Shown: positions 1 to 64,000, numbered from the stretch's first letter. The stretch: DNA of 64,000 nt from Spelaeicoccus albus (GCF_013409065.1 NZ_JACBZP010000001.1:3296518-3360517), one strand, 5' to 3'. Numbers and translations are program-made. The notes: generated by a model from the sequence alone, not told the origin.

Positions 1-2
1 TG

Positions 3-134
3 ATCTCGTTCGCAATGCGGCTGTTCCGGCGCCTGCAAGCCACCGGCACGGCGCTCGCAGTAGACCTGAACGTGTACGAGGAGTCGCTCAAATCAATCAC
101 GGTTTCCAACTACGCGGACATAGACCAGAACTGA
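3..134 (+). CDS. 3' end of an unidentified CDS cut by the window edge
   Basis: Frame 3 is open from the window start and ends at a TGA at 132-134, giving about 43 C-terminal residues. They read as a normal soluble protein end, with MRLFRRLQATGTALAVDLN near the start and SNYADIDQN at the end. I do not recognise the family. The 5' part lies outside the window, so no function is proposed. It is followed by a gene-poor 1.8 kb stretch. Confidence 0.5.
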   Translation: MSFAMRLFRRLQATGTALAVDLNVYEESLKSITVSNYADIDQN

Positions 135-742
135 GGTCATCAAAGTCGGTATAGTTCATCTTTTGCAACGAGGATCTTGAGTCGGTAGCGAGCCCGTCCC
201 GCAGATTGACACATCGATACGCGGCTAGTTCTTCTGCGCCAAAGCGGCTGATGCAGTCGTCTGCTGCACGGTCGACGAATGGAATGAGGGTCTCAGCGAC
301 GCGGAGAACCTGATGCGCTCGAGTCCCTGCATAGCTGGTGACGTCAGAGTTTTTCGTGGCCAGGGCGCGTCGAGTCGGCGACCCGAAGTTCCAAGACACA
401 CCTTTCAGCATCTGCGTCGTCCGCTGACCCGCGCCACCGGCTCTCAGCAGCCCACGGCTCGGGCTGGCGCGCCGTGGTCCGCTCTGATCCGCTCAGGTCA
501 GCCGGGACAACACGACCGTTCTAATTGCCGACGTTCAATCACGTATCCATTCGGCTTCACACATCCCAGATTGGGAGCGCCGCGACCATCAACTTATTCG
601 CTCTCCCGTTCAACACGGCTGGTTCCCCACCCGTACGCTTCTACAGTCGGCAAATGAAAAGTATCGTTTCGCCAAGTATCAGATAGAGCGCGAAATCCTA
701 TCCTTCTGTTGTTGGATCAAGCGTTAAGTACTATTAGCCCGC

Positions 743-862
743 AGCTTGCTCGAGACCGCTACTCCTCTGCAATGGCGCGGATGGAACAGATTCGATGCTT
801 TGTATCGTCTGGCGCCAGGCATGCCCTATTTTTCAACAACAGAAGTCTGTAAGTATGGGATC
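743..862 (+). repeat. Family A dispersed repeat, degraded copy 1
   Basis: This segment shares the middle block (ctactcctctgcaatggcgc) and the right block (tttttcaac then taagtatggg) with the clearer family A copies near 11.7, 30.9, 52.4 and 60.7 kb, in the same order and orientation. The left block with the tgaaca motif is not recognisable. Assignment rests on visual alignment only. Confidence 0.4.
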
Positions 863-976
863 CAGATCCCATCGCTAGAAGAGAAGCCGAGGTAAGAAAC
901 AGCACAGTCGCTATTAGACCGACACAACCACCAGATGCGTACTAGGCAGACTGCATTCACGACATAAAACACACTC

Positions 977-1085
977 TGACCAGCACGAACCCCTGGATCG
1001 GGACACATCCCCTCGAGCTTTAGCGTCTTGCCAGACACTGATCGACTAAGGGGTTGCGTTGTCGATTCGCCAATTTTGCTGGTCA
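977..1085. repeat. Family B MITE-like element, copy 1
   Basis: This 109-bp element is bounded by inverted repeats TGACCAG (977-983) and CTGGTCA (1079-1085). The pairing extends to 10 bp, CTGACCAGCA at 976-985 against 1077-1086. Inside, gggacacatccc is followed by tagcgtcttgcc and, near the right end, gcgttgtcg and caatttt. The same order occurs in the copies at 19.7 and 52.8 kb. It is non-coding, and its length and structure suit a miniature inverted-repeat element; no parent transposase is visible here. Confidence 0.6.
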
Positions 1086-1519
1086 GCGGCTTAATTTGGT
1101 CGATCGTGTAACGGTCCGGCCATGCCTGGGTCGCGAAGCAGTGCCACGATCATTTGTGCGTTCAAACCAACCATGGCCGCAGTTCTCTTCGCCCGGCCCA
1201 ATCGAGCAAATCAGCATTTATACGGCGGATCACCGTGCTCCAAATTACCCGCAGTGGCCCCGTCACTTTTGAGGATATAGAAGGACGCCAGATTCGAAGT
1301 TCACCACAAACATGTACGTGGGATGTTCTCGTGAGCGATCACTCAGCGCCGTGCTCATATCGGGATGGTTTCAACAATTCAATTACGGAGAAGGTTCGGG
1401 AGAGGCTGAAATTGATCGGTATGTGGGCTCGGCGCGCGCAGAGGCGGAAATGCCGAGTCCGTTAGCGATCACTGACGAAGAACTGGCCGACATAGACCCA
1501 GAGCCTTCTGTTCTGGATC

Positions 1520-1665
1520 AGGCATATTGCATAGTTTGCTCGCACCTTGAACGAGACCGCTACTCCCCTGTAGTGCCGCAGCTGGAACGGAGTCAGCGTT
1601 CGGCATCGCCTTGCACTAGATGTGGACTGTTTTACCGCGAAAGTACGGGCTAAGTACAGGGTTTG
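1520..1665 (+). repeat. Family A dispersed repeat, degraded copy 2
   Basis: Shares with other family A copies the order of a middle block (ccgctactcccctgtagtgc), a block like ttgcactagatgtggac, and a right block ending gctaagtacaggg. Orientation is the same as all other copies. It is degraded, so confidence is limited. The segment cgagaccgctactcc is also nearly repeated in copy 1, about 800 bp to the left. Confidence 0.45.
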
Positions 1666-1760
1666 AACCATGGTTATGAGCGATACTCGGCCCTTTTCTT
1701 CAGCGAGGACTCGACCCAAAGCCTCGCCAGCCGAATCAACATAACTTTGTTGTGAACCTA

Positions 1761-1789
1761 TTGACAACACAATAATCTATAAGTAATGC
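1761..1789 (+). promoter_or_regulatory. Candidate promoter of the ABC-transporter operon
   Basis: TTGACA at 1761-1766 is a perfect -35 hexamer. After a 17-bp spacer comes TAATGC at 1784-1789, a fair -10. The -35 sits in an inverted repeat, TTGTTGT before it and ACAACA over it, a plausible site for the LysR-type regulator encoded in the operon. The leader to the first start codon would be about 130 nt and includes a small GC hairpin (ccccgattcgggg, about 1836-1849). Predicted by eye. Confidence 0.45.
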
Positions 1790-1923
1790 TCGTTGTGTAA
1801 GCGGCGTTCGCCACCCGCCGACCGCGGAATGAACGCCCCCGATTCGGGGAAGTAAACCACGCTGGCCTCGAACCTTTGCCCGCATTACTCAGCTACTTCG
1901 TACAAGGCAGTTCGGAGGTTCAG

Positions 1924-3525
1924 ATGCAACGCAACATTTCGCACGATCCAAGGTCACGGCAAACGTCTCGAACAAGGCCACGACGGTCAATCTCGCTTAC
2001 TATCGCGGCACTGTCCGTCACGGCGCTAGCACTTACTGGTTGTTCGTCAAACAGCTCGACTTCCAGTGCCAGCGGACAATCGGGAGCCCAGGTAATCCGC
2101 TTCGGCATCTCGAACAAGATCCCAAAACTCATCACCGGGACAGATCAAGGAGCCGCCGTCGATACCGTGCTATCTCTGATCCACCGGGGTTTGATGGCAT
2201 ACGACGCGAATGGCAAGCTCATTCCGGGTCTCGCTAAATCCGTCAAGAACCCGAACCCGAAGACGTACGTATTCACATTACGCAAGCATCTTGAATTCCA
2301 GAACGGCAAGCGCGTCACACCCGCAATAGTGAAGACGAATCTTGAATACTACGGAGACAAAAAGACGGGCTCCGGACTCTATACGGGCCTGAAATACATT
2401 GAATCGATCGATACCGGTGCGCACTCTGTCACTGTTCATCTGGATGGACCAGACACAGCTTTCCTTCAATGGCTCGCCGTCCCGACAGCGGCGATCGTTC
2501 CCAAGAGTTCGCTCAACAAAACGACATCGAACAAAATTGGCGCAGGACCGTTCAAGCTGACTAAATATCAGCCGGGCATTGGAATGACTTTCGTCAAATT
2601 CAAGAAGTACTACGGAGCAAAGTCAGTCAAACTTCACAAAATCGAAATGAAATTCTATGCTGACGCCCAATCCCGAGTCAACGCTCTGACCAGCGGCGAC
2701 GTCGACCTAATCGACTACGTGCCCTGGCCAAACTGGAACAAGTTGGCGAAGACGCCAGGCGTTACGGTAGCCGGCCAGCAGGGCCCGTTCCAATACGTGC
2801 AGTTTAACGTCACGAAGAAGCCGTTCAGCAACCCGAAAGTCCGTCAGGCTGTCGCATACGCCGTTAACCGTAAGAATAGCGTTGCCGCAGCATTCCAAGG
2901 ACATGGCAAGCCTCTCGACGGAGTAGTCATTCCAAAGAGCGACCCAGCGTACGACCCGCAATACGCCAATCTGTGGAGCCACGATCCTGCTAAGGCAAAG
3001 AAGCTCCTTGCCCAAGCTGGATACCCAAACGGATTCAAAGCTACGTTGTTGACCACATCGCAATACCAGTTCCTCGAGGATCTCGGCTTATCCGTCCAAT
3101 CGGACCTGAAGGCCATTGGAATTGACGTCAAGATGGATTCTCCAGACTGGGCCACGCGGACCAAAAAGGGCAATTCGGGCGACTACGACCTGGCAGTATC
3201 CGGCGGAGCAGGACGAATCACCGACCCCTCTTATTTGATGGGTCACGTATCCGGCCCAGCAAATTACAACAACAGCTACGGTTACGACAACCCGAAGCTC
3301 AACGCTGCCTTGCTCGCAGGACTTCGCGCGTCGACACCGACAGAGAAGAAGGCCGCATATGGCAAAGCTCAGCAAATTATAAAGACCGATGTTCCGTTTG
3401 CATCGTTGAACACACGGTCGCAAGCATTTGCCTACAGCTCGAAGGTCAAGGGCTTTAAGAACCTGCCTGGATTCCTTACATTCTACGGCGGATATTCGTT
3501 CCCCGACGTCCACATGACTAAGTAA
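1924..3525 (+). CDS. ABC transporter substrate-binding lipoprotein, peptide/nickel (SBP_bac_5) family
   Basis: Predicted extracytoplasmic solute receptor for a dipeptide/oligopeptide-type ABC importer. The ATG at 1924 follows a GGAGG at 1914-1918, so I prefer it to the in-frame start 48 nt upstream; the protein is then 533 aa. The N-terminus is a lipoprotein signal: a basic stretch (RPRR), a hydrophobic core and the lipobox LALTGC with Cys40 as lipid-attachment site, followed by a Ser-rich linker. The body has features usual in this family, including a GAGPFKL-like segment, FNVTKKPF followed by VRQAVAYAVNR, and PDWATR. Length is normal. It is the first gene of an operon with two permeases and a fused ATPase. 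The real ligand is unknown; the downstream amidase and creatininase-like genes suggest a peptide-like or amide compound. Confidence 0.93.
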   Translation: MQRNISHDPRSRQTSRTRPRRSISLTIAALSVTALALTGCSSNSSTSSASGQSGAQVIRFGISNKIPKLITGTDQGAAVDTVLSLIHRGLMAYDANGKLIPGLAKSVKNPNPKTYVFTLRKHLEFQNGKRVTPAIVKTNLEYYGDKKTGSGLYTGLKYIESIDTGAHSVTVHLDGPDTAFLQWLAVPTAAIVPKSSLNKTTSNKIGAGPFKLTKYQPGIGMTFVKFKKYYGAKSVKLHKIEMKFYADAQSRVNALTSGDVDLIDYVPWPNWNKLAKTPGVTVAGQQGPFQYVQFNVTKKPFSNPKVRQAVAYAVNRKNSVAAAFQGHGKPLDGVVIPKSDPAYDPQYANLWSHDPAKAKKLLAQAGYPNGFKATLLTTSQYQFLEDLGLSVQSDLKAIGIDVKMDSPDWATRTKKGNSGDYDLAVSGGAGRITDPSYLMGHVSGPANYNNSYGYDNPKLNAALLAGLRASTPTEKKAAYGKAQQIIKTDVPFASLNTRSQAFAYSSKVKGFKNLPGFLTFYGGYSFPDVHMTK

Positions 3526-3546
3526 CGAACAGCGGAGCGAACTAGA

Positions 3547-4494
3547 ATGACCCAGTTCATTTCGAAGAGGATCGGCGTCGGCATCGGGCTAACTTTCCTG
3601 GTGCTGACTCTGATCTTCCTCGCAATTCACATGGTCCCTGGTGACCCAGCGGCGATATTGCTCTCTTCCTCGGGTAGTAGCGCACCGAGCCCTCAAGCGA
3701 TACATAAGATGCGAGTCCTTCTCGGTCTGAACGAACCACTCGGTGTCCAGTTCTGGGATTTCCTCAGACATACCGTGACTGGAAACTTGGGCACGTCTTA
3801 CGTCGACGGACAGTCCGTTTCGCAGGCCGTCGCGGAGAGACTGCCACGTAGCTTGGAACTCATTGTTTTCGCCACGGTTATCGCGGTATTCGTCGGGGTA
3901 ACCCTCGGGACTCTCGCGGCACGAGCTGGAGGCGTGATCGATAGCGTCATCACAATGTTGAGTAGCATCGGCATTGCCTTACCAGTATTCGTCGCCGGTG
4001 TGCTGCTCATCTTGTTTTTCGGGATACAGCTGAACTGGCTCCCTGCAGGCGGATACGTTGGCTGGTCGGACCCGATTGCACATCTGAAGTTACTTATCCT
4101 GCCGTCGGTGACGCTAGCCCTGCCATTCATCGCCAACGTTGCGAGGATGACACGATCATCCGTCTTAGAGGTACAGCAGCGTGATTGGGTCCGAACTGCG
4201 GCTGCATTTGGCCTCCACCCGTTTCAAGTCTTCCGGAAGCACATTCTGCGCAACGCCCTGAATCCAGTTGTGACAGTAGTCGGCCTACAGTTCGGCAAAC
4301 TACTCGGCTCAACGGTGCTCGTCGAGCAAGTCTTCAACTATCCGGGCCTTAGCTCACTTCTTGTTGATGGTGTGACGCACCGAGACTATCCCGTCGTACA
4401 GGGCATAGTCATCGTAATCGCGGTCATTTTCATAACCATCAATGTGATAGTCGATTTATTATACGGCTTACTCGACCCAAGGGTGGCTCGATGA
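3547..4494 (+). CDS. ABC transporter permease, DppB/OppB type
   Basis: First inner-membrane permease of the peptide-type ABC importer, 315 aa. The N-terminus shows the family pattern: one membrane helix (LTFLVLTLIFLAIHMVPGDPA), then an external loop with LGLNEPLGVQFW and GNLGTSY. The EAA loop that contacts the ATPase is visible as RTAAAFGLHPFQVFRKHILRNAL-type sequence about 100 residues from the end, and the C-terminus ends DLLYGLLDPRV, typical of DppB proteins. It starts 21 nt after the receptor gene, and its TGA overlaps the next start as ATGA. Confidence 0.95.
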   Translation: MTQFISKRIGVGIGLTFLVLTLIFLAIHMVPGDPAAILLSSSGSSAPSPQAIHKMRVLLGLNEPLGVQFWDFLRHTVTGNLGTSYVDGQSVSQAVAERLPRSLELIVFATVIAVFVGVTLGTLAARAGGVIDSVITMLSSIGIALPVFVAGVLLILFFGIQLNWLPAGGYVGWSDPIAHLKLLILPSVTLALPFIANVARMTRSSVLEVQQRDWVRTAAAFGLHPFQVFRKHILRNALNPVVTVVGLQFGKLLGSTVLVEQVFNYPGLSSLLVDGVTHRDYPVVQGIVIVIAVIFITINVIVDLLYGLLDPRVAR

Positions 4495-5342
4495 CAACTG
4501 CAACTATGCCACGGATCCGACTCCGCCACGGAGTGTCCGTCTTTCGGACCCTCGCTCTGACATACATCGCTATACTCGTCATGGTTGTCTGTCTGGCACA
4601 GTGGATCATGCCCCACGACCCACTCAAACAAGACATCGTCAACCGGCTGAAGCCGCCGGCAACGGCGGGGCACTTACTTGGAACTGATTCGTTCGGACGC
4701 GACGTCCTGTCCCGCCTGATAGCTGGCGCCCAGACTGAAGTTATTGTCGCAGTTTGCACGACCCTGCTGGCGGCTGTACTCGGCTCATTCCTCGGTCTCC
4801 TCGGCGGCTATTTCGGACGGATTGTCGAAGGTCTGACGATGCGTGTGATCGTAGACGTGTTATTGGCGTTTCCGCCTATCGTTCTTGCGCTGCTCGCAGT
4901 GACAATATATGGACCTGGGCCGGTGACATTGACCATTGTCATGGGAGTGCTTTTCAGTCCGATATTCGCACGAATCGCGTACGGCCAGGTAATCTCGATC
5001 AAGCACGAGGAGTATGTAGAAGCTGCGGAAGCTTTCAGTGCCCCCATATGGACAGTATTACTCCGAGTAATTTTCCCGAACGCGGCCGCACCTATAATTG
5101 CGCAGCTGTCGCTTACTATGGCGGATGCCATCCTTCTTGAATCCGGCTTGAGCTATCTCGGACTCGGCGTCGTTCCACCAGCCGCGTCGTGGGGAGGGAT
5201 GGTCGCCGACGGCCAGCGATACATCAGTCTGAATCCGTATTCTCTCTTGATACCAAGCATCGTTTTAATCGTGACAATTTTGGCTTTCTCGGTCCTTGGC
5301 GACATGCTTCGCGACCGTCTCGACCCCCGGAGGGTGAATTAA
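4491..5342 (+). CDS. ABC transporter permease, DppC/OppC type
   Basis: Second permease of the importer, 283 aa. The start codon overlaps the previous stop (ATGA), a sign of translational coupling. Family marks are visible: HDPLKQDIVNRLKPP with HLLGTDSFGRDVLSRL after the first helix (the DppC TDxxGRDxxSR motif), the EAA-like loop around YVEAAEAFSAPIW, and LGLGVVPPAASWGGM towards the C-terminus, which ends LGDMLRDRLDPR. It should pair with the DppB-type subunit to form the channel. Confidence 0.95.
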   Translation: MTTATMPRIRLRHGVSVFRTLALTYIAILVMVVCLAQWIMPHDPLKQDIVNRLKPPATAGHLLGTDSFGRDVLSRLIAGAQTEVIVAVCTTLLAAVLGSFLGLLGGYFGRIVEGLTMRVIVDVLLAFPPIVLALLAVTIYGPGPVTLTIVMGVLFSPIFARIAYGQVISIKHEEYVEAAEAFSAPIWTVLLRVIFPNAAAPIIAQLSLTMADAILLESGLSYLGLGVVPPAASWGGMVADGQRYISLNPYSLLIPSIVLIVTILAFSVLGDMLRDRLDPRRVN

Positions 5343-6992
5343 TTGAAGGATTCACTTTTACAGTTCAAAGGCCTATCCATCGATTTCAAGATCGCCAATG
5401 ATTGGGTCAATGTCACCGACGGCATCTCGTTCGATGTGCGCAAAGGGGAAACGCTGGCCCTAGTCGGTGAATCCGGGTCAGGAAAGAGCGTGACGGCGAT
5501 GTCAGTTCTCGGCCTCCTCGCGCCCAATGCTCGTACGAACGGGACTATTGAGTACAACGGAATGGATCTCGTATCGGCAAGCGCTTCCCAGCTTAGGTCT
5601 GTGCGCGGACGCGACATCGCAATGATCTTTCAAGAACCGATGACCGCGCTCAACCCTGTGTACACCATTGGTGCTCAATTATCCGACGTGCTCCGCCGGA
5701 CTGAATCTGTGCCCAAAGCATCGACCAAACGCGAGTCACTCCGCCTCATGAAAGCCGTGCATATGCCGGACCCAGAGACGAAGCTCAACGCATACCCGCA
5801 TCAGCTCTCAGGCGGACAGCGTCAACGCGCAATGATCGCAATGGCCATTTCTGGCAGTCCTCGCCTGCTTATTGCGGATGAACCGACCACAGCATTGGAC
5901 GTGACTGTCCAGGCGGAGATCCTGGACCTCTTATTGGAGCTCCAAACCACATCAGATATGTCTATGCTGCTCATCACTCACGATATGGGGGTCGTTGCGG
6001 ATGTGGCTAAGCGAGTGGTGGTCATGGAAAAGGGCTCCATTGTCGAGCAAGCCGATGTCGAAACACTCTTTGTGAATCCCGCGAAGCCCTACACCAAGCA
6101 TTTGCTCGCGTCGGTTCCTTACCTTGGAAAGACGCTCGCGCCTGCTTCGGCCCCAAACGAAGCTGAATCTCGCGTTCTTGACGTCAAAAAATTAAGCATC
6201 ACGTACGGGGGACGTTCTCGAAAGCTCGACAATCACGCTGTCATGGATGTGTCATTCGACATTCGACCCGGTGAAATACTCGGTCTCGTCGGAGAGTCCG
6301 GATCGGGGAAGACCTCTATTGGGAAATCGATAATGGGACTCGTCAAAGACATCGATGGCGACGTTGTCATTGATGGTAAACGTGTCGATTACGCCAACCG
6401 CAAACAGCGCCGAGCGACGCTCCGTCGCGTATCGATGGTATTTCAGGACCCTGCGTCCTCTCTCAATCCTCGACAGCCAGTCTGGCGGAGCATCACCGAC
6501 CCGCTGAGGTGGAAGCAATTGCAGACGCGAACGACTTCTTTGCGAGACCGAGCGGAATCGCTCTTAAACCTGGTCGATATGCCCAGCGACACTGCGCGAA
6601 GATATCCGCACGAACTCTCCGGCGGACAACGCCAACGCATAGGCATCGCCCGGGCTTTGGCCGTTGACCCACTGCTGATGATCGCCGATGAGCCAACATC
6701 CGCGCTCGATGTGTCAGTCCAGGCGACCGTTTTGGACTTGCTGCAAGAGCTACAAATCAAGCTCGGATTCGCTTGTCTCTTTATCAGTCACGATCTCGCT
6801 GTGGTCGAACTTCTTGCCGACCGAGTCGCGGTACTCCAGCGTGGAGAAATTGTCGAGTTGGACAATGCCCGGACGATCCTTGCCACACCGAACTCGGATT
6901 ACACGCGTCGGCTCATTGCTGCTGCTCCAGTTCCCGACCCGGAGGAACAACGACAGCGACGTCGCAAACGTCTGACGGCAGACGTTCACTAG
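5343..6992 (+). CDS. Fused dual ABC ATPase (DppD-DppF type)
   Basis: Cytoplasmic ATPase subunit of the peptide-type importer, 549 aa, with both nucleotide-binding domains in one chain. Domain 1 has Walker A GESGSGKS near residues 42-49, signature LSGGQRQR, Walker B LLIADEPTTALD and switch His in LLITHD. Domain 2 repeats these from about residue 317: GESGSGKT, LSGGQRQRIGIARAL, LMIADEPTSALD and LFISHDLAVV. The oligopeptide/dipeptide C-terminal extension lies between them (NPAKPYTKHLLASVP). The start is a TTG at 5343, directly after the previous TAA, with GGAGGG at 5329-5334. The fused arrangement is common in actinobacteria and proteobacteria. Confidence 0.95.
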   Translation: MKDSLLQFKGLSIDFKIANDWVNVTDGISFDVRKGETLALVGESGSGKSVTAMSVLGLLAPNARTNGTIEYNGMDLVSASASQLRSVRGRDIAMIFQEPMTALNPVYTIGAQLSDVLRRTESVPKASTKRESLRLMKAVHMPDPETKLNAYPHQLSGGQRQRAMIAMAISGSPRLLIADEPTTALDVTVQAEILDLLLELQTTSDMSMLLITHDMGVVADVAKRVVVMEKGSIVEQADVETLFVNPAKPYTKHLLASVPYLGKTLAPASAPNEAESRVLDVKKLSITYGGRSRKLDNHAVMDVSFDIRPGEILGLVGESGSGKTSIGKSIMGLVKDIDGDVVIDGKRVDYANRKQRRATLRRVSMVFQDPASSLNPRQPVWRSITDPLRWKQLQTRTTSLRDRAESLLNLVDMPSDTARRYPHELSGGQRQRIGIARALAVDPLLMIADEPTSALDVSVQATVLDLLQELQIKLGFACLFISHDLAVVELLADRVAVLQRGEIVELDNARTILATPNSDYTRRLIAAAPVPDPEEQRQRRRKRLTADVH

Positions 6993-7033
6993 AAACGATC
7001 GAGCGGAAGGAGAAAATCATCGATACGCGATGG

Positions 7034-7957
7034 ATGGAAATATTCGTCAAAGTCGTCGAATGCAATTCATTCGCCCAAGCGGCTGACGATCTTGGAATCT
7101 CGCAACCCGCTCTTAGCCAGCAGATCAGCCGGCTCGAAAAGGAAGTCGGAGAGCGACTTCTCGACCGAAGTACACGACCCTTACGAATGACTCACGTGGG
7201 AAAGGATTTCTACGCGAAGTCACGGAACATTATCGATGCCATCCAAGGGATTGACGGTCTCATATCGGAGACTAGGAGCGGACGAGCGGGATCGCTTCGA
7301 GTCGGTCTTGTCCCATCCCTCATGCACGGCCCGGTACCAGCGATAATCAAGACGTTCGCAGATAGCAGACCTGATCTCGATCTCGATCTCTCGTATGAGT
7401 CAACAACCGTGCTCCGCGAGCAGCTCGCAGATGCGCGCCTTGACGTCGCGCTGCTTTACTCGGCGCCGAAAGTCGGCGGATTCGCGCACACTACCTTGTG
7501 TGACGAACCGTTCCTTACCGTCATCAATAGCGATCACCGGCTCGCTTCAACTGACGAAATCAGCTTTGGCGATTTGAAAGATGAACGTCTTATCACAATT
7601 CCACGCGAAGCCGCTCCAGAGAACCACGACGCGCTCGTTGTCGCGTGTCTGCAGCACGGATTCTCACCGAATGGGCTCACCGCTCCAGGGTCTTATCTGT
7701 CCCACGTAGGCCTCGTCTCCGCCGGGTTAGGAATAAGTTTCATCCCAGCATCAATCGCTCGACTCGCAATAAGCAATATCTCCTATAAACGACTTGTCGA
7801 TCCCGAAGTGAGGCTCGAATCGCATGTTTGCTGGCACAGCAAGAGAAGTAGCGCAATGATTGAAGCATTCGTCAACCATTGCGTGGCAAAAATTACCACA
7901 CAATCAATTGACCACACGCGCGCGATACACAGCGAGGTGCATGAAGCACCAATCTAA
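7034..7957 (+). CDS. LysR-family transcriptional regulator
   Basis: LysR-type regulator with an N-terminal winged helix-turn-helix (SFAQAADDLGISQPALSQQISRLE-type) and a C-terminal effector-binding domain (from about RVGLVPSLMHGP), 307 aa from the first in-frame ATG. That ATG is 21 nt after the only good Shine-Dalgarno (AAGGAG at 7007-7012) and removes the usual first residues of the family. An ATC codon at 7019, 6 nt after the Shine-Dalgarno, would give IDTRWMEIFVKV and a normal N-terminus; no GTG or TTG fits. It lies between the ATPase and the amidase genes, same strand, and probably controls this operon. Confidence 0.9.
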   Translation: MEIFVKVVECNSFAQAADDLGISQPALSQQISRLEKEVGERLLDRSTRPLRMTHVGKDFYAKSRNIIDAIQGIDGLISETRSGRAGSLRVGLVPSLMHGPVPAIIKTFADSRPDLDLDLSYESTTVLREQLADARLDVALLYSAPKVGGFAHTTLCDEPFLTVINSDHRLASTDEISFGDLKDERLITIPREAAPENHDALVVACLQHGFSPNGLTAPGSYLSHVGLVSAGLGISFIPASIARLAISNISYKRLVDPEVRLESHVCWHSKRSSAMIEAFVNHCVAKITTQSIDHTRAIHSEVHEAPI

Positions 7958-8105
7958 GTGTGGGCGCCTCCAGACGCTACCACTCCTCGGCGAGTATTGG
8001 GTCTAGCGCCCGGGAAATCCCTGAGGGGCCCTCGCCAAATGGTGCATTCAATCCCAGTACCGGCCGTTTCCCTACCACTCTCTACCCAAATGAAGGAGAA
8101 CCATC

Positions 8106-8912
8106 ATGAGCATAACTGTTGCGACGGCCCAATTCGCAGCCGGCACAGATAAAGAAGAAAACCTTACTCAGATACGCACTCTAATCGCAGACGCGGCAAC
8201 AGCTGACGCACGATTAGTAATATTGCCTGAGAACTCCATGTACAGTTCGGCGAATGCATCGGACGTTGAAAAGAGTAAGGCAGCAGAAACACTCACCGGG
8301 CATTTTGTTAGCGAACTGACAGAGTTTGCACACGAATTTGGAGTCGACGTTGTCGCGGGCATGACCGAAATTTGCGACACAGACACTCGATCTTTCAACA
8401 CGCTTGTTCATGTCACGTCGGACGGCCAGCTCAACGGCGTATACCGCAAGATTCATCTCTACGATGCATTCGGCTACCGAGAGTCAGACACCGTCATTGC
8501 AGCAGACCATGCCGCGCCACTCATCTTCGACCTCGACGGGGTACGTTTCGGAGCGATCACTTGTTACGATCTGAGATTTCCCGAAATTGCTCGGTGTCTC
8601 ATTGACGCTGGCGCCGATGCGATCATCCTTCCCGCAGCGTGGGTTGCAGGTCCGATGAAGGAGACCCATTGGGAGATACTTCTTCGCGCGCGCGCAATTG
8701 AAAACACGGCCTATGTCGTAGGCGTGGGGCAGACCGGCCCGACATGCACCGGCCTGAGCATGACTGTCGACCCGATGGGCGTCGTCATCTCGAACGGCGC
8801 AGAAGCTATCGGACTCGGTGTGGCCACCATTGATGCGGCCCGCGTCGCGCAAGTGCGAAAAGCGAACCCCAGCTTGTCAAACCGACGGTTCACCGTAACT
8901 CCGGCGGCATAG
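8106..8912 (+). CDS. Carbon-nitrogen hydrolase (nitrilase superfamily amidase)
   Basis: Predicted cytosolic amidase of the nitrilase superfamily, 268 aa, a normal length. The Glu-Lys-Cys triad is visible: Glu42 in LPENSMYSS, Lys115 in YRKIHLYDAF, Cys153 in ITCYDLRFPE. The KIHLYDAFGYRES segment and the Cys motif place it nearest the branch with omega-amidase (Nit2) and deaminated-glutathione amidase (Nit1) rather than true nitrilases. The ATG follows GAAGGAG at about 8091-8097. It sits after the LysR gene and before the creatininase-like gene, which suggests hydrolysis of an amide made from the imported compound. Confidence 0.92.
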   Translation: MSITVATAQFAAGTDKEENLTQIRTLIADAATADARLVILPENSMYSSANASDVEKSKAAETLTGHFVSELTEFAHEFGVDVVAGMTEICDTDTRSFNTLVHVTSDGQLNGVYRKIHLYDAFGYRESDTVIAADHAAPLIFDLDGVRFGAITCYDLRFPEIARCLIDAGADAIILPAAWVAGPMKETHWEILLRARAIENTAYVVGVGQTGPTCTGLSMTVDPMGVVISNGAEAIGLGVATIDAARVAQVRKANPSLSNRRFTVTPAA

Positions 8913-8982
8913 CACTACCCAAGAGAAGCACCCCTGACCTGACAGACGATTCAGCAAAAACCAACGAACGGAGCAAAAATCA

Positions 8983-9804
8983 ATGTACCGCACACAATCA
9001 CTCGGCGAAATGAGCTGGACCGAAGTCAAATCAATCGCGACCGAAGACCCGATCATCCTCGTACCGATCGGCGCAATCGAGCAACATGGACCGCACCTCC
9101 CGATTCACGAGGACTCTATCGTTGCCGATTGGTCAGCGAACTACATCGCGACCCAGCTAAAAAACGAGATTGACATTCTGGTGGCTCCCGCCTTGAATTA
9201 CGGCCACTCCCCCACATTTCGCGGTTATGCAGGCAACCTCTCCCTAGCTCAAAATACGCTTCGCCTTGTCGTCGGCGAAATTCTGGATGGGCTCGTCGCA
9301 TCCGGTTTTCGACGCATCGTCCTCATCGACAATAACGGTGGCAATGTAGCGCCCATCACCTCGGCATCCCTGGATGCCCGGCAAGGGCACGGCATCCTGG
9401 TCGGTCACCTATACCCGTGGCAACTCGGGTACGGTCTCATGCGCGACGCCTACGATGACGCAAGTGCCGTATACGGGCACGGAGCAGAACCCGAGCATTC
9501 CGCCATGTTGGCGATGTTCCCCGAACAAGTCCACAGCGACAGCGCCGTGAAGCGTCCCTTTACGCAACTCGCTGGATGGAACCCTACAAGCTATACCGAG
9601 GCAAAGATCGGCAACAACTCGGTTCCTGGAACAGTGTTCTGGGACTTTTCGGAAATTAGCGACACGGGCGTGTCTGGTGATCCAACAGTAGGCACCCAAG
9701 CCATGGGTGAACTCTGGATCGAAAGAGTCATGGGTTTTTGCTGTGACTACGTCCGCGAATATAACAAGAACACACAGAATGGAGCGTGCGATGTCCGGCC
9801 GTAA
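8983..9804 (+). CDS. Creatininase-family amidohydrolase with altered metal motif
   Basis: Creatininase superfamily protein, 273 aa. Family members are metal-dependent cyclic-amide hydrolases. The first metal motif is intact: IEQHGPHLP with Glu33 and His35, then HEDS with Asp44. The second motif, normally NGHGGN or NGHYEN, is here DNNGGN (about 116-121), so the His that usually binds metal is Asn118. A later GHGAEPEHSAML segment is typical. The ATG follows acggagc about 6-10 nt upstream. It lies directly upstream of, and overlaps by 14 nt, the aldolase gene. It may hydrolyse a substrate other than creatinine, or use one metal. Confidence 0.88.
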   Translation: MYRTQSLGEMSWTEVKSIATEDPIILVPIGAIEQHGPHLPIHEDSIVADWSANYIATQLKNEIDILVAPALNYGHSPTFRGYAGNLSLAQNTLRLVVGEILDGLVASGFRRIVLIDNNGGNVAPITSASLDARQGHGILVGHLYPWQLGYGLMRDAYDDASAVYGHGAEPEHSAMLAMFPEQVHSDSAVKRPFTQLAGWNPTSYTEAKIGNNSVPGTVFWDFSEISDTGVSGDPTVGTQAMGELWIERVMGFCCDYVREYNKNTQNGACDVRP

Positions 9805-10540
9805 TCAACACCCATCACTCGCAGCCTGGTTTTCAACGCCCAACTTCGCCGAAGCTGAAATTGTGCAGCAAGCGGGGTACGACGCAGTTGTACTCGACAT
9901 AGAACACGGATCCTTCGACCTAGCAGCTCTCGAAAGATATATACCTTTCCTTCGCTTGCTCGGTTTGACAGTCATCGCCAAAGTGCTGGCACCTGAGCGT
10001 GGCCCTATCCAACAAGCACTCGACTTTGGAGCCGATGCGGTCGCGATACCACACGTAGAGAACGAAAAACACGCCCGTTACATCACCCAAATGGGAAAAT
10101 TTCCAACCCTTGGTGACCGGAGTTTCGCAGGTGGACGAACCTGTGGATACGGGCCCACCGACCAATCATGGTACGAACGCCAAAATCGTCGGACGGCGGT
10201 CTACCCCATGATTGAAGATGCCGGCGCGTTCAACGACGTATCAGCCATCGCCGCGCTCGACACGGTCGACGGGGTCTTCGTCGGGCCATCCGACCTGTCG
10301 TTACGGCGTAATCGTGGCGCATACTCAGCTGACGCCGACGACTTCACCGACATTGAAGCCATCGCGAAAGCCTGTGCATCTGCAAGCAAGCCTTGGATCA
10401 TGCCGGCGTGGACACACGCAGAAAAACAGCTCGCATATCGGCTCGACGCGGGAACCATCATCCTCACCATGGAACATGAAGCCTTACGATCTGGGTTTAC
10501 AAACTCTATCGACGAGATGCGGTCTATCGAAGGAGTGTAG
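9791..10540 (+). CDS. HpcH/HpaI aldolase family protein
   Basis: Class II (metal-dependent) aldolase of the HpcH/HpaI family, 249 aa, predicted to cleave or form 2-oxo-4-hydroxy acids with pyruvate as one product. I chose the ATG at 9791 (MSGRNQHPSL) because GGAG lies 6 nt upstream at 9781-9784; the start overlaps the creatininase-like gene by 14 nt. Recognisable segments are the DIEHGSFDL loop (catalytic His), IPHVEN, MIEDAGAF with the metal-binding Glu, and GPSDLSL with the metal-binding Asp. As the last enzyme of the module it could release pyruvate from the ring-opened or deamidated substrate. Confidence 0.9.
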   Translation: MSGRNQHPSLAAWFSTPNFAEAEIVQQAGYDAVVLDIEHGSFDLAALERYIPFLRLLGLTVIAKVLAPERGPIQQALDFGADAVAIPHVENEKHARYITQMGKFPTLGDRSFAGGRTCGYGPTDQSWYERQNRRTAVYPMIEDAGAFNDVSAIAALDTVDGVFVGPSDLSLRRNRGAYSADADDFTDIEAIAKACASASKPWIMPAWTHAEKQLAYRLDAGTIILTMEHEALRSGFTNSIDEMRSIEGV

Positions 10541-10683
10541 AGAGTCGCTGTAACTCCACGCCAACACTGCAAGTAAGTGATACTGCTGACGTCTGACGCA
10601 GTGGCACGCGCCGCGGCCCTGCCAGATATGTCGGCGCCACGCTGGCGGCAGCCATCACCCGGATTGAAAGGAGAACAACCCAG

Positions 10684-11430
10684 GTGATGACTGCAGTTGG
10701 CGTATCGCTAATCATGCTTATCGCGGCGTGCGTCCAGCGCGTAGCCGGGATGGGGTTCTCCCTTGTGGCCGTGCCGCTGCTCTTGTGGATCCTCGGTCCG
10801 GTGAATTCCGTAACGCTCGTGAATATCGCGAGTGGAATGACGAGTCTGGTGATCATCGGCACGACTTTTCGGGATATTTCATGGCAACATGTCCTGCGTC
10901 TAGCAATACCAGCGTTGGTGATCACAGTGCCAAGTGCTTACATATTGACGATCGCATCGAGTCCATGGATTGAGCTGCTGGTTGGGATACTGTTGCTCGC
11001 ATGCTGCTGTGCAATGAGCTTTAATCTGCGAATTAGGTTACATCGCTCCGTTGCCGTCGAAAGCGTTTCCGGCTTTATCAGCGGCTTTATGAACACGACC
11101 GCAGGAGTCGCGGGACCAGCAGTCAGCGCATACGCGTTCTCAGCCGGATGGCCGCATCGCATGTTCGTCGCCACCCTTCAGCCATATTTCCTTCTCGTCG
11201 ATGCCGGCGCGGTCGCAGCAAAATACTCGATGTTCAATGCAAGCGGGCACCACTCACCAGGCGCCGTCGTCGCTATACCAGCTCTAATCGGCTGCGTAGC
11301 AGGACTCATTGTCGGCAGACAAGTGGCCATGTGTCTCAGCTCAAGAACGTCGAGGCGTGTCGTCGTCGCAATTGCTGTGCTGGGCTCGCTAGTGACAACG
11401 GGCAGAGCTCTTGTTGCGCTCACAACGTGA
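10684..11430 (+). CDS. TauE/SafE-family membrane exporter
   Basis: Integral membrane protein of the sulfite exporter TauE/SafE family, 248 aa, with seven or eight predicted hydrophobic segments. Family features are the N-terminal half with GMGFSLVAVPLLLWILGP and the related second half with GFMNTTAGVAGPAVSAYA. The start is GTG 10684 or ATG 10687, after AAAGGAG a short distance upstream. Members export or import small organic or sulfur anions. Being last in the module, it may move a product or co-substrate; direction and substrate cannot be read from sequence. Confidence 0.88.
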   Translation: MMTAVGVSLIMLIAACVQRVAGMGFSLVAVPLLLWILGPVNSVTLVNIASGMTSLVIIGTTFRDISWQHVLRLAIPALVITVPSAYILTIASSPWIELLVGILLLACCCAMSFNLRIRLHRSVAVESVSGFISGFMNTTAGVAGPAVSAYAFSAGWPHRMFVATLQPYFLLVDAGAVAAKYSMFNASGHHSPGAVVAIPALIGCVAGLIVGRQVAMCLSSRTSRRVVVAIAVLGSLVTTGRALVALTT

Positions 11431-11644
11431 CTTCAGCGATACCGCCGCTTTAAGCAACCCAATTTGATGACCTCACACGCTTCATACGCTGCATCGTTAA
11501 CGGCGTCTCGCCCACCGATGAATTGTAGGCACTGCAGCCTTGTAGAGTGAGGCTTTTAAGGAAGCTCGAAGCCGGGATGAAATTTCGCTCCCGGCATGAA
11601 ACTAGATAAGACGCTGAACTCAGCACCGGCGAAAGTAGATCCTG

Positions 11645-11812
11645 AACCCATACTGAACAGTTGTTGTTCAGCAAATTTTCGCGCCTTTGCGGGCAGTTGC
11701 GCCAACCCTCTATTTTTCTGCAATGACGCGGAATGACGGGCCCAACCACCATTCAGGCTCTTACACTGATTACAGCCTGTTTTTCAACGAAACTACGGGG
11801 TAAATACGTGGT
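11645..11812 (+). repeat. Family A dispersed repeat, copy 3
   Basis: A clear copy of about 168 bp. The left block is acccatactgaacag, the middle block tttctgcaatgacgcgg, and the right block tttttcaacgaaactacgg followed by ggtaaatacg. These match, in order and orientation, the copies at 30.8, 52.4 and 60.6 kb. Within the left part CTGAACA and TGTTCAG form a 7-bp inverted repeat. There is no gene in either strand with recognisable homology. Confidence 0.65.
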
Positions 11813-12089
11813 CCAGTTCATGCGTACAAGAGATGCTCTGCCCTACCAGTACACGAACATCTTCCGCCTCTCCCTTGGTCATTACATGAACCGCTCCAGA
11901 CGCTCCAGCAATGTTTGGTCCGGCTTGGAACCATACTTAGAATCGTCACGAGGGTTATCAGTCGAGCACGCACTGGAACGTACCCGGTTTGGTGGACACG
12001 AGAGAGGGTTGCCCGTGACGCGTAGGGCACTCCCGTCTGGCGGACACCACTATTCTCATCCGCCGCGCCCGATGGAATGTGTGTGAGAG

Positions 12090-12160
12090 GCTTTGGCTCA
12101 CAAATGGGGACAGGAGAGCGCCGGTCTTCAACGAAAAAGCAGACTAGACGTCGACGTCGA
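12090..12160 (+). repeat. Family A right-end fragment, copy 4
   Basis: Only the right-hand block is recognisable: tcttcaacgaaaaagcagac followed by tagacgtcg, preceded by a degraded version of the preceding segment. It lies about 350 bp from copy 3 in the same orientation and may be a tandem relic. Low confidence because the match is short. Confidence 0.3.
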
Positions 12161-12260
12161 TTCAGAACACCCCTGGGGTCTCACTCTGTAGTCGCGAACT
12201 CGTTATTTCCATGCGACATTAGCGATATTGCTGTTACACGAACCAATCGGCGCTCGGGTC

Positions 12261-13970
12261 TCAGATACGGCCTTCGTCATGGGCCCTCACATGTGCGGCG
12301 ATCTCCGTCATAAAAGGGGCAACGATAGTTGCAGAGACTCTACAGTCAAGAAGGAACAAGCCCTTCGCGCCGCTAGAAACCCATCTCGTTAAGTGATCCA
12401 AGTCGGCCACGGAGCGAATCACCTCCCCGTCCCCTCCGAGTCCACGTGTAACCGCGGCGAAGTCCACCTCCTCGATCTGCATGGGACCGGGTTCTAGGCC
12501 TTGCGACGCATATTGGTGAATCTCTGCTCCATAAGCTTTGTCATTGTAGACAATGACGACGCAACTTGATGCGACTCTAACCAGGGTATCTAAGTCGGCA
12601 AGCGACATAAGGGCACTGCCATCTCCCATGCCAACCACGACTGTAGACTCAGTGGCTTGATTCGCTCCTATTGCCCCTAACATCGCCAAGCCAATGGACT
12701 GGTAAGCCGTGCCCATAAGAACCGTCGGCGCCCCGGCCGGTAGGTCTAGATACATAGGAGCCCAGCCAATACTGTGCCCGATATCCTGGACCAAAATGCA
12801 GTCACTGGGGAGGATCTCGTTGAGATACCTCAGCAAGTAACGTGGGTCGAGACGACCGTCAGAAGCGAATTCCTCTCCCGCGTCGCTTCTCCTCGCTTCG
12901 CTACCGTCGCCACGCATCACTGAATCGCGCCAACCCGACGCAGTCGCTCCGGGAAGTTGCGCAAGGACAGCTTCACAGACAACTGATGCGTCGCCGCAAA
13001 GCACATCCGTGACACAGCTAGCTGTCGGCCTAGCTTCGGTGTTTATCTGAATGACGCGAGCGTCCTGCGCAAATAACGTGTCAAACCTGGTTGTGAATTG
13101 ATTCAATCCGGCGCCAACGACGAACACCACGTCGGCCGTGGCAATAAGTTCAGCAGAGGACACGGTCGAGAAACCGCCTGCAATGCCGAGATCCCACGGC
13201 GATCCAACGAACAACGACCTCGCCAAAGCAGTTGTGGCAGTTGGCGCTCCGAGCCTGGCAGCGATCTCAGCAAGCTGACGGCCCGCGTTGGCGAGCAGTG
13301 CGCCGCGCCCACCTAGAACCAACGGTCGTACCGCCGATCTCATTAGAGCCACCGCGGAATTGAGCGCGGAAAAGAATTCGGCCTCGTCCGGGACACGCAC
13401 GCTTCGAGATAATTGGCTTACTCTTTTAGGTTTGTCGGATGATTTAGCGACAGTTGACCTGGTTGTGGCTGATGAAGCCTGTTCGCGCCCGGGGCTTGTT
13501 GCTAAGTCATACGGGATTTCGACAATTACGGGGCGTTGCTCACCCCGGGCTTTTTCCACGGCGCCGTCGATCGCAGATTTTATGCTGCCTGCCCCTAAAG
13601 TGATGGTGGACACTCCGATATGCGTGGCAATGGCGTCCTGCTTAATGTCCCACGGACGAGGACCAGTAGTTGGCTGAGCACCGACGAGCAACAATAATGG
13701 AGATCTTGCAAAGGTTGCCTCAGCGAGCGCAGTTATCGCATTTGTGAACCCTGCTCCATAAGTTGTGGTTGCCACCGCCAGTGTCCCAGCCACACGGGCA
13801 TAGGCGTCGGCGGCGCCAATTGCGCCAGCCTCATGCCGGGTGGCGACATATTGGCATTTAGTACGTAGCAGCGCGTCGACAAAGTGCGCATTTCCGTTTC
13901 CAACAACTCCGAATGCGCAACTGCAGTGGTCAGCAACAGCAATTGCAGCGAGCTCCGAAACGTTTCTCAT
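12261..13970 (-). CDS. Thiamine diphosphate-dependent enzyme, acetolactate synthase-like
   Basis: Three-domain ThDP enzyme, 569 aa, the usual size for acetolactate synthase, benzoylformate decarboxylase and related enzymes. The N-terminal pyrimidine-binding domain has the catalytic Glu in ATRHEAGAIGAADAYAR. The central domain begins near PLVLGGRGALLANAG. The C-terminal domain carries the diphosphate/Mg motif GDGSALMS through VYNDKAYG. I chose ATG 13970 because it overlaps the upstream TGA (ATGA) with GGAAG in front; ATG 13985 is an alternative. It is the last gene of a minus-strand operon with an amidohydrolase and an MHS carrier, so it likely acts on a 2-oxo acid from that pathway. Exact substrate unknown. 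Confidence 0.9.
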   Translation of the reverse strand: MRNVSELAAIAVADHCSCAFGVVGNGNAHFVDALLRTKCQYVATRHEAGAIGAADAYARVAGTLAVATTTYGAGFTNAITALAEATFARSPLLLLVGAQPTTGPRPWDIKQDAIATHIGVSTITLGAGSIKSAIDGAVEKARGEQRPVIVEIPYDLATSPGREQASSATTRSTVAKSSDKPKRVSQLSRSVRVPDEAEFFSALNSAVALMRSAVRPLVLGGRGALLANAGRQLAEIAARLGAPTATTALARSLFVGSPWDLGIAGGFSTVSSAELIATADVVFVVGAGLNQFTTRFDTLFAQDARVIQINTEARPTASCVTDVLCGDASVVCEAVLAQLPGATASGWRDSVMRGDGSEARRSDAGEEFASDGRLDPRYLLRYLNEILPSDCILVQDIGHSIGWAPMYLDLPAGAPTVLMGTAYQSIGLAMLGAIGANQATESTVVVGMGDGSALMSLADLDTLVRVASSCVVIVYNDKAYGAEIHQYASQGLEPGPMQIEEVDFAAVTRGLGGDGEVIRSVADLDHLTRWVSSGAKGLFLLDCRVSATIVAPFMTEIAAHVRAHDEGRI

Positions 13971-15559
13971 CCTGTTGCTTCCCATCGTTTGAGCCCGTCG
14001 ATATAGGTGCCAAGCACAGGAATCTGACCAATTTGACTTGCTTCCACGGCCCTCGGGTCATTGCCGAGTACAGTGAAATCCGCTCGTTTGCCGGGAGATA
14101 GACTTCCGAGACGGTCTCCCCAACCGGCCGCCTGTGCCGGGTTGATCGTGAACGCCTGAATCGCTTCATCAATGCTAATCGCTTCTTCCGGGCCCATTGG
14201 TAAGCCGGTTGACGATCGCCGCTCCACTAAAACTTGCATAGCCTGCAGTGGTGTTCCTGGAAGCGGCCTGTCTGTTGAGCCGATTAGCCGAATTCCAGCA
14301 TTGATGAGGGACCGACCGCGATACAGCCGCTGGGCGCGTTCCGCTCCAACTACACGGGTAAAGTCGTCGCCTGAGCCCCAGAGGAAGCACGGCTGCGTAG
14401 AAATGGACACATTCAGCCGACTAAGCCGGGAAACTTGATCGTCCCGAATATAGCCGCCGTGCTCGATACGATGTTTAAGGTCCGAACGTGGGATGTCGCT
14501 TTGCGCCGACTCGAATGCCTCGATAGCTAGATCGATGGCTCGATCACCTATAGCGTGAGCAGCGATCTGCCAGCCAGAACTATGGGCACGGCCGATTTGG
14601 TCGACTACGGTAGATGGATCTTCGTTCAAAATTCCCAGATTATTCGTGCCTTCATAGGGTGCAGTTAATGCCGCCGATCGGGCCATCATGCCGCCGTCAA
14701 TCCAAATCTTCACGGCTCCAAGAGATAGCCAGTCATCGCCGAATCCCTGTTGTAGACCTAAGTCGAGTCCGATCGTGACGTGGTCGTCGACGTGGCCAGG
14801 TATTGCGTGAAGCACACCATAATGCGGCATCAACTGTGCACGCACAGGTAACGCGCCGCGGCGACGTAAGCGTGCATAGGCGGCGAGTTCGAGATGTGAC
14901 AACGACTCAATTCCGGATCCGACCCCGGCATCCACACATGCGGTAATTCCTTCGCTGAGGCACTGATGCCCAGCCGAAGAGATCGCATCTTCGACAGTAC
15001 TCAGTGGATACGGAAGTCGTTGCTCCGTGACGAGGGTTTGTTCCTCGTCGATGAGTAGCCCCTGTTGTTCGGTGGAGTACCCGGCGATCGTGTGCTCCTT
15101 GGCCGCTTTGACTACGGCAGTACTTACTACGGACGCATGGTTAGAGATGTGTTTTACCCAGACAGGTCGGCCTTCACCAGCGAGATCCAATTCCTTCGCT
15201 GTGAGATGGGCGTCGCCAATGGCGCGTTGGTCGTAGCCGACGACGTCAAGCCATTCATGCGGCCGCAACCCAGCGGCGGCCCGCGATATCCGGCTGAGTA
15301 CCGCTTCGCGGCTTCGCTCTGCTGAAACGTCGAGGGCGATGGATAATAAGCCGGTCGTCCCTAAATGAGTGTGCCCATCGATGAGTCCAGGAAGAACGGT
15401 TCTCTGGTTGAGATCGACGACCTCTTTAGCCTTAAGGTCGTCAATCTCTTCATCGAACCCGAGCACCATGCCTTGCCAAATGGCCATCCGAGCGGCTACA
15501 GGGCGGATGTCGTCGACGGTGCGAATACGGGCGTTCTCTATAATCAGATCAGCCTTCAA
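13967..15559 (-). CDS. Amidohydrolase family 3 protein (YtcJ-like)
   Basis: Metal-dependent amidohydrolase of the YtcJ-like branch, 530 aa, normal length. It starts with LIIENARIRTVDD, then the metal motif GLIDGHTHLG, later AAHAIGDRAID and HRIEHGGYI, and near the end GSTDRPLPGTPL with the metal-binding Asp, plus SPGKRADFTVLGNDP. The start is a TTG at 15559 with AAGGAG 7-8 nt upstream, overlapping the end of the transporter gene by 11 nt. Family members hydrolyse amides, formamides or imides; the natural substrate is not predictable. Translational overlaps on both sides indicate one transcript with the MHS carrier and ThDP enzyme. Confidence 0.92.
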   Translation of the reverse strand: MKADLIIENARIRTVDDIRPVAARMAIWQGMVLGFDEEIDDLKAKEVVDLNQRTVLPGLIDGHTHLGTTGLLSIALDVSAERSREAVLSRISRAAAGLRPHEWLDVVGYDQRAIGDAHLTAKELDLAGEGRPVWVKHISNHASVVSTAVVKAAKEHTIAGYSTEQQGLLIDEEQTLVTEQRLPYPLSTVEDAISSAGHQCLSEGITACVDAGVGSGIESLSHLELAAYARLRRRGALPVRAQLMPHYGVLHAIPGHVDDHVTIGLDLGLQQGFGDDWLSLGAVKIWIDGGMMARSAALTAPYEGTNNLGILNEDPSTVVDQIGRAHSSGWQIAAHAIGDRAIDLAIEAFESAQSDIPRSDLKHRIEHGGYIRDDQVSRLSRLNVSISTQPCFLWGSGDDFTRVVGAERAQRLYRGRSLINAGIRLIGSTDRPLPGTPLQAMQVLVERRSSTGLPMGPEEAISIDEAIQAFTINPAQAAGWGDRLGSLSPGKRADFTVLGNDPRAVEASQIGQIPVLGTYIDGLKRWEATG

Positions 15560-16871
15560 CGATTTTCTCCTTGCTCAGTGGCATAGTGGCGATTCGCGCC
15601 TTGTCGCGCCCCGGCCCAGATCGCACGAACGGAGTCTGCATAGCGAGAACACAGACCAAAGTGGTCAAGGCGGTACCCACGATGAAAAATGCCACAGAGA
15701 GCCAATTGCCTGTGGCGATAAATAGCCCTGTCACCATCGCTGGTGCAAAGCCGCTGAAGATGCCCACGAGTTGGAAACCGAGGGAGACACCGGTATAGCG
15801 AATGCGGCTATCGAAAAGGTCGGCGAAGAGGGTCGGGTAGGCGGCAAACGGCATCGAAATGATCGGAAACCAGATCACCATGGCCAAGATCAGCGACCAT
15901 GCCTGGTTTATATTGATTAGCAAGAAGAACGGAATGGCATAGATCAGTCCTAGGACAACCGACCAGTATATGAGGCTCTTGGGTCGGAATTTGAGCATGA
16001 CGAGGGCAAACACGGGCAAAGTGACCAGCTCTGCAACGCCTCCCCAGATCACTCCCGTCAGCACGTTGCCTTCGCTGCCGTCCAATTCCCCAACGACGTA
16101 GCGGACGACGAAGACTGTCGCCACTGTGAATCCTGAGAGTTCAAATATGCGAGATCCGGCAACCAATAAGATGCGGCCCCAAGCAGCGATAACCGCTTCT
16201 TTGATGGGATTCTTTGCAACACCGAACTCTTTCACCTGCTCCTTGTACGCTTCGGTCTCGTCGAGGGATCGTCGAATTACGAAGCCGATGACAATCAAGA
16301 CGGCGCTGGCAAGAAATGGCACTCGCCACCCCCATGAGTACATTTCACTCTCGGGGAGCATGGCTACCAAGACGAAGGCAACATTGGATAGGATCGTTCC
16401 CATCGGGCTTCCCATTTGCGGTACCACCCCGAAGAAGGCACGCCATTTAGGAGGGGCCGTCTCTGTCATAACAAGGGCAGCGCCGCCCCACTCGCCGCCG
16501 ACTCCGATGCCTTGTATGACGCGAACTGACACAAGCACTATCGCGGCAAAACCGCCAATCTGGTGAGAGGTGGGCAATAGTCCGATTGCGACTGTCGCGG
16601 AGCCCATCACCAGAAGAGAAAGACTAAACGCTCGCTTACGCCCGTAACGGTCCCCGATGTGCCCAAAAATTAAAGCCCCCACTGGCCGGGAAAGAAAGCC
16701 GACCGCGAATGTGAGCATACTGAGTAGCGTGCCGATGGCGGAGTCGAGCTCGTCGAAAAAGACCCGGTTAAAGATCAGCGCCGAGGCAGTCCCGTAGATA
16801 AAAAAGTCATACCATTCAATAGTGCTACCTAGAAATGCACCAATACTCGCTTTGGTCAATTTGGACTTCAC
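15549..16871 (-). CDS. MFS transporter, metabolite:H+ symporter (MHS) family
   Basis: Twelve-helix major-facilitator protein, 440 aa. The N-terminus (GAFLGSTIEWYDFFIYGTAS) is the hallmark of the MHS family, which includes the shikimate, citrate and proline/betaine carriers. The loop 2-3 motif is GHIGDRYGRKRAF, and RVIQGIGVGGEWGG lies in the fourth helix. The start is GTG 16871 after GAAAGGA. It is first in an operon with the amidohydrolase and ThDP enzyme and presumably imports their carboxylate substrate. A 7-bp palindrome lies 20-40 nt upstream of the start. Confidence 0.93.
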   Translation of the reverse strand: MKSKLTKASIGAFLGSTIEWYDFFIYGTASALIFNRVFFDELDSAIGTLLSMLTFAVGFLSRPVGALIFGHIGDRYGRKRAFSLSLLVMGSATVAIGLLPTSHQIGGFAAIVLVSVRVIQGIGVGGEWGGAALVMTETAPPKWRAFFGVVPQMGSPMGTILSNVAFVLVAMLPESEMYSWGWRVPFLASAVLIVIGFVIRRSLDETEAYKEQVKEFGVAKNPIKEAVIAAWGRILLVAGSRIFELSGFTVATVFVVRYVVGELDGSEGNVLTGVIWGGVAELVTLPVFALVMLKFRPKSLIYWSVVLGLIYAIPFFLLININQAWSLILAMVIWFPIISMPFAAYPTLFADLFDSRIRYTGVSLGFQLVGIFSGFAPAMVTGLFIATGNWLSVAFFIVGTALTTLVCVLAMQTPFVRSGPGRDKARIATMPLSKEKIVEG

Positions 16872-16891
16872 GAGGATTTCCTTTCGTGGAA

Positions 16892-16909
16892 CGGTTCGTC
16901 GTCGAACCG
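16892..16909. promoter_or_regulatory. Inverted repeat upstream of the MHS operon
   Basis: CGGTTCG (16892-16898) and CGAACCG (16903-16909) are perfect 7-bp arms around a 4-nt centre. The site is 21-38 nt upstream of the MHS start codon, where a repressor could block transcription or a hairpin could affect the mRNA leader. The bound protein is unknown; the nearby MocR-type regulator is one candidate. A second short repeat, gtcccg-ctg-cgggac, lies just upstream at about 16920-16934. Confidence 0.4.
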
Positions 16910-16983
16910 ATGTGAATGTGTCCCGCTGCGGGACGAGTCGGAATCGGACTTGCCGGCAGCCATAGCCGCTGTCGTGACGATAG

Positions 16984-17634
16984 TTATCGTTTATTGTCTG
17001 CTGGTGAGGCTATTGTCGTCATTTCATTCATCAACACAGCGATTTCGCTCTGTTCTCCAGCCTGCGATGCAAGTACTGCGGCGACGGAGCGGTTATCATC
17101 CACGTCGCGGTTTTGGCCGAGTTTCATTTTCACGTCCAGATTCTCGACAGCAATCGTGAAACCGGCGATGCGCGGGAGCAAAAGCTCCATACGGGTCTTA
17201 GCTTGATCATTGAACGCCCACGCCGGGCAGCCGGAAGCACTGTACATCTGCTCGTGCTCATAAGTGAGTTCAAGCAAATGAGTGCGTAGGTCCGATTCGC
17301 TCAACTGTGTTACGTGCCCGCTGATGTGTACGGGCGTGTAGTTATAGGTCGGCAATCCAACGCTTTTATACCAATTGGGAGAGACGTAAGTTTGCGGCCC
17401 TGGGAAGACGGCAGTGGCAATGCCATTGGACGTGAGGGCTTTGGCGATCGGATCGACGTGAGGAATGTGGCCAACTAGCTGTGCGGCTCCCTGTGCATCT
17501 TCGCGCCACAACATCGGCATGTGAGCGATACGCAGCGGGTCGGTCGCTATCAGCGTCGCTAGAGGATGTCGTCGAATGATCTCGCGCGAGCAGCTGACGG
17601 GGTCCTCGGGTACATAGAGCGCGTTAACCCACAT
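16984..17634 (-). CDS. PaiB-like FMN-binding negative transcriptional regulator
   Basis: PaiB-family protein, 216 aa, with a split-barrel FMN-binding fold related to pyridoxamine-phosphate oxidase. Characteristic segments are MWVNALYVPEDP at the N-terminus, HPLATLIATDPLRIAHMPML, and the conserved FPGPQTYVSPNWY followed by PTYNYTPVH. I prefer ATG 17634 to the ATG at 17640 because AGGA then has a proper 7-8 nt spacing and the N-terminus matches the family. In Bacillus PaiB is a regulator or polyamine-linked protein; many family members are uncharacterised. It is divergent from a MocR-type gene across 36 bp, suggesting control by that regulator. Confidence 0.88.
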   Translation of the reverse strand: MWVNALYVPEDPVSCSREIIRRHPLATLIATDPLRIAHMPMLWREDAQGAAQLVGHIPHVDPIAKALTSNGIATAVFPGPQTYVSPNWYKSVGLPTYNYTPVHISGHVTQLSESDLRTHLLELTYEHEQMYSASGCPAWAFNDQAKTRMELLLPRIAGFTIAVENLDVKMKLGQNRDVDDNRSVAAVLASQAGEQSEIAVLMNEMTTIASPADNKR

Positions 17635-17644
17635 TGACATATCC

Positions 17645-17664
17645 TAACTGTATTAGTACAGTTA
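17645..17664. promoter_or_regulatory. Palindromic operator between paiB-like and MocR-type genes
   Basis: TAACTGTA (17645-17652) and TACAGTTA (17657-17664) are perfect 8-bp arms around TTAG. The site fills most of the 36-bp divergent gap. TACAGT at 17657-17662 fits an actinobacterial TANNNT -10 for a leaderless plus-strand message starting at GTG 17671, and by symmetry the opposite strand carries a similar hexamer. Protein binding here would shut both promoters, which fits autoregulation by the MocR-type protein. Confidence 0.6.
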
Positions 17665-17670
17665 TATACT

Positions 17671-18990
17671 GTGCTAAACAATGAACTTTCAGGCCTACGA
17701 TATACGCACGATCTTGTGAGCGCAATCACTCGCTTGATTCGAACTGGCGATTTGCCCCCCGGCAGCTTGCTTCCCTCCATTCGGGAGTTGTCGCGGACGA
17801 CGGGATTAAGCCCGGGGACAGTAGCGACAGCGCTTAAAACGTTGGCGAGCCGAGGGCTCATAGTTTCTAGACAGGGCAAGCGCAGCTTCGTCGCCGACCT
17901 CACACGCCTGCCGGCTGTCTATAGCCGGTCCCGCCACCCTGGACTCATCGATCTAAGCAAAATCGAGCCTGACCCGAGGCTTCTTCCCGACGTTGCTAGC
18001 TTCTTCACGCCTAACCTCTACGTGCCCAGCATGTATGACGCCACCAACGTGATCCCGGAATTGGCAACTCCGCTTGAGGCGCGGTTTCAAAGAGACGGTG
18101 TAGTGGGAGCGCTAGGAGTCACCAATGGGGCCCTAGATGCGATAGAGCGCATTAGCCAAGTCTGGCTCCATCCCGGTGACCGAGTGATAGTTGAGGATCC
18201 GTGCTGGACCACCCAACGTACCCTTCTGCAGATGCTTGGTCTGGAAGCGGTCGGTGTGACCATTGACGATGAGGGGATAGACCCGCGTTCGTTAGCCAAT
18301 GTGCTTTCCAAGCGCAAGTGCGCCGCTTTAATGATTACGCCGCGTGCTCAGAATCCGACCGGAGCCACAATGTCCATCCAGCGACGCGACGCGATACGCG
18401 CCGTAATAGAGGACTTCCCTGACCTTCTTGTTATTGAAGACGATCATTTCTCAGAACTTTCGCAAGAACCGTACCCAAGTCTTACCTACGGAAGAAATCT
18501 GTTCGCAGTCATTCGGTCTTATAGCAAAATTTTCGGCCCGGATCTACGCCTCGCGGCTGTGTGTATGGACCAGAACACCGCAGATCAAGTCCATATGCGT
18601 CAATTACTTGGTCCCGGCTGGGTCAGCCATATCATCCAGCGCTTGACAGCACGCATGCTCACGGATGAAGTGACGATGGGCGAAATTGGAAAGGCGGCCG
18701 AGATTTATAAGCAGAGACGCGACTTACTCATCAATACCCTCGCGGTTGCCGGCCTCAAGGCCAAAGGTGTTTCCGGTTTCACCGTCTACGTGCCGGTGCC
18801 CCAAGAGTCCGATACAGTAATAACCCTCGCCGAACGAGGGTGGGGAGTGCAGGCTGGCGGACCATACCGAATCGACAGTGACCCGTTTATCCGCGTCTGT
18901 GTCTCGGCGCTTAACCCCGAAGACGTTCTTAAATTTGCCAACGATCTCATAATAGCGCTAGACCCATCATCGCGGATTCTTTTGCGGTAA
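17671..18990 (+). CDS. MocR-type regulator: GntR winged helix plus class I aminotransferase domain
   Basis: Fusion of an N-terminal GntR-type DNA-binding domain (about residues 10-75, RLIRTGDLPPGSLLPSIREL, then LSPGTVATALKTLASRGLI) to a fold-I aminotransferase domain (about 90-435), 439 aa in total. The PLP lysine is in SYSKIFGPDLRLA, with VIEDDHFSEL for the cofactor Asp and AQNPTGATM for the substrate loop. MocR proteins use PLP or an amine or amino-acid adduct as effector. The GTG start has no Shine-Dalgarno; a -10-like hexamer lies just upstream. It is divergent from the paiB-like gene and close to the MHS operon, both likely targets. Confidence 0.92.
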   Translation: MLNNELSGLRYTHDLVSAITRLIRTGDLPPGSLLPSIRELSRTTGLSPGTVATALKTLASRGLIVSRQGKRSFVADLTRLPAVYSRSRHPGLIDLSKIEPDPRLLPDVASFFTPNLYVPSMYDATNVIPELATPLEARFQRDGVVGALGVTNGALDAIERISQVWLHPGDRVIVEDPCWTTQRTLLQMLGLEAVGVTIDDEGIDPRSLANVLSKRKCAALMITPRAQNPTGATMSIQRRDAIRAVIEDFPDLLVIEDDHFSELSQEPYPSLTYGRNLFAVIRSYSKIFGPDLRLAAVCMDQNTADQVHMRQLLGPGWVSHIIQRLTARMLTDEVTMGEIGKAAEIYKQRRDLLINTLAVAGLKAKGVSGFTVYVPVPQESDTVITLAERGWGVQAGGPYRIDSDPFIRVCVSALNPEDVLKFANDLIIALDPSSRILLR

Positions 18991-19410
18991 GGCCTGCGGT
19001 TGCAGCCGACCATCTGACCCTTTGCTGGACGAATTAACGTTGCCCGCGTGTGAGCCGCCTGATACACCTCTGGACACTCGCTGGCATACTGAAACGTTGC
19101 TTAAGGGCCTGTGTCGAGCGGTGCGCGGCGATTTCCAGCAGCAATGCTGCACCGGGCGCTGAACAGGTCGGGTCACGAGCACTGGGCACGGTCTCACACT
19201 TCGCACTCCTACTCGCGTGACACCGCATAGTTCGGGTAGGCGCAAACGAACAAACTCATCAACGGAAATGTAGAGTGCTATAAGCTTCGTGCCCGCTTGA
19301 GCATCACAAGTCCAAAGACGGCCTTGAACTCAACGCTGACCGATAAGTGCCATACGAAGCAGTCCTCTAACCATCCGACGTAAGCCAATCTGACTGAAAG
19401 CATCGCAGTC

Positions 19411-19578
19411 ATGGCCAGGGCCAAACAGGGCGCGGTCCGGCAGCGGCTCGATGAACCGAACAACCTCCGAGCGCTCGTCCACGAATACTTTCCCGCAACA
19501 CTACAAGCCTTTCTCGAGTCCAAAGCATTGAACTCCCGGCAGCACGCGCAATACTGCACGCTGCCCGACACCGGCTAA
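19411..19578 (+). pseudogene. IS110-family transposase fragment
   Basis: An open frame of 55 codons reads RQRLDEPNNLRALVHEYFPA followed by TLQAFLESKAL. This resembles the segment of IS110-type (DEDD) transposases after the N-terminal nuclease domain, where NRLRALLxEYFPALExAF is typical. Both ends of the protein are missing and the frame closes at TAA 19576. I regard it as a relic; the short length limits confidence. Confidence 0.5.
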
Positions 19579-19718
19579 GGAGCCGACCGGCCTCAATCTA
19601 CCGCCAATACGCTCTCCGATGTGGATGACTCGATGAACCGCCTCGGACAGAACCAAAAGAACGAAACGGCTACTAGGTGTGTAAAACAAAGCAGGTGATT
19701 CAAGCCAGAAGCGGGACT

Positions 19719-19826
19719 TGACCAGGAAAAACACTCGAATCTTGACACACCTTGTTAGTTTTGAGCGTCTCGCCCAACACCGCAATCTAAAAGAGGTGTG
19801 TCCAATTTTGGCGTTGTCACTGGTCA
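19719..19826. repeat. Family B MITE-like element, copy 2
   Basis: This is a 108-bp element with terminal TGACCAG (19719-19725) and CTGGTCA (19820-19826). An internal, perfect 9-bp inverted repeat is GACACACCT (19744-19752) and AGGTGTGTC (19794-19802). The stretch gagcgtctcgccc between them matches copies 1 and 3. It has no coding capacity. The internal repeat resembles two insertion-sequence ends brought back to back. Confidence 0.65.
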
Positions 19827-19978
19827 GAGGCATATATCGTTCAACGGACGCCGATTCGGCTTGAGAAGGCTTGCCCCGCGCCGATCGTCGCAAACGATTC
19901 TCCGCCATCGTCGACCCGCCACCGATCGTCACAACTACACCCATGGTCCGCACTTGACGATGTCAGGCTGATGCAGCG

Positions 19979-20757
19979 TCACGGACTCGATCGCAGCACC
20001 GCGACCTCGGGATACTCTTCGGGTGGGCCGTAACCGTGCTCGATCAGCCAGCGGACGTTCGTTATGCACCGGAGAGACCGCCACGCGCGGATGAGGTCGC
20101 GGTTGACCTCGGTGCCGTAGCCGGCGATGACCTCGTCGAGGCGTTCCGGATGTCCGAGCGTGAGGGTGGCGAGATCGTACAGCGCGTCCCCCGGGGCTCC
20201 TTCAGACCAGTCGACGACGCCGCTGACCTCGTCACCGACGACGAAGACGTGGTCGACCTGCAGGTCTCCATGAATAAAGACCGGTGTCCACGGTCGCAGG
20301 GCGGTCTCGGCGAGCCGCCGGTTGCGCGCGACCACCCCGGCGGGAAGGACTTGGCTTTCGACGAGCCATTCGCACTCACGGGCCAGCGCGACGCGATCTC
20401 ATCATGGTCCCGCCCAGGCCAGGGCGGCAGCGGCGCGTCGTGTAGCGCCCGGACGGCGGCACCCGCCGCGGCCCACGCCGCCGATGATGCGGTAGACGGC
20501 TCACCGAGGTGGCCCAGTGCAGTCCCCGGGACAGCAACGAGTACGAGCACAGGTGGATCCCGCCAGAGGACGTGCGGGGTCGGAATGGGTGCCATCGCCA
20601 TTGCTTCGACCTCGAAGTCAGTGCGGGTCTGATCGGCATCGATCTTCAAGAACACGTCACCGACGCGCACGGTCGCACGATCACCGTGGGCGACGACAAC
20701 CTCGACCATGTCCACGTCGGCCACGATAACGGAGAAGCACGGCCGACGTCGTCCCAT
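19979..20757 (-). pseudogene. Frameshifted aminoglycoside-phosphotransferase-like gene
   Basis: Two overlapping minus-strand frames together make one APH-family protein. The N-terminal part (20757 to about 20395) has the kinase-like lobe, VRVGDVFLKIDAD and PTPHVLWRDPPVLVL, to ALHDAPLPPWPGRDHDEIASR. The C-terminal part continues in another frame as LARECEWLVESQVLPAG and carries the catalytic loop FIHGDLQVDHVFV and the metal-binding GVVDWSEG, ending at 19979. One inserted or lost base near 20395 would restore a single reading frame. It could be a recent pseudogene or a sequencing error. The family phosphorylates aminoglycosides, choline or other alcohols. Confidence 0.8.
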
Positions 20758-20913
20758 TTATCGTCGGCACCTGCGCGCTTGAACACTTCTCGCCAAACCG
20801 AGACTCCGCCGAGCAAACAATCGATCGCGGATCTACTAGCGGCGCGCGCGTCGTTAGGAGTGCACTGCGCCCTTATCGGTAATCGCAAACGGTTGCCTTC
20901 GCGATGCAGTTGC

Positions 20914-21711
20914 TCACTCGCTAGTCTGCGGGCGGGTGGACAGCAGATGCGTCTTCGCGTTGAGTCGCACCGCATCACCGAGCACCGCTTTCAGAGCGTT
21001 CAATAGTTGCTTGCGATGGTGAGCGGCTGCGACGGCGTACTGGGAAGTGGTTGCGAGAAGATTCAAGTAGTTGTCAATAAGTAGTTCCCATTCCCAGACG
21101 TAGGTGGTCGACTCAGCGTTCGTCAGCGCAGGTTCGGCTGCGATCTCATCGTGCGCCCAGTTGGCTGCAGCACAGTGGTCATCGATGTCAGGGACCAGGC
21201 CCCTGCCGTCGCGACGATAGACCTTCCGCACAGCGTCAAGATCGTGCTGCGTCGGGTCGAGATGCCAGCCGTTCCAGAACAAGAACGCGATGCCGTTTTG
21301 ACCAAGAAGTCTCGCCAGCCGGGTCCATCTGGTCCTCGAGTCAGCCCAGTGAAACGATTGTGCCGCAATAACGACCCCGTAGGGGCCCTCGTCTGGTACG
21401 ACGTCCTCGAACGTTGCTTGTCGCACGGAGACCGCGTCCTGCAGCTTCTCGGAGTGCAGACGATCCCTCAGGACGCGGAGCATGTCACCCGAGGGCTCGA
21501 CGACCTGGAGCTGGGCACCGCGGCGGGCCAGCGGAAGAGTCGCACGTCCGGTGCCAGCGCCTACCTCCAACACTCCACTGTCAAAACGAGAACCTGCCAT
21601 CGCCACCAGGTCGTCGAACAGTGCGTCGGGAAACGTGGGACGGAACCTTTCGTAGGCAACCGCGCCCTCCTCGAATGACTTCGCTCGCCTGAGCGTCGCA
21701 TCGCCAGCCAC
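20914..21711 (-). CDS. Class I SAM-dependent methyltransferase
   Basis: Predicted methyltransferase, 265 aa from GTG 21711. The SAM-binding motif I is GVLEVGAGTGRATLPLARRG, motif II ends with LQVVEPSGDM, and later VVIAAQSFHWADS and LLGQNGIAFLFWN are typical of the Methyltransf_11/25 group. The longer open frame to 21966 adds unrelated sequence reaching into the 105-bp repeat. GTG 21711 gives the usual family start (RRAKSFEEGAVAYERFRP) and lies just after CATAAT, so the message may be leaderless. Substrate unknown. It follows the broken phosphotransferase in the same direction. Confidence 0.82.
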   Translation of the reverse strand: MAGDATLRRAKSFEEGAVAYERFRPTFPDALFDDLVAMAGSRFDSGVLEVGAGTGRATLPLARRGAQLQVVEPSGDMLRVLRDRLHSEKLQDAVSVRQATFEDVVPDEGPYGVVIAAQSFHWADSRTRWTRLARLLGQNGIAFLFWNGWHLDPTQHDLDAVRKVYRRDGRGLVPDIDDHCAAANWAHDEIAAEPALTNAESTTYVWEWELLIDNYLNLLATTSQYAVAAAHHRKQLLNALKAVLGDAVRLNAKTHLLSTRPQTSE

Positions 21712-21935
21712 GATGCGATTATGCCACGACTGAGCGGGTCCCTGAATCAGATAAACCACAGCACTGGCGACATAAGTGAGATTCGGCTCCGACAGTCGAT
21801 CGATCACAGCTCGTAATCTAGCCCGTGGTGCTTCACGGTTGAATGGCTCGTAAATCGCGCACGGATCGAAGCAAATTGGCCGCATACACCGGCCTAGCAG
21901 TCGACATTTCGGCTGCGGTGATCGGGGTGGATAGC

Positions 21936-22145
21936 GCATTGGACGCTCCGATCGGTTTTTTAGCACCCATCACTACTTCCACCGCGCACGACGTCCTCTC
22001 GCGCGAATTGAGCACCCGTCAACGTAACCGGGCGAGCTGCGCATTGGACGCTCCGATCGGTTTTTTAGCACCCATCACTACTTCCACCGCGCACGACGTC
22101 CTCTCGCGCGAATTGAGCACCCGTCAACGTAACCGGGCGAGCTGC
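21936..22145. repeat. Perfect 105-bp tandem duplication
   Basis: Two identical 105-bp units lie head to tail, 21936-22040 and 22041-22145. Each begins gcattggacgctccgatcgg and ends gtaaccgggcgagctgc. The period is a multiple of three, so open frames run through both units, but neither strand encodes a recognisable protein. Perfect identity indicates a recent event (or an assembly artefact). It lies between the methyltransferase and deaminase genes. Confidence 0.9.
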
Positions 22146-22155
22146 CTCGTAGAAC

Positions 22156-22353
22156 ATGTCACCTCTCAGTTTGAAGAGATGCACACGGACGGCGTATCTG
22201 CGCGACGATGGCTTTTGCGAAGATCGGGAGGGGCGTTGGAGTTCACAAGAGGTGGTTGAAGCCGCGCTGATGACCGCTTCGGATAAGGTACAGGAACTCA
22301 AGCTGCCCTACCTGGGCCATTTACTGGCGTCGTTGGCTGTCTCCAGCGGCTAG
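22156..22353 (+). pseudogene. Unidentified gene remnant
   Basis: The frame reads RWSSQEVVEAALMTASDKVQ and then ELKLPYLGHLLASLAV. The second part recalls a helical segment, usually with a KxPYLGRLxAxLAF pattern, seen in some hypothetical or phage-related actinobacterial proteins. The start is unsupported and the frame ends inside the convergent deaminase gene. I cannot name a family, and the remnant call is tentative. Confidence 0.25.
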
Positions 22354-22860
22354 ACGCGCAGCCCACGCACGCATACCTACGGGCCCATCACCGTTTGCAT
22401 AACGCCGGAACAGCTCTTGTGAGCGATCACGATGAAACCCCGCCCGGATTTCGGTGGGCCTGCAGAAGAACTCCTGCTCTATCGGAGGATCCCACCGTGC
22501 TAAAAGTTCGACGGCCCCATCGTTTGGCGACTCCAGCGCGTAGTACACCCGCCCCACTCCGAGCGTGATGGCAGCGCCGAGGCACATAAGGCATGGTTCA
22601 AGATTCACCGCCAATACCAAGGGCTCGCTGGAGCCGGAAAACCCAAGCACGGCATCAGCTTGCTGCATTGCGAGCAGGTCCGCATGCACAATCCGTCGCC
22701 CAAGAGCTTTCTCCTGAGTGAACGCCCTGCCCACGACTCGATCCCCACTGACGACGACAGCCCCAATTGGCATCTCTCCAGCAGCTAAGCCGGCCTCGGC
22801 AGTGTCAATGGCGAGAGCTACTGCACGAGCCGGAGTCATCATGCCGTCATGATGCCTCAT
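22321..22860 (-). CDS. Nucleoside/cytidine deaminase-like protein with HAD in place of HAE
   Basis: Zinc-dependent deaminase fold of the CMP/dCMP and tRNA-adenosine deaminase group, 179 aa from ATG 22860. An ATG at 22842 (MMTPARA) is an alternative start. The zinc ligands are His59 and the PCxxC pair Cys90 and Cys93 (EPCLMC). The proton-shuttling Glu of the usual HAE motif is Asp61 (VHADLLAMQ). The second half (GVGRVYYALESPNDGAVELL) is typical. The substitution may alter or weaken catalysis, or mark a subfamily. It stands alone between repeats and a lipoprotein gene. Confidence 0.82.
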   Translation of the reverse strand: MRHHDGMMTPARAVALAIDTAEAGLAAGEMPIGAVVVSGDRVVGRAFTQEKALGRRIVHADLLAMQQADAVLGFSGSSEPLVLAVNLEPCLMCLGAAITLGVGRVYYALESPNDGAVELLARWDPPIEQEFFCRPTEIRAGFHRDRSQELFRRYANGDGPVGMRAWAARLAAGDSQRRQ

Positions 22861-23045
22861 GCATCACGGGGCCCGTGCATTAGGGACCTCAATACGAAAT
22901 CAACTCCGGTGATCCGCCGTTCGCTAGCTGCTCGTAATCGAATCCGTAGTCGATGACGGCCAGACATCGAGTTCGACGAAGTAAACAGTGATGGCCAGCC
23001 CGCCTATCTTGACTCCCAACTGCCGGCGTCGAGTCGTGAGAATCG

Positions 23046-23771
23046 TCAATTGGCAAATTTTATGGTTGTAACGTCGAATTTCCTGCCTCGGCACGTCGCC
23101 GTTACGCTCACGTGTCGCGGATTCTTCTCGGCTAGCGCCCGCTTAAGAAATCGCGGGGTCGGTACCGGATGAGTGTGGCTGGTAATGCGCGCGTCCAACG
23201 TCACGCGGGACCACGTGTCGAGGCCGAGCCCCGTGCCGTGGGTGGTGGTGAACGTCCCGGTATATGGAGGCGTGAGTTCATGACCCTTCTCGTCCGGCGT
23301 GCCGTCGTCGTCGGCGTACTTCCAGTCCCCGGTGAACGTGACCGCCTGTTCGCACGCAAAGGGCCGATGAGCGGCCTTGACCAAAGCCGGCCACTTGGCC
23401 CGTTTCAGGCTCCTTTTCACATAGACCGAGTCGTGTCCGCTTATACGCAACAACACCGTCTCGCCGGTATCGGTGCCCGGGACGGCGAATAACTTGCCGT
23501 GGTAGGACGACGTCCGTAACGGACTCCCGTCGCAGCCGGCGAAGCGCGCCTTGCCCAACGCCTGCCCGGGCCGCGGTATCGAATTTACGGCGACCCACCG
23601 GTAGACGGCGTCGTCATAGCGCACCATGAGCATACAGTCGCTGTGCTCGCTATAGTCCGACGAGCACCCCGCAAGGCCGGCCCCTGTCAGGACACCCGCA
23701 GGCCGGCGATTCGGCTTCAACAAAATGCACGATGAAAAGCAAACCCCGGAGCAAAATCCTTCAGCGAACAT
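23046..23771 (-). CDS. Putative lipoprotein (DUF6281-like) with a replaced 5' end
   Basis: The protein has a lipobox-like GAGLAGCSS followed by CMLMVRYDDAVYRWVAV, a beginning seen in DUF6281-type actinobacterial lipoproteins. The rest is hydrophilic, with pairs of Cys (FAGCDGS, FACEQAV, ATCRGRKF) that may form disulfides. The sequence before the lipobox (FSSCILLKPNRRPAG) is not a normal signal peptide; it is encoded by the 60-bp repeat shared with 29154-29212. The original 5' end was probably replaced by recombination, so the gene may be untranslated or unsecreted. The 726-nt open frame is kept as the outer limit. Confidence 0.6.
   Translation of the reverse strand: MFAEGFCSGVCFSSCILLKPNRRPAGVLTGAGLAGCSSDYSEHSDCMLMVRYDDAVYRWVAVNSIPRPGQALGKARFAGCDGSPLRTSSYHGKLFAVPGTDTGETVLLRISGHDSVYVKRSLKRAKWPALVKAAHRPFACEQAVTFTGDWKYADDDGTPDEKGHELTPPYTGTFTTTHGTGLGLDTWSRVTLDARITSHTHPVPTPRFLKRALAEKNPRHVSVTATCRGRKFDVTTIKFAN
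23694..23753 (+). repeat. 60-bp direct repeat, left copy
   Basis: This segment, beginning acccgcaggccggcg and ending aaaccccggagca, recurs at 29154-29212 in the same orientation with one substitution and one 1-nt indel. The right copy overlaps the start of a small membrane-protein gene (ATGAAAAGC...). The left copy holds only the first codons and then diverges. The two copies flank 5.4 kb of mixed, locally GC-rich sequence and could be recombination or attachment sites. Confidence 0.75.
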
Positions 23772-24258
23772 TTATGCTATCCCGAGCGCTGTCGCGCAGT
23801 CGTCCACTCCCTGCAACCGGATGTCGGTCGTGCGATGCGGAAGCCGCTCGTCACGAGCCAGTCTCCAACGTTGCAGCAGGCCCGCTTCGCCACGGCGAGT
23901 TGCCCAGTCAACACCGTTCTCCGTGCACCCAAGGGCCCTCGATACGCCGTTGGAGCCGGCATTGCCGCCCCGACAAGACCAGCGCCTGGGCGCAGCGCGA
24001 ACAGCAGATGCCGTCCGACGCATAACGACCGCCCCGGTCACCGTGAACTCGGCCGAGAGCGACCGTGACCGGGGCCCTTCGCCTGACCCCCGGACTATGC
24101 CTCCAATAGCCCGCCCGGGAGTCAGATGAATTTCCGTCCGTCCACCAGGCAGGCGATCCAAACAATGCAGACAGCCGGCAATCGGACTCGCGCACCCGGC
24201 AGCGACTATATGTGGCGGCCCCAACTAAAATAGCACGTGGCACCATCTAGTTGCTACG
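23772..24258. other. Stretch without a supported gene
   Basis: These 490 bp have long overlapping frames on both strands, as expected for GC-rich DNA, but none has a recognisable domain, ribosome binding site or plausible codon pattern. A minus-strand frame of 150 codons was considered and not accepted. The right end holds the promoter region of the MarR-family gene. Confidence 0.4.
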
Positions 24259-24708
24259 ATGAGCGGTATGGACACAGAAGATCACCAGACGGTCGATGTG
24301 CTGGTCCGGCTCGCCTTCGTCATCCTTGCGCGCCTGCAAGCACACGCTGCGGCGACAGATCTGTCGACACAGCAGGTGAGACTGCTGGGTATCCTGCGCG
24401 ACAGTGAGCCCACCATCAAGGAACTGGCCGCGCAGATGGGGACAGACAAGTCGAGCATGAGCGGGGCGGTCATGCGGGCCGAGCGGCGTGGGCTGGTCAG
24501 CCGTGCGCCGGACGAGCGGGATAGGCGTGCGGTCCGCGTGCGGCTCGAGCCGGCAGGCCGAAACCTGGTCGGCGCGGCGACCCGCCAGTTCGAGGTTGAG
24601 ATCGGCGAGCTCTTCGAATCGCTGACCGAACGCCAGCAGGCCCTGTGGAGGGACTTCACCTTGCGAATGCTCGTCGCGGACGCGGCTGACCGCTGCGTCG
24701 ATCTTTGA
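24259..24708 (+). CDS. MarR-family transcriptional regulator
   Basis: Small winged-helix regulator, 149 aa, typical MarR length. The DNA-binding core reads STQQVRLLGILRDSEPTIKE with LAAQMGTDKSSMSGAVMRAE, followed by the wing GLVSRAPDERDRRAVRVRL. The ATG at 24259 has no Shine-Dalgarno; ATG 24268 is an alternative. It lies 88 bp upstream of an FAD monooxygenase gene on the same strand, a common pairing in which the MarR protein represses the oxygenase until a phenolic or drug-like ligand binds. GC content here is visibly higher than in the flanking modules. Confidence 0.92.
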   Translation: MSGMDTEDHQTVDVLVRLAFVILARLQAHAAATDLSTQQVRLLGILRDSEPTIKELAAQMGTDKSSMSGAVMRAERRGLVSRAPDERDRRAVRVRLEPAGRNLVGAATRQFEVEIGELFESLTERQQALWRDFTLRMLVADAADRCVDL

Positions 24709-24796
24709 AAAACGTCTTGAACCAGACCAGCCGGACTCTAGGCCTCGATCCCACCATGACCCGACCGCGCACGCACAATCTTAAGGAGCCCACCCC

Positions 24797-26326
24797 GTGA
24801 CTTACGACGCGATCATCGTCGGCGGCGGTCCTGCCGGCCTCTTCCTCGCCTGCGAGATGCGTCTCGCCGGCGCCACCCCGCTCGTTCTGGAGCAGCGCAC
24901 CGAGCCCGATACGAGCGACAAAGCGCATGGACTCGCCGGCCAGACCGTCCGCCTACTGGATCACCGCGGGTTGGTTCAGCATCTCGGTGGCCCTGATGTG
25001 CCGAGGCCGGCGCCCGGCTTCTTCTACGCTGGTATCCCCCTGGCGCTGAGCACCCTGGGCGGGGAAAACCCCCTGTATCTCCTGCCGGTCAACCAGCGCG
25101 ATCTGGAGCGGGTGCTCACTGAACGAGCGGCCGAACTCAACGTCGAGATCCGTCGCGGCTGGAAAGTGACCTCGCTCAGTCAGACCACCGACCACGTTCA
25201 GGTCCAAGCTCTTGCTCCGGACGGCGAGACAACCCTGTGCGGCCAGTACCTGGTCGCCTGCGACGGCGGAAGCAGTCTCATCCGTCGACAGGCCGGCATC
25301 GGCTTCCCCGGCACGACCGATGAGCACACCGTGGACCGTTCCGCTCTCATCGGCCCCAGTGACCACATCGCATTCCTGCCCGGAGGACGCGTAGTGGTTG
25401 AAGGCCTGGGCGAGATCTCCGCCGCCTTCCATCGCACGGAGCACGGGGTGTTCAGCATTCTTCCGCACGACCCTCAGAGGCCGCTGGTCAACACCGCTGA
25501 GTGGGAGGATGAGCCCGGAGGCAATTTTCCCGGCCACGGTGATCCTATGACGCTAAATGAGATGGAGGACAGCGTCGAGCGGGTGCTCGGAGTACGGGTG
25601 CCTCTCACTCCGCCTCCCGTGGGAGCGCCCACGCTGCTGCGGCGCTTGACCCACCGCAATTCCCGGCAAGCTGATCGGTATCGCGCTGGCCGGGTCTTCG
25701 TCGCCGGCGACGCCGCGCACGTCAGTCACGGGCCAACCTTGAATGCCGCCCTCGGCGACGCCGCGAACCTGGGGTGGAAGCTCGCCGCCTCGGTCCACGG
25801 ATGGGCGCCGGAGGGATTGCTCGATACTTACGAGAGTGAGCGCCACTCGGTCGGAGCTCGCGTGCTGATGCACACGCGAGCAGAGTCCGCCCTGCTCGCA
25901 CCGGGAGACGACGTCACAGCCCTGCGCAAGATGGCCACCGAGTTCCTCCAAGACCCCGACAATCTGCAGGCACTCGCCGCCCTGATCGCCGGCGCGGACG
26001 TCCGCTACCACGTCGACGACGAAGATCCCGAATCACCCGCCGGCTGGTTCGCACCTCCATTGGAGATGACTACCGGTGACGGGATGCTCGTACGGCTCGC
26101 CGAACTCCAGCGCGATGGCCGGCCGCTGCTGATTGACGGCACGGATACCGCAGCCATGTCGACCATAGTCGAGCCATGGAGCAGCCGGATCCATTACGTG
26201 GCGGCGAAGCTGTCCGATCCCCCCGCGATGGGGTTACTCGTTCGCCCCGACGGCTACATCGCCTGGACCGGCACCGACCCCGCAGGACTGACCGCAGCCT
26301 TGGAGAATTGGTTCGGTGCAGCCTGA
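24797..26326 (+). CDS. FAD-dependent aromatic monooxygenase (PheA/TfdB family)
   Basis: Class A flavoprotein monooxygenase, 509 aa. The dinucleotide-binding motif is IVGGGPAGLFLACEM at the N-terminus, the DG motif appears as VACDGGSSLIRRQAG, and the FAD ribityl motif is VFVAGDAAHVSHGPTLNAAL followed by GDAANLGWKLA. The C-terminal thioredoxin-like region typical of TfdB/PheA proteins follows (from about residue 400, RPLLIDGTDTA). Starts at GTG 24797 with AAGGAG upstream. Predicted to hydroxylate an aromatic compound or antibiotic with NAD(P)H and O2. Likely regulated by the adjacent MarR protein. Confidence 0.92.
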   Translation: MTYDAIIVGGGPAGLFLACEMRLAGATPLVLEQRTEPDTSDKAHGLAGQTVRLLDHRGLVQHLGGPDVPRPAPGFFYAGIPLALSTLGGENPLYLLPVNQRDLERVLTERAAELNVEIRRGWKVTSLSQTTDHVQVQALAPDGETTLCGQYLVACDGGSSLIRRQAGIGFPGTTDEHTVDRSALIGPSDHIAFLPGGRVVVEGLGEISAAFHRTEHGVFSILPHDPQRPLVNTAEWEDEPGGNFPGHGDPMTLNEMEDSVERVLGVRVPLTPPPVGAPTLLRRLTHRNSRQADRYRAGRVFVAGDAAHVSHGPTLNAALGDAANLGWKLAASVHGWAPEGLLDTYESERHSVGARVLMHTRAESALLAPGDDVTALRKMATEFLQDPDNLQALAALIAGADVRYHVDDEDPESPAGWFAPPLEMTTGDGMLVRLAELQRDGRPLLIDGTDTAAMSTIVEPWSSRIHYVAAKLSDPPAMGLLVRPDGYIAWTGTDPAGLTAALENWFGAA

Positions 26327-26384
26327 ACCCGGCGCTGATCGCAAACGAAGCGTCCTTCGACGTCAGGCAGCACAGCCACAGCAG

Positions 26385-26640
26385 TAGTTGCTCCGCGTCG
26401 GCCTGGACACTCTTTGACCCGAGTTCGCGTCCAGTGCGGAACTCGAACTGGGCCAACACCGGCATTACGATCAAACTCAGCGCCGCGATTCCGATACCGA
26501 GTGCGCTGTGGCCGACGTCCGCGACCCCGGTTAATGTCAAGATCGCGTCTACTGTCACGTAGACAGCGAGAGCGAAAAAAGCAGCCCCGATCGCTCTGGC
26601 GGTCGCTTTCTCCCACCGTTCTGGGGTACGTAATCGTGAA
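26385..26640 (-). pseudogene. Cation diffusion facilitator (CDF) transporter fragment
   Basis: The minus strand reads ATARAIGAAFFALAVYVTVD, GHSALGIGIAALSLIVMPVL and RELGSKSVQADAEQLLL, then loses homology. This is a central portion of a CDF heavy-metal efflux protein: one transmembrane helix, the GIxLAALSLxVMPxLA helix and the start of the ADAxQTLL segment with its metal-binding Asp. The first helices and the rest of the protein are missing. It directly follows an ArsR-family relic on the same strand, so both are remains of one metal-resistance operon. Confidence 0.65.
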
Positions 26641-26702
26641 CCCGACGATAAGCCGAACTCAGCGGTGCAGAACCGAACGACGCTCAGCGGCCAGCCGGCG
26701 GG

Positions 26703-26910
26703 TCAATGCGCACCCTCCCCCTTTCGGCATCCGGGAACGGGACATACCACGTGCGCATTCAACGGCTGCGAGGTATCGTCCACCAACACGGTCAACGCCC
26801 GCGCCACATGCGCATCGGCGATCTCGTACCGGGTCGGTCGTCCCTCGCGCTAAGCAATTACGATTCCACAACCCTGCAATCCACTCAGGTGGTTCGACAC
26901 ATTCGATTGT
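26703..26910 (-). pseudogene. ArsR/SmtB-family regulator fragment with internal stop
   Basis: The minus-strand frame reads RQSNVSNHLSGLQGCGIVIA, an in-frame TAG, then REGRPTRYEIADAHVARAL, and ends VVCPVPGCRKGEGAH before TGA at 26703-26705. This is the recognition helix, wing and C-terminal metal-binding tail of an ArsR-type metal sensor. The N-terminal part is missing, where the DUF5134 gene now ends. The internal stop and truncation make it a pseudogene. It is the regulator that normally accompanies the neighbouring CDF transporter. Confidence 0.7.
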
Positions 26911-27516
26911 CTAATTTTCGAGCGCCATTCCGTGCATGCCTGAAGTCGGTATTCCATATTGCATTGCCACAAACATGTACGCCATTCCGATAATCATCGC
27001 GGCGAGGCTCAGCTGCAAGCCCCATCGCTTGTGGGATGTGACCGCGTCAGTCTGGTCGTTTGTACCCGTTCCCGCACCATGTAACCGAAGCAGACGGTGG
27101 GCCAGCCCCGTTGCCCATAGGGCCGCTTCGACGACCGACCATAGAGCATAGGCGAGCGTCAACGGGGCCAAGCGATACGACATCATCGCGAACATGTAAA
27201 TCATCCCGCCCAGATCGATCGCCGAGAATGTCCACGCACGCCATCCTCGCTGGCTGACGACGGCGCCGACACCGATAGCGACGACAGCGGTGGTGAGTAC
27301 AACAAAAGCCGTCACACCGGCCGCCTGGCCGAATGGCATCGTTGTGGGCCAGAACATGTCGATCATGCCGAGGGCCATCAGAATGTGGCTGAGATGCCAA
27401 ACACGACTCAGCCCGGTCAAGCTCCACGCATGGTGAACGTGAACGAGAACCACGAGCACGTATATCGCGATCCAAGACACCTGGACCCACGTGGGCATCC
27501 AAGGGTTCGGTGTCAT
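26911..27516 (-). CDS. DUF5134-family integral membrane protein
   Basis: Membrane protein of 201 aa with about seven hydrophobic helices. His- and Met-rich segments at helix ends (VLVHVHHAWSL, VWHLSHILMALGMIDMFWP and MIYMFAMMSYRLAP) are typical of DUF5134, an actinobacterial family often found near copper or respiratory genes. I chose ATG 27516 (MTPNPWMP) with AGGAAA upstream; a GTG lies 18 nt earlier. A 25-bp near-perfect palindrome 28-52 nt upstream is a likely operator. Function is unknown; metal handling is an inference from the residues. Confidence 0.8.
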   Translation of the reverse strand: MTPNPWMPTWVQVSWIAIYVLVVLVHVHHAWSLTGLSRVWHLSHILMALGMIDMFWPTTMPFGQAAGVTAFVVLTTAVVAIGVGAVVSQRGWRAWTFSAIDLGGMIYMFAMMSYRLAPLTLAYALWSVVEAALWATGLAHRLLRLHGAGTGTNDQTDAVTSHKRWGLQLSLAAMIIGMAYMFVAMQYGIPTSGMHGMALEN

Positions 27517-27543
27517 TATCGAAGTTTTCCTCACGTCGACTAA

Positions 27544-27568
27544 GGTATTCTACGATTCGTAGAATACC
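27544..27568. promoter_or_regulatory. 25-bp palindromic operator, BlaI/CopY-like
   Basis: Two perfect 12-bp arms, GGTATTCTACGA (27544-27555) and TCGTAGAATACC (27557-27568), flank one central base. Its position just upstream of the DUF5134 start suits a repressor site. The TACGA-TCGTA core is reminiscent of BlaI/MecI/CopY-type operators, and such regulators often accompany DUF5134 genes, but no BlaI gene lies in this window. Confidence 0.65.
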
Positions 27569-27663
27569 AGTACGTGATCGCCATTCTGGCCATGGTTCAT
27601 GTCGCGCGCTGAACTTGGCTATCGACCGTCACAGACGCGTGTCGTCAGCCGGAGCAGTCGTGT

Positions 27664-27957
27664 CTACTCGACGAGGTCGTGAACTGACGTGTCGAAGATC
27701 TTCGCGACGCGAGCCAATAGCTTCGGGTTGTCGGTGTAGTTATGGTCTTCGAGTTGACGGATCTTCGATTCGTTCACGCCGGCGCGTGTAGCCAATTGTC
27801 GCTGCGTGAGACCGCTGCGTATCCGGTACAACCGGATACGCCCAGCATGCGACTCGTGATGCGCACAGTCGTCCGTCGAATTCGGGTCAGCCAACGCGTG
27901 ACTCGCTTCCTCGTAGGTCTTACATATTTGCGGTCGACAATCCGCGCGAGCGCCCAA
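27664..27957 (-). CDS. XRE-family helix-turn-helix protein
   Basis: Small Cro/C1-type DNA-binding protein, 97 aa. The C-terminal two thirds are a clear helix-turn-helix domain: RIRLYRIRSGLTQRQLATRA, then GVNESKIRQLEDHNYTDNPK and LLARVAKIFDTSVHDLVE. The N-terminal part (KTYEEASHALADPNSTDD) resembles the short leader of toxin-antitoxin or phage XRE proteins. The start at TTG 27957 has no ribosome binding site, so the true start could be different or the gene partly decayed. No toxin partner was identified. Confidence 0.6.
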   Translation of the reverse strand: MGARADCRPQICKTYEEASHALADPNSTDDCAHHESHAGRIRLYRIRSGLTQRQLATRAGVNESKIRQLEDHNYTDNPKLLARVAKIFDTSVHDLVE

Positions 27958-29153
27958 TCGTCGCCAAAATGCCGCAATGCCGACCCCGAGGGAGAACTAG
28001 ATTTCTCCGTCCCTATTGCCGTTGTCCGGATATGCTCCGCGGGTCGGCTATTCGACACGCGTTACCGATGCGGTCGAGTGGGCTCGAACCCCTTAGACGT
28101 CAACCTTCTTTCCTTGCAGATATGCAAATAATGCAATCATGCACATGTGCAACATAGCAGGTGAAATCTGATGAGGAAAGAATCGACTTCCGCGTGCCGG
28201 GACGACGCAAGGCTAGCTGTTCTACCGCAAAAAGCAGCGTGAAAGCCTGAAGACGAAATATTGCGACCATGTGGCCGACCATCATCAGTGGTTCGTGGCC
28301 GCTGCGCCGTTAACATGGCGATTTTCAGGTTTAGTCCGCGCCTCGCCGATCAGATTCAGAGTATGCGCGGAACTACATCAGCGCGCTACGCGCCATCTCG
28401 TAGCCGAGGCGGCCCAGAAGACCGATGGTGCGCAAGAGGGCGATGGGCGATGGTTGTCGAACTGATGACGCCCACACATTCGAGGCGGCGACAGATGGAC
28501 ACATACGCGTTGTCTAAACGAGTGCTCACACGTGGCATTGCTAGGTTGGTGTCGGGCATCGCTCTTCGAACCGTACGACCACATGGACAACGAAGTCGCA
28601 GCGAGTTTCACCCTCCGTATGTCACATTGAGGCCCCATTAGGCGGCCCCGCGCTGCTCCTCTAGCACGTACCTGAACCTAAGTCCGGAAAGAGCAGAATG
28701 CACCTTGACTTGTGAGTCACCTCTATGGGGCGATTGTGCCCCAATGACAAAATCTCGGTGCGGCCGTGCTTCGCGGTCCCGAGTACGAACCGGATGGCTC
28801 AGCACAGTGATGGCCGACCCCGAGCAGAACGAGTTCTGCATAATAGTTCCACCGCCCGTCTTCCTATCAGAGAAACTACGACAAACCATGCCGATTACCC
28901 GCTGCCGGCGAGCACTGACGAACCTCCCCATCCCCGTCATCGGCTCGGCGTTGGTCCAGATTAAGACGACCCCTCTTACCGACTGTGGCCAAGTTGGGTA
29001 TTCGCCGGGTTCTACTAGATCTTGACCAGTCCGTCGTTCGGGTCTTGGCCGGCGAATCCTCCGCTTGGCGGCTATTGGCCCAGCGTGGCTGATTCAAGAT
29101 CGCGCCGGCTGTCCGTTGCATCGATCGCATCTTCCTCCGGTACCGACGATGCT
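27958..29153. other. Stretch without a supported gene
   Basis: About 1.2 kb with no convincing coding sequence on either strand. Several frames of 80-126 codons exist but show no domain. A minus-strand end LRFRYVLEEQRGAA (stop near 28638) and a plus-strand end SVVRVLAGESSAWRLLAQRG (stop near 29090) look protein-like and may be remains of lost genes. No structured RNA was recognised. Confidence 0.4.
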
Positions 29154-29212
29154 ACCCGCAGGCCGGCGGTTCGGCTTCAACAAATGCACGATGAAAAGCA
29201 AACCCCGGAGCA
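29154..29212 (+). repeat. 60-bp direct repeat, right copy
   Basis: Matches 23694-23753 with one substitution and one missing base. Here the repeat runs into the first codons (MKSKPRS) of a small membrane-protein gene, which then continues normally, so this is probably the original location and the left copy the derived one. Confidence 0.75.
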
Positions 29213-29499
29213 GGGTGCGCATACGGAGACCGGCATCGATCTTACGTGCCGCTGGCGGAGCATTGCCGCTTCTCACAGTCCTTGTCATCGGGGCCACTTT
29301 CTCGTGGATCGGCACCAACGCTACGCGCCAAACGCGTCCATCGTCGTCTTGGCAGCACCATTTATCGGATTCGGCATCGTCACCGGAGGCCCGCCCGGCG
29401 GCCGAGGCTGACCAACCGACAACGACGAAGCAGCCTGACAGCTATTCGGCCAAAACACGCCCCTTCAATCAGGGGGCCGTTCCAGACGTACGATCGTAG
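29191..29499 (+). pseudogene. Small membrane protein gene, probably frameshifted
   Basis: From ATG 29191 the frame encodes a basic N-terminus (MKSKPRSRVRIRR) and one hydrophobic helix (ALPLLTVLVIGATFSWIG), then a low-complexity polar tail. In another frame just downstream, SIVVLAAPFIGFGIVTGG would be a second helix. A 1-nt slip near 29325 would join them into a two-helix protein ending GGPPGGRG. The family is not recognised. No clear ribosome binding site precedes the ATG. The call as a frameshifted gene is an inference from the two hydrophobic segments. Confidence 0.4.
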
Positions 29500-29622
29500 A
29501 TCCGCTTACGGCAATCGGCTCGCCTGGTAAATCTCTCTCGGCGAGTCGCCGTGAGCGGTACCTCGAGTGCGGCCGGATCGACTAGCAATCGCGGTTGCTG
29601 CAGGATCCGCAGAGAGCTGCGA

Positions 29623-29967
29623 CTAGGGATCGCTGGGGTCTGTCTCGGCAGGTTGCAACTCGGCCTTGCCATGCTGAATCAGGACTTGCTTCTCCGGGCA
29701 TATCGGTCCGGGAACCACAACCCTCCGGCCAGATGCGAACTCGACGGTGACATCTCCCTGGATACACCCGGAATCGAGGATAACGGTCGCGCCGTATCCT
29801 GAGACCGTGAATTCGTCGTTCTCGGTCGAGACGGTCACGTCTTTCGCGCTTTCGTTGCTAAAGGTCACGTCGCCTTGGCCGCCGCACGCCGTCAACATCG
29901 TCGTCAGCGCCACAAAGATGAGCACGCTTTTTGCAAGCCAAGCTCGCGGCCTCGTCGCATCCTCCAT
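29623..29967 (-). CDS. Small secreted lipoprotein of unknown function
   Basis: A 114-aa protein with a lipoprotein signal: Arg-containing N-terminus, hydrophobic stretch SVLIFVALTTMLTAC and lipobox LTAC. The mature part is short, rich in Val, Thr and acidic residues (VTFSNESAKDVTVSTEND), with two Cys (SGCIQGD and GPICPEK) that could form a disulfide. ATG 29967 or 29970 is possible. No known domain recognised; probably anchored on the outer face of the membrane. Confidence 0.6.
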   Translation of the reverse strand: MEDATRPRAWLAKSVLIFVALTTMLTACGGQGDVTFSNESAKDVTVSTENDEFTVSGYGATVILDSGCIQGDVTVEFASGRRVVVPGPICPEKQVLIQHGKAELQPAETDPSDP

Positions 29968-30019
29968 CAAGGGTCACCTAGTCAGTCGCCGTTGACGGCA
30001 ATTGTAATCGGTCTGGCCC

Positions 30020-30823
30020 CTATTCAGGCCACGAACCGCATGGTAAATCAGGAAACCGATCATGCTCGGCCTGACGACGAGACGCCCGATAAGAACCTCC
30101 AGTACGGCTCCCCCGGTCGGATTCGAACGCCGCCACCCACACGCTGCAATTTCGGAACCGAACGTCAAGGATCGGCTTACGGCAGCCGTCTCCGAAGTTC
30201 TCCACACGTCTCTTTCTCCAAAGGCTGGCCCAGACGGAACAGCCTTCCGGTGACCCATTGTGTTTCTGCGTCGTTATTCGGGTTTTCCGGGAACCCGGAC
30301 TATTTTCGGCGTCGATCACGCTTCGCGAGCCAATTGCATCGGCCCGCGTTTCCCCCGATTTCGGAGGCGGGTCCAATATGAGTCGTAGTCCCCGGTTGCC
30401 GATTGCCGTCACGATCGCATCACCCAACACCACGCCAGCGAATGGATCGCGCATCGTTTGACGTTGCAGGTGGAACAGCACGCGACCCCCAGTCTCGTGC
30501 TGAAGCGTGTACTCGTCTTCATGCGCAGTGCCATCCAGTGCCTCCGCTAACGCCTGGCGGGCGCTTTCCATCACTTGGGAGATCCCGAGCACCTCGAATA
30601 CTTTTGGCCGACTGTATGGCTCGGCGGCTCGGGCCAGCTCGTTCCGTCGTCGCCTGCTTCGCTTGACGTCAGCTGCCGCAATCGCTTTTCGTAGTGCCTT
30701 TCGTTCAGTTTCAAGAGCGGCACAAGCTCCTGCGTACCGACTAGCAGACTCGCGTACTGCTCTCAGGTGCCTCAGGTGAGCCTCGAACCCACATTGAACA
30801 AATTTGGTTTGGGCGCTTTTCAT
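30020..30823 (-). CDS. Hypothetical protein with a coiled-coil/HTH-like N-terminal half
   Basis: A long minus-strand frame whose middle is protein-like: RHLRAVRESASRYAGACAAL with ETERKALRKAIAAADVKR, then NELARAAEPYSRPKVFEVLG. The charged helical part followed by a possible DNA-binding helix resembles small actinobacterial hypothetical proteins with an Arg-rich helix and a terminal HTH. The start is unclear: the region before about 30790 belongs to family A copy 5. The last 90 codons look non-natural, so the gene is probably altered at both ends. I assign no function. Confidence 0.35.
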   Translation of the reverse strand: MKSAQTKFVQCGFEAHLRHLRAVRESASRYAGACAALETERKALRKAIAAADVKRSRRRRNELARAAEPYSRPKVFEVLGISQVMESARQALAEALDGTAHEDEYTLQHETGGRVLFHLQRQTMRDPFAGVVLGDAIVTAIGNRGLRLILDPPPKSGETRADAIGSRSVIDAENSPGSRKTRITTQKHNGSPEGCSVWASLWRKRRVENFGDGCRKPILDVRFRNCSVWVAAFESDRGSRTGGSYRASRRQAEHDRFPDLPCGSWPE

Positions 30824-30945
30824 AAATCTATGCGGTGTGCGCAAACCCGTTATTTGCCTGCAATGGCGCGGGATCGCCGCCTTGAACCTTTTTCCTACTG
30901 AGAGCAAAAGCAGACCGTATTTCAATGAAAACGCGGAATATACGC
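30786..30945 (+). repeat. Family A dispersed repeat, copy 5
   Basis: A clear copy of about 160 bp: left block acccacattgaaca with aatttggttt, middle block tgcctgcaatggcgcggg, right block atttcaatgaaaacgcgg then aatatacgc. The sequence left of it, ctcaggtgagcctcgaaccc, is also found left of copy 7, so the repeat may extend about 20 bp further. On the reverse strand this left edge resembles a tRNA T-arm: a GTGGG and CTCAC stem around the loop TTCGAGG. Confidence 0.65.
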
Positions 30946-31125
30946 AATCGAATCGATGCGGTAGCCAAGGAGGCAGCCACGCCTCTGAGAATGTCATCTT
31001 GCGGCCGCAGCTTGGTTTTGTTGATTTATCGCTTTCGGGTGTGGGGCTAGATTCGGGGTCCGGTGCCGATGTCAAATGTGCAAGACAGAGTCGACGTTTT
31101 GGCCGGCATGATCCATCCAGAAGGG

Positions 31126-32019
31126 TTACGGGTCGAGTGGCTGTTTGTCGGTGTAGACGTTTAGCGATTCTAATAGTTCCTCGTCATGGACAAGCTCGGA
31201 TCGGCTTTCTGCGCCGAGTCTGCTGGCGACCGCTGTGGCGAGGGTCTGGGCTGTCGACACGAGTGCCGTGATGGATGGCAGTACGTGCACGCCTTGGCTA
31301 TCGATGAAAAAAGCAAAATCGGCGGTAGCCGCCATCGGCGATGCCGCGTTGTCGGTCAGGGCGATCGTCTTAAGGCCACGGCTTGTCGCTTCGTGGAATG
31401 CGCTGATCGTGTCTGACGTGTAGCGCCGCGTTGAGATTCCGACAAAGATGTCGTCCGTGTTGAAATCGCGAATTTGGTCGACGAGCGATCCGACTATCGG
31501 AGCGACTTGGTACACGTTTGGACGAACGAGGTGAAGCAAATATGTCAGGATCTGCGATACCGGTAGGCATTTTCGCAACCCCATTACATGAATATTAGGG
31601 CCTTCAGCGAGTAGCGCGACAGCACCTTCCCACGTCTGTCGGTCCAGTCGAGCGAATGTGCGCGAGAGGTTTTGTTGTTCGTGATCGACCACGGACGACA
31701 GTAGCCCTGACGTCGAGGTTTCGCCCTGATTCTGGTCGAACCGGCGAATTAGATGCGCTTGATCGTTAAAGTAGTCGCGACACAACTGGACTATAGATGG
31801 ATAGCCCTTAAGCCCGATGCTCGTTGCAAATCGAACGACGGAAGATTGATGAACTTCGGCCAGCGTTGCTGTTTCAGCGATTGTGCGAAAAGCTGTGCCC
31901 TCGGGATCAGTCAGTAGAAGCGTTGCGATACGTTTTTGCCCGGCAGCCATTTGCGGGAGTTGCTGCTGGAGCGTTGATCGCAATTCTCCGTAGCTAGTGG
32001 GGGCCGACTGTGTTTCCAT
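31126..32019 (-). CDS. MurR/RpiR-family transcriptional regulator
   Basis: Regulator of 297 aa with an N-terminal HTH_6 domain (QQQLPQMAAGQKRIATLLLT, then TATLAEVHQSSVVRFATSIG and LKGYPSIVQLCRDYF) and a C-terminal SIS domain (from about residue 125, IHVMGLRKCLPVSQILTYLL and FVGISTRRYTSDTISAFHEA). SIS domains usually bind phosphosugars or amino-sugar derivatives. ATG 32019 (METQSAPTSYG) is preferred to the longer frame. It lacks a Shine-Dalgarno; GTTGTCA and GTTGACA repeats lie just upstream. It lies immediately downstream of the aminotransferase gene and probably controls this module. Confidence 0.9.
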   Translation of the reverse strand: METQSAPTSYGELRSTLQQQLPQMAAGQKRIATLLLTDPEGTAFRTIAETATLAEVHQSSVVRFATSIGLKGYPSIVQLCRDYFNDQAHLIRRFDQNQGETSTSGLLSSVVDHEQQNLSRTFARLDRQTWEGAVALLAEGPNIHVMGLRKCLPVSQILTYLLHLVRPNVYQVAPIVGSLVDQIRDFNTDDIFVGISTRRYTSDTISAFHEATSRGLKTIALTDNAASPMAATADFAFFIDSQGVHVLPSITALVSTAQTLATAVASRLGAESRSELVHDEELLESLNVYTDKQPLDP

Positions 32020-32094
32020 ACTGTCAACTATTCCAGCTGACAACGCGAAACACGTGCCGGCCCTCTCCAACATCCGTTTGGATAGACGCCAAGG

Positions 32095-33354
32095 TCAGGC
32101 CTCGTTAGTACCCCTGACGAGGTCTCGCAAGGAGCCGTGAAGATATGCAAGTTCTTTGGCAATCCACGGCAATTCAATCGGATCGTCGCTATGAAGGCTA
32201 CGCCACCGTTCATCGATGGTCGAACCGTAGAGCAGGCTCGTCGCGACTCGTGCTCTCAAGTTAGATTCGTCATCGCCGAAGGCTGTGCCGTCAAGGACCC
32301 CGACGCCATAGCAATCGAGTAGCCTTTGAACTAGTTGCGGTCCGGTCTGTATGCCTTTTACTGCCAGCCGTGGTCGCACTGGTTCGAAGTCCGGGTACAG
32401 ATAGAAACCTGCCGTCGGGCGCCTGCACAGCGCACCGGCGCCAATAAATTCCGCATATACGGCATTTCCCACTGTTGAGTGGAGGAACCTCGCCCTGCGG
32501 ATGTGCTCGGTAACGTCGAGTGGTTCGGACAATACGTGCGCTGCAACAGCCTGCATCGGGGCGGCAAGACTCGACCAGATTTCGCTTCCAACTCCGATGA
32601 GTTGTTGCATCAGTTCCGATCCCCAGTCGGTTTTCGGAACGCGCGCAAAGCCGATACGCCATCCGCCCAGTGCCATTGATTTGCTTAATCCACTCGTCAC
32701 AATGGTGCGATCGGGCGCGACGGATAAGGGAGTTGGGGCTGCGGAATCGTAACTCAGCTCCGCGTAGATCTCGTCGGAAATGATCGCCAGGTCGTATTTG
32801 GCTGCGGTTCGACAAATTGCCTCGACATGCCCGGCGTCAGCGACGGTGCCAGTCGGATTGTCCGGAATAGTCAACAGGATAGCTCCCGGCTTGCGTCCAT
32901 CCCGGATTGCCGATTCCAAAGCCGCCTCGAGCAAGGCGGGGTCTGGTATGCCGCCGGACTCTTGAGGGATTGGTACATTGATTACGGCCTTTCCGACGAG
33001 ATCCGCTTGAGCGGCGTAACTCACCCACGATGGGCAGGGCAGCACGAGGTCCCCGTCCAGCACACTGAGCAATCCAAACAATAATGCTTTCGATCCTGGT
33101 GCAAATATGATCTGCGACGCTTCCGTCTCGTGGCCGCGGCGGCTGAACCACCCGGCAGCCGCGCTGCGAGCCTCGTTAGACCCTGCAACGGAACCGTACG
33201 AGTTAAGCGGCGCCGCGGTGGCGAGAACTTTAGCGACCGATTCCGGGACAGGAAGCCCCGCTTCGCCAAACCCGAGATGTAACACGTTTTCGCCCGCGGC
33301 CCGACGCGCTTCCATTGCCTCGTTCATTGCCAGTGTTGCAGAGTGCATCGTCAT
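32095..33354 (-). CDS. Class I/II PLP-dependent aminotransferase
   Basis: Fold-I aminotransferase of the aspartate/alanine-type group, 419 aa. The PLP lysine lies in SGLSKSMALGGWRIGFA, the cofactor-binding Asp and Tyr in AIISDEIYAELSYD, the Asn in IPDNPTGTVA, and the N-terminal glycine loop in LHLGFGEAGLPVP. A strong GGAG lies 7 nt before ATG 33354. It follows the APC permease on the same strand and precedes the RpiR regulator, so it likely acts on an imported amino acid or amine, or on the product of the divergent C45 enzyme. Confidence 0.93.
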   Translation of the reverse strand: MTMHSATLAMNEAMEARRAAGENVLHLGFGEAGLPVPESVAKVLATAAPLNSYGSVAGSNEARSAAAGWFSRRGHETEASQIIFAPGSKALLFGLLSVLDGDLVLPCPSWVSYAAQADLVGKAVINVPIPQESGGIPDPALLEAALESAIRDGRKPGAILLTIPDNPTGTVADAGHVEAICRTAAKYDLAIISDEIYAELSYDSAAPTPLSVAPDRTIVTSGLSKSMALGGWRIGFARVPKTDWGSELMQQLIGVGSEIWSSLAAPMQAVAAHVLSEPLDVTEHIRRARFLHSTVGNAVYAEFIGAGALCRRPTAGFYLYPDFEPVRPRLAVKGIQTGPQLVQRLLDCYGVGVLDGTAFGDDESNLRARVATSLLYGSTIDERWRSLHSDDPIELPWIAKELAYLHGSLRDLVRGTNEA

Positions 33355-33425
33355 ATTGGGCTCCTATGAATTGTAGAAAATACTTGAGTACGAAATCGGC
33401 TGATCATCCGTAAATGATCGTGAGG

Positions 33426-34838
33426 TTACACAACTTCTTCGGCGTTAGCTTTGTCCTTATTCTTCGCTTTTGACAGCCGCCGCTGTCGGACGACGCCGGC
33501 CGCGATGATGACGGCAGCAACGCATAGCGTCAGAATCAGTTCGTTACGGGACGAGTCGGTGAAAGCCATTCCTACGATCACGGCTAGGGTCGCTGCCAAG
33601 ACGGCGACGTCAAGGTAGGGAAACAGCCACATTTTGACGGTGAGTGAATTGCGTCGTTCCCGGCTTAGCGTCCGCCGAAACCGGAAATGCGTGACGATTA
33701 TGCATAGGTAGACTAGGACCGCCACAGCGCCGGAAGACGCGAGAAGGAATTGAAAAACAGAGGTCGTCGGGAAGAAGTAGTTAGCGACAATCGTAAATAG
33801 CCCGATACTGGATGCTGTTACGACAGCAGCGAGCGGGACTCCGTTTTTCGCGGTTCTGGCAAGCACCTGGGGGGCTTCGCCACGTTCGGCTAGCGAAAAC
33901 AGCATCCTTGAGGACGTGTAGATGCCCGAGTTCAGGCAGGAAAACACAGCCGTTAGGACGATCAAGTTCATGACCAGGCCGCCGAACGGTATGTGGAGGC
34001 TGTGCAGGACCGCCACGTAAGGGCTTTCGGTGATTTCGGTCGAGTCCCACGGCATGAGTGTGACGACCACGATCATGGAGCCGACATAGAACAGAAGGAT
34101 GCGCCACAAGACAGTTCGCATCCCGCGGCGAATCGAGCGTGCGGGGTCTTTGGCCTCGCCAGCTGCGATTGTCACGACTTCCGTACCGAAAAACGAGAAG
34201 AATACGACAAGCGCGGCTGCCAGCACTGAGCCCCATCCGTTCGGCACGAAACCTCCCTGGTGAGTGAGATTATCCAGACCGGGGGCCGCGGACCCGGGGA
34301 AGATACCAATGATTGCTGCCAGTCCGATGAACAGAAAAGCGAAAATCGCGCCGACCTTGATCATCGCGAACCAGTACTCAAACGTTCCAAACGACTCCAC
34401 CCGAGCGAAGTTGACGCCGATCAGCGCGAACATCAGCACGAGCGCGGCTAGCCACGTGGGAATTGGCGGCAGCAACGCGTGGACGATAGCTGATCCTGCG
34501 ACCGCTTCGAATCCAATCGTCACACACCACTGGTATGCATACAGCCACCCGACGCTCAAACCGGCCCACGGTCCGAGATGACGGTGAGCATAGGCGGAAA
34601 ATGAACCGGTGTTCGGCTCTGCGACGGACATCTCAGCCAGCATTTGCATCACGCAAATGACTACGACACCCACCGCGCCGTAGGCAATGAGAACTGCGGG
34701 GCCTGCTTGTGCGATAGCGCTTCCGCTACCGACGAATAGTCCAGCTCCGATAACGCCGCCAAGGGCAATCATGCCCATCTGACGATTACTGAGTGCGCCA
34801 CGCAAACCTTTGCCGCGGCCTGCACTTGTATGAGCCAC
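33426..34838 (-). CDS. Amino acid permease, APC superfamily (GABA-permease type)
   Basis: Twelve-helix amino acid/polyamine permease, 470 aa. The first helix carries the family signature GGVIGAGLFVGSGSAI; MLAEMSVAEPNTGSFSAYA and the amphipathic segment FFSFFGTEVVTIAAGEAKDP follow, typical of the AAT/GabP group. I place the start at GTG 34838, after GAGGTGG, because the longer frame to 34913 adds an unrelated N-terminus; upstream GTG codons are possible. It is first in a probable operon with the aminotransferase, and divergent from the C45 acyltransferase gene. Confidence 0.9.
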   Translation of the reverse strand: MAHTSAGRGKGLRGALSNRQMGMIALGGVIGAGLFVGSGSAIAQAGPAVLIAYGAVGVVVICVMQMLAEMSVAEPNTGSFSAYAHRHLGPWAGLSVGWLYAYQWCVTIGFEAVAGSAIVHALLPPIPTWLAALVLMFALIGVNFARVESFGTFEYWFAMIKVGAIFAFLFIGLAAIIGIFPGSAAPGLDNLTHQGGFVPNGWGSVLAAALVVFFSFFGTEVVTIAAGEAKDPARSIRRGMRTVLWRILLFYVGSMIVVVTLMPWDSTEITESPYVAVLHSLHIPFGGLVMNLIVLTAVFSCLNSGIYTSSRMLFSLAERGEAPQVLARTAKNGVPLAAVVTASSIGLFTIVANYFFPTTSVFQFLLASSGAVAVLVYLCIIVTHFRFRRTLSRERRNSLTVKMWLFPYLDVAVLAATLAVIVGMAFTDSSRNELILTLCVAAVIIAAGVVRQRRLSKAKNKDKANAEEVV

Positions 34839-34872
34839 TACGTTCACCACCTCATCATTGACAGTGTGGAAC

Positions 34873-34898
34873 CATCGGTCCGTATTCGAGTACCGATG
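34873..34898. promoter_or_regulatory. Inverted repeat in the divergent permease/C45 promoter region
   Basis: CATCGGT (34873-34879) and ACCGATG (34892-34898) are perfect 7-bp arms separated by 12 bp. The site lies between the divergent APC permease and C45 acyltransferase genes, upstream of both, so it could be the operator of the RpiR-family regulator encoded nearby. The long AT-rich stretch to its right (cattttatgtctgtg) probably holds the promoter. Confidence 0.4.
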
Positions 34899-35004
34899 CA
34901 ACTGTACTTGCATTTTATGTCTGTGTGAATGCTTGAGTTGCTTCTAGTTATGTAGGATGGTTCCGCGAGCGAACAAACATCTGGTTAGCTCTGGAGGATT
35001 CTTG

Positions 35005-36153
35005 ATGCGCACCGTCCACGAAAACGAGATTGCAGGCATCCGCTGGATTCATGTCACGGGCGAGCGCCGCACGGTATTTCGCGAACTCGGAAGTCACATG
35101 TCAAATGAGATTCGAAGCGTTCAGGCAGCCATGCCAGAGACCGATGGTCTCCGCCGATGGGCCGAGACTCAAGATGGTCAACAACGTCTCGAGCAGCTAG
35201 TGTCAGCAACTTCGCAGCACCACGTCTCCGAACTGGCTGAACTTGAAGCCCTAGCGACAGGCTCCGGCGTGAGCTATCAAGACCTCCTGCTGGCGAACCT
35301 TCGAGGAGACATCGGGGTTCCCGATGGCACTGGCTGCTCCGACCTGGCCTGGCGCGGGACAGGAGCGTTCATCGCGCATAATGAGGACGGCGCCCCGGCC
35401 TTACGGGATCATCTGACGTTGGTGACGTTGCATATCGACGGAGACGCTCCGGTTACCGCCCAGTGGTATCCGGGCTTCCTCCCCTCTAACGCATTCGCAG
35501 CCAACGGACACGGTCTGGCGTGGGGAATCAACCATATCCAAGTACGAAAACCGGCAGTAGCGGCCGGACGACACTTCGTCGCGCGTGCACTTCAGCAGTG
35601 CACCACGATTGACGCTGTCGTCGACTACTTGCGTCAAACCCCAAGCGCGGGCGGATTCACATACACCATCGCGGAACAAGCCACAGGCCGAATCGTCGTC
35701 GTCGAAGCGGCCGGTCAACAGATAGACGTGCACGACGTGCCACCACGATCTCTCGCCTGGCACACAAACCATCTACGACGGCTCCCCCACGAAATCGACC
35801 GCGATACATGCGAAGCCGATTCAACATCGCCCACCAGACAGCTTGGCAGCTACGATGAAAGCACGAGACGAGGCGCGACGCTACAACGCATTACTGCGCC
35901 GCGCCACGAACCAGACCTCGACTGGTTCGTCGACCACCTCACCACCAAACCAGAAAGCGGCGGAGTGCTTCGCACCGCGGCCGGCGACGACCCACTCATG
36001 ACTCTTTGCACAATTGCGATTGACCTGGCCAATAAACAAGTCGCAATAAAAGGCAACAACAGACCTCGAGAGAGCATAGACTTTAACGACCTCACCACTG
36101 ACGTTCCCTACTATGAGCGCGATCCCTCGACACGACTCGTCTCGCCAACATGA
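35005..36153 (+). CDS. C45-family autoproteolytic acyltransferase/hydrolase
   Basis: Ntn-hydrolase of the isopenicillin-N acyltransferase (peptidase C45) family, 382 aa from ATG 35005, which has GGAGG about 6 nt upstream; an in-frame start 48 nt earlier lacks one. The likely autocleavage site is Gly110-Cys111 in DGTGCSDLAW, with Cys111 becoming the N-terminal nucleophile of the beta subunit, followed by FIAHNEDG as usual in the family. Further marks are GFLPSNAFAANGHGLAWGIN and AGGFTYTIAE. Members cleave or transfer acyl groups on amino acids and beta-lactams. Divergent from permease and aminotransferase genes, so it may release an amino acid from an N-acyl conjugate. Confidence 0.9.
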   Translation: MRTVHENEIAGIRWIHVTGERRTVFRELGSHMSNEIRSVQAAMPETDGLRRWAETQDGQQRLEQLVSATSQHHVSELAELEALATGSGVSYQDLLLANLRGDIGVPDGTGCSDLAWRGTGAFIAHNEDGAPALRDHLTLVTLHIDGDAPVTAQWYPGFLPSNAFAANGHGLAWGINHIQVRKPAVAAGRHFVARALQQCTTIDAVVDYLRQTPSAGGFTYTIAEQATGRIVVVEAAGQQIDVHDVPPRSLAWHTNHLRRLPHEIDRDTCEADSTSPTRQLGSYDESTRRGATLQRITAPRHEPDLDWFVDHLTTKPESGGVLRTAAGDDPLMTLCTIAIDLANKQVAIKGNNRPRESIDFNDLTTDVPYYERDPSTRLVSPT

Positions 36154-36632
36154 GAAAGCGCTCGTCGCACACGCCGCCGCGTTGCCAGGTTTTGCCATCG
36201 CGGTCAATGTAAACCGCTGCCTCAAGTTCAAGCACTCGGCCGGGGATGTGTAGACGGCTAGTGTTCCCGGTACGGACAATAGCGGCGAGGTGTTGGGCGT
36301 TGATCGTGCGCCAGCGGCGGTGGGCGGCTCCGATGAATTCGAACGACGTGGCCAGTCAAGCTACTCGCTAGTCACCCGGGCCCGTTGGTGATTTTTGACC
36401 GGGGCCGGCTGGTGGCGAACGTCGATTTGTTCGGATTCGTCGGGCGGTGCGGGAACCAAAGTGCGGCCGGGAAATTGCGGAACTCCAGCTAGACATCGAG
36501 ATCCTGGATAATCATCTTAATGACTGACGATCGCCTTCGGGACGCCGACGCGCAAACATCCCGGGCATGCTGCGCCGTGTAGACGTCGAGAGTGATTCCA
36601 ATACTGCGCGAACCGATGGCAGCGTGCGGCGT
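36154..36632. other. Intergenic stretch between convergent genes, with a transposase relic
   Basis: Holds a short transposase-like fragment on the minus strand (see 36165-36355). The remaining 280 bp contain no recognisable gene, hairpin with a T-tract or RNA. Confidence 0.5.
36165..36355 (-). pseudogene. Transposase C-terminal relic, probably IS256 (Mutator) type
   Basis: The minus strand reads SFEFIGAAHRRWRTINAQHL then AAIVRTGNTSRLHIPGRVLE. This resembles the last part of actinobacterial IS256-type transposases, where a RWRxVNAPHLVALVRAG motif is common. The rest of the gene and the inverted repeats were not found. It lies between two convergent catabolic modules. Confidence 0.45.
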
Positions 36633-37718
36633 CTAAGTCCAGCAGTCGACGACAGCGTTGTATAACTCGTAGCAGTCCCGTAATTCCGATAGTGGCATGG
36701 TTTCGTCGACGGCATGCATCTGGTCGGCACTTCCGGGGCCACACACGATTATCGGGCAGTGAGGAAGCGCTTGGCGAAATACTGCGCCATCCGTGAAGTA
36801 GGCGACAGGAAATGAATTCGTGGCGGCCGGGATTGATTGGATCCAGGTATCGTTCGGATCACTGGTTACGGGTGGTAGGTCGACGATCGTTTCTACGGCA
36901 TCGATTCCCGGCCAGCTGTCGAACGCCCGGAGCAAGCGGTCGTGGTCTCCGGTAGTTCGCGCATCGATCGTCGCGAAGGCACGATCGGGCACGATATTCG
37001 TCGCTGTGCCGCCGTGGATTGTGCCGACGTTAATCGTTTCCTGGCCGAGGTAGTCGTCGGATGGCAGGGGCTGCGATGCGATTCCGGACTCAATCGCCGC
37101 CATTAGCCGAGTAATTGCGTTCGTACCTTTGTCCGGCATGCTTCCGTGAGCAGCTTTGCCAAAGCTAGTCAGACGGGCCCACAAAGCACCCCGATGCCCT
37201 AACGCGATTCGGTTGTTCGTCGCTTCCGGGATGATAATTGCCGACGCGTCGAATCCACCCAGTTCTGTCAGACATGCGCGAGCACCGAGGCTGCCGACTT
37301 CCTCATCGCTTGTCAGAATCAAATCGACGGTACGCCCAGTACGGCTGCCGCGCATGAATGCCGATACAGCGATGGCGAGGCCCGCCTTCATATCGACGCT
37401 TCCGCGACCTCGAACGAATTCGCTATTCGCACCGGTTTCAAATGGTGAAAACGACCAGGACTCGATATCGCCGGTCGGGACGCAGTCAACATGGCAGACA
37501 AATGCCAGTGAGTTCACGTTGCTGCGTGGTGCCGGTGTTCGCAGCACTGCCCATGGATGTGCGGCACCCGCCGATGATCTTCGAACGTCGATCTTGTCGC
37601 CTGTTGTGGCGTAGTCGATGATTTGTTCTTGTATTCGGCGTTGCGCGGCGGCGTTCAACGATGTGGTCTCTTGCCGGATCAGGTCTTGCGCTAATTCGAC
37701 TGACGTCTTGAAGTCCAT
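36633..37718 (-). CDS. M20-family metallohydrolase (ArgE/DapE/CPG2-like)
   Basis: Dinuclear-zinc amidohydrolase/peptidase, 361 aa. Metal and catalytic motifs are FVCHVDCVPTGD (His and Asp), GRGSVDMKAGLAIA (bridging Asp), LTSDEEVGSLGAR (catalytic Glu pair) and, near the end, DQMHAVDETMPL (last His). The dimerisation-domain segment GKAAHGSMPDKGTNAI is typical. ATG 37718 is chosen because GGAG lies 8 nt upstream; it begins 2 nt after the stop of the LacI-family gene, so both are co-transcribed. The family removes N-acyl, N-carbamoyl or peptidyl groups from amino acids. Confidence 0.92.
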   Translation of the reverse strand: MDFKTSVELAQDLIRQETTSLNAAAQRRIQEQIIDYATTGDKIDVRRSSAGAAHPWAVLRTPAPRSNVNSLAFVCHVDCVPTGDIESWSFSPFETGANSEFVRGRGSVDMKAGLAIAVSAFMRGSRTGRTVDLILTSDEEVGSLGARACLTELGGFDASAIIIPEATNNRIALGHRGALWARLTSFGKAAHGSMPDKGTNAITRLMAAIESGIASQPLPSDDYLGQETINVGTIHGGTATNIVPDRAFATIDARTTGDHDRLLRAFDSWPGIDAVETIVDLPPVTSDPNDTWIQSIPAATNSFPVAYFTDGAVFRQALPHCPIIVCGPGSADQMHAVDETMPLSELRDCYELYNAVVDCWT

Positions 37719-37720
37719 TG

Positions 37721-38716
37721 TTAGTGCTCCTGCGCAAGCTGTCGGACCGACGCGCCGACACGTAATTGCATCGGCAGTACTTCGCGCCGGCTGATTTCGC
37801 GTTCGCGCAGGTCGCTGAATGCGCGAATGGCGGTACGGGCTATTTCGCTGATGGGCTGGGCTACCGTCGTCAATTGCGGTGTCAGCCATTGACCCATCGG
37901 TACGCCGTCGCACCCGATGATCGACATATCGTCCGGAATGCGTATGCCGTGTCGTTCCGCGGCTCCGATCATTCCGAATGCGACGACGTCGCTTGCCGCG
38001 AACACCGCGGTTGGCATACTGCCTGTCCCGGCGAGGTGGCGAAACACATTTGCGCCAAATTGGTCGCTGTAGGCACCACGGATGATGTAGTCGTCCAATG
38101 CGTCGATTCCGTGGTCTGCCAAAGCTGCTCGAAAACCTCCTAAACGGGCTTCGGCCGTGGGCACGCCGCGTGGCCCGCCGATGTGAGCGATCCTGCTGTG
38201 GCCCTGGGCGATCAGGTAGTTCGTCGCTTGATAGGCTCCGCCGAAGTTGTCCACAGTGACGGTACTGATTGTGTCGGCAGCCGTGTCCACGTCTTCGTCG
38301 ACCACGACAATTGGGACGCGGCGTCGAACGAGCTGAGCTAATTCGTCGTTGTGCCGGTTCATACCCAGATATACGATTCCCGCGAGGCCCGAGATCGCCC
38401 CCATATGCCTCGCCGCGAGACTCTCACGAACCGGCGTCGACCCGGAAACTGACATGATAAGTGTCAGCCCCGACGCTGCAGCTTGAGTACTCAGCTCGTC
38501 GGCCAGGTCCGAGTAGTACGGGTTACGCAATTCGGGGACTATCAGGCCAACGGTCGTCGTGTCCGACGCAATCAGCGGCGCCTTATAGCCAGTGTGGTTC
38601 AATGCCGCGTCGATCCGGCTGGCTGTGACGGCTTGGACGGAAAGTTGCCCGCGCACATAACGAGACACCGTTGATGTTGATACACCCGCCGCTGCCGCGA
38701 CGTCGGCCAATGTCAT
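37721..38716 (-). CDS. LacI-family transcriptional regulator
   Basis: LacI/GalR-type regulator, 331 aa. The N-terminal HTH reads MTLADVAAAAGVSTSTVSRY followed by the hinge helix region, and the effector domain starts at TTTVGLIVPELRNPYYSDLA. GCDGVPMGQWLTPQLTTVAQ near the end is the usual C-subdomain signature. ATG 38716 has AGGAGG at 6 nt; the much longer frame upstream is not supported. Two TTGCG-type palindromes between this gene and the divergent GATase-like gene are likely operators for autoregulation and control of both transcripts. Confidence 0.94.
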   Translation of the reverse strand: MTLADVAAAAGVSTSTVSRYVRGQLSVQAVTASRIDAALNHTGYKAPLIASDTTTVGLIVPELRNPYYSDLADELSTQAAASGLTLIMSVSGSTPVRESLAARHMGAISGLAGIVYLGMNRHNDELAQLVRRRVPIVVVDEDVDTAADTISTVTVDNFGGAYQATNYLIAQGHSRIAHIGGPRGVPTAEARLGGFRAALADHGIDALDDYIIRGAYSDQFGANVFRHLAGTGSMPTAVFAASDVVAFGMIGAAERHGIRIPDDMSIIGCDGVPMGQWLTPQLTTVAQPISEIARTAIRAFSDLREREISRREVLPMQLRVGASVRQLAQEH

Positions 38717-38795
38717 GCCGAACCTCCTGCACCATTGCCAAAAATTTAAGTACCGCCAGCCGGTCTTGACCGGCATCAGCACGATCAGTATAGTC

Positions 38796-38834
38796 TTGCG
38801 CAATCTCAACGCAATAATCACGCAAATTTTGCGT
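38796..38834. promoter_or_regulatory. Paired LacI-type operators
   Basis: TTGCGCAA at 38796-38803 is an 8-bp palindrome. ACGCAAA (38820-38826) and TTTGCGT (38828-38834) are perfect 7-bp arms around one base. Both share the TTGCG half-site and sit in the short divergent gap between the LacI-family gene and the GATase-like gene, the expected place for the regulator to bind. Spacing between palindrome centres is about 27-28 bp. Confidence 0.6.
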
Positions 38835-38848
38835 AGAACGGATTCCAT

Positions 38849-39607
38849 GTGAGCCACGTACTTTTAGCCGGCGAATCTTGGATCGGGGCAACCGTCGATC
38901 ACAAGGGCTATGACGCCTTTCCACACACACAGCTACAAATAGGCTGCCGGGACTTCGTCGCTGCGATCGAATACGGCGGCCACACCGTGCATCACCTGAA
39001 GTCGCACGATGTCGCAGAACATTTCCCTGCTTCGCCCTATGAGCTCAACGTTTACGACGTCGTCGTTTTATCCGATATCGGAGCGAACTCGCTCCTCCTC
39101 CATCCGAACACGTTCGACAACGGGCGTCCGTTCCCAAACAGGTTGAAACTCCTGCGCGACTGGGTAACTAGCGGCGGTGGACTGATGATGGCCGGCGGGT
39201 ACCTGAGTTTCCAGGGGTTCCAAGGCAAAGCAAACTATCATCACACCGCCGTTGAAGACGTGCTTCCTGTGAAAATCTCGCCATTCGATGACCGCGAGGA
39301 AACTCCCGAAGGAATGCACGGACAAGTGACGTCGACCGAGCATCCCATCACCGAAGGTCTCGACTCCACCTGGCCGATCCTGCTGGGCTACCAACGAGTC
39401 GAGCCACGTGACGACGCCGAAGTACTCGCCACGATCGACGGCAACGTTCTTCTCGCTACTCGACAGGTCGATTCTGGGCGCACGCTGGCGTTCACATCCG
39501 ATATTTCACCGCACTGGGCGCCGTCCGAATTCACCACCTGGACCGGTTATAAACAGATTTTCTCACGAACCGTGGACTGGCTCGCGAACCGATCTACCGA
39601 CAGCTGA
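38849..39607 (+). CDS. Glutamine-amidotransferase-like protein (PF07090-type)
   Basis: Cytosolic class I GATase-like protein, 252 aa. The segments VLLAGESWIGATVDHKGYDA, YDVVVLSDIGANSLLLHPNT and WVTSGGGLMMAGGYLSFQG are characteristic of the PF07090 group, found as enzymes or subunits of unknown role in carbohydrate and amide catabolic operons. The usual GATase catalytic Cys is not evident at the nucleophile elbow (AGGYLS), so glutaminase activity is doubtful. Starts at GTG 38849, without a strong Shine-Dalgarno, just after the LacI-type operators. First gene of a three-gene operon. Confidence 0.82.
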   Translation: MSHVLLAGESWIGATVDHKGYDAFPHTQLQIGCRDFVAAIEYGGHTVHHLKSHDVAEHFPASPYELNVYDVVVLSDIGANSLLLHPNTFDNGRPFPNRLKLLRDWVTSGGGLMMAGGYLSFQGFQGKANYHHTAVEDVLPVKISPFDDREETPEGMHGQVTSTEHPITEGLDSTWPILLGYQRVEPRDDAEVLATIDGNVLLATRQVDSGRTLAFTSDISPHWAPSEFTTWTGYKQIFSRTVDWLANRSTDS

Positions 39608-39634
39608 ACACACTCTCGACTGAAGGACCATGCA

Positions 39635-40687
39635 ATGACGCACAAGCCAATTGAGAAAGTCCCGAACGAGGACATCGCTGCCGAAGTGCAGCCGGAAGTC
39701 GGCGAACTAACTCGAAATGCCAGCCGCGGAAAAATCACAGCGACCGTTCTCCTCACCGTGGCGACGATCTTCGCCGGAATGCTCGGACCGATGCAGTCAG
39801 CCGTTAACGGGCAATTGGGCAGCTACCTCGGCGACGGCCACGCCGCAGCAATCGTCTCGTTCGGGGCCGGCCTCGTGCTCATGTTCATTATCATCGCGCC
39901 GCGGACGAAAACCCGCCGAGCATTCCTCGCCCTTCCTCGACACCTCGCCAACGGCACGATCCCGTGGTGGAACTTCTTCGCCGGACTCTGCGGAGCCGTG
40001 ATCGTTTTATCGGAAGGAATCACTGTCGGCGCATTAGGCGTCGCAACCTTTCAAACCGCGCTAATCTCCGGAATGGTCGTTTCGGGCGTGCTCTGCGACC
40101 GGCTCGGAATCGGCGTCGCGTTCAAACAACTACTCTCGACACCGCGAATTGTCGGCGCAGCGCTGGCCATCATCGCTACGATCCTCGTCGTGGCACCCGG
40201 ATACGAGACTCCGCACGTATTGGCCCTAGCCATTCTTCCGTTCATCGCTGGACTTCTTGCGGGATGGCAGCCAGCTGGCAATTCGGAAGTCGGCCGAATC
40301 TCCGATTCGATGCTGGTATCGATTACTTGGAACTTCCTTATCGGCTTCGTCTTCCTCGTCGTCGCATTTCTCTTACGTGCCGCCACATCCAACGTCGAGT
40401 TCCGCCTCCCAGATGTCTGGTGGCTATACCTCGGCGGCCCGCTCGGGCTGCTTTCCATCGCCTTGATGGCACTCCTAGTTCGTGGACTCGGACTGCTCCT
40501 CTTGGGACTGGCGTCAACTGCCGGGCAGCTCGTCGGCTCGATTGGCATCGACGGACTCATTCCAGCATTCGGCGCAACAATTCACATGGTCACCATCGTC
40601 GGCACAATCGTGGCTCTCATCGCGGCTGGGATCGCCATGACGCCGTCACGAAAAATTCCAAAGACGCCGGTAGGGCGAGCACAATGA
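39635..40687 (+). CDS. DMT-superfamily transporter, YdcZ/DUF606 type
   Basis: Membrane protein of 350 aa with about ten helices. Two homologous halves are visible, each starting with a GxxxPxQxAxNGQLG-like segment; the first has GMLGPMQSAVNGQLGSYLGD, and the second GWQPAGNSEVGRIS. This is the YdcZ (DUF606) fusion type of the drug/metabolite transporter superfamily. The N-terminus carries an unusual 30-residue acidic extension. GAAGGA precedes the ATG. It is between the GATase-like and phosphotriesterase-like genes and may import their substrate. Confidence 0.88.
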   Translation: MTHKPIEKVPNEDIAAEVQPEVGELTRNASRGKITATVLLTVATIFAGMLGPMQSAVNGQLGSYLGDGHAAAIVSFGAGLVLMFIIIAPRTKTRRAFLALPRHLANGTIPWWNFFAGLCGAVIVLSEGITVGALGVATFQTALISGMVVSGVLCDRLGIGVAFKQLLSTPRIVGAALAIIATILVVAPGYETPHVLALAILPFIAGLLAGWQPAGNSEVGRISDSMLVSITWNFLIGFVFLVVAFLLRAATSNVEFRLPDVWWLYLGGPLGLLSIALMALLVRGLGLLLLGLASTAGQLVGSIGIDGLIPAFGATIHMVTIVGTIVALIAAGIAMTPSRKIPKTPVGRAQ

Positions 40688-41724
40688 ACATGGAAACCGT
40701 ACAAACAGTGACTGGACCAGCTGCGTTCGACCAGCTGGGCGTCATCCTTCCACACGAGCACCTATTCAACGACCTCACGGCACGAATTGACGATCCCGCC
40801 TATGGCTTCTCCCAGTCTCTGACACAAGCGACCGTGTCCCCGGAGAACGTTTGGGCGCTTCGTCAAGACCCCTACTGCTGCGCCGATAACCTCAGGGACA
40901 AGCCGGTGACGGATGTGGTCCGCGAGCTCAACGCGTTTGCCAAAATTGGCGGCGGAACAATTGTCGACGCCACAGGAAGCGCCGGCATCGGTCGGAACCC
41001 TTGGCGGCTCCTCGAAGCAGCTCAGAAGACGGGACTCAACGTCATCATGTCCACGGCGCCATACTTGGAGGTATTCGAAGCCGCCGGTGCCGACTTGAGC
41101 GCCGACGAAATAGCCCAACGTATCGACGACGATCTCAATATTGGCGTGGACGATACGGGAATCAAGGCCGGCCTCATCGGGGAAGTCGGTGTATCTCCCG
41201 AATTCACCGATCAAGAACGCCGGGCGTTACGTGGCGCTGCACTAGCGCAAACCAACAACCCACACGCCGCGCTCAATATTCACATGCCTGGCTGGCAGCG
41301 TCGTGGCGACCAGGTTCTCAAAATCGTCATCGACGAAGCCGGAGTCGACCCCGCGAAAGTATCGCTGGCTCATTCTGACCCGTCCGGTCACGACGTCGAC
41401 TATCAGCGCCGGCTGCTGAACCGCGGGGTGTGGCTTGAGTTCGACATGATTGGTCTCGACGTCACATTCCCCCACGAGGGAGTGTCGCCGACGGTCAATC
41501 AAACTGCCCACGCTGTTGCGGGGCTCATCGAAGCGGGGTTCGACGGTCAGCTACTTCTCTCGCATGACTTGTTTTTGAAGCAGATGTGGTCAGTCAATGG
41601 CGGCAATGGCTTCAGCTTCGTCCCCACGGTGTTCCTCGAGCTTTTGGCAGCAGCAGGGGTCAACGATGCAATCGTAAAGAAGTTGGTGACCGAAAACCCG
41701 GCCAGGATGCTCACCGGCCATTGA
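40684..41724 (+). CDS. Phosphotriesterase-family metal hydrolase
   Basis: Binuclear metal hydrolase of the phosphotriesterase family, 346 aa. ATG 40684 overlaps the previous TGA (ATGA). Metal ligands visible are His24 and His26 in ILPHEHLFND, KAGLIGEVGVS in the position of the bridging residue (Glu in this branch, Lys in others), NIHMPGW and AHSDPSG His residues, and LLSHDLFLK with the catalytic Asp. The family includes lactonases and esterases as well as phosphotriesterases; with the M20 hydrolase and GATase-like protein nearby, a lactone or amide is more likely than an organophosphate. Confidence 0.9.
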   Translation: MNMETVQTVTGPAAFDQLGVILPHEHLFNDLTARIDDPAYGFSQSLTQATVSPENVWALRQDPYCCADNLRDKPVTDVVRELNAFAKIGGGTIVDATGSAGIGRNPWRLLEAAQKTGLNVIMSTAPYLEVFEAAGADLSADEIAQRIDDDLNIGVDDTGIKAGLIGEVGVSPEFTDQERRALRGAALAQTNNPHAALNIHMPGWQRRGDQVLKIVIDEAGVDPAKVSLAHSDPSGHDVDYQRRLLNRGVWLEFDMIGLDVTFPHEGVSPTVNQTAHAVAGLIEAGFDGQLLLSHDLFLKQMWSVNGGNGFSFVPTVFLELLAAAGVNDAIVKKLVTENPARMLTGH

Positions 41725-42804
41725 CGAACACCGCCCGCAGTTGAAGTCGTACGCTCACGCCTTACCAAAGTTCGATCTCCAGTGGCTCTGCGAGCGGCCC
41801 GCCACTACCTAAATGTAGACTGACGCGGTCCGCCGCCACGTGCCTCTCCTCGCGACCGCCGGGCACATCGACCGGAAAGTCCGCGCGGCGATGGCGGACA
41901 CTCCACGCGGCCAAGGCCGCGCGGGATCGGGCGCGACCGGCACTGCGCAGTTCGGCGAAGAACATGGGCTGCGAGACCGTGCTAGCCCCAGCACGCCGAT
42001 AAAACGGTCTTCACGAAAGGGTCCGAGAGCACCAGTGCGGCTCCCCTACGTCCAACATGGCGCAACCGACTTGCGCGTCATTTCATCTCGAAGTTTTACC
42101 AGCGACACGACGCAACACCACGGCGTTATAGCCATTGTGTTTGGCTTACTTAAGATCGCAGTAGGCCTTCGACAATTGGTCATCACTCGATGCGACCCAG
42201 GCCGAATGGAACAACGTAAATTTCAACGTTTTGTTCCAGGCCCGCGTACGAACGCACATCGCATCGGCGACCCGACGGCCGCGTCAACATCGCAACCACG
42301 GCATATGCGATCAAGAGTCTGCGGCCGTCAAGGCGCTGAAGTCTCCGGCTGCCAGGAGAGCCTGTCCAGTTGTCTTAACGCCTACTCCCCAACCGCCCAG
42401 ACTAACCCCTCAACGTTCGGATCCGCACCACACGCCGCGATACCGCCGACGTGGTAGCGTGGCTTCGGCCTGCGCGTCGAACGGGCTTCCAAGGACGTCA
42501 ACGGACGCTTGGAAAACTTGCGCAGCAGCACCCTGGGCCTCCGAAATTTCACGAACGATATCGCCCGCACTCTCCTCGCGTCAGATGGATTCCTCACCCA
42601 AGTACAGCCCCAATCCTGAATAGCCCGTTGACCTACCGTCGGGCCCTGTACCAAAAACAGTAGGCACTGTGAAACCAGCACGGTCGGTGATTGACTGGCG
42701 CGTAGCGCCAGTCACGCATTGCGAATCTCTCAATACCTCGCCCACTCGAATTAGCTAGGGATAAAGCAATTCGCGGCTACACACTACAGAAAGGTGCCGG
42801 TCTT
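41725..42804. other. Intergenic stretch with mobile-element relics
   Basis: About 1.1 kb between convergent modules. It carries an ISL3-type transposase relic at its right end. A minus-strand frame near 41762-41965 ends RVSLHLGSGGPLAEPLEIEL, which looks like a real protein C-terminus of an unknown family but has no credible start. No other gene, RNA or repeat was recognised. Confidence 0.45.
42461..42619 (+). pseudogene. ISL3-family transposase C-terminal relic
   Basis: The plus strand reads DVNGRLENLRSSTLGLRNFT, then NDIARTLLASDGFLTQVQPQS before TGA at 42617. This matches the end of ISL3-type transposases, where a NGRLEHLRGxALGFRNLTNYIARSLLE pattern is typical. The N-terminal and catalytic parts are absent. 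It marks a boundary between catabolic modules. Confidence 0.7.
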
Positions 42805-43932
42805 CTAATCGGCAAACCTTGCAGGGTCGAGGTGTCCGATGGGGAGTGCTGTTCGGCCGTCTGTCGCGAGTTCCGCGCCGATTTGTCCAAGCGCAGTCGA
42901 CATTTTGAACCCGTGTCCGGAGAACCCGCTGAGGATCCAAACGTTATCCTCGCCCGGTGCTCGACCGACGAGGCCCTGGCCGTCTGTCGTGTAGCCGTCC
43001 ATGTATGCCGACACGCGTACTGGGTTTGGAATCAGTCCAGGCAAATACTTTGCGACCACCGCGTTGATGTTTTCGAGATCCTCAATTTCCACTGTTCTAT
43101 TGAGATTGTCGGGGTCGTGAACTGCACCGTAAGCTGCGTGCGGGGCGACCTTGACTGATCCACTATCGAGCGTCGGGATTCCGAATACATGCGCGTCGTC
43201 TGTGTCCCGGATAAAAATCGGGAATTTCTCGGCCGTGTAGTTCGCCGGCTCACGTGCCAAGTACCACGTCATGACGAGCCGGTATGGAGTGACATGACTC
43301 TTCAGCTTGGGGACGAAGCGGCTGCTCCACGGGCCCGCCGTGATGATCGCCTGACGTGCGGTGTATTCGCGGTCCGGCGTACGAATAGTGACGCGGTCGC
43401 CTTCCGATCGAATGTCGGTAACAGTTGCGTGCGAAATGAGCTTCGCGCCGTGTGCTTCTGCGGCATATGCAGCCGCCGATACGGCAAATTCGGGACGGAG
43501 GACGCCGGCCCTCTTGTCGAGAATTGCGGTTTCGCCCGGCAGCATAGAGTGTTGCGGATAACGGTCAGCCATGGCCGGCTGGTCAAGAACTTCGTGCGGT
43601 AGCTCGAATTGGCGAATTGATGCCAGCACATTTCGCATAGCCTGGCTGTCTTGCTGCCCGATCATCAACCCTCCGTTAAGATTGAGCAAGTCGTGGCCCG
43701 ATTCAGCTTCAAGCTCACGCCAAAGCTCGTACGCTCGCATGAGAATCGGAACATACTCCGGGCCTTCCAAGTACGCGGTACGAAATATTCGCGATTCTCC
43801 CCCGGCGGCGGCTTGGTCGTGACCGATCCCGTACTGTTCGAAACCGATTGCGTCGATACCGAGTTTCGCTAGGTTCCAAAGCGTCATTGAGCCGACGCTG
43901 CCTACTCCGATTACGGCTACTTCAGCATCCAT
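42805..43932 (-). CDS. FAD-dependent oxidoreductase, sarcosine/N-methyltryptophan oxidase-like (paralog 1)
   Basis: DAO-family flavoprotein, 375 aa, like monomeric sarcosine oxidase and N-methyl-L-tryptophan oxidase, which oxidise secondary amino acids to release formaldehyde or an imine and H2O2. The N-terminal FAD motif is AVIGVGSVGSMTLWNLAKLG, and DQAAAGGESRIFRTAYLEGP follows. The segment that carries the FAD-linking Cys in characterised enzymes reads VRVSAYMDGYTTDGQ here, with no Cys. ILSGFSGHGFKMSTALGQI near the end is the second FAD-binding motif. AAGGAG lies about 12 nt before ATG 43932. It is the last gene after a paralog and an MFS carrier. Confidence 0.88.
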   Translation of the reverse strand: MDAEVAVIGVGSVGSMTLWNLAKLGIDAIGFEQYGIGHDQAAAGGESRIFRTAYLEGPEYVPILMRAYELWRELEAESGHDLLNLNGGLMIGQQDSQAMRNVLASIRQFELPHEVLDQPAMADRYPQHSMLPGETAILDKRAGVLRPEFAVSAAAYAAEAHGAKLISHATVTDIRSEGDRVTIRTPDREYTARQAIITAGPWSSRFVPKLKSHVTPYRLVMTWYLAREPANYTAEKFPIFIRDTDDAHVFGIPTLDSGSVKVAPHAAYGAVHDPDNLNRTVEIEDLENINAVVAKYLPGLIPNPVRVSAYMDGYTTDGQGLVGRAPGEDNVWILSGFSGHGFKMSTALGQIGAELATDGRTALPIGHLDPARFAD

Positions 43933-43981
43933 GAGTGTTACTCGCTCCTTTTACGTGGTCCAAGAAATTTGGTTTAGTCGT

Positions 43982-45175
43982 CTACCGGCCCGATTCTCCG
44001 GCAATTGTGCGAAGGCGTTTTGGTGGTTGTCGGTTCTGGGTGAGTCTGTTTGGATCGAGGTGATCGATCGGTAGCTGTGTTTGTCCGTCCGCAACGAGAT
44101 CGGCGACAGCTTGGCCGATCGCAGGCGCCATTTTGAACCCATGGCCCGAGAAGCCGTACATGGCGATCGTATTTGGTAAATCGTCCGTGTATCCGACGAT
44201 GGCGTCCCGGTCGTCGGTATACCCGTCCATGTAGGCACCGATCCTCATTGGTTCGTTAATTGCATCGGGCAGCAACTCTCTGACGCCTTTGCGAATCGTG
44301 TCCAGCAGGTGGTCATTGACGGTCCGGTCGAGGCCGTCAGGATCATCCACCATGTCGTAGCCGAAGTTGACGGCAACTTTTAAGCTCGTGCTGTCCAAGG
44401 TTGGCCAGCCGGAAATGTCGTAGGCTTCGGTCTGGCGAATAAATATGGGGAACCTGTCAGGCGTGTACGAAGCTGGGTCGCGCAATGGGAACCAAGTCAT
44501 CACTAATCGCTGCAGCCTAATCGTCGGTGTCAGCTTGGGACAGAGACGCTGGCTCCATGCCCCTGCCGCAATGACTACCTTGCGAGTCCGCCATACGCCG
44601 TTTGATGTGACGACTGTGACACCCTGCTCGTCCGGCTCGACAGAATTAACACGCTCGCGGCGCAATATTCGCGCGCCCATAGACTCGCTCGCATCCGCTG
44701 CCAAGGCCACTGACAGCTCGGGGCGAATGAATCCGGCCTGGCGGTCGAAAATCATGATCTCGTCCCGGTGCAGTCGGTGCTGTGGGTATCGCTTTGTAGC
44801 CTCGTTATAGTTGAGAATCTCGTGCGGCAAGTCCGCCGACTGAATACTTGCCATTACGCTTGTGAGAAACTCGCTATCCGGTTGGCCGATCATCAGCCCG
44901 CCGTTCAACGTCAGCAATTCCCTTCCGACATCGGACTCGAGATTGCGCCACTGTTCTTGAGCCGCTAAAAGCAACGGAACGTACTGCGGGCCTTCCAAAT
45001 AGGCGGTTCGAAACAGTCGGCTTTCGCCGCCGGCGCCGCTGCGGTCGTGACCGGGCGCGAATTGTTCGAACCCCACGACCGACACCCCGCGTTTGGCCAG
45101 CTGCCAACAAGCCATGCTCCCCATCGTACCGACACCAATAACGGCAACATCTGCGTCGTAACCGTCCTGCGCCAA
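43982..45175 (-). CDS. FAD-dependent oxidoreductase, sarcosine/N-methyltryptophan oxidase-like (paralog 2)
   Basis: Tandem paralog of the next gene, 397 aa, with the same layout: AVIGVGTMGSMACWQLAKRG, GAGGESRLFRTAYLEGP, GGLMIGQPDSEF and YGFSGHGFKMAPAIGQAVAD. The Cys position again lacks Cys (MRIGAYMDGYTDDRD). Start is TTG 45175 with a perfect AAGGAGG 6 nt upstream. The protein carries a 20-residue basic C-terminal tail absent from paralog 1. Two related oxidases in one operon may handle different N-alkylation states or side chains of one imported amine. Confidence 0.88.
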   Translation of the reverse strand: MAQDGYDADVAVIGVGTMGSMACWQLAKRGVSVVGFEQFAPGHDRSGAGGESRLFRTAYLEGPQYVPLLLAAQEQWRNLESDVGRELLTLNGGLMIGQPDSEFLTSVMASIQSADLPHEILNYNEATKRYPQHRLHRDEIMIFDRQAGFIRPELSVALAADASESMGARILRRERVNSVEPDEQGVTVVTSNGVWRTRKVVIAAGAWSQRLCPKLTPTIRLQRLVMTWFPLRDPASYTPDRFPIFIRQTEAYDISGWPTLDSTSLKVAVNFGYDMVDDPDGLDRTVNDHLLDTIRKGVRELLPDAINEPMRIGAYMDGYTDDRDAIVGYTDDLPNTIAMYGFSGHGFKMAPAIGQAVADLVADGQTQLPIDHLDPNRLTQNRQPPKRLRTIAGESGR

Positions 45176-45202
45176 AGTGTCCTCCTTGTAAAGAAGCGAT
45201 TG

Positions 45203-46555
45203 CTATTTCGAACGCGTTCGAGCGGACCGATGGATCCGTGGGCCGATCGTGCTGGCCTCAGTAAGCGTGAGGTCACGAGTGTCTGGTGCCAGTGCGATCG
45301 AAACGATCAAACCTACGACGAGTACGGCGGAGCCGATCAGCATTGTTGGCTGAGTACCCAACGATGACAGGCCGAGCGGCAACAAGAAGGTGCCGATCGC
45401 TGCTCCAACACGGCTCATCGCCGCTGCGAAACCAACGCCGGTTGCGCGCATTTCCGTCGGAAACATCTCCGCTGGATAGACGCTCTCCAAATTACCGGCG
45501 GCTGATACCACGAATGCGAATACGGCGAATGCGATGATCACCAGGATCGACGTCGGATGCGGTATGAAGCCGAGCAGACCGAGCGAGATCGCCAAGATGA
45601 CGAACGACCAAATCACGAATGTGCGTCGTGACAGCATATTCATGACAACCACACCAACTATCCCGCCAGCCAGTTGGAAGCCGTTGAGTGCGAGACCCCC
45701 GGTAAACTCGTTGGAGAGCCCCAGTGATTTCAGTACCGTCGGCAATAGAGTGAACAACGCAAAGTACGGCATCACCTGGCACAGCCAGAATACTGATGCG
45801 AAGATGGTGCGTCGTCGCCACCGTCGGTTAAACAGTTCCGCGATCCTCGTCCGCTGGCGTCCAGCGGGTTCCTCGCCGAGGATGACATTGTCACCGAAAT
45901 GCTTACGAAGTACTTCTTGTGCTTTCGCATGCTGCCCATGAGCGGCGAGCCAGCGTGGCGATTCGGGCGAGCCGAGCCGCAACAGGAGTATCACGACGGC
46001 AGGAACTACGCTGCTAACTAGCATCCAACGCCACGAGCCGCTCCCGAGCGCACTGCGTAAAGCGAACCCCACAACGAACGCCACCACAAATCCGAGTGTG
46101 TACGTCGCATTCAGACACGCAAGCAGCGTTCCTCGATAGCGCCGAGGAAGCATTTCAGAAAGTAACGATGGCCCGATCGCGTAATCGATGCCGATGGCAA
46201 TTCCCATGACCAATCGCAGGACGAAAAGCTGCCATGGCTCGACGACGAACAGCTGGATGACCGACGCGATGATGAACAGCATCAGGTCAGTCACGTACAT
46301 CATCTGACGACCAACGCGGTCGATGATCGGTCCGAAAATCAGACTGCCGAGAAAAATTCCGATTAGTGCAGATGCTCCGATGAGTCCTTCCCATAGTGAG
46401 GACAACCCAACTTGCGGACCCCAGACCGCTAGCGCGATGCTAATGATTCCGAGGATGTAGCCGTCGATGAAGAATCCACCGGTGGTATACACGGTCATGC
46501 GGACGTGAAACTTCGATAGTGGCAGGTCGTCGATGGCCACGGGCGTCGTGCTCAT
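45203..46555 (-). CDS. MFS transporter, sugar-porter/aromatic-acid type
   Basis: Twelve-helix major facilitator, 450 aa. Loop 2-3 motif is GPIIDRVGRQMMYVTDLMLF; the helix 4-5 region IGIDYAIGPSLLSEMLPRRY and the ESPRWLAAHGQHAKAQEVL segment after helix 6 are typical of the sugar-porter-like group. ATG 46555 has a GAGAG just upstream. First gene of the operon, divergent from a LysR gene, so it probably imports the N-methylated or secondary amine oxidised by the two flavoproteins. Confidence 0.92.
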   Translation of the reverse strand: MSTTPVAIDDLPLSKFHVRMTVYTTGGFFIDGYILGIISIALAVWGPQVGLSSLWEGLIGASALIGIFLGSLIFGPIIDRVGRQMMYVTDLMLFIIASVIQLFVVEPWQLFVLRLVMGIAIGIDYAIGPSLLSEMLPRRYRGTLLACLNATYTLGFVVAFVVGFALRSALGSGSWRWMLVSSVVPAVVILLLRLGSPESPRWLAAHGQHAKAQEVLRKHFGDNVILGEEPAGRQRTRIAELFNRRWRRRTIFASVFWLCQVMPYFALFTLLPTVLKSLGLSNEFTGGLALNGFQLAGGIVGVVVMNMLSRRTFVIWSFVILAISLGLLGFIPHPTSILVIIAFAVFAFVVSAAGNLESVYPAEMFPTEMRATGVGFAAAMSRVGAAIGTFLLPLGLSSLGTQPTMLIGSAVLVVGLIVSIALAPDTRDLTLTEASTIGPRIHRSARTRSK

Positions 46556-46687
46556 CTAGCTCTCCAATAGCTTGGTCGAACCCAAACGCCGCTTGCGAAC
46601 GGCTTAGCCTTAGTCAAATTCGAGCAGCGCGATATGTCTAATATCTTTTTGTTTCCGAATCAAGACTTTGAACGTATCGTTCGGTTC

Positions 46688-47575
46688 ATGGAACTTCGCC
46701 ATCTTCGCTACTTTCTCGCCGTTGCCGAGGATCTCAACTTCACGCGCGCTGCGGCAAAGCTCCAGATGGCTCAACCGCCCCTTAGCCAACAGATCGTCAA
46801 GCTTGAGCGCGAACTCGGTACCGCGCTGTTTGATCGCACCTCTCGTACAGTACGGCTCACCCCGGCCGGGTCCGCGCTCGCTCACGAAGCTCAAGCGCTG
46901 CTGGAGCGCGCGGAAAGGTCCGTCGAATTCGTGCAACAAGTCGGCGCCGGGAACCGAGGAGTACTTAGGATCGGAGCGGTCGCGTCAGCATTCTCTGGAA
47001 TCCTTCTCGACGCAATCCCCGAATATCGCCGACGACACCCTGGCGTTTTCATCGTGCCACACGACATGGAAGCAACGCCCCAAATCGAAGCTCTCATCAA
47101 CCACACCATCGATATTGGGTTCTTCCGTTCAACCCAGTCGCCAAACGGAGTCGTCACGCGCACCGTCGAGAAAGAAGCTCTCGTCGCCGCATTGCCAACG
47201 ACACACCGAGCCGCCTCAGACGAGTCGGTTCAGCCGGAAAAACTCGCCCACGAGCCGTTCGTACTCTTCGCTCGAAACAATGCGCCCGAGGCATTCGACA
47301 CAATCATCGCCGCGTGCACAGCAGCCGGATTTACCCCAAAAATTACTTTCGAAGCCTCCAACGATCATTCGCTCATCAGTCTCGTAGCCACCGGGTTCGG
47401 CGTATCCATCGTGCCCCGAAGCACGTCACTATTATCACTTCCCGGCGTCACGTATCGACCACTCACGACGCCCACAGCGCAAACGCCAATGTCCGTAGGA
47501 CTACCCGAGACAGGAGTTTCACCACAGGCTAAGCAAATGCTCGCCATCCTCAAGGATCGATCCGAAAGACTCTGA
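46688..47575 (+). CDS. LysR-family transcriptional regulator
   Basis: LysR regulator, 295 aa from ATG 46688, which gives the classic start MELRHLRYFLAVAEDLNFTR; the longer frame from 46634 is not needed. The HTH ends AQPPLSQQIVKLERELGTAL. The effector domain includes RIGAVASAFSGILLDAIPEY. There is no Shine-Dalgarno, but TATCGT at 46675-46680 could be the -10 of a leaderless transcript beginning at the ATG. A 5-bp inverted repeat GAACG-TAT-CGTTC overlaps it. Divergent from the MFS-oxidase operon, its expected target. Confidence 0.92.
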   Translation: MELRHLRYFLAVAEDLNFTRAAAKLQMAQPPLSQQIVKLERELGTALFDRTSRTVRLTPAGSALAHEAQALLERAERSVEFVQQVGAGNRGVLRIGAVASAFSGILLDAIPEYRRRHPGVFIVPHDMEATPQIEALINHTIDIGFFRSTQSPNGVVTRTVEKEALVAALPTTHRAASDESVQPEKLAHEPFVLFARNNAPEAFDTIIAACTAAGFTPKITFEASNDHSLISLVATGFGVSIVPRSTSLLSLPGVTYRPLTTPTAQTPMSVGLPETGVSPQAKQMLAILKDRSERL

Positions 47576-47936
47576 TGTCGTTAAAAAGTACCGCTCACCA
47601 AGTCTGACGGCAGACGACCTTCGTTTCGTTGGCCTACCGACGCTTTGCCCTGAGAAGGTGTCTTTTAGCCGTCACGTTCCAAGTTCATCCTTATACGCAG
47701 CAATGAAGCTCGGACCCCACAATGAACTGATGTGGTTTAGGCATTTGTCGACGACTCTCGGCCGTCTACACGAACCGCCTACTCCGCTGCGCGGAGGTCA
47801 CACGCCATCCGCATGGAATGGCCCAACCACCAAACTTTACACGCCAGTGAAACTCGTTTTGACTGATGACCACGTCCATCACAACCGTCGAGCGACAGAC
47901 AGTATGATTCACAAGGGTGATCTGACGTTCGCTACA
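47576..47936. other. Intergenic stretch between convergent genes
   Basis: No gene is supported. The segment tggcccaaccaccaaac near 47820 and its surroundings loosely resemble part of family A copy 3 (ggcccaaccaccattc) and may be a heavily decayed copy, but the match is too short to annotate as such. No terminator hairpin was recognised. Confidence 0.35.
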
Positions 47937-48578
47937 TCACCTGTTCTGCCTTACGGTGAGGCGCTGTCCGAAGAGTTCCATCCGACTGTCGATCCCGAGC
48001 TTTTGCAGTACGTTCGAGACGTGCGTCTTCACTGTCGGTAGTCCGATGAATAGTTCCCTAGCGATCTCTGCGTTCGTGTATCGCTGCAGCATGAAACCGA
48101 GCACTTCACGCTCCCGCGATGTAAGGAGCGATTCGTTCATTCGTTTGCTGAGAGAGCGCGCATCCCGCACGGTGTCTTCCTTCGTACTCCATACTCGGCG
48201 GCCGGTCGCAGTGGACCGTATCGTCTCCAGCAGGCTCGCGGTCGGCTGATCCTTTGTGATGAAGCTATCCGCCCCCGAAAGGAAGGCGAGACCTGCATCA
48301 TCGGGTGCGGTGAACGAGGTGTACATAAGTACATGGGGCACCCGATCAAGAGACTTGATCTCCCTGCATAGTTCCAGTCCCTCGGGCTCGCCACCAAGTC
48401 GAAGAGGCAGGATCACAAGCGACGGTTCTGCCCGCGCAACTGCGAGTAGTGCCTCTTCGGATCGTTCTGCTTCCGCAACGACCCCAAGATCAACCTGAGC
48501 GTCAACGACGGTCGCGAGACCAAGCCGAACAATCGGATGATCTTCGACGATCATGATTCGAATCAGCGCATCGCCCAT
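47937..48578 (-). CDS. NarL/FixJ-type response-regulator protein lacking the phospho-acceptor Asp
   Basis: Two-domain protein, 213 aa: a receiver-like domain (about 5-125) and a LuxR-type HTH (about 145-207: LLTSREREVLGFMLQRYTNA then EIARELFIGLPTVKTHVSNV). The receiver retains the acidic VEDH at its start, the Thr/Ser strand (MYTSF) and the Lys (ITKDQ), but where the phosphorylated Asp should be it reads SLVILPLRLGG, with Pro58. It therefore cannot be phosphorylated in the normal way. No sensor kinase is nearby. It overlaps the amidase gene by 16 nt and probably regulates this operon in response to a ligand or partner. Confidence 0.9.
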   Translation of the reverse strand: MGDALIRIMIVEDHPIVRLGLATVVDAQVDLGVVAEAERSEEALLAVARAEPSLVILPLRLGGEPEGLELCREIKSLDRVPHVLMYTSFTAPDDAGLAFLSGADSFITKDQPTASLLETIRSTATGRRVWSTKEDTVRDARSLSKRMNESLLTSREREVLGFMLQRYTNAEIARELFIGLPTVKTHVSNVLQKLGIDSRMELFGQRLTVRQNR

Positions 48579-49477
48579 TCATCCAGCCTTTCAAATAGTG
48601 ACCCTGGGCACCACTCCTTGGGAATAGTCAAACGTGCAGTCGCCAATGGATTGACTATTTGGCTGACCTGCGCCCGTCCAACGATGCTCGTGAGTCGATA
48701 CGCATTCGACCAGTCAAGCTCGTGCCAGATTTTCATGAGGTTGACTGCCTCTGCGAACGCTTCAGCGATAGCATCCTTCAGATCGAGTGCACTTGCAAGC
48801 AAACTCATGCCGTCTCGGTGGCACACCGCCGGCAGCTTCCCTTGATATCGTGCCCGGTCGACTCGAAGTTGGATTTGGCCGCCAATTTCGATCCCGGTTC
48901 CGCCCAGTTCACCGTCCCCCTGAGCTGCGTGAAGATCCCCAGCCGCGACTAGGCAGCCGTCGTGTTTGGCTTGCGCTAGAAATGCACTTCCGGCGGTTAA
49001 GAGACTCGTATCGAGATTTCCTCCGTGAGTGCCGGGACATTCGGTTGAAACCGGTGCTCCAGCCGGGGCCACGCCAATGACTCCGACCATCGGCTCGACA
49101 GGAACGCCGATGTCGCCGGAGATCCATGCCCGCCCATTTTCGATGGAGACGAGCCTAGTGCTCGCTTGCTCTACGTTGTCCCCCAATATGCCGAGGCCGG
49201 GTGCGACTGCCATCACGCCGGGCGACGTCACGTCGATTGCCTCAATTTGTATCCGAACCCAGTCGCCAGCTTGGACTCCGGCGACCTTCACAGGCCCTGT
49301 CGCACGATTGAAGTCGGCCATGTCAATGTCGGGTCTGAGCACCGACTCAGCGTCGATTTGGCCCGCGTAACAATCATAGGTCTCGAGCAGAAATGGTTCG
49401 CCGAGGTCAACTTCGGCTATCGCTTGGTGGGCATTAGAAAAACTTGTGATGGACTGTCGGGAGGGGACGCGGATCAT
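48563..49477 (-). CDS. Acetamidase/formamidase family protein
   Basis: Metal-dependent amidase of the FmdA/AmdA family, 304 aa, which hydrolyses short amides such as formamide or acetamide to acid and ammonia. Visible marks are GPVKVAGVQAGDWVRIQIEA at the N-terminal half, VAPGLGILGD, PGTHGGNLDTSLLTAGS and LVAAGDLHAAQGDGELGGTG, all characteristic. The start ATG 49477 shares its A with the upstream stop (TAATG), so translation is coupled to the permease gene. The end overlaps the receiver gene. The substrate is likely an amide imported by the permease. Confidence 0.92.
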   Translation of the reverse strand: MIRVPSRQSITSFSNAHQAIAEVDLGEPFLLETYDCYAGQIDAESVLRPDIDMADFNRATGPVKVAGVQAGDWVRIQIEAIDVTSPGVMAVAPGLGILGDNVEQASTRLVSIENGRAWISGDIGVPVEPMVGVIGVAPAGAPVSTECPGTHGGNLDTSLLTAGSAFLAQAKHDGCLVAAGDLHAAQGDGELGGTGIEIGGQIQLRVDRARYQGKLPAVCHRDGMSLLASALDLKDAIAEAFAEAVNLMKIWHELDWSNAYRLTSIVGRAQVSQIVNPLATARLTIPKEWCPGSLFERLDEWAMR

Positions 49478-50721
49478 TATGCCCACCCATCAGGGACAAG
49501 CCCGAAGGCGGTCAGCAACGAATAGATGAAAGCTAGGCAGAATACGAGCACCAGGAGCGCCTGAACGACGGGGTGAGAGATCCATCCTGCTTTCCATTCG
49601 GGTTCACGATCGCCAGACTTGCGGGCTTGATGCAACATCATTACCGGCACAACTGACATGATGGCACCGGCAAACCCGCCAGCGTAGCCGAGTGCGGACA
49701 CGAAACCCGCCCAATTCATCACCCCAATGATGAATGGCGGAATCGCAACCAGCGCAATCGCCGCGAGTCGATACTCTAGCCGTCCGTATGCCGGCCACCG
49801 AAAGCGATCAAAGACGTTAGTCATAAGCGTGAGAGCGATCGCCCAAAACGACGTCATCATCGCAAGTACCGCGAAGATGTTAGCCACATAATATCCCGCG
49901 GCGCCGAGTTCCTGGCCCCACGCGATAGTGACCACCTTCGTAATGTTCGCCGGGCCCATCATCCCCAGCGCTGCGAGCGGCACGAGCGCAAGTAGGAAAC
50001 CCGTGGCACACATTCCAACAACGATCGCGCGCGGTAAACCTCGAGGGTTGTGGTTAGCGAGCCCGCGGGCGAGTTCCGGCACGGTGTATTGGGCGATGAA
50101 AGAGAAGACCGCCAGGTTAACGATGGGAATAATGAAGTACGGGTGTACGTAGTTGAGATACTCGGCATGGATGCCCGGGCCGATGAAAGTCCAGCCGCAA
50201 AGGAGCAGGATAAGCCCCAACATTGCAATTGTGATCACTTGCTCGGATCGCCCAGTGGCCCGTAGACCGAACCACACGACGACGACTCCGGGGATGAAAA
50301 ATAATAAGCTTCCAAGAGTGGCAGGTATGCCGAAAATGTCGGCCAGGATGCTGCCACTGCCCGACGAATACGCAATCAGCGCGCCCAGACCGTTGATAGC
50401 GACGCCCGCGAACACCAGCCATGAGCCCGTATTACCCAGGTACTTCTGCGCGAGGCCGGAAAGCTGGAGTGGTTCTTTGGTACGGAGTGCGACCTCAGCA
50501 ACGTAAAGCATTGAGGCAGTCGTGAGTACGCCAGCAATTGCGAGCGCGACGAGCAATGCCGGAAAACCACCATTCCGAGCCCCGTAGGGAAGGCTTAGAA
50601 CCCCAGCACCGATATTGGCGCCGAAGATGATGGCGACGCCTTGCCCAAACGTAATGGCTGTGCCGTGGCGAGTTGCAGTTGGTACGTCGGATTCCTCAAG
50701 TGGCTCTGAGCTTGCTGTCAT
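49477..50721 (-). CDS. Aromatic/hydroxy amino acid permease-like transporter (HAAAP/AAAP group)
   Basis: Eleven- or twelve-helix amino acid permease, 414 aa from ATG 50721 (MTASSEPLEES), which is the first plausible start; upstream frame sequence is unrelated. The first helix motif IIFGANIGAGVLSLPYGARN is typical of the Trp/Tyr/Ser permease families related to AAAP carriers; VALRTKEPLQLSGLAQKYLG and VPELARGLANHNPRGLPRAI follow. No strong ribosome binding site is seen. It heads the operon with the amidase and the receiver protein and is divergent from a fold-III decarboxylase gene. Confidence 0.88.
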   Translation of the reverse strand: MTASSEPLEESDVPTATRHGTAITFGQGVAIIFGANIGAGVLSLPYGARNGGFPALLVALAIAGVLTTASMLYVAEVALRTKEPLQLSGLAQKYLGNTGSWLVFAGVAINGLGALIAYSSGSGSILADIFGIPATLGSLLFFIPGVVVVWFGLRATGRSEQVITIAMLGLILLLCGWTFIGPGIHAEYLNYVHPYFIIPIVNLAVFSFIAQYTVPELARGLANHNPRGLPRAIVVGMCATGFLLALVPLAALGMMGPANITKVVTIAWGQELGAAGYYVANIFAVLAMMTSFWAIALTLMTNVFDRFRWPAYGRLEYRLAAIALVAIPPFIIGVMNWAGFVSALGYAGGFAGAIMSVVPVMMLHQARKSGDREPEWKAGWISHPVVQALLVLVFCLAFIYSLLTAFGLVPDGWA

Positions 50722-51004
50722 AAAGATGTTCCGTTCAGTCGCGCGTAACTTCGGCCCACAAGGAGCACGGAGGAAGCAACTCCCGGGGGAACGTTCAAAT
50801 AAGCGGCGATGCGGTTCGCCACACCACACGATAGAACGTTACTGCACAGTGTTTGTCATCCTCAGCGGATGAATTCCTACCCGGATCTCATCCTTCAGGG
50901 TGGTTACGGTCGGCCAAATCCATTCATAGGCTCTTTAACGGGCGGAGCAAGTTGTTCGGCTAGTGCGCGGCACAAGACTATGGATGGAGCGTTTTTCGAG
51001 ACTT

Positions 51005-52315
51005 ATGAAGCAACCGAAACGACAGGAACAGATTCTGCGACATGCCATTGGCGCGGAATTACTCCACCCAGAGAATGCGCCAATCGCGTCGTTTCTCGAC
51101 TGGGACGGAGTCGAGCAGAACGTACAGCAGTTAATGGCAGCCTTTCCATCAGATATTCCAGTGCTCCACGCCTTCGCAGCGAAGGCAAATTCACTTGTTC
51201 CCGTACTTCTTAAGCTGGGTACCTTCGGTATGGGAGCGGAAGTGGCGAGCAGCGGCGAGCTATCAGCGGCTCTCGCCGGGCAGATCGACCCTGCGCGGAT
51301 CGTTTTCGACTCGCCAGCTAAGTCTTGGGACGAGCTCCGTCGCGCAATGAGGCTAGGGATCGCCATCAACGTCGACAACTTCCAGGAACTCGCCAGAGTT
51401 TCGCACCTTCGTGAAATCCAGGCGAGCCAGTCTCAGATTGGCGTTCGCATCAATCCTCAAGTTGGAGCGGGATCGATCCCAGCAATGAGTACTGCAAGTG
51501 CTCATTCGAAATTCGGAGTGCCGCTACGCGACCCGGGAATGCGTCAAAAGCTCCTCGACGCATATACAAGTCGTCCCTGGCTTCGACGTGCCCATGCACA
51601 TGTCGGATCACAAGGCTGTTCCCTCAAGCTCATCGCGGACGGAATTGCAGCATTGGTTGAGTTCGCAGATGAGGTGAATTCGCGGGCCGGCCGTGGGCAA
51701 GTGTCGACTATTGACATTGGCGGTGGTCTGCCCGTCGATTTCGACAGCGACCTCCCGAATGCTTCATTTGCCGAGTACACGGACCTGCTTAAAGATCGCG
51801 TACCACGGCTCTTTAGCGGAGACTATTCGATAGTCACTGAGTTCGGGCGAAGTATTCTTGCGAAACACGGCATGATCGTTGCGTACGTCGAGTACACGAA
51901 GACCGTCGGCGGTCGAAAGATCGCGATCACGCATGCTGGTGCGCAGGTGGCCACCCGCACCGTATTTATGCCCGAAGCTTGGCCACTTCGAATTCGGGCG
52001 TATGATCCATCTGGAGAGCCGAAACCTAACGACTGTCACGAAGTTCAGGATGTTGCCGGGCCCTGTTGTTTTGCCGGGGACTTAGTCGCACAAGGGAGGC
52101 ACCTCCCCCTGCTAGAGCCAGGGGACCTGGTTGTTCTCCTCGACACGGGCGCGTACTACGCAAGTACGCCATTCGACTACAACTCACTTCCGCTTTCTGG
52201 CGTTTACGGGGTCGAAAATCTCTCGTCAAACTTGCGCTCTACTGTACTCAGGGAGCCGCAGTGGAATCCGATTGCTGACCCACACATGTCCAAAATCCAG
52301 GATCTCGCAGGTTAG
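51005..52315 (+). CDS. Fold-type III PLP decarboxylase (LysA/ODC superfamily)
   Basis: PLP-dependent decarboxylase, 436 aa from ATG 51005; starts at 50984 or 50963 are possible and none has a good ribosome binding site. The PLP lysine is Lys60 in HAFAAKANSLVPV; the phosphate-binding Gly loop is DIGGGLPVDF; TEFGRS takes the place of the EPGRS of standard diaminopimelate decarboxylases; AGPCCFAGD carries the catalytic Cys. The family decarboxylates D-configured centres such as the D-end of meso-diaminopimelate, or ornithine, lysine or arginine. Divergent from the permease/amidase operon; a catabolic role is likelier than lysine synthesis. Confidence 0.9.
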   Translation: MKQPKRQEQILRHAIGAELLHPENAPIASFLDWDGVEQNVQQLMAAFPSDIPVLHAFAAKANSLVPVLLKLGTFGMGAEVASSGELSAALAGQIDPARIVFDSPAKSWDELRRAMRLGIAINVDNFQELARVSHLREIQASQSQIGVRINPQVGAGSIPAMSTASAHSKFGVPLRDPGMRQKLLDAYTSRPWLRRAHAHVGSQGCSLKLIADGIAALVEFADEVNSRAGRGQVSTIDIGGGLPVDFDSDLPNASFAEYTDLLKDRVPRLFSGDYSIVTEFGRSILAKHGMIVAYVEYTKTVGGRKIAITHAGAQVATRTVFMPEAWPLRIRAYDPSGEPKPNDCHEVQDVAGPCCFAGDLVAQGRHLPLLEPGDLVVLLDTGAYYASTPFDYNSLPLSGVYGVENLSSNLRSTVLREPQWNPIADPHMSKIQDLAG

Positions 52316-52383
52316 CGTGTCTCCCATGTTTGTGCTGTGGGTTGCTCGTCACGCCATTGCAACCGTACTCCAGGAGACACCCG

Positions 52384-52545
52384 ACTCCACATTGAACAGC
52401 TTTGGTTTGCGGATTTTTCACGGCTCTGCGCGCTGTTGCTCAGACTACTTCCCTGTAATGGCGCCGACCCGTGCGCTCCATCGTTGATCACCGTTTTGCA
52501 CTGAATGGCCATGGTTTTCAACGAAAACGCGGACTAAACGCGGAA
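52384..52545 (+). repeat. Family A dispersed repeat, copy 6
   Basis: A clear copy of about 162 bp: left block actccacattgaacagc with tttggtttgcgg, middle block cttccctgtaatggcgcc, then ccgttttgcactgaatggcc and the right block ggttttcaacgaaaacgcgg. Same orientation as all others. The central block closely matches copy 7 (cgttttgcaccgatttg), which helps define the family. Confidence 0.65.
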
Positions 52546-52775
52546 TTCAGAGCCAAGAGTTCTACACCGTCCGAGGTCTTCGCCCCTCCCCTGGCTCAAC
52601 ACGGCACCTACGATTTAACGAAAGACCCGAGTTGTTCGAGGCTGATGGCCCTGTCCCGGATCCCTAATACGGCCGCCGTGACGAGTGCAGGAGCCGATGA
52701 ACATCTTCCCGAATATACCGACACGGCCACTATATGCGTGCGACAAAAGCAGTAGCCGAGTCAGCGAACGCGGCC

Positions 52776-52883
52776 CGACCAGCAGGAACACCTAACACAG
52801 GACACACCCCGTTAAACTTAAGCGTCTCGCCGCACACAGATATTCAAAATGGATGTGTTTAGTTTCGGCGTCCGCCCTGGTCA
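52776..52883. repeat. Family B MITE-like element, copy 3
   Basis: A 108-bp element from CGACCAG (one mismatch to TGACCAG) to CTGGTCA (52877-52883). The internal pair is GACACACC (52801-52808) and GGATGTGTT around 52851-52859. The shared stretch aagcgtctcgcc lies between them. It is about 240 bp right of family A copy 6, in the same gap between modules. Confidence 0.6.
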
Positions 52884-53249
52884 CCGGGATGTGAACACGG
52901 CGTGCGTCAGGCCGCCAAGCAGAGGTTACCGTGCTGATAACGCCAAGCTGGGCAGAAAGCTATCGACGAGCTCCGATTCTGCACTTATACGTCTACCGCA
53001 CACCGATCGGAGCATGAAACGACACAATCAACGATAACAACAACGACTAAGGCGACCTGGCCCCATATCCCCAGAAGCACCTTCCAAAATCTTCACAGTT
53101 CTGCCGACGATCCCTCACTGGCGATCGCCACACCCCGCCAGGTCGCCAGTCAACCTGGATGAATGGGCTCGCCTACGGCACCCTGTGGTCGGAAAGCGTG
53201 TCCACGATATAGCGCGCATGCGTGTCGGCTAGGTAAGTGGCGAGTTGCG

Positions 53250-53403
53250 CGTGCCGAGAATTCAATCCCTCTGGATAGCGGGCACGCCAGTTTTGTTCTA
53301 GAGCCGCGGACATTTTGAGACCGTGTCCCGAGAAGCCGCTGAGCATCCGTGCTTTGTCGTGATCCGGAGCAGGGCCAACCAACCCGCGTCTATTCCTGAC
53401 CAT
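53250..53403 (-). pseudogene. Fragment of a third sarcosine-oxidase-like flavoprotein gene
   Basis: The minus strand reads NRRGLVGPAPDHDKARMLSG then FSGHGLKMSAALEQNWRARY. This matches the C-terminal FAD-binding part of the two oxidases at 42.8-45.2 kb (GLVGRAPGEDNVWILSGFSG and HGFKMSTALGQIGAEL). The rest of the gene is missing or unreadable. It shows that this oxidase family had a further copy about 8 kb away, now decayed. Confidence 0.75.
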
Positions 53404-53595
53404 TCACTAATGGATTGGAGCATTCCTGGACTTTGTCCAACCCGGCAGGAATACAGCGACCTGCCCCGCGCCAACGGCAACCCCGTAGCGGTCGGGCGCT
53501 CCGCGACCAATTCGATACTTAGGCACGCTTCCGCGTCGGCTATGCCGCAAGTCGATCTCACCAGCAACGCATAATCCGAACCGGGGCAGCTCGCA

Positions 53596-55158
53596 TCAGT
53601 CAGCAAGGCGTAACCCGAGCCACGTCGCAAGGCGCTCGTCGGGTTCGTCGATGCGTAGATCGAACAGCTGACGGGCCCGCTTGACGCGGTAGCGCAACGT
53701 ATTCGGGTGTATGTGTAGCCTTGCTGCGGCGGCGTCGACGTCGTTGGGTGAGACGAAGTAGGCGATCAGAGTATTTCGGTAATCCGTGCCTCTTCGGTGA
53801 TCGTGTTCGATCAGCGCCTGGAGGCTGCGCTCCTTCGGCATTTCATGGTAAGCGGTCGTCAAACGGCGCAAAAGCAGTTTGGCGTGCACATCGTCGAGCG
53901 ATGCGATGGCGGGAGCGCCGGGCTCGCGGGCGAGGAGCGCGAGGATTTCGTTGACTTCCTCCCTCAACCGCGTCACGACTTCTGCCCCCTGCCCGCCGGA
54001 ACTGATCGCTATCGAAATTCGACGCTCGAACCGGGTTTCAATTGCTTCGGCGGCGCTGGCGACGATATTGCGTGGCGCTGCCGGATCTCGAACGGCCGGA
54101 AAGAGGGCGTACACGATTGGTCCGACCGCAGTGCACAGCACGTTCATTCGGAACGTCGCGCAGTGCTGTTCGACAGCGGTTTCCAGCTGATGCAGGGGCG
54201 GGGGTACCGAGTCTCCGAGCGTCCGAAACGTGAACCCTACCAAAATAACGTCGAGACCTTCGATCATGCCGAAGCGGTAGTCGAGCGTCGAAAGAGGCCG
54301 GCTGCCTTCCATCAATGCGCGAAGTGCTCCTGCTCGCACTTGCCGTTCGAGATCGCTCGCGCTTTCCAATCTGAGTATCCGCAGCGCAGCGAGCCGGGAG
54401 GTTTCGATAAGAGCCTGCTCCGGCGAAACCCGTGACGATTGCTGCGACTCGATTGCCCACAGCGAGCCGACTGCTTGCTGGCCAGCACGAATTGCGACTG
54501 CACACCGGGGAAGTTCTTCGTTGTCGGCGTCGTACGGAAATCGGACTACACCGTTCGATTCCATGAGGCGACGGTATTGTCGGTCGTTATTAGGAGAATT
54601 CGGCACGTGCCGGGCGAGGATGCCGCTTCGTCGAAGTTCGTCGACCTCGTGGGCTTCAATCGTTGAATACGCCAAAACATTGCGATCGAGGTCTTCGATC
54701 GCGACCGCGCCGCCCACCGCGGCCGCAGCGGTATTGGCGAGGGCGAACAAATCGTTGCCGTCGCCGCCGCTTTCGGAATCGTAGCTCACGGTGACCGTAC
54801 TAATGAGGCGATCGATGTGTCGCCACGGCACCTCGTCGTTGATGACGAGCAAGGCCATATCGTTACGTTCTGCGTACGCCGTCACGTGCGCGAGGTCGAC
54901 TCCGTGTTGTTTTAGTGCGCACGCGACGAATCCGCGTGCGTGAGCCGCGTCGAGGACGTCAGAAAGCGATGGATCATCGGGCACGATCCCGGCCAAAAGC
55001 AAGATTCCTCCGGGCACGTCGGGCAATCGGTCAAACGCGTCGTAGACAACCGGGACAGATACCTCGGACGCCACGGACCGTTCGGTGCTGAACATCAACT
55101 CAGCAACTGCGGAGCCGAGCGTGCTGGCTAGGCTTCCGATGTCGAACGTCGTCGGCAC
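53596..55158 (-). CDS. PucR-family transcriptional regulator
   Basis: PucR/CdaR-type regulator, 520 aa. The N-terminal PucR ligand-binding region (about 10-120, VPGGILLLAGIVPDDPSLSD and VACALKQHGVDLAHVTAYAE) is followed by a GAF/GGDEF-like middle and a C-terminal HTH_30 domain (about 450-515: YFVSPNDVDAAAARLHIHPN then TLRYRVKRARQLFDLRID). Start is GTG 55158 with GAGAGGTGA upstream. Such proteins often activate divergent amine, purine or amino-acid catabolic operons, here the decarboxylase/D-aminoacylase/symporter genes. Confidence 0.92.
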   Translation of the reverse strand: MPTTFDIGSLASTLGSAVAELMFSTERSVASEVSVPVVYDAFDRLPDVPGGILLLAGIVPDDPSLSDVLDAAHARGFVACALKQHGVDLAHVTAYAERNDMALLVINDEVPWRHIDRLISTVTVSYDSESGGDGNDLFALANTAAAAVGGAVAIEDLDRNVLAYSTIEAHEVDELRRSGILARHVPNSPNNDRQYRRLMESNGVVRFPYDADNEELPRCAVAIRAGQQAVGSLWAIESQQSSRVSPEQALIETSRLAALRILRLESASDLERQVRAGALRALMEGSRPLSTLDYRFGMIEGLDVILVGFTFRTLGDSVPPPLHQLETAVEQHCATFRMNVLCTAVGPIVYALFPAVRDPAAPRNIVASAAEAIETRFERRISIAISSGGQGAEVVTRLREEVNEILALLAREPGAPAIASLDDVHAKLLLRRLTTAYHEMPKERSLQALIEHDHRRGTDYRNTLIAYFVSPNDVDAAAARLHIHPNTLRYRVKRARQLFDLRIDEPDERLATWLGLRLAD

Positions 55159-55347
55159 GATTCACCTCTCGATTGTTGGATTCGCTAATCATAGCCAATA
55201 AGTCTTAGCCGATCCGACAACATATTCAAAGTTGTTCTTCGCCAAGCTTTTAAGAGCAGTCCCGGAATGCTAAGCGCAGCCTCGGAATGCGCTGATACCC
55301 GGCATCTTTCGAGCTCACATTTTAAAGGCAAAACTGAAAGGAACGCG

Positions 55348-56754
55348 ATGGCTGCCCACTCGACGATCACGGCTACAGCCGCCGACGCGCTGACGATACT
55401 GCCGGAGGAATCCGTCATTTCCAGCACCGGCGAACTCGCTATTGGTGGGTGTCGCGTGAGCGACCTCGCCGCTGAATACGGTACCCCCGCTTATATCCTC
55501 GACGAAGTCGGACTTCGGCGACAGATTCGCCGATTCGTCGACGGGCTGGCCGCGATGCGACCGAACAGCGAAGTACTGTTTGCGTCGAAGTCGTTACCCG
55601 CCGTCGCGATGTATTCCATTGCCGCGTCCGAGGGTCTTAGCATCGATGTCGCAGGCGCCGGCGAACTCGTGATGGCGTTCTCGGCCGGGGTGCCGCCCGA
55701 CCGTATCTATCTGCATGGGAACGCGAAATCCGACTCGGAACTTCAGATGGCCATCGACGCGGGGATTCGAGCAATTGTCATCGACAACTTCGACGACCTA
55801 TCGCGGCTCGAGCGCCTCGTCACCGGCCCACAGCATGTGATGCTGCGAATGATTCCCGGTATCGCGCCGCAAACCCACGCGTCGCAGTCCACCGGCGGCA
55901 ACGACTCCAAATTCGGCCTTCGCCCCGACCAACTTGAGCAAGCAGTACACCGCATCCGCTCCCACCGGCACCTCGTCCTCGATGGAGTTCACGTCCACAT
56001 CGGCTCGCAGGTCCTCGACACGATGCCATTCGACCGGGCCGTACGCTCGGTCGCCGAGCTCGGAACATTCGACGCCTATGACGTCGGTGGTGGTCTCGGA
56101 GTCCGGTACAACAGTGCCGATGCAGCGCCCAGCGTTGACGAATACCTTCATACAATCGTCCGGGCGGCGGAACAACTCCCTGCCACCGCGCGGCTGCTCA
56201 TCGAGCCCGGCCGCTCCATCGTCGCGCGCGCCGGCGTCACTCTCTACCGTGTCAATACCGTCAAACGTACCGGCAAAACTTTTGTCGCGATCGACGGCGG
56301 CATGGCCGACAACTTAGATATTGCGCTGACTGACCAGCGTTACGAGGCGTACGTAGCCACCAAGTTCGACAAGGCGCCCAACACTCTTTGCGACGTCGTC
56401 GGGCGACAATGCGAGTCCGGTGATTTGATGGTCGCCGACGCGGCCCTCGCCAATCCGGAAGTCGGCGACCTCGTCGTTATGCCTGTCACCGGCGCATACG
56501 CCTACACGATGGCCAATCACTACAACGGGGCACTGACGCCGCCTCTCATCGTTTGCAACCAGGGCTCCAGTCGGCTTGCCGTACGGAGAGAGACCTTCGA
56601 CGACGTCCTCGCCACTCATCAGCCGGCTATGGACCACAGTTCGAAGGACGGCACACGCCCGTGGGCAACCTCTGAAATTGAGCCGCCAGCCAGCCCTAAA
56701 ACCGAGTTCACACAAAAGCAGACAACATCAGCCACCGATTGGGTCCGAGAATGA
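55348..56754 (+). CDS. Fold-type III PLP decarboxylase, diaminopimelate-decarboxylase-like
   Basis: PLP decarboxylase of the LysA family, 468 aa from ATG 55348 (AAAGGA upstream). The PLP lysine is Lys81 in LFASKSLPAVAM, followed by HVHIGSQVLD, the phosphate loop DVGGGLGVRYN, EPGRS at 286-290 and the catalytic Cys355 in GRQCESGD. The protein carries a polar C-terminal tail of about 40 residues beyond the normal LysA end. It overlaps the D-aminoacylase gene start (ATGA). This context suggests decarboxylation of a D-amino acid released by the aminoacylase rather than lysine synthesis, though a lysine role is not excluded. Confidence 0.9.
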   Translation: MAAHSTITATAADALTILPEESVISSTGELAIGGCRVSDLAAEYGTPAYILDEVGLRRQIRRFVDGLAAMRPNSEVLFASKSLPAVAMYSIAASEGLSIDVAGAGELVMAFSAGVPPDRIYLHGNAKSDSELQMAIDAGIRAIVIDNFDDLSRLERLVTGPQHVMLRMIPGIAPQTHASQSTGGNDSKFGLRPDQLEQAVHRIRSHRHLVLDGVHVHIGSQVLDTMPFDRAVRSVAELGTFDAYDVGGGLGVRYNSADAAPSVDEYLHTIVRAAEQLPATARLLIEPGRSIVARAGVTLYRVNTVKRTGKTFVAIDGGMADNLDIALTDQRYEAYVATKFDKAPNTLCDVVGRQCESGDLMVADAALANPEVGDLVVMPVTGAYAYTMANHYNGALTPPLIVCNQGSSRLAVRRETFDDVLATHQPAMDHSSKDGTRPWATSEIEPPASPKTEFTQKQTTSATDWVRE

Positions 56755-58364
56755 CTGGAACGACGATGCCCGAAACACTGATCTGCAATGCCACGATCGT
56801 CGACGGTTCCGGCGCGCCGCCACATCCTGGCGAGATCTTGGTACGCGCCGACACCATCGCCGGTCTTGGGCCGAATGGCCGATTTCAGCGGTGTGGTCGA
56901 CGGCTCATCGACGCAGGTGAAATGATCGTATCCCCAGGATTTATCGACGTACATTCCCACGCGGACAACGCTGCCTTATTGGATTACGCTGACGCCTCGA
57001 AAATTTCGCAAGGCGTGACTACCGAGGTAGTGGGCAACTGTGGAATGAGCCTCTTCCCGATCGACCCCGACCACTCGCCCGACACGGTGGCGCTCTTGGA
57101 GCAAACCTTTCCGCGACTCGCCTGGGACTGGCGGACGTATGCCGAATTCTCGTCACGCGTGACCGACCGTGGCGTGGTGACCAACCAGGCGCAGCTCCTC
57201 GGACACAACACGCTTCGTACATCTGTCGGCGCGAACGGCGCAACCTTGAGGCCGCAACAACAGGAAGCGATGCGAGCTCGCCTCACAGAAGCGCTCAATG
57301 ACGGCGCAACGGGGCTGTCCACCGGGCTCATTTACGCGCCCGGGGCCTATTCGAGTTTCGACGAATTGGCCGACCTCCTCGGACATTTACCGGCGACCGC
57401 AATGTACGCCTCGCACATGCGCAATGAAAGCTACGGTCTGCTCGAATCCATTGAGGAGATCATTGCGCTGGCGAGGCAATCCGGCGCGCGGTGCCACGTC
57501 TCCCATCTGAAGGCGTCAGGCTACAGCAACTGGGGAAAGGTCGGCGATGCGCTGGCCCTACTTGATCGGGCCCGCACAGACGGCCTAGCCATCAAACAAG
57601 ACATCTATCCCTACACGGCGTCGAGTACCATGCTGACAGCACTTCTCCCGCCCGCTTTCCGTGAAGGCAGCCCAGAGGAACTACTCGATCGCCTCGGTAC
57701 CCCAGAAGAACTGGAGCGACTCAAAGGCGACCTCGAAAGCGCAAATCCCAACTGGGAAAGTCCGATCCACGAGTCGGGATGGTCCAGTATCACGATCGCC
57801 TCCGCAGCATCCGGTCATGTTGAAGGGCACAGGCTCGACTCAATTGCCCGCGACCGCGAGACCGATCCCGTCACCACCTTGCGTGACTTATTGGTTGAAA
57901 ACGGTCTTCGGATCACGATGATCCAAGAGTCGATGGACGAAGCGGATATCGTGTCGGCACTTCGCAACGATCACACGATGATCGGAAGCGACGGCTTGCC
58001 GCCGGGACTCGGCGGCAAACCCCACCCTCGGCAGTGGGGCACGTTCCCCCGGATCATCGGCCGGTACTCACGCGAAAAGCAAATCCTGCCAATGACCGAG
58101 GCCGTGCGACGAATGACCAGTCTGCCCGCAGAATGGTTCGGCATAACCAATCGAGGTGCGATCCGGACTGGCATGAAAGCGGACCTCTGCGCGTTCGACT
58201 ACGAGTCGATCAACGACACCGCCACCTACGACGCTCCGGAATCGAAGGCCGACGGCATGCATTGGGTGATGGTCAACGGCACCATCGCATACGCCGACCG
58301 TGAGGTCATTGGCCTGGCCGGCCAGCTCCTGAAAAAAACCTACCCACCGCACCATGAGGGGTGA
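56751..58364 (+). CDS. N-acyl-D-amino-acid deacylase (D-aminoacylase) family amidohydrolase
   Basis: Zinc amidohydrolase, 537 aa, of the family that hydrolyses N-acyl-D-amino acids, with D-hydantoinase-like relatives. The metal motif is GFIDVHSHADNA (His68 and His70); EVVGNCGMSLFPI carries the Cys characteristic of D-aminoacylases; SHLKASGYSNWGKV and GSDGLPPGLGGKPHPRQWGT with the metal-binding Asp follow. ATG 56751 overlaps the upstream TGA. Immediately followed by the DUF997 and symporter genes. This indicates uptake and hydrolysis of N-acyl-D-amino acids. Confidence 0.93.
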   Translation: MTGTTMPETLICNATIVDGSGAPPHPGEILVRADTIAGLGPNGRFQRCGRRLIDAGEMIVSPGFIDVHSHADNAALLDYADASKISQGVTTEVVGNCGMSLFPIDPDHSPDTVALLEQTFPRLAWDWRTYAEFSSRVTDRGVVTNQAQLLGHNTLRTSVGANGATLRPQQQEAMRARLTEALNDGATGLSTGLIYAPGAYSSFDELADLLGHLPATAMYASHMRNESYGLLESIEEIIALARQSGARCHVSHLKASGYSNWGKVGDALALLDRARTDGLAIKQDIYPYTASSTMLTALLPPAFREGSPEELLDRLGTPEELERLKGDLESANPNWESPIHESGWSSITIASAASGHVEGHRLDSIARDRETDPVTTLRDLLVENGLRITMIQESMDEADIVSALRNDHTMIGSDGLPPGLGGKPHPRQWGTFPRIIGRYSREKQILPMTEAVRRMTSLPAEWFGITNRGAIRTGMKADLCAFDYESINDTATYDAPESKADGMHWVMVNGTIAYADREVIGLAGQLLKKTYPPHHEG

Positions 58365-58369
58365 GATTC

Positions 58370-58699
58370 ATGTCATCACACCGCACGGATCGCACGAACG
58401 ACGATTTCGAAGTCGACCCACGATACAAAGTCGCGAATAAGGAGGCCCTGATCGCCCTGGCCTTTTGGGTCGGCCAGACGGCCGCAATCACGATCATCGC
58501 TATCGCTATCGGATACGGCAAGAGCCCCGGCGAACTGTCGTTTATCCTGGGGATTCCGAGTTGGTTTTTCTGGACTGGCGGAATTACGACACTCGTCTTC
58601 TGCATAATTCCGTACATTCTCGTCAAATTATTCTTCAAAGACATATCCCTCGAAGCCACCGACTCACACCAGACCGACAAGGCAGTCGACAATGATTAA
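58370..58699 (+). CDS. DUF997 (YhdT-like) small membrane subunit
   Basis: A 109-aa protein with two hydrophobic helices (ALAFWVGQTAAITIIAIAIG and WFFWTGGITTLVFCIIPYIL) and the FVDPRYKVANKEA-like start DPRYKVANKEALIAL, typical of YhdT/DUF997. These proteins are encoded beside PanF-type sodium symporters and are thought to be accessory subunits. ATG 58370 is preferred; GTG 58361 is possible. The end overlaps the symporter start by 8 nt. Confidence 0.9.
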   Translation: MSSHRTDRTNDDFEVDPRYKVANKEALIALAFWVGQTAAITIIAIAIGYGKSPGELSFILGIPSWFFWTGGITTLVFCIIPYILVKLFFKDISLEATDSHQTDKAVDND

Positions 58700-60194
58700 T
58701 ACTGGCGCACTCATCACCATTGGAATTTACCTCCTCGTTATTGCAGCTGTCGGCGTTTGGGCGGCCATCGACCAAAAGCGCGCACGTACGGGACAAAAGA
58801 CTGAGAACTACTACGTGGGAGGCCGCAGACTAGGACCACTGGTTCTCATCTTCACCATTCTCGCCTCAGCAGCCAGCGCTGGAACCTTCATCGGCGGCCC
58901 TGGTCTCGTATACCACGACGGAATCGCGTTCTTGCTGATGGCGCTTTTCCAGGTGCCAACCGTGTTTTTGACCGTAGGATTGCTCGGCAAGAAATACGCA
59001 ATACTCGCCCGTAAACTCAACTTCTACACGTTCATCGATATTTTCAAGCAACGATTCGAAAGCCGGACTGTCACGACGATGGCGGGAATCGGAATCGTCA
59101 TATTCCTCGGTGCCTACATGGTGGCGCAATACGCGGGCGGCGCACATATCCTCCACGCCGTAACCGGCGTCCCGTATTCGACACTCGTCGTGGTATTTGC
59201 AGCCCTTGTCGCCGTCTACACTAGCTTCGGCGGGTTCATGGGCGCGTCGGTCAACGACACGGTGCAGGGAATCATCATGTTCGTCGGTGGGCTTATCCTT
59301 TGGGTTGCCGTATTCGCGTCGCTCGGTACCGCCACCCCAATGAACAGTCATTTCGCCGAGAAATTTCCGCAGCTGCTCACGCTGCCGGGCGGGACCGGCG
59401 CGAACATAGGCACGTTCATCTCATTCGCGCTCATATTCGGTCTTCTTGTCGTGTCGTCGCCGCACGTCGCGATCCGAGCGATGTCATACCGTGATTCGAA
59501 GACGGCCCACTCGGCGATCGCCTGGAGTCCGATAATCATGTACGTCATGACTATCGGATTCAGCTTGATGGGTCTTATGGCACGCTACTTCGCCCCAGCG
59601 TTGAAGAACCCAGATTTAGCGATCCCAACGATCATTACCCAAACCGTGAACGGGCCGCTGGCAGGGATTCTACTTTCGGCACCACTGGCCGCGATCATGT
59701 CTACGGTGTCGTCCATGCTCCTCGTAGTCAGCGGAGCAGTCGTCCGCGACATCGTCCGGAATCTGTTCGTCCCCAAAATGACCGACCAAACATCTTCTCG
59801 GACCAGCGTCGGTGTCAGTCTCGTCATTGGCCTAGCAACGATGGTCGTTGCCCTCAAGCCACCGGAGGCGCTCGAACTCATCGTAATTTTCGCATTGTCC
59901 GGGCTCGGAGCATTTTTCACGATCCCGTTCTTCGGCGCGTTGTACTGGCGTCGCGCGACGGCCGCCGGAGCATTCGTATCGATGCTCAGCGGACTCATCT
60001 GGTACATCGTCGGCCAACAGTGGCTACCGAGTCTCGGCGCGGGCATGGATCCCGTTGTGACCGCCCTGATCGTCTCGGCAGTCCTTTTCGTCGCCGTCAG
60101 CCTCCTCACCAAGCGTCCACCACGACACGTGATCGTGAAATTCTGGGGAACACAAGCCGAAATCGACAAGCTCGAGCCGAAGGTCGGTCAATGA
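58692..60194 (+). CDS. Sodium:solute symporter (SSS family, PanF-like)
   Basis: Thirteen-helix Na+-coupled symporter, 500 aa. The N-terminus reads TENYYVGGRRLGPLVLIFTI with LASAASAGTFIGGPGLVYHD, the usual SSS beginning. The core helix SSPHVAIRAMSYRDSKTAHS and APLAAIMSTVSSMLLVVSGA carry the Na+-site Ser/Thr residues. Pairing with DUF997 is typical of PanF-type pantothenate carriers. In this operon the cargo is more likely an N-acyl-D-amino acid than pantothenate, since no pantothenate gene is present. Confidence 0.93.
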   Translation: MINTGALITIGIYLLVIAAVGVWAAIDQKRARTGQKTENYYVGGRRLGPLVLIFTILASAASAGTFIGGPGLVYHDGIAFLLMALFQVPTVFLTVGLLGKKYAILARKLNFYTFIDIFKQRFESRTVTTMAGIGIVIFLGAYMVAQYAGGAHILHAVTGVPYSTLVVVFAALVAVYTSFGGFMGASVNDTVQGIIMFVGGLILWVAVFASLGTATPMNSHFAEKFPQLLTLPGGTGANIGTFISFALIFGLLVVSSPHVAIRAMSYRDSKTAHSAIAWSPIIMYVMTIGFSLMGLMARYFAPALKNPDLAIPTIITQTVNGPLAGILLSAPLAAIMSTVSSMLLVVSGAVVRDIVRNLFVPKMTDQTSSRTSVGVSLVIGLATMVVALKPPEALELIVIFALSGLGAFFTIPFFGALYWRRATAAGAFVSMLSGLIWYIVGQQWLPSLGAGMDPVVTALIVSAVLFVAVSLLTKRPPRHVIVKFWGTQAEIDKLEPKVGQ

Positions 60195-60628
60195 TCCGGC
60201 ATCATGAAATCCGCGACCGGCACACTCAGCAAAACATCACCCGCTACGTTGAGAGGTCCGATAATAGCCGAGTATGAAACCTTGCTCGCACCTGCCGAAT
60301 GCGTGAATGCTCTCCTCCTCGACACTGCCGTATTGCCGTCGCCGTACGAGGTAAGAATGCGGTTCGCTCCGCGAGCGCGTGCTGCCTCGGCCGTCCCGAG
60401 CACCGGTGGTGGCAGGAGCCGCACCAGATTCGGACGTGACTGCTCGCGGGTACAGACAGACGTACCTTGACAACTGCTCGCGTATATACTCAGGCACGTC
60501 ACGGGCAAACAGCCGTTGAAAGAACGTCCACTCGGTTAACGCAGATTCAATCATCACGCTTCACACGATGACCGCTTTCGCGCCTATAGCACGGTTATAG
60601 CCTTGTATGGTAACTCAGGTGAGTCTCG
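60195..60628. other. Stretch without a supported gene
   Basis: A minus-strand frame reads ESALTEWTFFQRLFARDVPE then YIREQLSRYVCLYPRAV (about 60440-60557), which looks like a natural protein fragment, but I cannot place it and it lacks a start with a ribosome binding site. Its downstream part (to 60237) looks random. No other feature was recognised before family A copy 7. Confidence 0.35.
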
Positions 60629-60795
60629 AACCCTCACTGAACAGATTTGTTTCGCGCATTTTTACCACTGCGCGCCATTGCGAAAACCGCTTGCTCCCCC
60701 GCTATGACGCCACAGAAGCCGCTTGAGCTGCTGTCATCGTTTTGCACCGATTTGTGCCCAGTTTTCAGTGAAAATTCGGGGTAAATACGGGGTCG
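60629..60795 (+). repeat. Family A dispersed repeat, copy 7
   Basis: The best-preserved copy, about 167 bp: accctcactgaacagattt, gcgcatttttaccactgcgc, gcttgctcccccgctatgac, cgttttgcaccgatttgtgc and ttttcagtgaaaattcgggg with taaatacgg. All these blocks recur in order in copies 3, 5 and 6. Left of it lies ctcaggtgagtctcgaac, as at copy 5. In reverse orientation the left edge can fold into a tRNA T-arm-like hairpin. Confidence 0.7.
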
Positions 60796-60849
60796 ACCGA
60801 ACGGCAAGCGGCGCTGGCCGCCCACTTTCCCATTCCACGGCCGATGAAG

Positions 60850-61115
60850 CCGGCCGCGGACTAGTCAAGTGCTCTTTCGAGCTACAAGGCTCTACGCTGC
60901 ACCGCGGTTGGTTATCGAAAACGTTGGTTGCTTCGTCGGCCGATACGCTCATCTGCATTCCTCCTCTTGGCGAACGGTGTACTCTGCCCGCCATAACGCT
61001 CGTAGATGGGTTCGACCGCGACGAGGCTGAGCGATACGCCGATGTTTTGAGCGATGTCGCCACTTTGCTCGCCGCGTCGAACTACGCTGACGCAACGGAA
61101 GGGCTCCAGCCGATT
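60850..61115 (+). pseudogene. Unidentified protein fragment
   Basis: The plus strand encodes VKCSFELQGSTLHRGWLSKT, then TLICIPPLGERCTLPAITLV and DGFDRDEAERYADVLSDVAT. The strand-turn-helix pattern and the DRDEAERYADVLxxVATLL helix resemble small DUF6907-like actinobacterial proteins, but I am not sure. The frame has no plausible start after family A copy 7 and merges with HsdR-like sequence to the right, so it is probably a relic. Confidence 0.3.
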
Positions 61116-61126
61116 GCCAACGAACT

Positions 61127-61745
61127 GTGGAAGGGGCAGATTTCCTGCGCGAGCGCTGCCGTACCAAGCTCCGGAAGCCGCGTACCACGCAAAGGGAGCT
61201 TATTGCCCTCTTCGGCGCGAACTTGCGCCTTCAGAACATCTTGACTTTGTTCGACGAGTTCGCTATTAACGAGATCATCAGCGACCGACAAAGCCAGGAT
61301 TATTGCGGTTTCTACCTCGACCTGTACGCCGAGTTCCGCAAAGACCGGAACGCCGACAAAGAGCCGATGAATGACGACGTGGTCTTCGAATTCGAACTCG
61401 TCAAACAGGTCGAAATCAACATCGACTACATCCTCGTGCTGGCCGAAAAATACCGCTGAGAACGTGGAGACCGAGCCGAACTGGAGACGATCATGACTGA
61501 TGAAGCGCTGCGTCCTGCCGAGAGGCGCTCCTTCGTAGACATCGCGTTTCGGGATGAAATCCCCGTCACTGGCACGGCGATCACGAAAATACTCCCGCCA
61601 GTCGCCCGCTTTTCTCCCACCGGTGGGTTGGCGAGAACAAGCGGCGCGTCCTCGACAAGCTCAAAACGTTCTTCTCTCGCTACTTTGGACTCACCAACCG
61701 CCAGCGGCTCCCCCAAACCGCTAAGCAAAAGAATCGTTTATAAGT
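61127..61745 (+). pseudogene. Type I restriction enzyme HsdR C-terminal relic
   Basis: Three consecutive blocks in different frames match the end of HsdR. First, LFGANLRLQNILTLFDEFA with YCGFYLDLYAEFR and VFEFELVKQVEINIDYILVL (61127-61459). Then ALRPAERRSFVDIAFRDEIP and TGTAITKILPPVARFSPTG (61493-61620). Then RRVLDKLKTFFSRYFGL (about 61662-61715). In HsdR these blocks occur in this order but with more sequence between the first two. Frameshifts and a deletion show that the gene is dead. HsdM and HsdS are not in the window. Confidence 0.8.
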
Positions 61746-61798
61746 TGATTCGATCGTCCGTGATCGGGTGAGCGCTCATAACTCGATTTACGCAACGA

Positions 61799-63136
61799 TT
61801 ACCGTACGTCCGCCAGGTGTACATGACGTCGATCTTTACTCAGCGCGGCGCCGATAATAAGTAGTGCTCCTCCGATCACAACGATCACGAGGGGCGTAAA
61901 TCGGTATGGCATGATGCCGCCTAATGCGACCATGTAGTACCCATAAAATGCCGGAATAACGCTTGGCAGACTGTAGGCGATACCGTACCCGGAGGATCTG
62001 ATCTCGGTCGGGAACATTTCCATGATGTACGCGGTGATCATGGCCCAGACGAGTAGCGCAACAAAAATGGCGACTGATCCACCGGCAATGACGGCGGTCG
62101 AGCTGTGCGGGTCGGAGAATGCTACTACCAACGCGATTGGGGTGATTATCACGTTTAAGATGCCAAGCCACGTGACGATCCTTCTGCGGCCCCATTGCTG
62201 TCCAGCAGCTCCGATGAGCGGAAAAGCAATGACCCCGACGATCGCGGCGATGAGTACAGCCACGTTGATGACGCCTACAGGGGTTTCGAGTCCCTTCATA
62301 TGGCTTGAAAAAGCGCCGACCGTCCCGTCAAGCGTGAGCCACGCGCCGCTTCCGACCACAAAGGCAACCCCGAGCCGTCGGAGGTTCTGCCCCGTAAACA
62401 GTGTGCGCAACGGATTCTTCACCTTAGTCATCTTGGTCCATAGCTCTGATTCGGGAACGGAGCGAAGGTAATACCAGAACATGGCCGCAGAGATCACGAA
62501 TCCAACAGCAAACGGTATGCGCCAGCCCCACCTGGAATACGCCGAGTCGGCCGCGCCGGACGGGATAACGGCTAACAGGCCGATAGTGATGAGCGTGATG
62601 ACGGCCAGTGCAGCTGGATACCCGATATTCAACAACGAGCCGTAAAGCCCACGACGTTTTTGGGGAGCATATTCCATCGCGAGTGGATTCGCCGCTGTAT
62701 ATTCGCCGCCAAGGAACACTCCGTCTAGCAGTCGAAGCACCACAAGGATGATTGGTGCCCACACGCCTAAAGTCGCATGTCCCGGCATCAGAGCAATGAG
62801 ACCGGTCGATACGGAAAACCCGCCGGCAACAATGATGGTCGTGCGGCGCCTACCCAACTTGTCACCCATCGCACCAAAAATGATCGATCCAAGGGGTCTA
62901 CCAATTAGTGACGACGCGAAGATTAACGCTGTCAGTGTTGCCGTTTGAACCGGTGTCCAATTGGCGTCGGTGAAGTAGCCGATCGCTGGGGCGAGAACGA
63001 CGACTGGCAGATATACGTCGTACATGTCGACGAAAAATCCCCACATGGCAGCTCCCAGGGCCTTCCGTCCGTTGGCCCGGTACTCCGGAGAAAGCTGCTC
63101 TGATTCGTCGCTTTTCGGCGTTCTTGCTTCAGTCAT
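61799..63136 (-). CDS. MFS transporter, metabolite:H+ symporter (MHS) type
   Basis: Twelve-helix major facilitator, 445 aa. The start region GAAMWGFFVDMYDVYLPVVV is MHS-like, the loop 2-3 motif is GAMGDKLGRRRTTIIVAGG, and LRLLDGVFLGGEYTAANPLA lies in the helix 4-5 region. ATG 63136 has AAGGAGAG at proper spacing. The ATG lies within the end of the nitrilase gene (8-nt overlap), so the two are co-translated. It likely imports a nitrile or carboxylate compound, or exports the acid product. Confidence 0.92.
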   Translation of the reverse strand: MTEARTPKSDESEQLSPEYRANGRKALGAAMWGFFVDMYDVYLPVVVLAPAIGYFTDANWTPVQTATLTALIFASSLIGRPLGSIIFGAMGDKLGRRRTTIIVAGGFSVSTGLIALMPGHATLGVWAPIILVVLRLLDGVFLGGEYTAANPLAMEYAPQKRRGLYGSLLNIGYPAALAVITLITIGLLAVIPSGAADSAYSRWGWRIPFAVGFVISAAMFWYYLRSVPESELWTKMTKVKNPLRTLFTGQNLRRLGVAFVVGSGAWLTLDGTVGAFSSHMKGLETPVGVINVAVLIAAIVGVIAFPLIGAAGQQWGRRRIVTWLGILNVIITPIALVVAFSDPHSSTAVIAGGSVAIFVALLVWAMITAYIMEMFPTEIRSSGYGIAYSLPSVIPAFYGYYMVALGGIMPYRFTPLVIVVIGGALLIIGAALSKDRRHVHLADVR

Positions 63137-64000
63137 CGAGAATCTCTCCTTGCCCAGTGAGATGCTGCACGTGCTCGCCGGCATCGGTCCTATTCGTGCA
63201 AAGATTCACCGGCGATGGTCGGCTCGTATCGACACTTAGTTGGAAGATGTCGAGCCGGTTGTACGTGCCGGAAATATCGTGGGCTTGTTTGAGTACGATT
63301 TCGTCATTCAGATCAATGTCGCCGTAGACGATTCCCTCGTCCTTGGTCAGGGGGCCGGCGACGGTCTGTCCACGAGGTCCCACCACCAGAGATGCGGTAG
63401 TCGTCGCTCGTAATAAGCGCTCGACACGTGCGTCTCCTTGCGAGACTTGGTTGACGGCGTCGTCGTCAAGTGCAGTTGCCGCCACTACTGTGAACACTTT
63501 TCCTTCGAAGCTGTGCGCCACGCTCCGCAGGCGGATGCTGTCTTCCAAGTCGTATTCGGCTTCACCTGGACGAGGGTCGAATGGCCAGGTCGGCGGATAG
63601 CTGGCAACGTGTAGCCGTTCACCCTGAGCCAGGAGGGTGTATCTGGCAAGCGTGTTTGTGTTTTCGCCGCAAATCAAAGCACCCAATTTCCAATTTTCTA
63701 GGTCAACTGGGGCAAGGCCGTTGGCGTCTCCATGAGACCACGTCAGCCGCTCGTACCATGTGGCGACAAGCTTTCGCCGATGGTTGACAAGCGCGCCGCT
63801 CTTGTCAAAGACGAGGTTGGCGTTGAAGACCTGGCCGAGGCTGTGCGGAGCAAGTTCATTCACACCAACTGACAGGACCACGTTATTGTTCGCTGCGATC
63901 CTTCCGAGACGTTCAGTTTCTTCGCAACCCACGGTGATCGCCGATCGGACGAGACGTTCGTGGAATTCATGCTGGTCGACCGGAGCTAGGACGCCATTCC
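63129..64000 (-). CDS. Nitrilase (carbon-nitrogen hydrolase), 5' end outside the window
   Basis: Partial nitrilase of at least 289 residues, still open at the window edge. The Lys of the triad is in RRKLVATWYERLTW, and the nucleophile Cys in GALICGENTNTLARYTLLAQ, a motif typical of aliphatic nitrilases and cyanide-type hydrolases rather than amidases. The motif with the catalytic Glu should lie upstream outside the window. The C-terminal tail (SRPSPVNLCTNRTDAGEHVQ) is long. Overlapping with the MHS gene points to an operon for nitrile use. Confidence 0.88.
   Translation of the reverse strand, partial: NGVLAPVDQHEFHERLVRSAITVGCEETERLGRIAANNNVVLSVGVNELAPHSLGQVFNANLVFDKSGALVNHRRKLVATWYERLTWSHGDANGLAPVDLENWKLGALICGENTNTLARYTLLAQGERLHVASYPPTWPFDPRPGEAEYDLEDSIRLRSVAHSFEGKVFTVVAATALDDDAVNQVSQGDARVERLLRATTTASLVVGPRGQTVAGPLTKDEGIVYGDIDLNDEIVLKQAHDISGTYNRLDIFQLSVDTSRPSPVNLCTNRTDAGEHVQHLTGQGEILDD

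Follow-up and report, generated by a model that had tools for sequence, protein, structure and literature searches.

A charge-switched LysA paralogue in a putative Spelaeicoccus albus operon for the use of N-acylated basic D-amino acids

A gene cluster of Spelaeicoccus albus may encode a route in which an N-acyl-D-amino acid is taken up and deacylated and the basic D-amino acid is then decarboxylated; we place the probability of this full pathway at roughly 55%. Its decarboxylase is related to the meso-diaminopimelate (DAP) decarboxylase LysA and carries an Asp at the position of the Arg that binds the distal carboxylate of DAP. We are nearly certain that this enzyme is not a DAP decarboxylase, and we find it rather probable that it acts on a basic D-amino acid. 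Five ORFs were confirmed within positions 53596-60194 of the window (the whole stretch of DNA analysed, 64,000 nt); they and two smaller features have the following coordinates:

53596-55158, minus strand: PucR-family transcriptional regulator, divergent (PF13556 HTH_30)
55159-55347, no strand: intergenic control region with divergent promoters (sequence reading), putative operator
55348-56754, plus strand: LysA-like fold-III PLP decarboxylase with Asp at the position of the Arg for the DAP distal carboxylate (Pfam and NCBIfam matches, alignment, tree)
56317-56319, plus strand: codon of the Asp that replaces Arg344 of M. tuberculosis (Mtb) LysA, which is Arg285 of T. maritima DAP decarboxylase (DAPDC) (alignment)
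56751-58364, plus strand: amidohydrolase of the D-aminoacylase / N-acyl-D-amino-acid deacylase family (Pfam, matches to relatives of known structure, motifs)
58361-58699, plus strand: DUF997 (YhdT-like) small membrane protein, symporter partner (PF06196)
58692-60194, plus strand: SSS-family Na+/solute symporter, PanF-like (PF00474, TIGR02119)

These ORFs and their family matches bear out the original prediction of a PucR regulator gene divergent from genes for a decarboxylase, an amidohydrolase, a DUF997 protein and an SSS symporter. The junctions had been described as overlapping and the genes as one unit, and direct reading agrees: given an ATG start of the amidohydrolase gene at 56751, the decarboxylase and amidohydrolase genes overlap by ATGA (56751-56754), the amidohydrolase and DUF997 genes by GTGA (58361-58364), and the DUF997 and symporter genes by 8 nt (58692-58699). 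Because of these overlaps, the four plus-strand genes very likely form a single translationally coupled unit. The decarboxylase ORF opens at 55267, and AAAGGAA is found just upstream of ATG 55348, which is most likely the start rather than 55267. The C-terminal helix-turn-helix of the PucR protein is present (HTH_30, E 8.7e-18, 64.3 bits against a cut-off of 27). The intergenic sequence GTCTTAGCCGATCCGACAACATAT is similar to GTCTTTAGCGGATCGGACAAATAT of the Arthrobacter sp. AQ5-05 homologue and may act as an operator.

In Pfam, the decarboxylase matches Orn_Arg_deC_N (E 7.3e-48) and Orn_DAP_Arg_deC (E 1.7e-15). It scores 371.9 bits against the NCBIfam lysA equivalog model, above the cut-off of 297.9, and therefore automatic annotation names it LysA. 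LysA is the nearest family by sequence: the fold, the cofactor lysine and the catalytic residues are shared with the enzymes of M. tuberculosis (1hkv) and C. glutamicum (5x7m), and in a fold search LysAs ranked best, with the Salmonella D-Orn/D-Lys decarboxylase directly after them. In Mtb LysA numbering, which is used throughout, Lys72, His211, Glu300, Arg303, Cys375, Glu376, Tyr405 and Tyr413 are all retained, leaving intact the catalytic Lys, His, Glu, Cys and Tyr set of fold-III PLP enzymes, but the alignment places Asp at position 344. The clade to which this enzyme belongs thus differs from LysA in having Asp or Glu for the distal-carboxylate Arg344, as well as in its gene neighbourhoods and in the presence of a true LysA alongside. 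Position 344 is acidic in 24 of 24 clade members (8 Asp, 16 Glu) and Arg in 51 of 51 LysAs; the LysA-type Tyr413 is invariant in the clade. Across a wider set of 96 distinct loci, this position is Asp or Glu in 90, Asn in five (divergent Leucobacter sequences) and unscorable in one. The original prediction did not mention the Arg-to-Asp/Glu switch in the specificity helix.

Aspartates of the specificity helix are known to bind basic ornithine, arginine and carboxyspermidine, whereas DAP decarboxylase has a carboxylate-binding arginine there (PMC7857480). In T. maritima DAPDC, the distal carboxylate is held by Arg249 and Arg285 and the amine by Glu315; the wild-type enzyme has weak activity with D-ornithine and, despite the amine-binding Glu, none with D-lysine (PMC8277567). 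As far as sequence can tell, the pattern at position 344 is that of a paralogue that has lost recognition of DAP and gained recognition of a cationic group, and the switch lends independent support to the view that the substrate would be not diaminopimelate, but a basic amino acid. The release of a D-amino acid followed by its decarboxylation, as originally proposed, is strengthened in part: the charge switch supports a non-LysA enzyme with a basic substrate and the core genes recur (see below), whereas the D-stereochemistry and N-acylation of the substrate are suggested by family membership and context. We also infer the identity of the amino acid, the transporter substrate and the regulator ligand.

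The C-terminal tail of the decarboxylase, pointed out in the original prediction, is real but not conserved, being absent or unalignable in 11 aligned relatives. In a structure model of a 458-residue construct, pLDDT is <50 across residues 415-458. Unconserved in relatives and modelled at very low confidence, the tail is, on this alignment and model, no clue to function.

The possibility that this decarboxylase is the only lysA of its genome, which had been raised together with the original prediction, does not hold. The S. albus genome (one contig, 4.03 Mb) encodes four fold-III decarboxylases, one of which is a canonical, Arg-type LysA at C1:2615679 with surroundings that read as argS-lysA-hom, judged from gene size and order. 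The window decarboxylase is not the S. albus LysA. Similarly, at least one further lysA match was found in 23 of 23 other hosts tested, and the second lysA copies retrieved from clade hosts all have Arg at position 344.

The decarboxylase was searched for in samples at phylum, class and order level, each of about 400 genomes, and ~1,250 genomes were searched overall, part of them with other queries. The class-wide search identified a clade member in 20 of 395 genomes; no relatives were found in the viral contigs searched. A maximum-likelihood tree of 96 sequences gathers the 43 acidic-type ones, without exception, in one group (SH-aLRT 100) that is nested within actinobacterial LysA; DokD was not included in this tree. 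DokD, the Salmonella D-Orn/D-Lys decarboxylase (PDB 6n2h), is a LysA-related fold-III enzyme that acts on basic D-amino acids, and decarboxylation of D-Orn and D-Lys is already known from it, so the reaction type is not new. Structural identity of the window enzyme is 21-23% to DokD versus 32-34% to actinobacterial LysAs, and its score against the DokD model NF052544 of NCBIfam is 132.1 bits, below the cut-off of 700. Because the clade nests in actinobacterial LysA in the tree built without DokD, it is probably of independent origin. In the open-licence literature searched, we found neither a published activity for any clade member nor a description of the gene set or the clade.

The amidohydrolase matches Amidohydro_3 in Pfam (E 9.5e-28), and its nearest solved relatives include the Alcaligenes D-aminoacylase (1m7j, E 4.7e-78) and N-acyl-D-glutamate deacylase (3gip, E 4.4e-75). 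It belongs to the same family as these two enzymes and keeps the catalytic landmarks: the motifs DVHSHAD, GNCG, ASHM, SHLK, DIYPY, GSDG and PHPR are intact, and alignment to 1m7j finds the zinc ligands and the substrate-binding Lys, Tyr, Asp and Arg of D-aminoacylase, roles that we take to be as generally understood. It differs from both in being about 55-60 residues longer, and since the segment at residues ~300-390 is divergent and longer, the side-chain pocket is unreadable from homology. The best NCBIfam subfamily is PRK09061, with 178.7 bits against a cut-off of 340. The substrates of D-aminoacylases known so far are mostly neutral or acidic N-acyl-D-amino acids; given this preference and the unread pocket, the substrate ranges of the two enzymes may not fully match.

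The neighbours of clade genes are not those of lysA. A gene for PucR is the immediate divergent neighbour of the decarboxylase gene at 31 of 96 related loci. When loci are taken as independent, though some are related, PucR is found near 9 of 24 clade genes versus 0 of 50 LysA controls within the same flank (Fisher p 1.2e-5), and argS near 1 of 24 versus 24 of 50. An amino-acid ABC cassette (SBP_bac_3, permease and ATPase) recurs in Leucobacter, Agromyces, Arthrobacter, a Mycobacterium and others, and its binding protein is similar to binders of polar and basic amino acids. A second recurrent set of partners is an amino-acid permease, sometimes joined by a Usp protein, plus an OKR_DC (Lys/Orn/Arg) decarboxylase. 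In a third, peptide-type transporters go together with M17 or M20 peptidases, a class-III aminotransferase and a serine hydrolase that is closest to the D-aminopeptidase family, at a score far under the cut-off. Some clade members, for example in several mycobacteria, have surroundings without obvious amino-acid catabolism.

The amidohydrolase itself recurs beside the decarboxylase. Two related MAG loci (L156 and L166) have the order PucR, divergent decarboxylase, then amidohydrolase; in L156 two permease-like genes (Dpp-type by eye) follow, with an SBP_bac_5 protein nearby, and the L166 contig ends inside the amidohydrolase gene. In Gulosibacter hominis (L145), an amidohydrolase and an M20 hydrolase adjoin PucR, the ABC cassette and the decarboxylase. 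With a support of 94/95 (bootstrap/SH-aLRT), the amidohydrolases of these three loci share one subclade with the window amidohydrolase and the homologues of the latter in the same bacterial family; a more distant one, found after the cassette in Agromyces subbeticus (L077/L136), lies outside this subclade. From gene density only, with L156 and L166 counted separately and loci treated as independent, 0.09-0.36 chance linkages of decarboxylase and amidohydrolase are expected and three were seen (p about 1e-4 to 6e-3), so linkage by chance is unlikely. The exact five-gene set was not found again among close homologues of the symporter or at the 96 decarboxylase loci, and the nearest amidohydrolase homologues from the same bacterial family (L006-L008) are without a decarboxylase. 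Conservation of the set, which the original prediction named as a check, is thus partial: PucR, the decarboxylase and an amidohydrolase of the same subfamily recur in three other genomes with other transporters, whereas the version with DUF997 and SSS was found only here.

These neighbourhoods also bear on the stereochemistry of the substrate. The decarboxylase could act on an L-basic amino acid, like the Vibrio vulnificus L-Lys/L-Orn decarboxylase, leaving the amidohydrolase as a separate scavenging step; acidic residues of the specificity helix are known in L-specific enzymes (PMC7857480), and OKR_DC enzymes and general amino-acid permeases adjoin some clade members. We consider this unlikely in view of the close descent from D-acting LysA, the invariant LysA-type Tyr413 and the linkage to a D-aminoacylase-family gene in S. 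albus and three further genomes; moreover, a neighbouring L-basic decarboxylase in one operon would be redundant if the clade enzyme did not take the opposite enantiomer. The S. albus genome has no OKR_DC and therefore no L-enzyme partner of that type. A little less likely again is that the substrate is not a free basic amino acid but a larger cationic one, D-configured or N-substituted (carboxy-polyamine-like, opine-like or peptide-derived). Several clade members are accompanied by peptide-type transporters and peptidases, and carboxyspermidine decarboxylase likewise uses a specificity-helix aspartate (PMC7857480), but the amidohydrolase would free a simple D-amino acid, and the binding protein of the companion ABC cassette resembles polar and basic amino-acid binders.

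The symporter matches PF00474 SSF (E 2.9e-69) and scores over the cut-off of TIGR02119 panF (365.5 versus 328.05 bits), with the gene for the DUF997 protein (PF06196, E 3.3e-14) adjacent. In E. coli, PanF is paired with YhdT. Unlike this sodium/pantothenate symporter and its DUF997 partner, the window pair shares an operon with genes for a decarboxylase and a catabolic amide hydrolase, and pantothenate is not expected as its substrate. Pantothenate is an N-acyl amino acid, so a PanF-like protein could plausibly carry other compounds of this class. DUF997-SSS pairs adjoin amide hydrolases in 3 of 3 other loci examined, and at two of these PucR is divergent. A second such pair in S. albus, a 64% paralogue, precedes an apparent amidohydrolase gene, with no decarboxylase; in two other genomes PucR is divergent from M20-like, DUF997 and SSS genes in this order. 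The pair tends to travel with amide hydrolases, which would fit a role in taking up N-acyl amino acids or small peptides. The PanF-like score, and the paralogous symporter that stands with another amidohydrolase and no decarboxylase, would also agree with a shared operon that encodes no linear pathway, in which symporter and amidohydrolase deal with N-acyl-D-amino acids that are neutral, and the decarboxylase has only a loose connection with them; this appears quite improbable given the tight translational overlaps and the recurrence of the decarboxylase and the same amidohydrolase subfamily with different transporters. Finally, a second, redundant diaminopimelate decarboxylase, as the score over the lysA cut-off and the retained distal amine site E376 might suggest, is very improbable in the face of an Arg charge reversed clade-wide, another lysA kept by all hosts tested, and linkage to PucR and transporters with argS in so few cases.

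The reading that we prefer is uptake, deacylation and decarboxylation in sequence. The genes would form an inducible catabolic operon, with PucR probably sensing the substrate or the product. The PanF-like SSS symporter and its DUF997 partner would import an N-acyl amino acid, and the cytoplasmic zinc amidohydrolase would deacylate the D-enantiomer. From the freed D-lysine, D-ornithine or D-arginine the LysA-derived decarboxylase would then take the alpha-carboxylate to yield cadaverine, putrescine or agmatine. Descended from actinobacterial LysA, this enzyme would owe its preference to the reversed charge at the residue for the distal carboxylate of meso-DAP, by which the pocket would come to favour a distal cationic group.

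To our knowledge, decarboxylases for D-amino acids are very rare, with the Salmonella D-Orn/D-Lys enzyme the only clear case besides the DAP decarboxylases. In 2021, the latter were called the sole known decarboxylases acting on a D-stereocentre (PMC8277567). We are evenly balanced on a broader proposal: that a so far unrecognised family of enzymes, concealed by the name LysA in ~5% of the Actinomycetes species sampled, decarboxylates basic D-amino acids, evolved from DAP decarboxylase by charge reversal in the specificity helix, and serves the scavenging of N-acyl-D-amino acids or of peptides with D-residues via decarboxylation, not oxidation or racemisation. A widespread clade that keeps all checked catalytic residues and has one recognition residue with flipped charge offers a clean natural experiment on how substrate preference can switch. 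Through the NCBIfam lysA equivalog, this whole catabolic group is probably annotated wrongly as biosynthetic for lysine, an error that would skew metabolic reconstructions, and the operon suggests an actinobacterial route for using acylated basic D-amino acids.

The window encodes a second fold-III decarboxylase, which lies divergent from transport and amidase genes:

50963-52315, + strand, second fold-III decarboxylase
48563-50829, - strand, aromatic-amino-acid-type permease and short acetamidase/formamidase

This enzyme is 48% identical to the fold-III decarboxylase of locus L003 in the same genome. Whereas members of the acidic-344 clade (LysA-like decarboxylases with Asp or Glu at position 344, M. 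tuberculosis LysA numbering) have Arg344 replaced, here the change is the reverse: Arg344 is retained and the distal-amine glutamate, E376, is replaced by Phe. This combination points to a substrate whose distal end bears a carboxylate or polar group but no amine. In a divergent Leucobacter subgroup (L142, L147, L148, L152 and L167) position 344 is Asn and the residues following it are also altered, possibly reflecting a further substrate change; PucR and the ABC amino-acid transporter cassette are retained at these loci.

Components of the operon at 53596-60194 have relatives elsewhere:

L214:9297-11134 (C1:1249296-1251133 of the S. albus genome), paralogous DUF997-SSS pair
55159-55347, intergenic, putative shared operator resembling sequence of the Arthrobacter sp. 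AQ5-05 homologue

The paralogous SSS symporter is 64% identical to that of the window, and the pair is adjoined by an amidohydrolase-like gene, with no decarboxylase there. The similar sequences GTCTTAGCCGATCCGACAACATAT (window) and GTCTTTAGCGGATCGGACAAATAT (Arthrobacter) may represent a common operator.

Actinobacterial OKR_DC enzymes, a kind of homologue whose function is described as unknown (PMC8503589), adjoin acidic-344 clade members at L133, L135, L140, L094 and L160/L082; such neighbours are candidates for a paired L-/D-decarboxylase operon. Another conserved cluster (L163, L184, L193 and L198) comprises SBP_bac_5, M17 aminopeptidase, class-III aminotransferase, FGGY kinase, acidic-344 decarboxylase and serine hydrolase genes, with families assigned on L163 and the other loci matched by gene size and order; it is also present in a MAG labelled Acidobacteria.

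Against the lysA equivalog model NCBIfam TIGR01048, those members of the acidic-344 clade that were tested score over the cut-off, and they are therefore probably misannotated as diaminopimelate decarboxylase.
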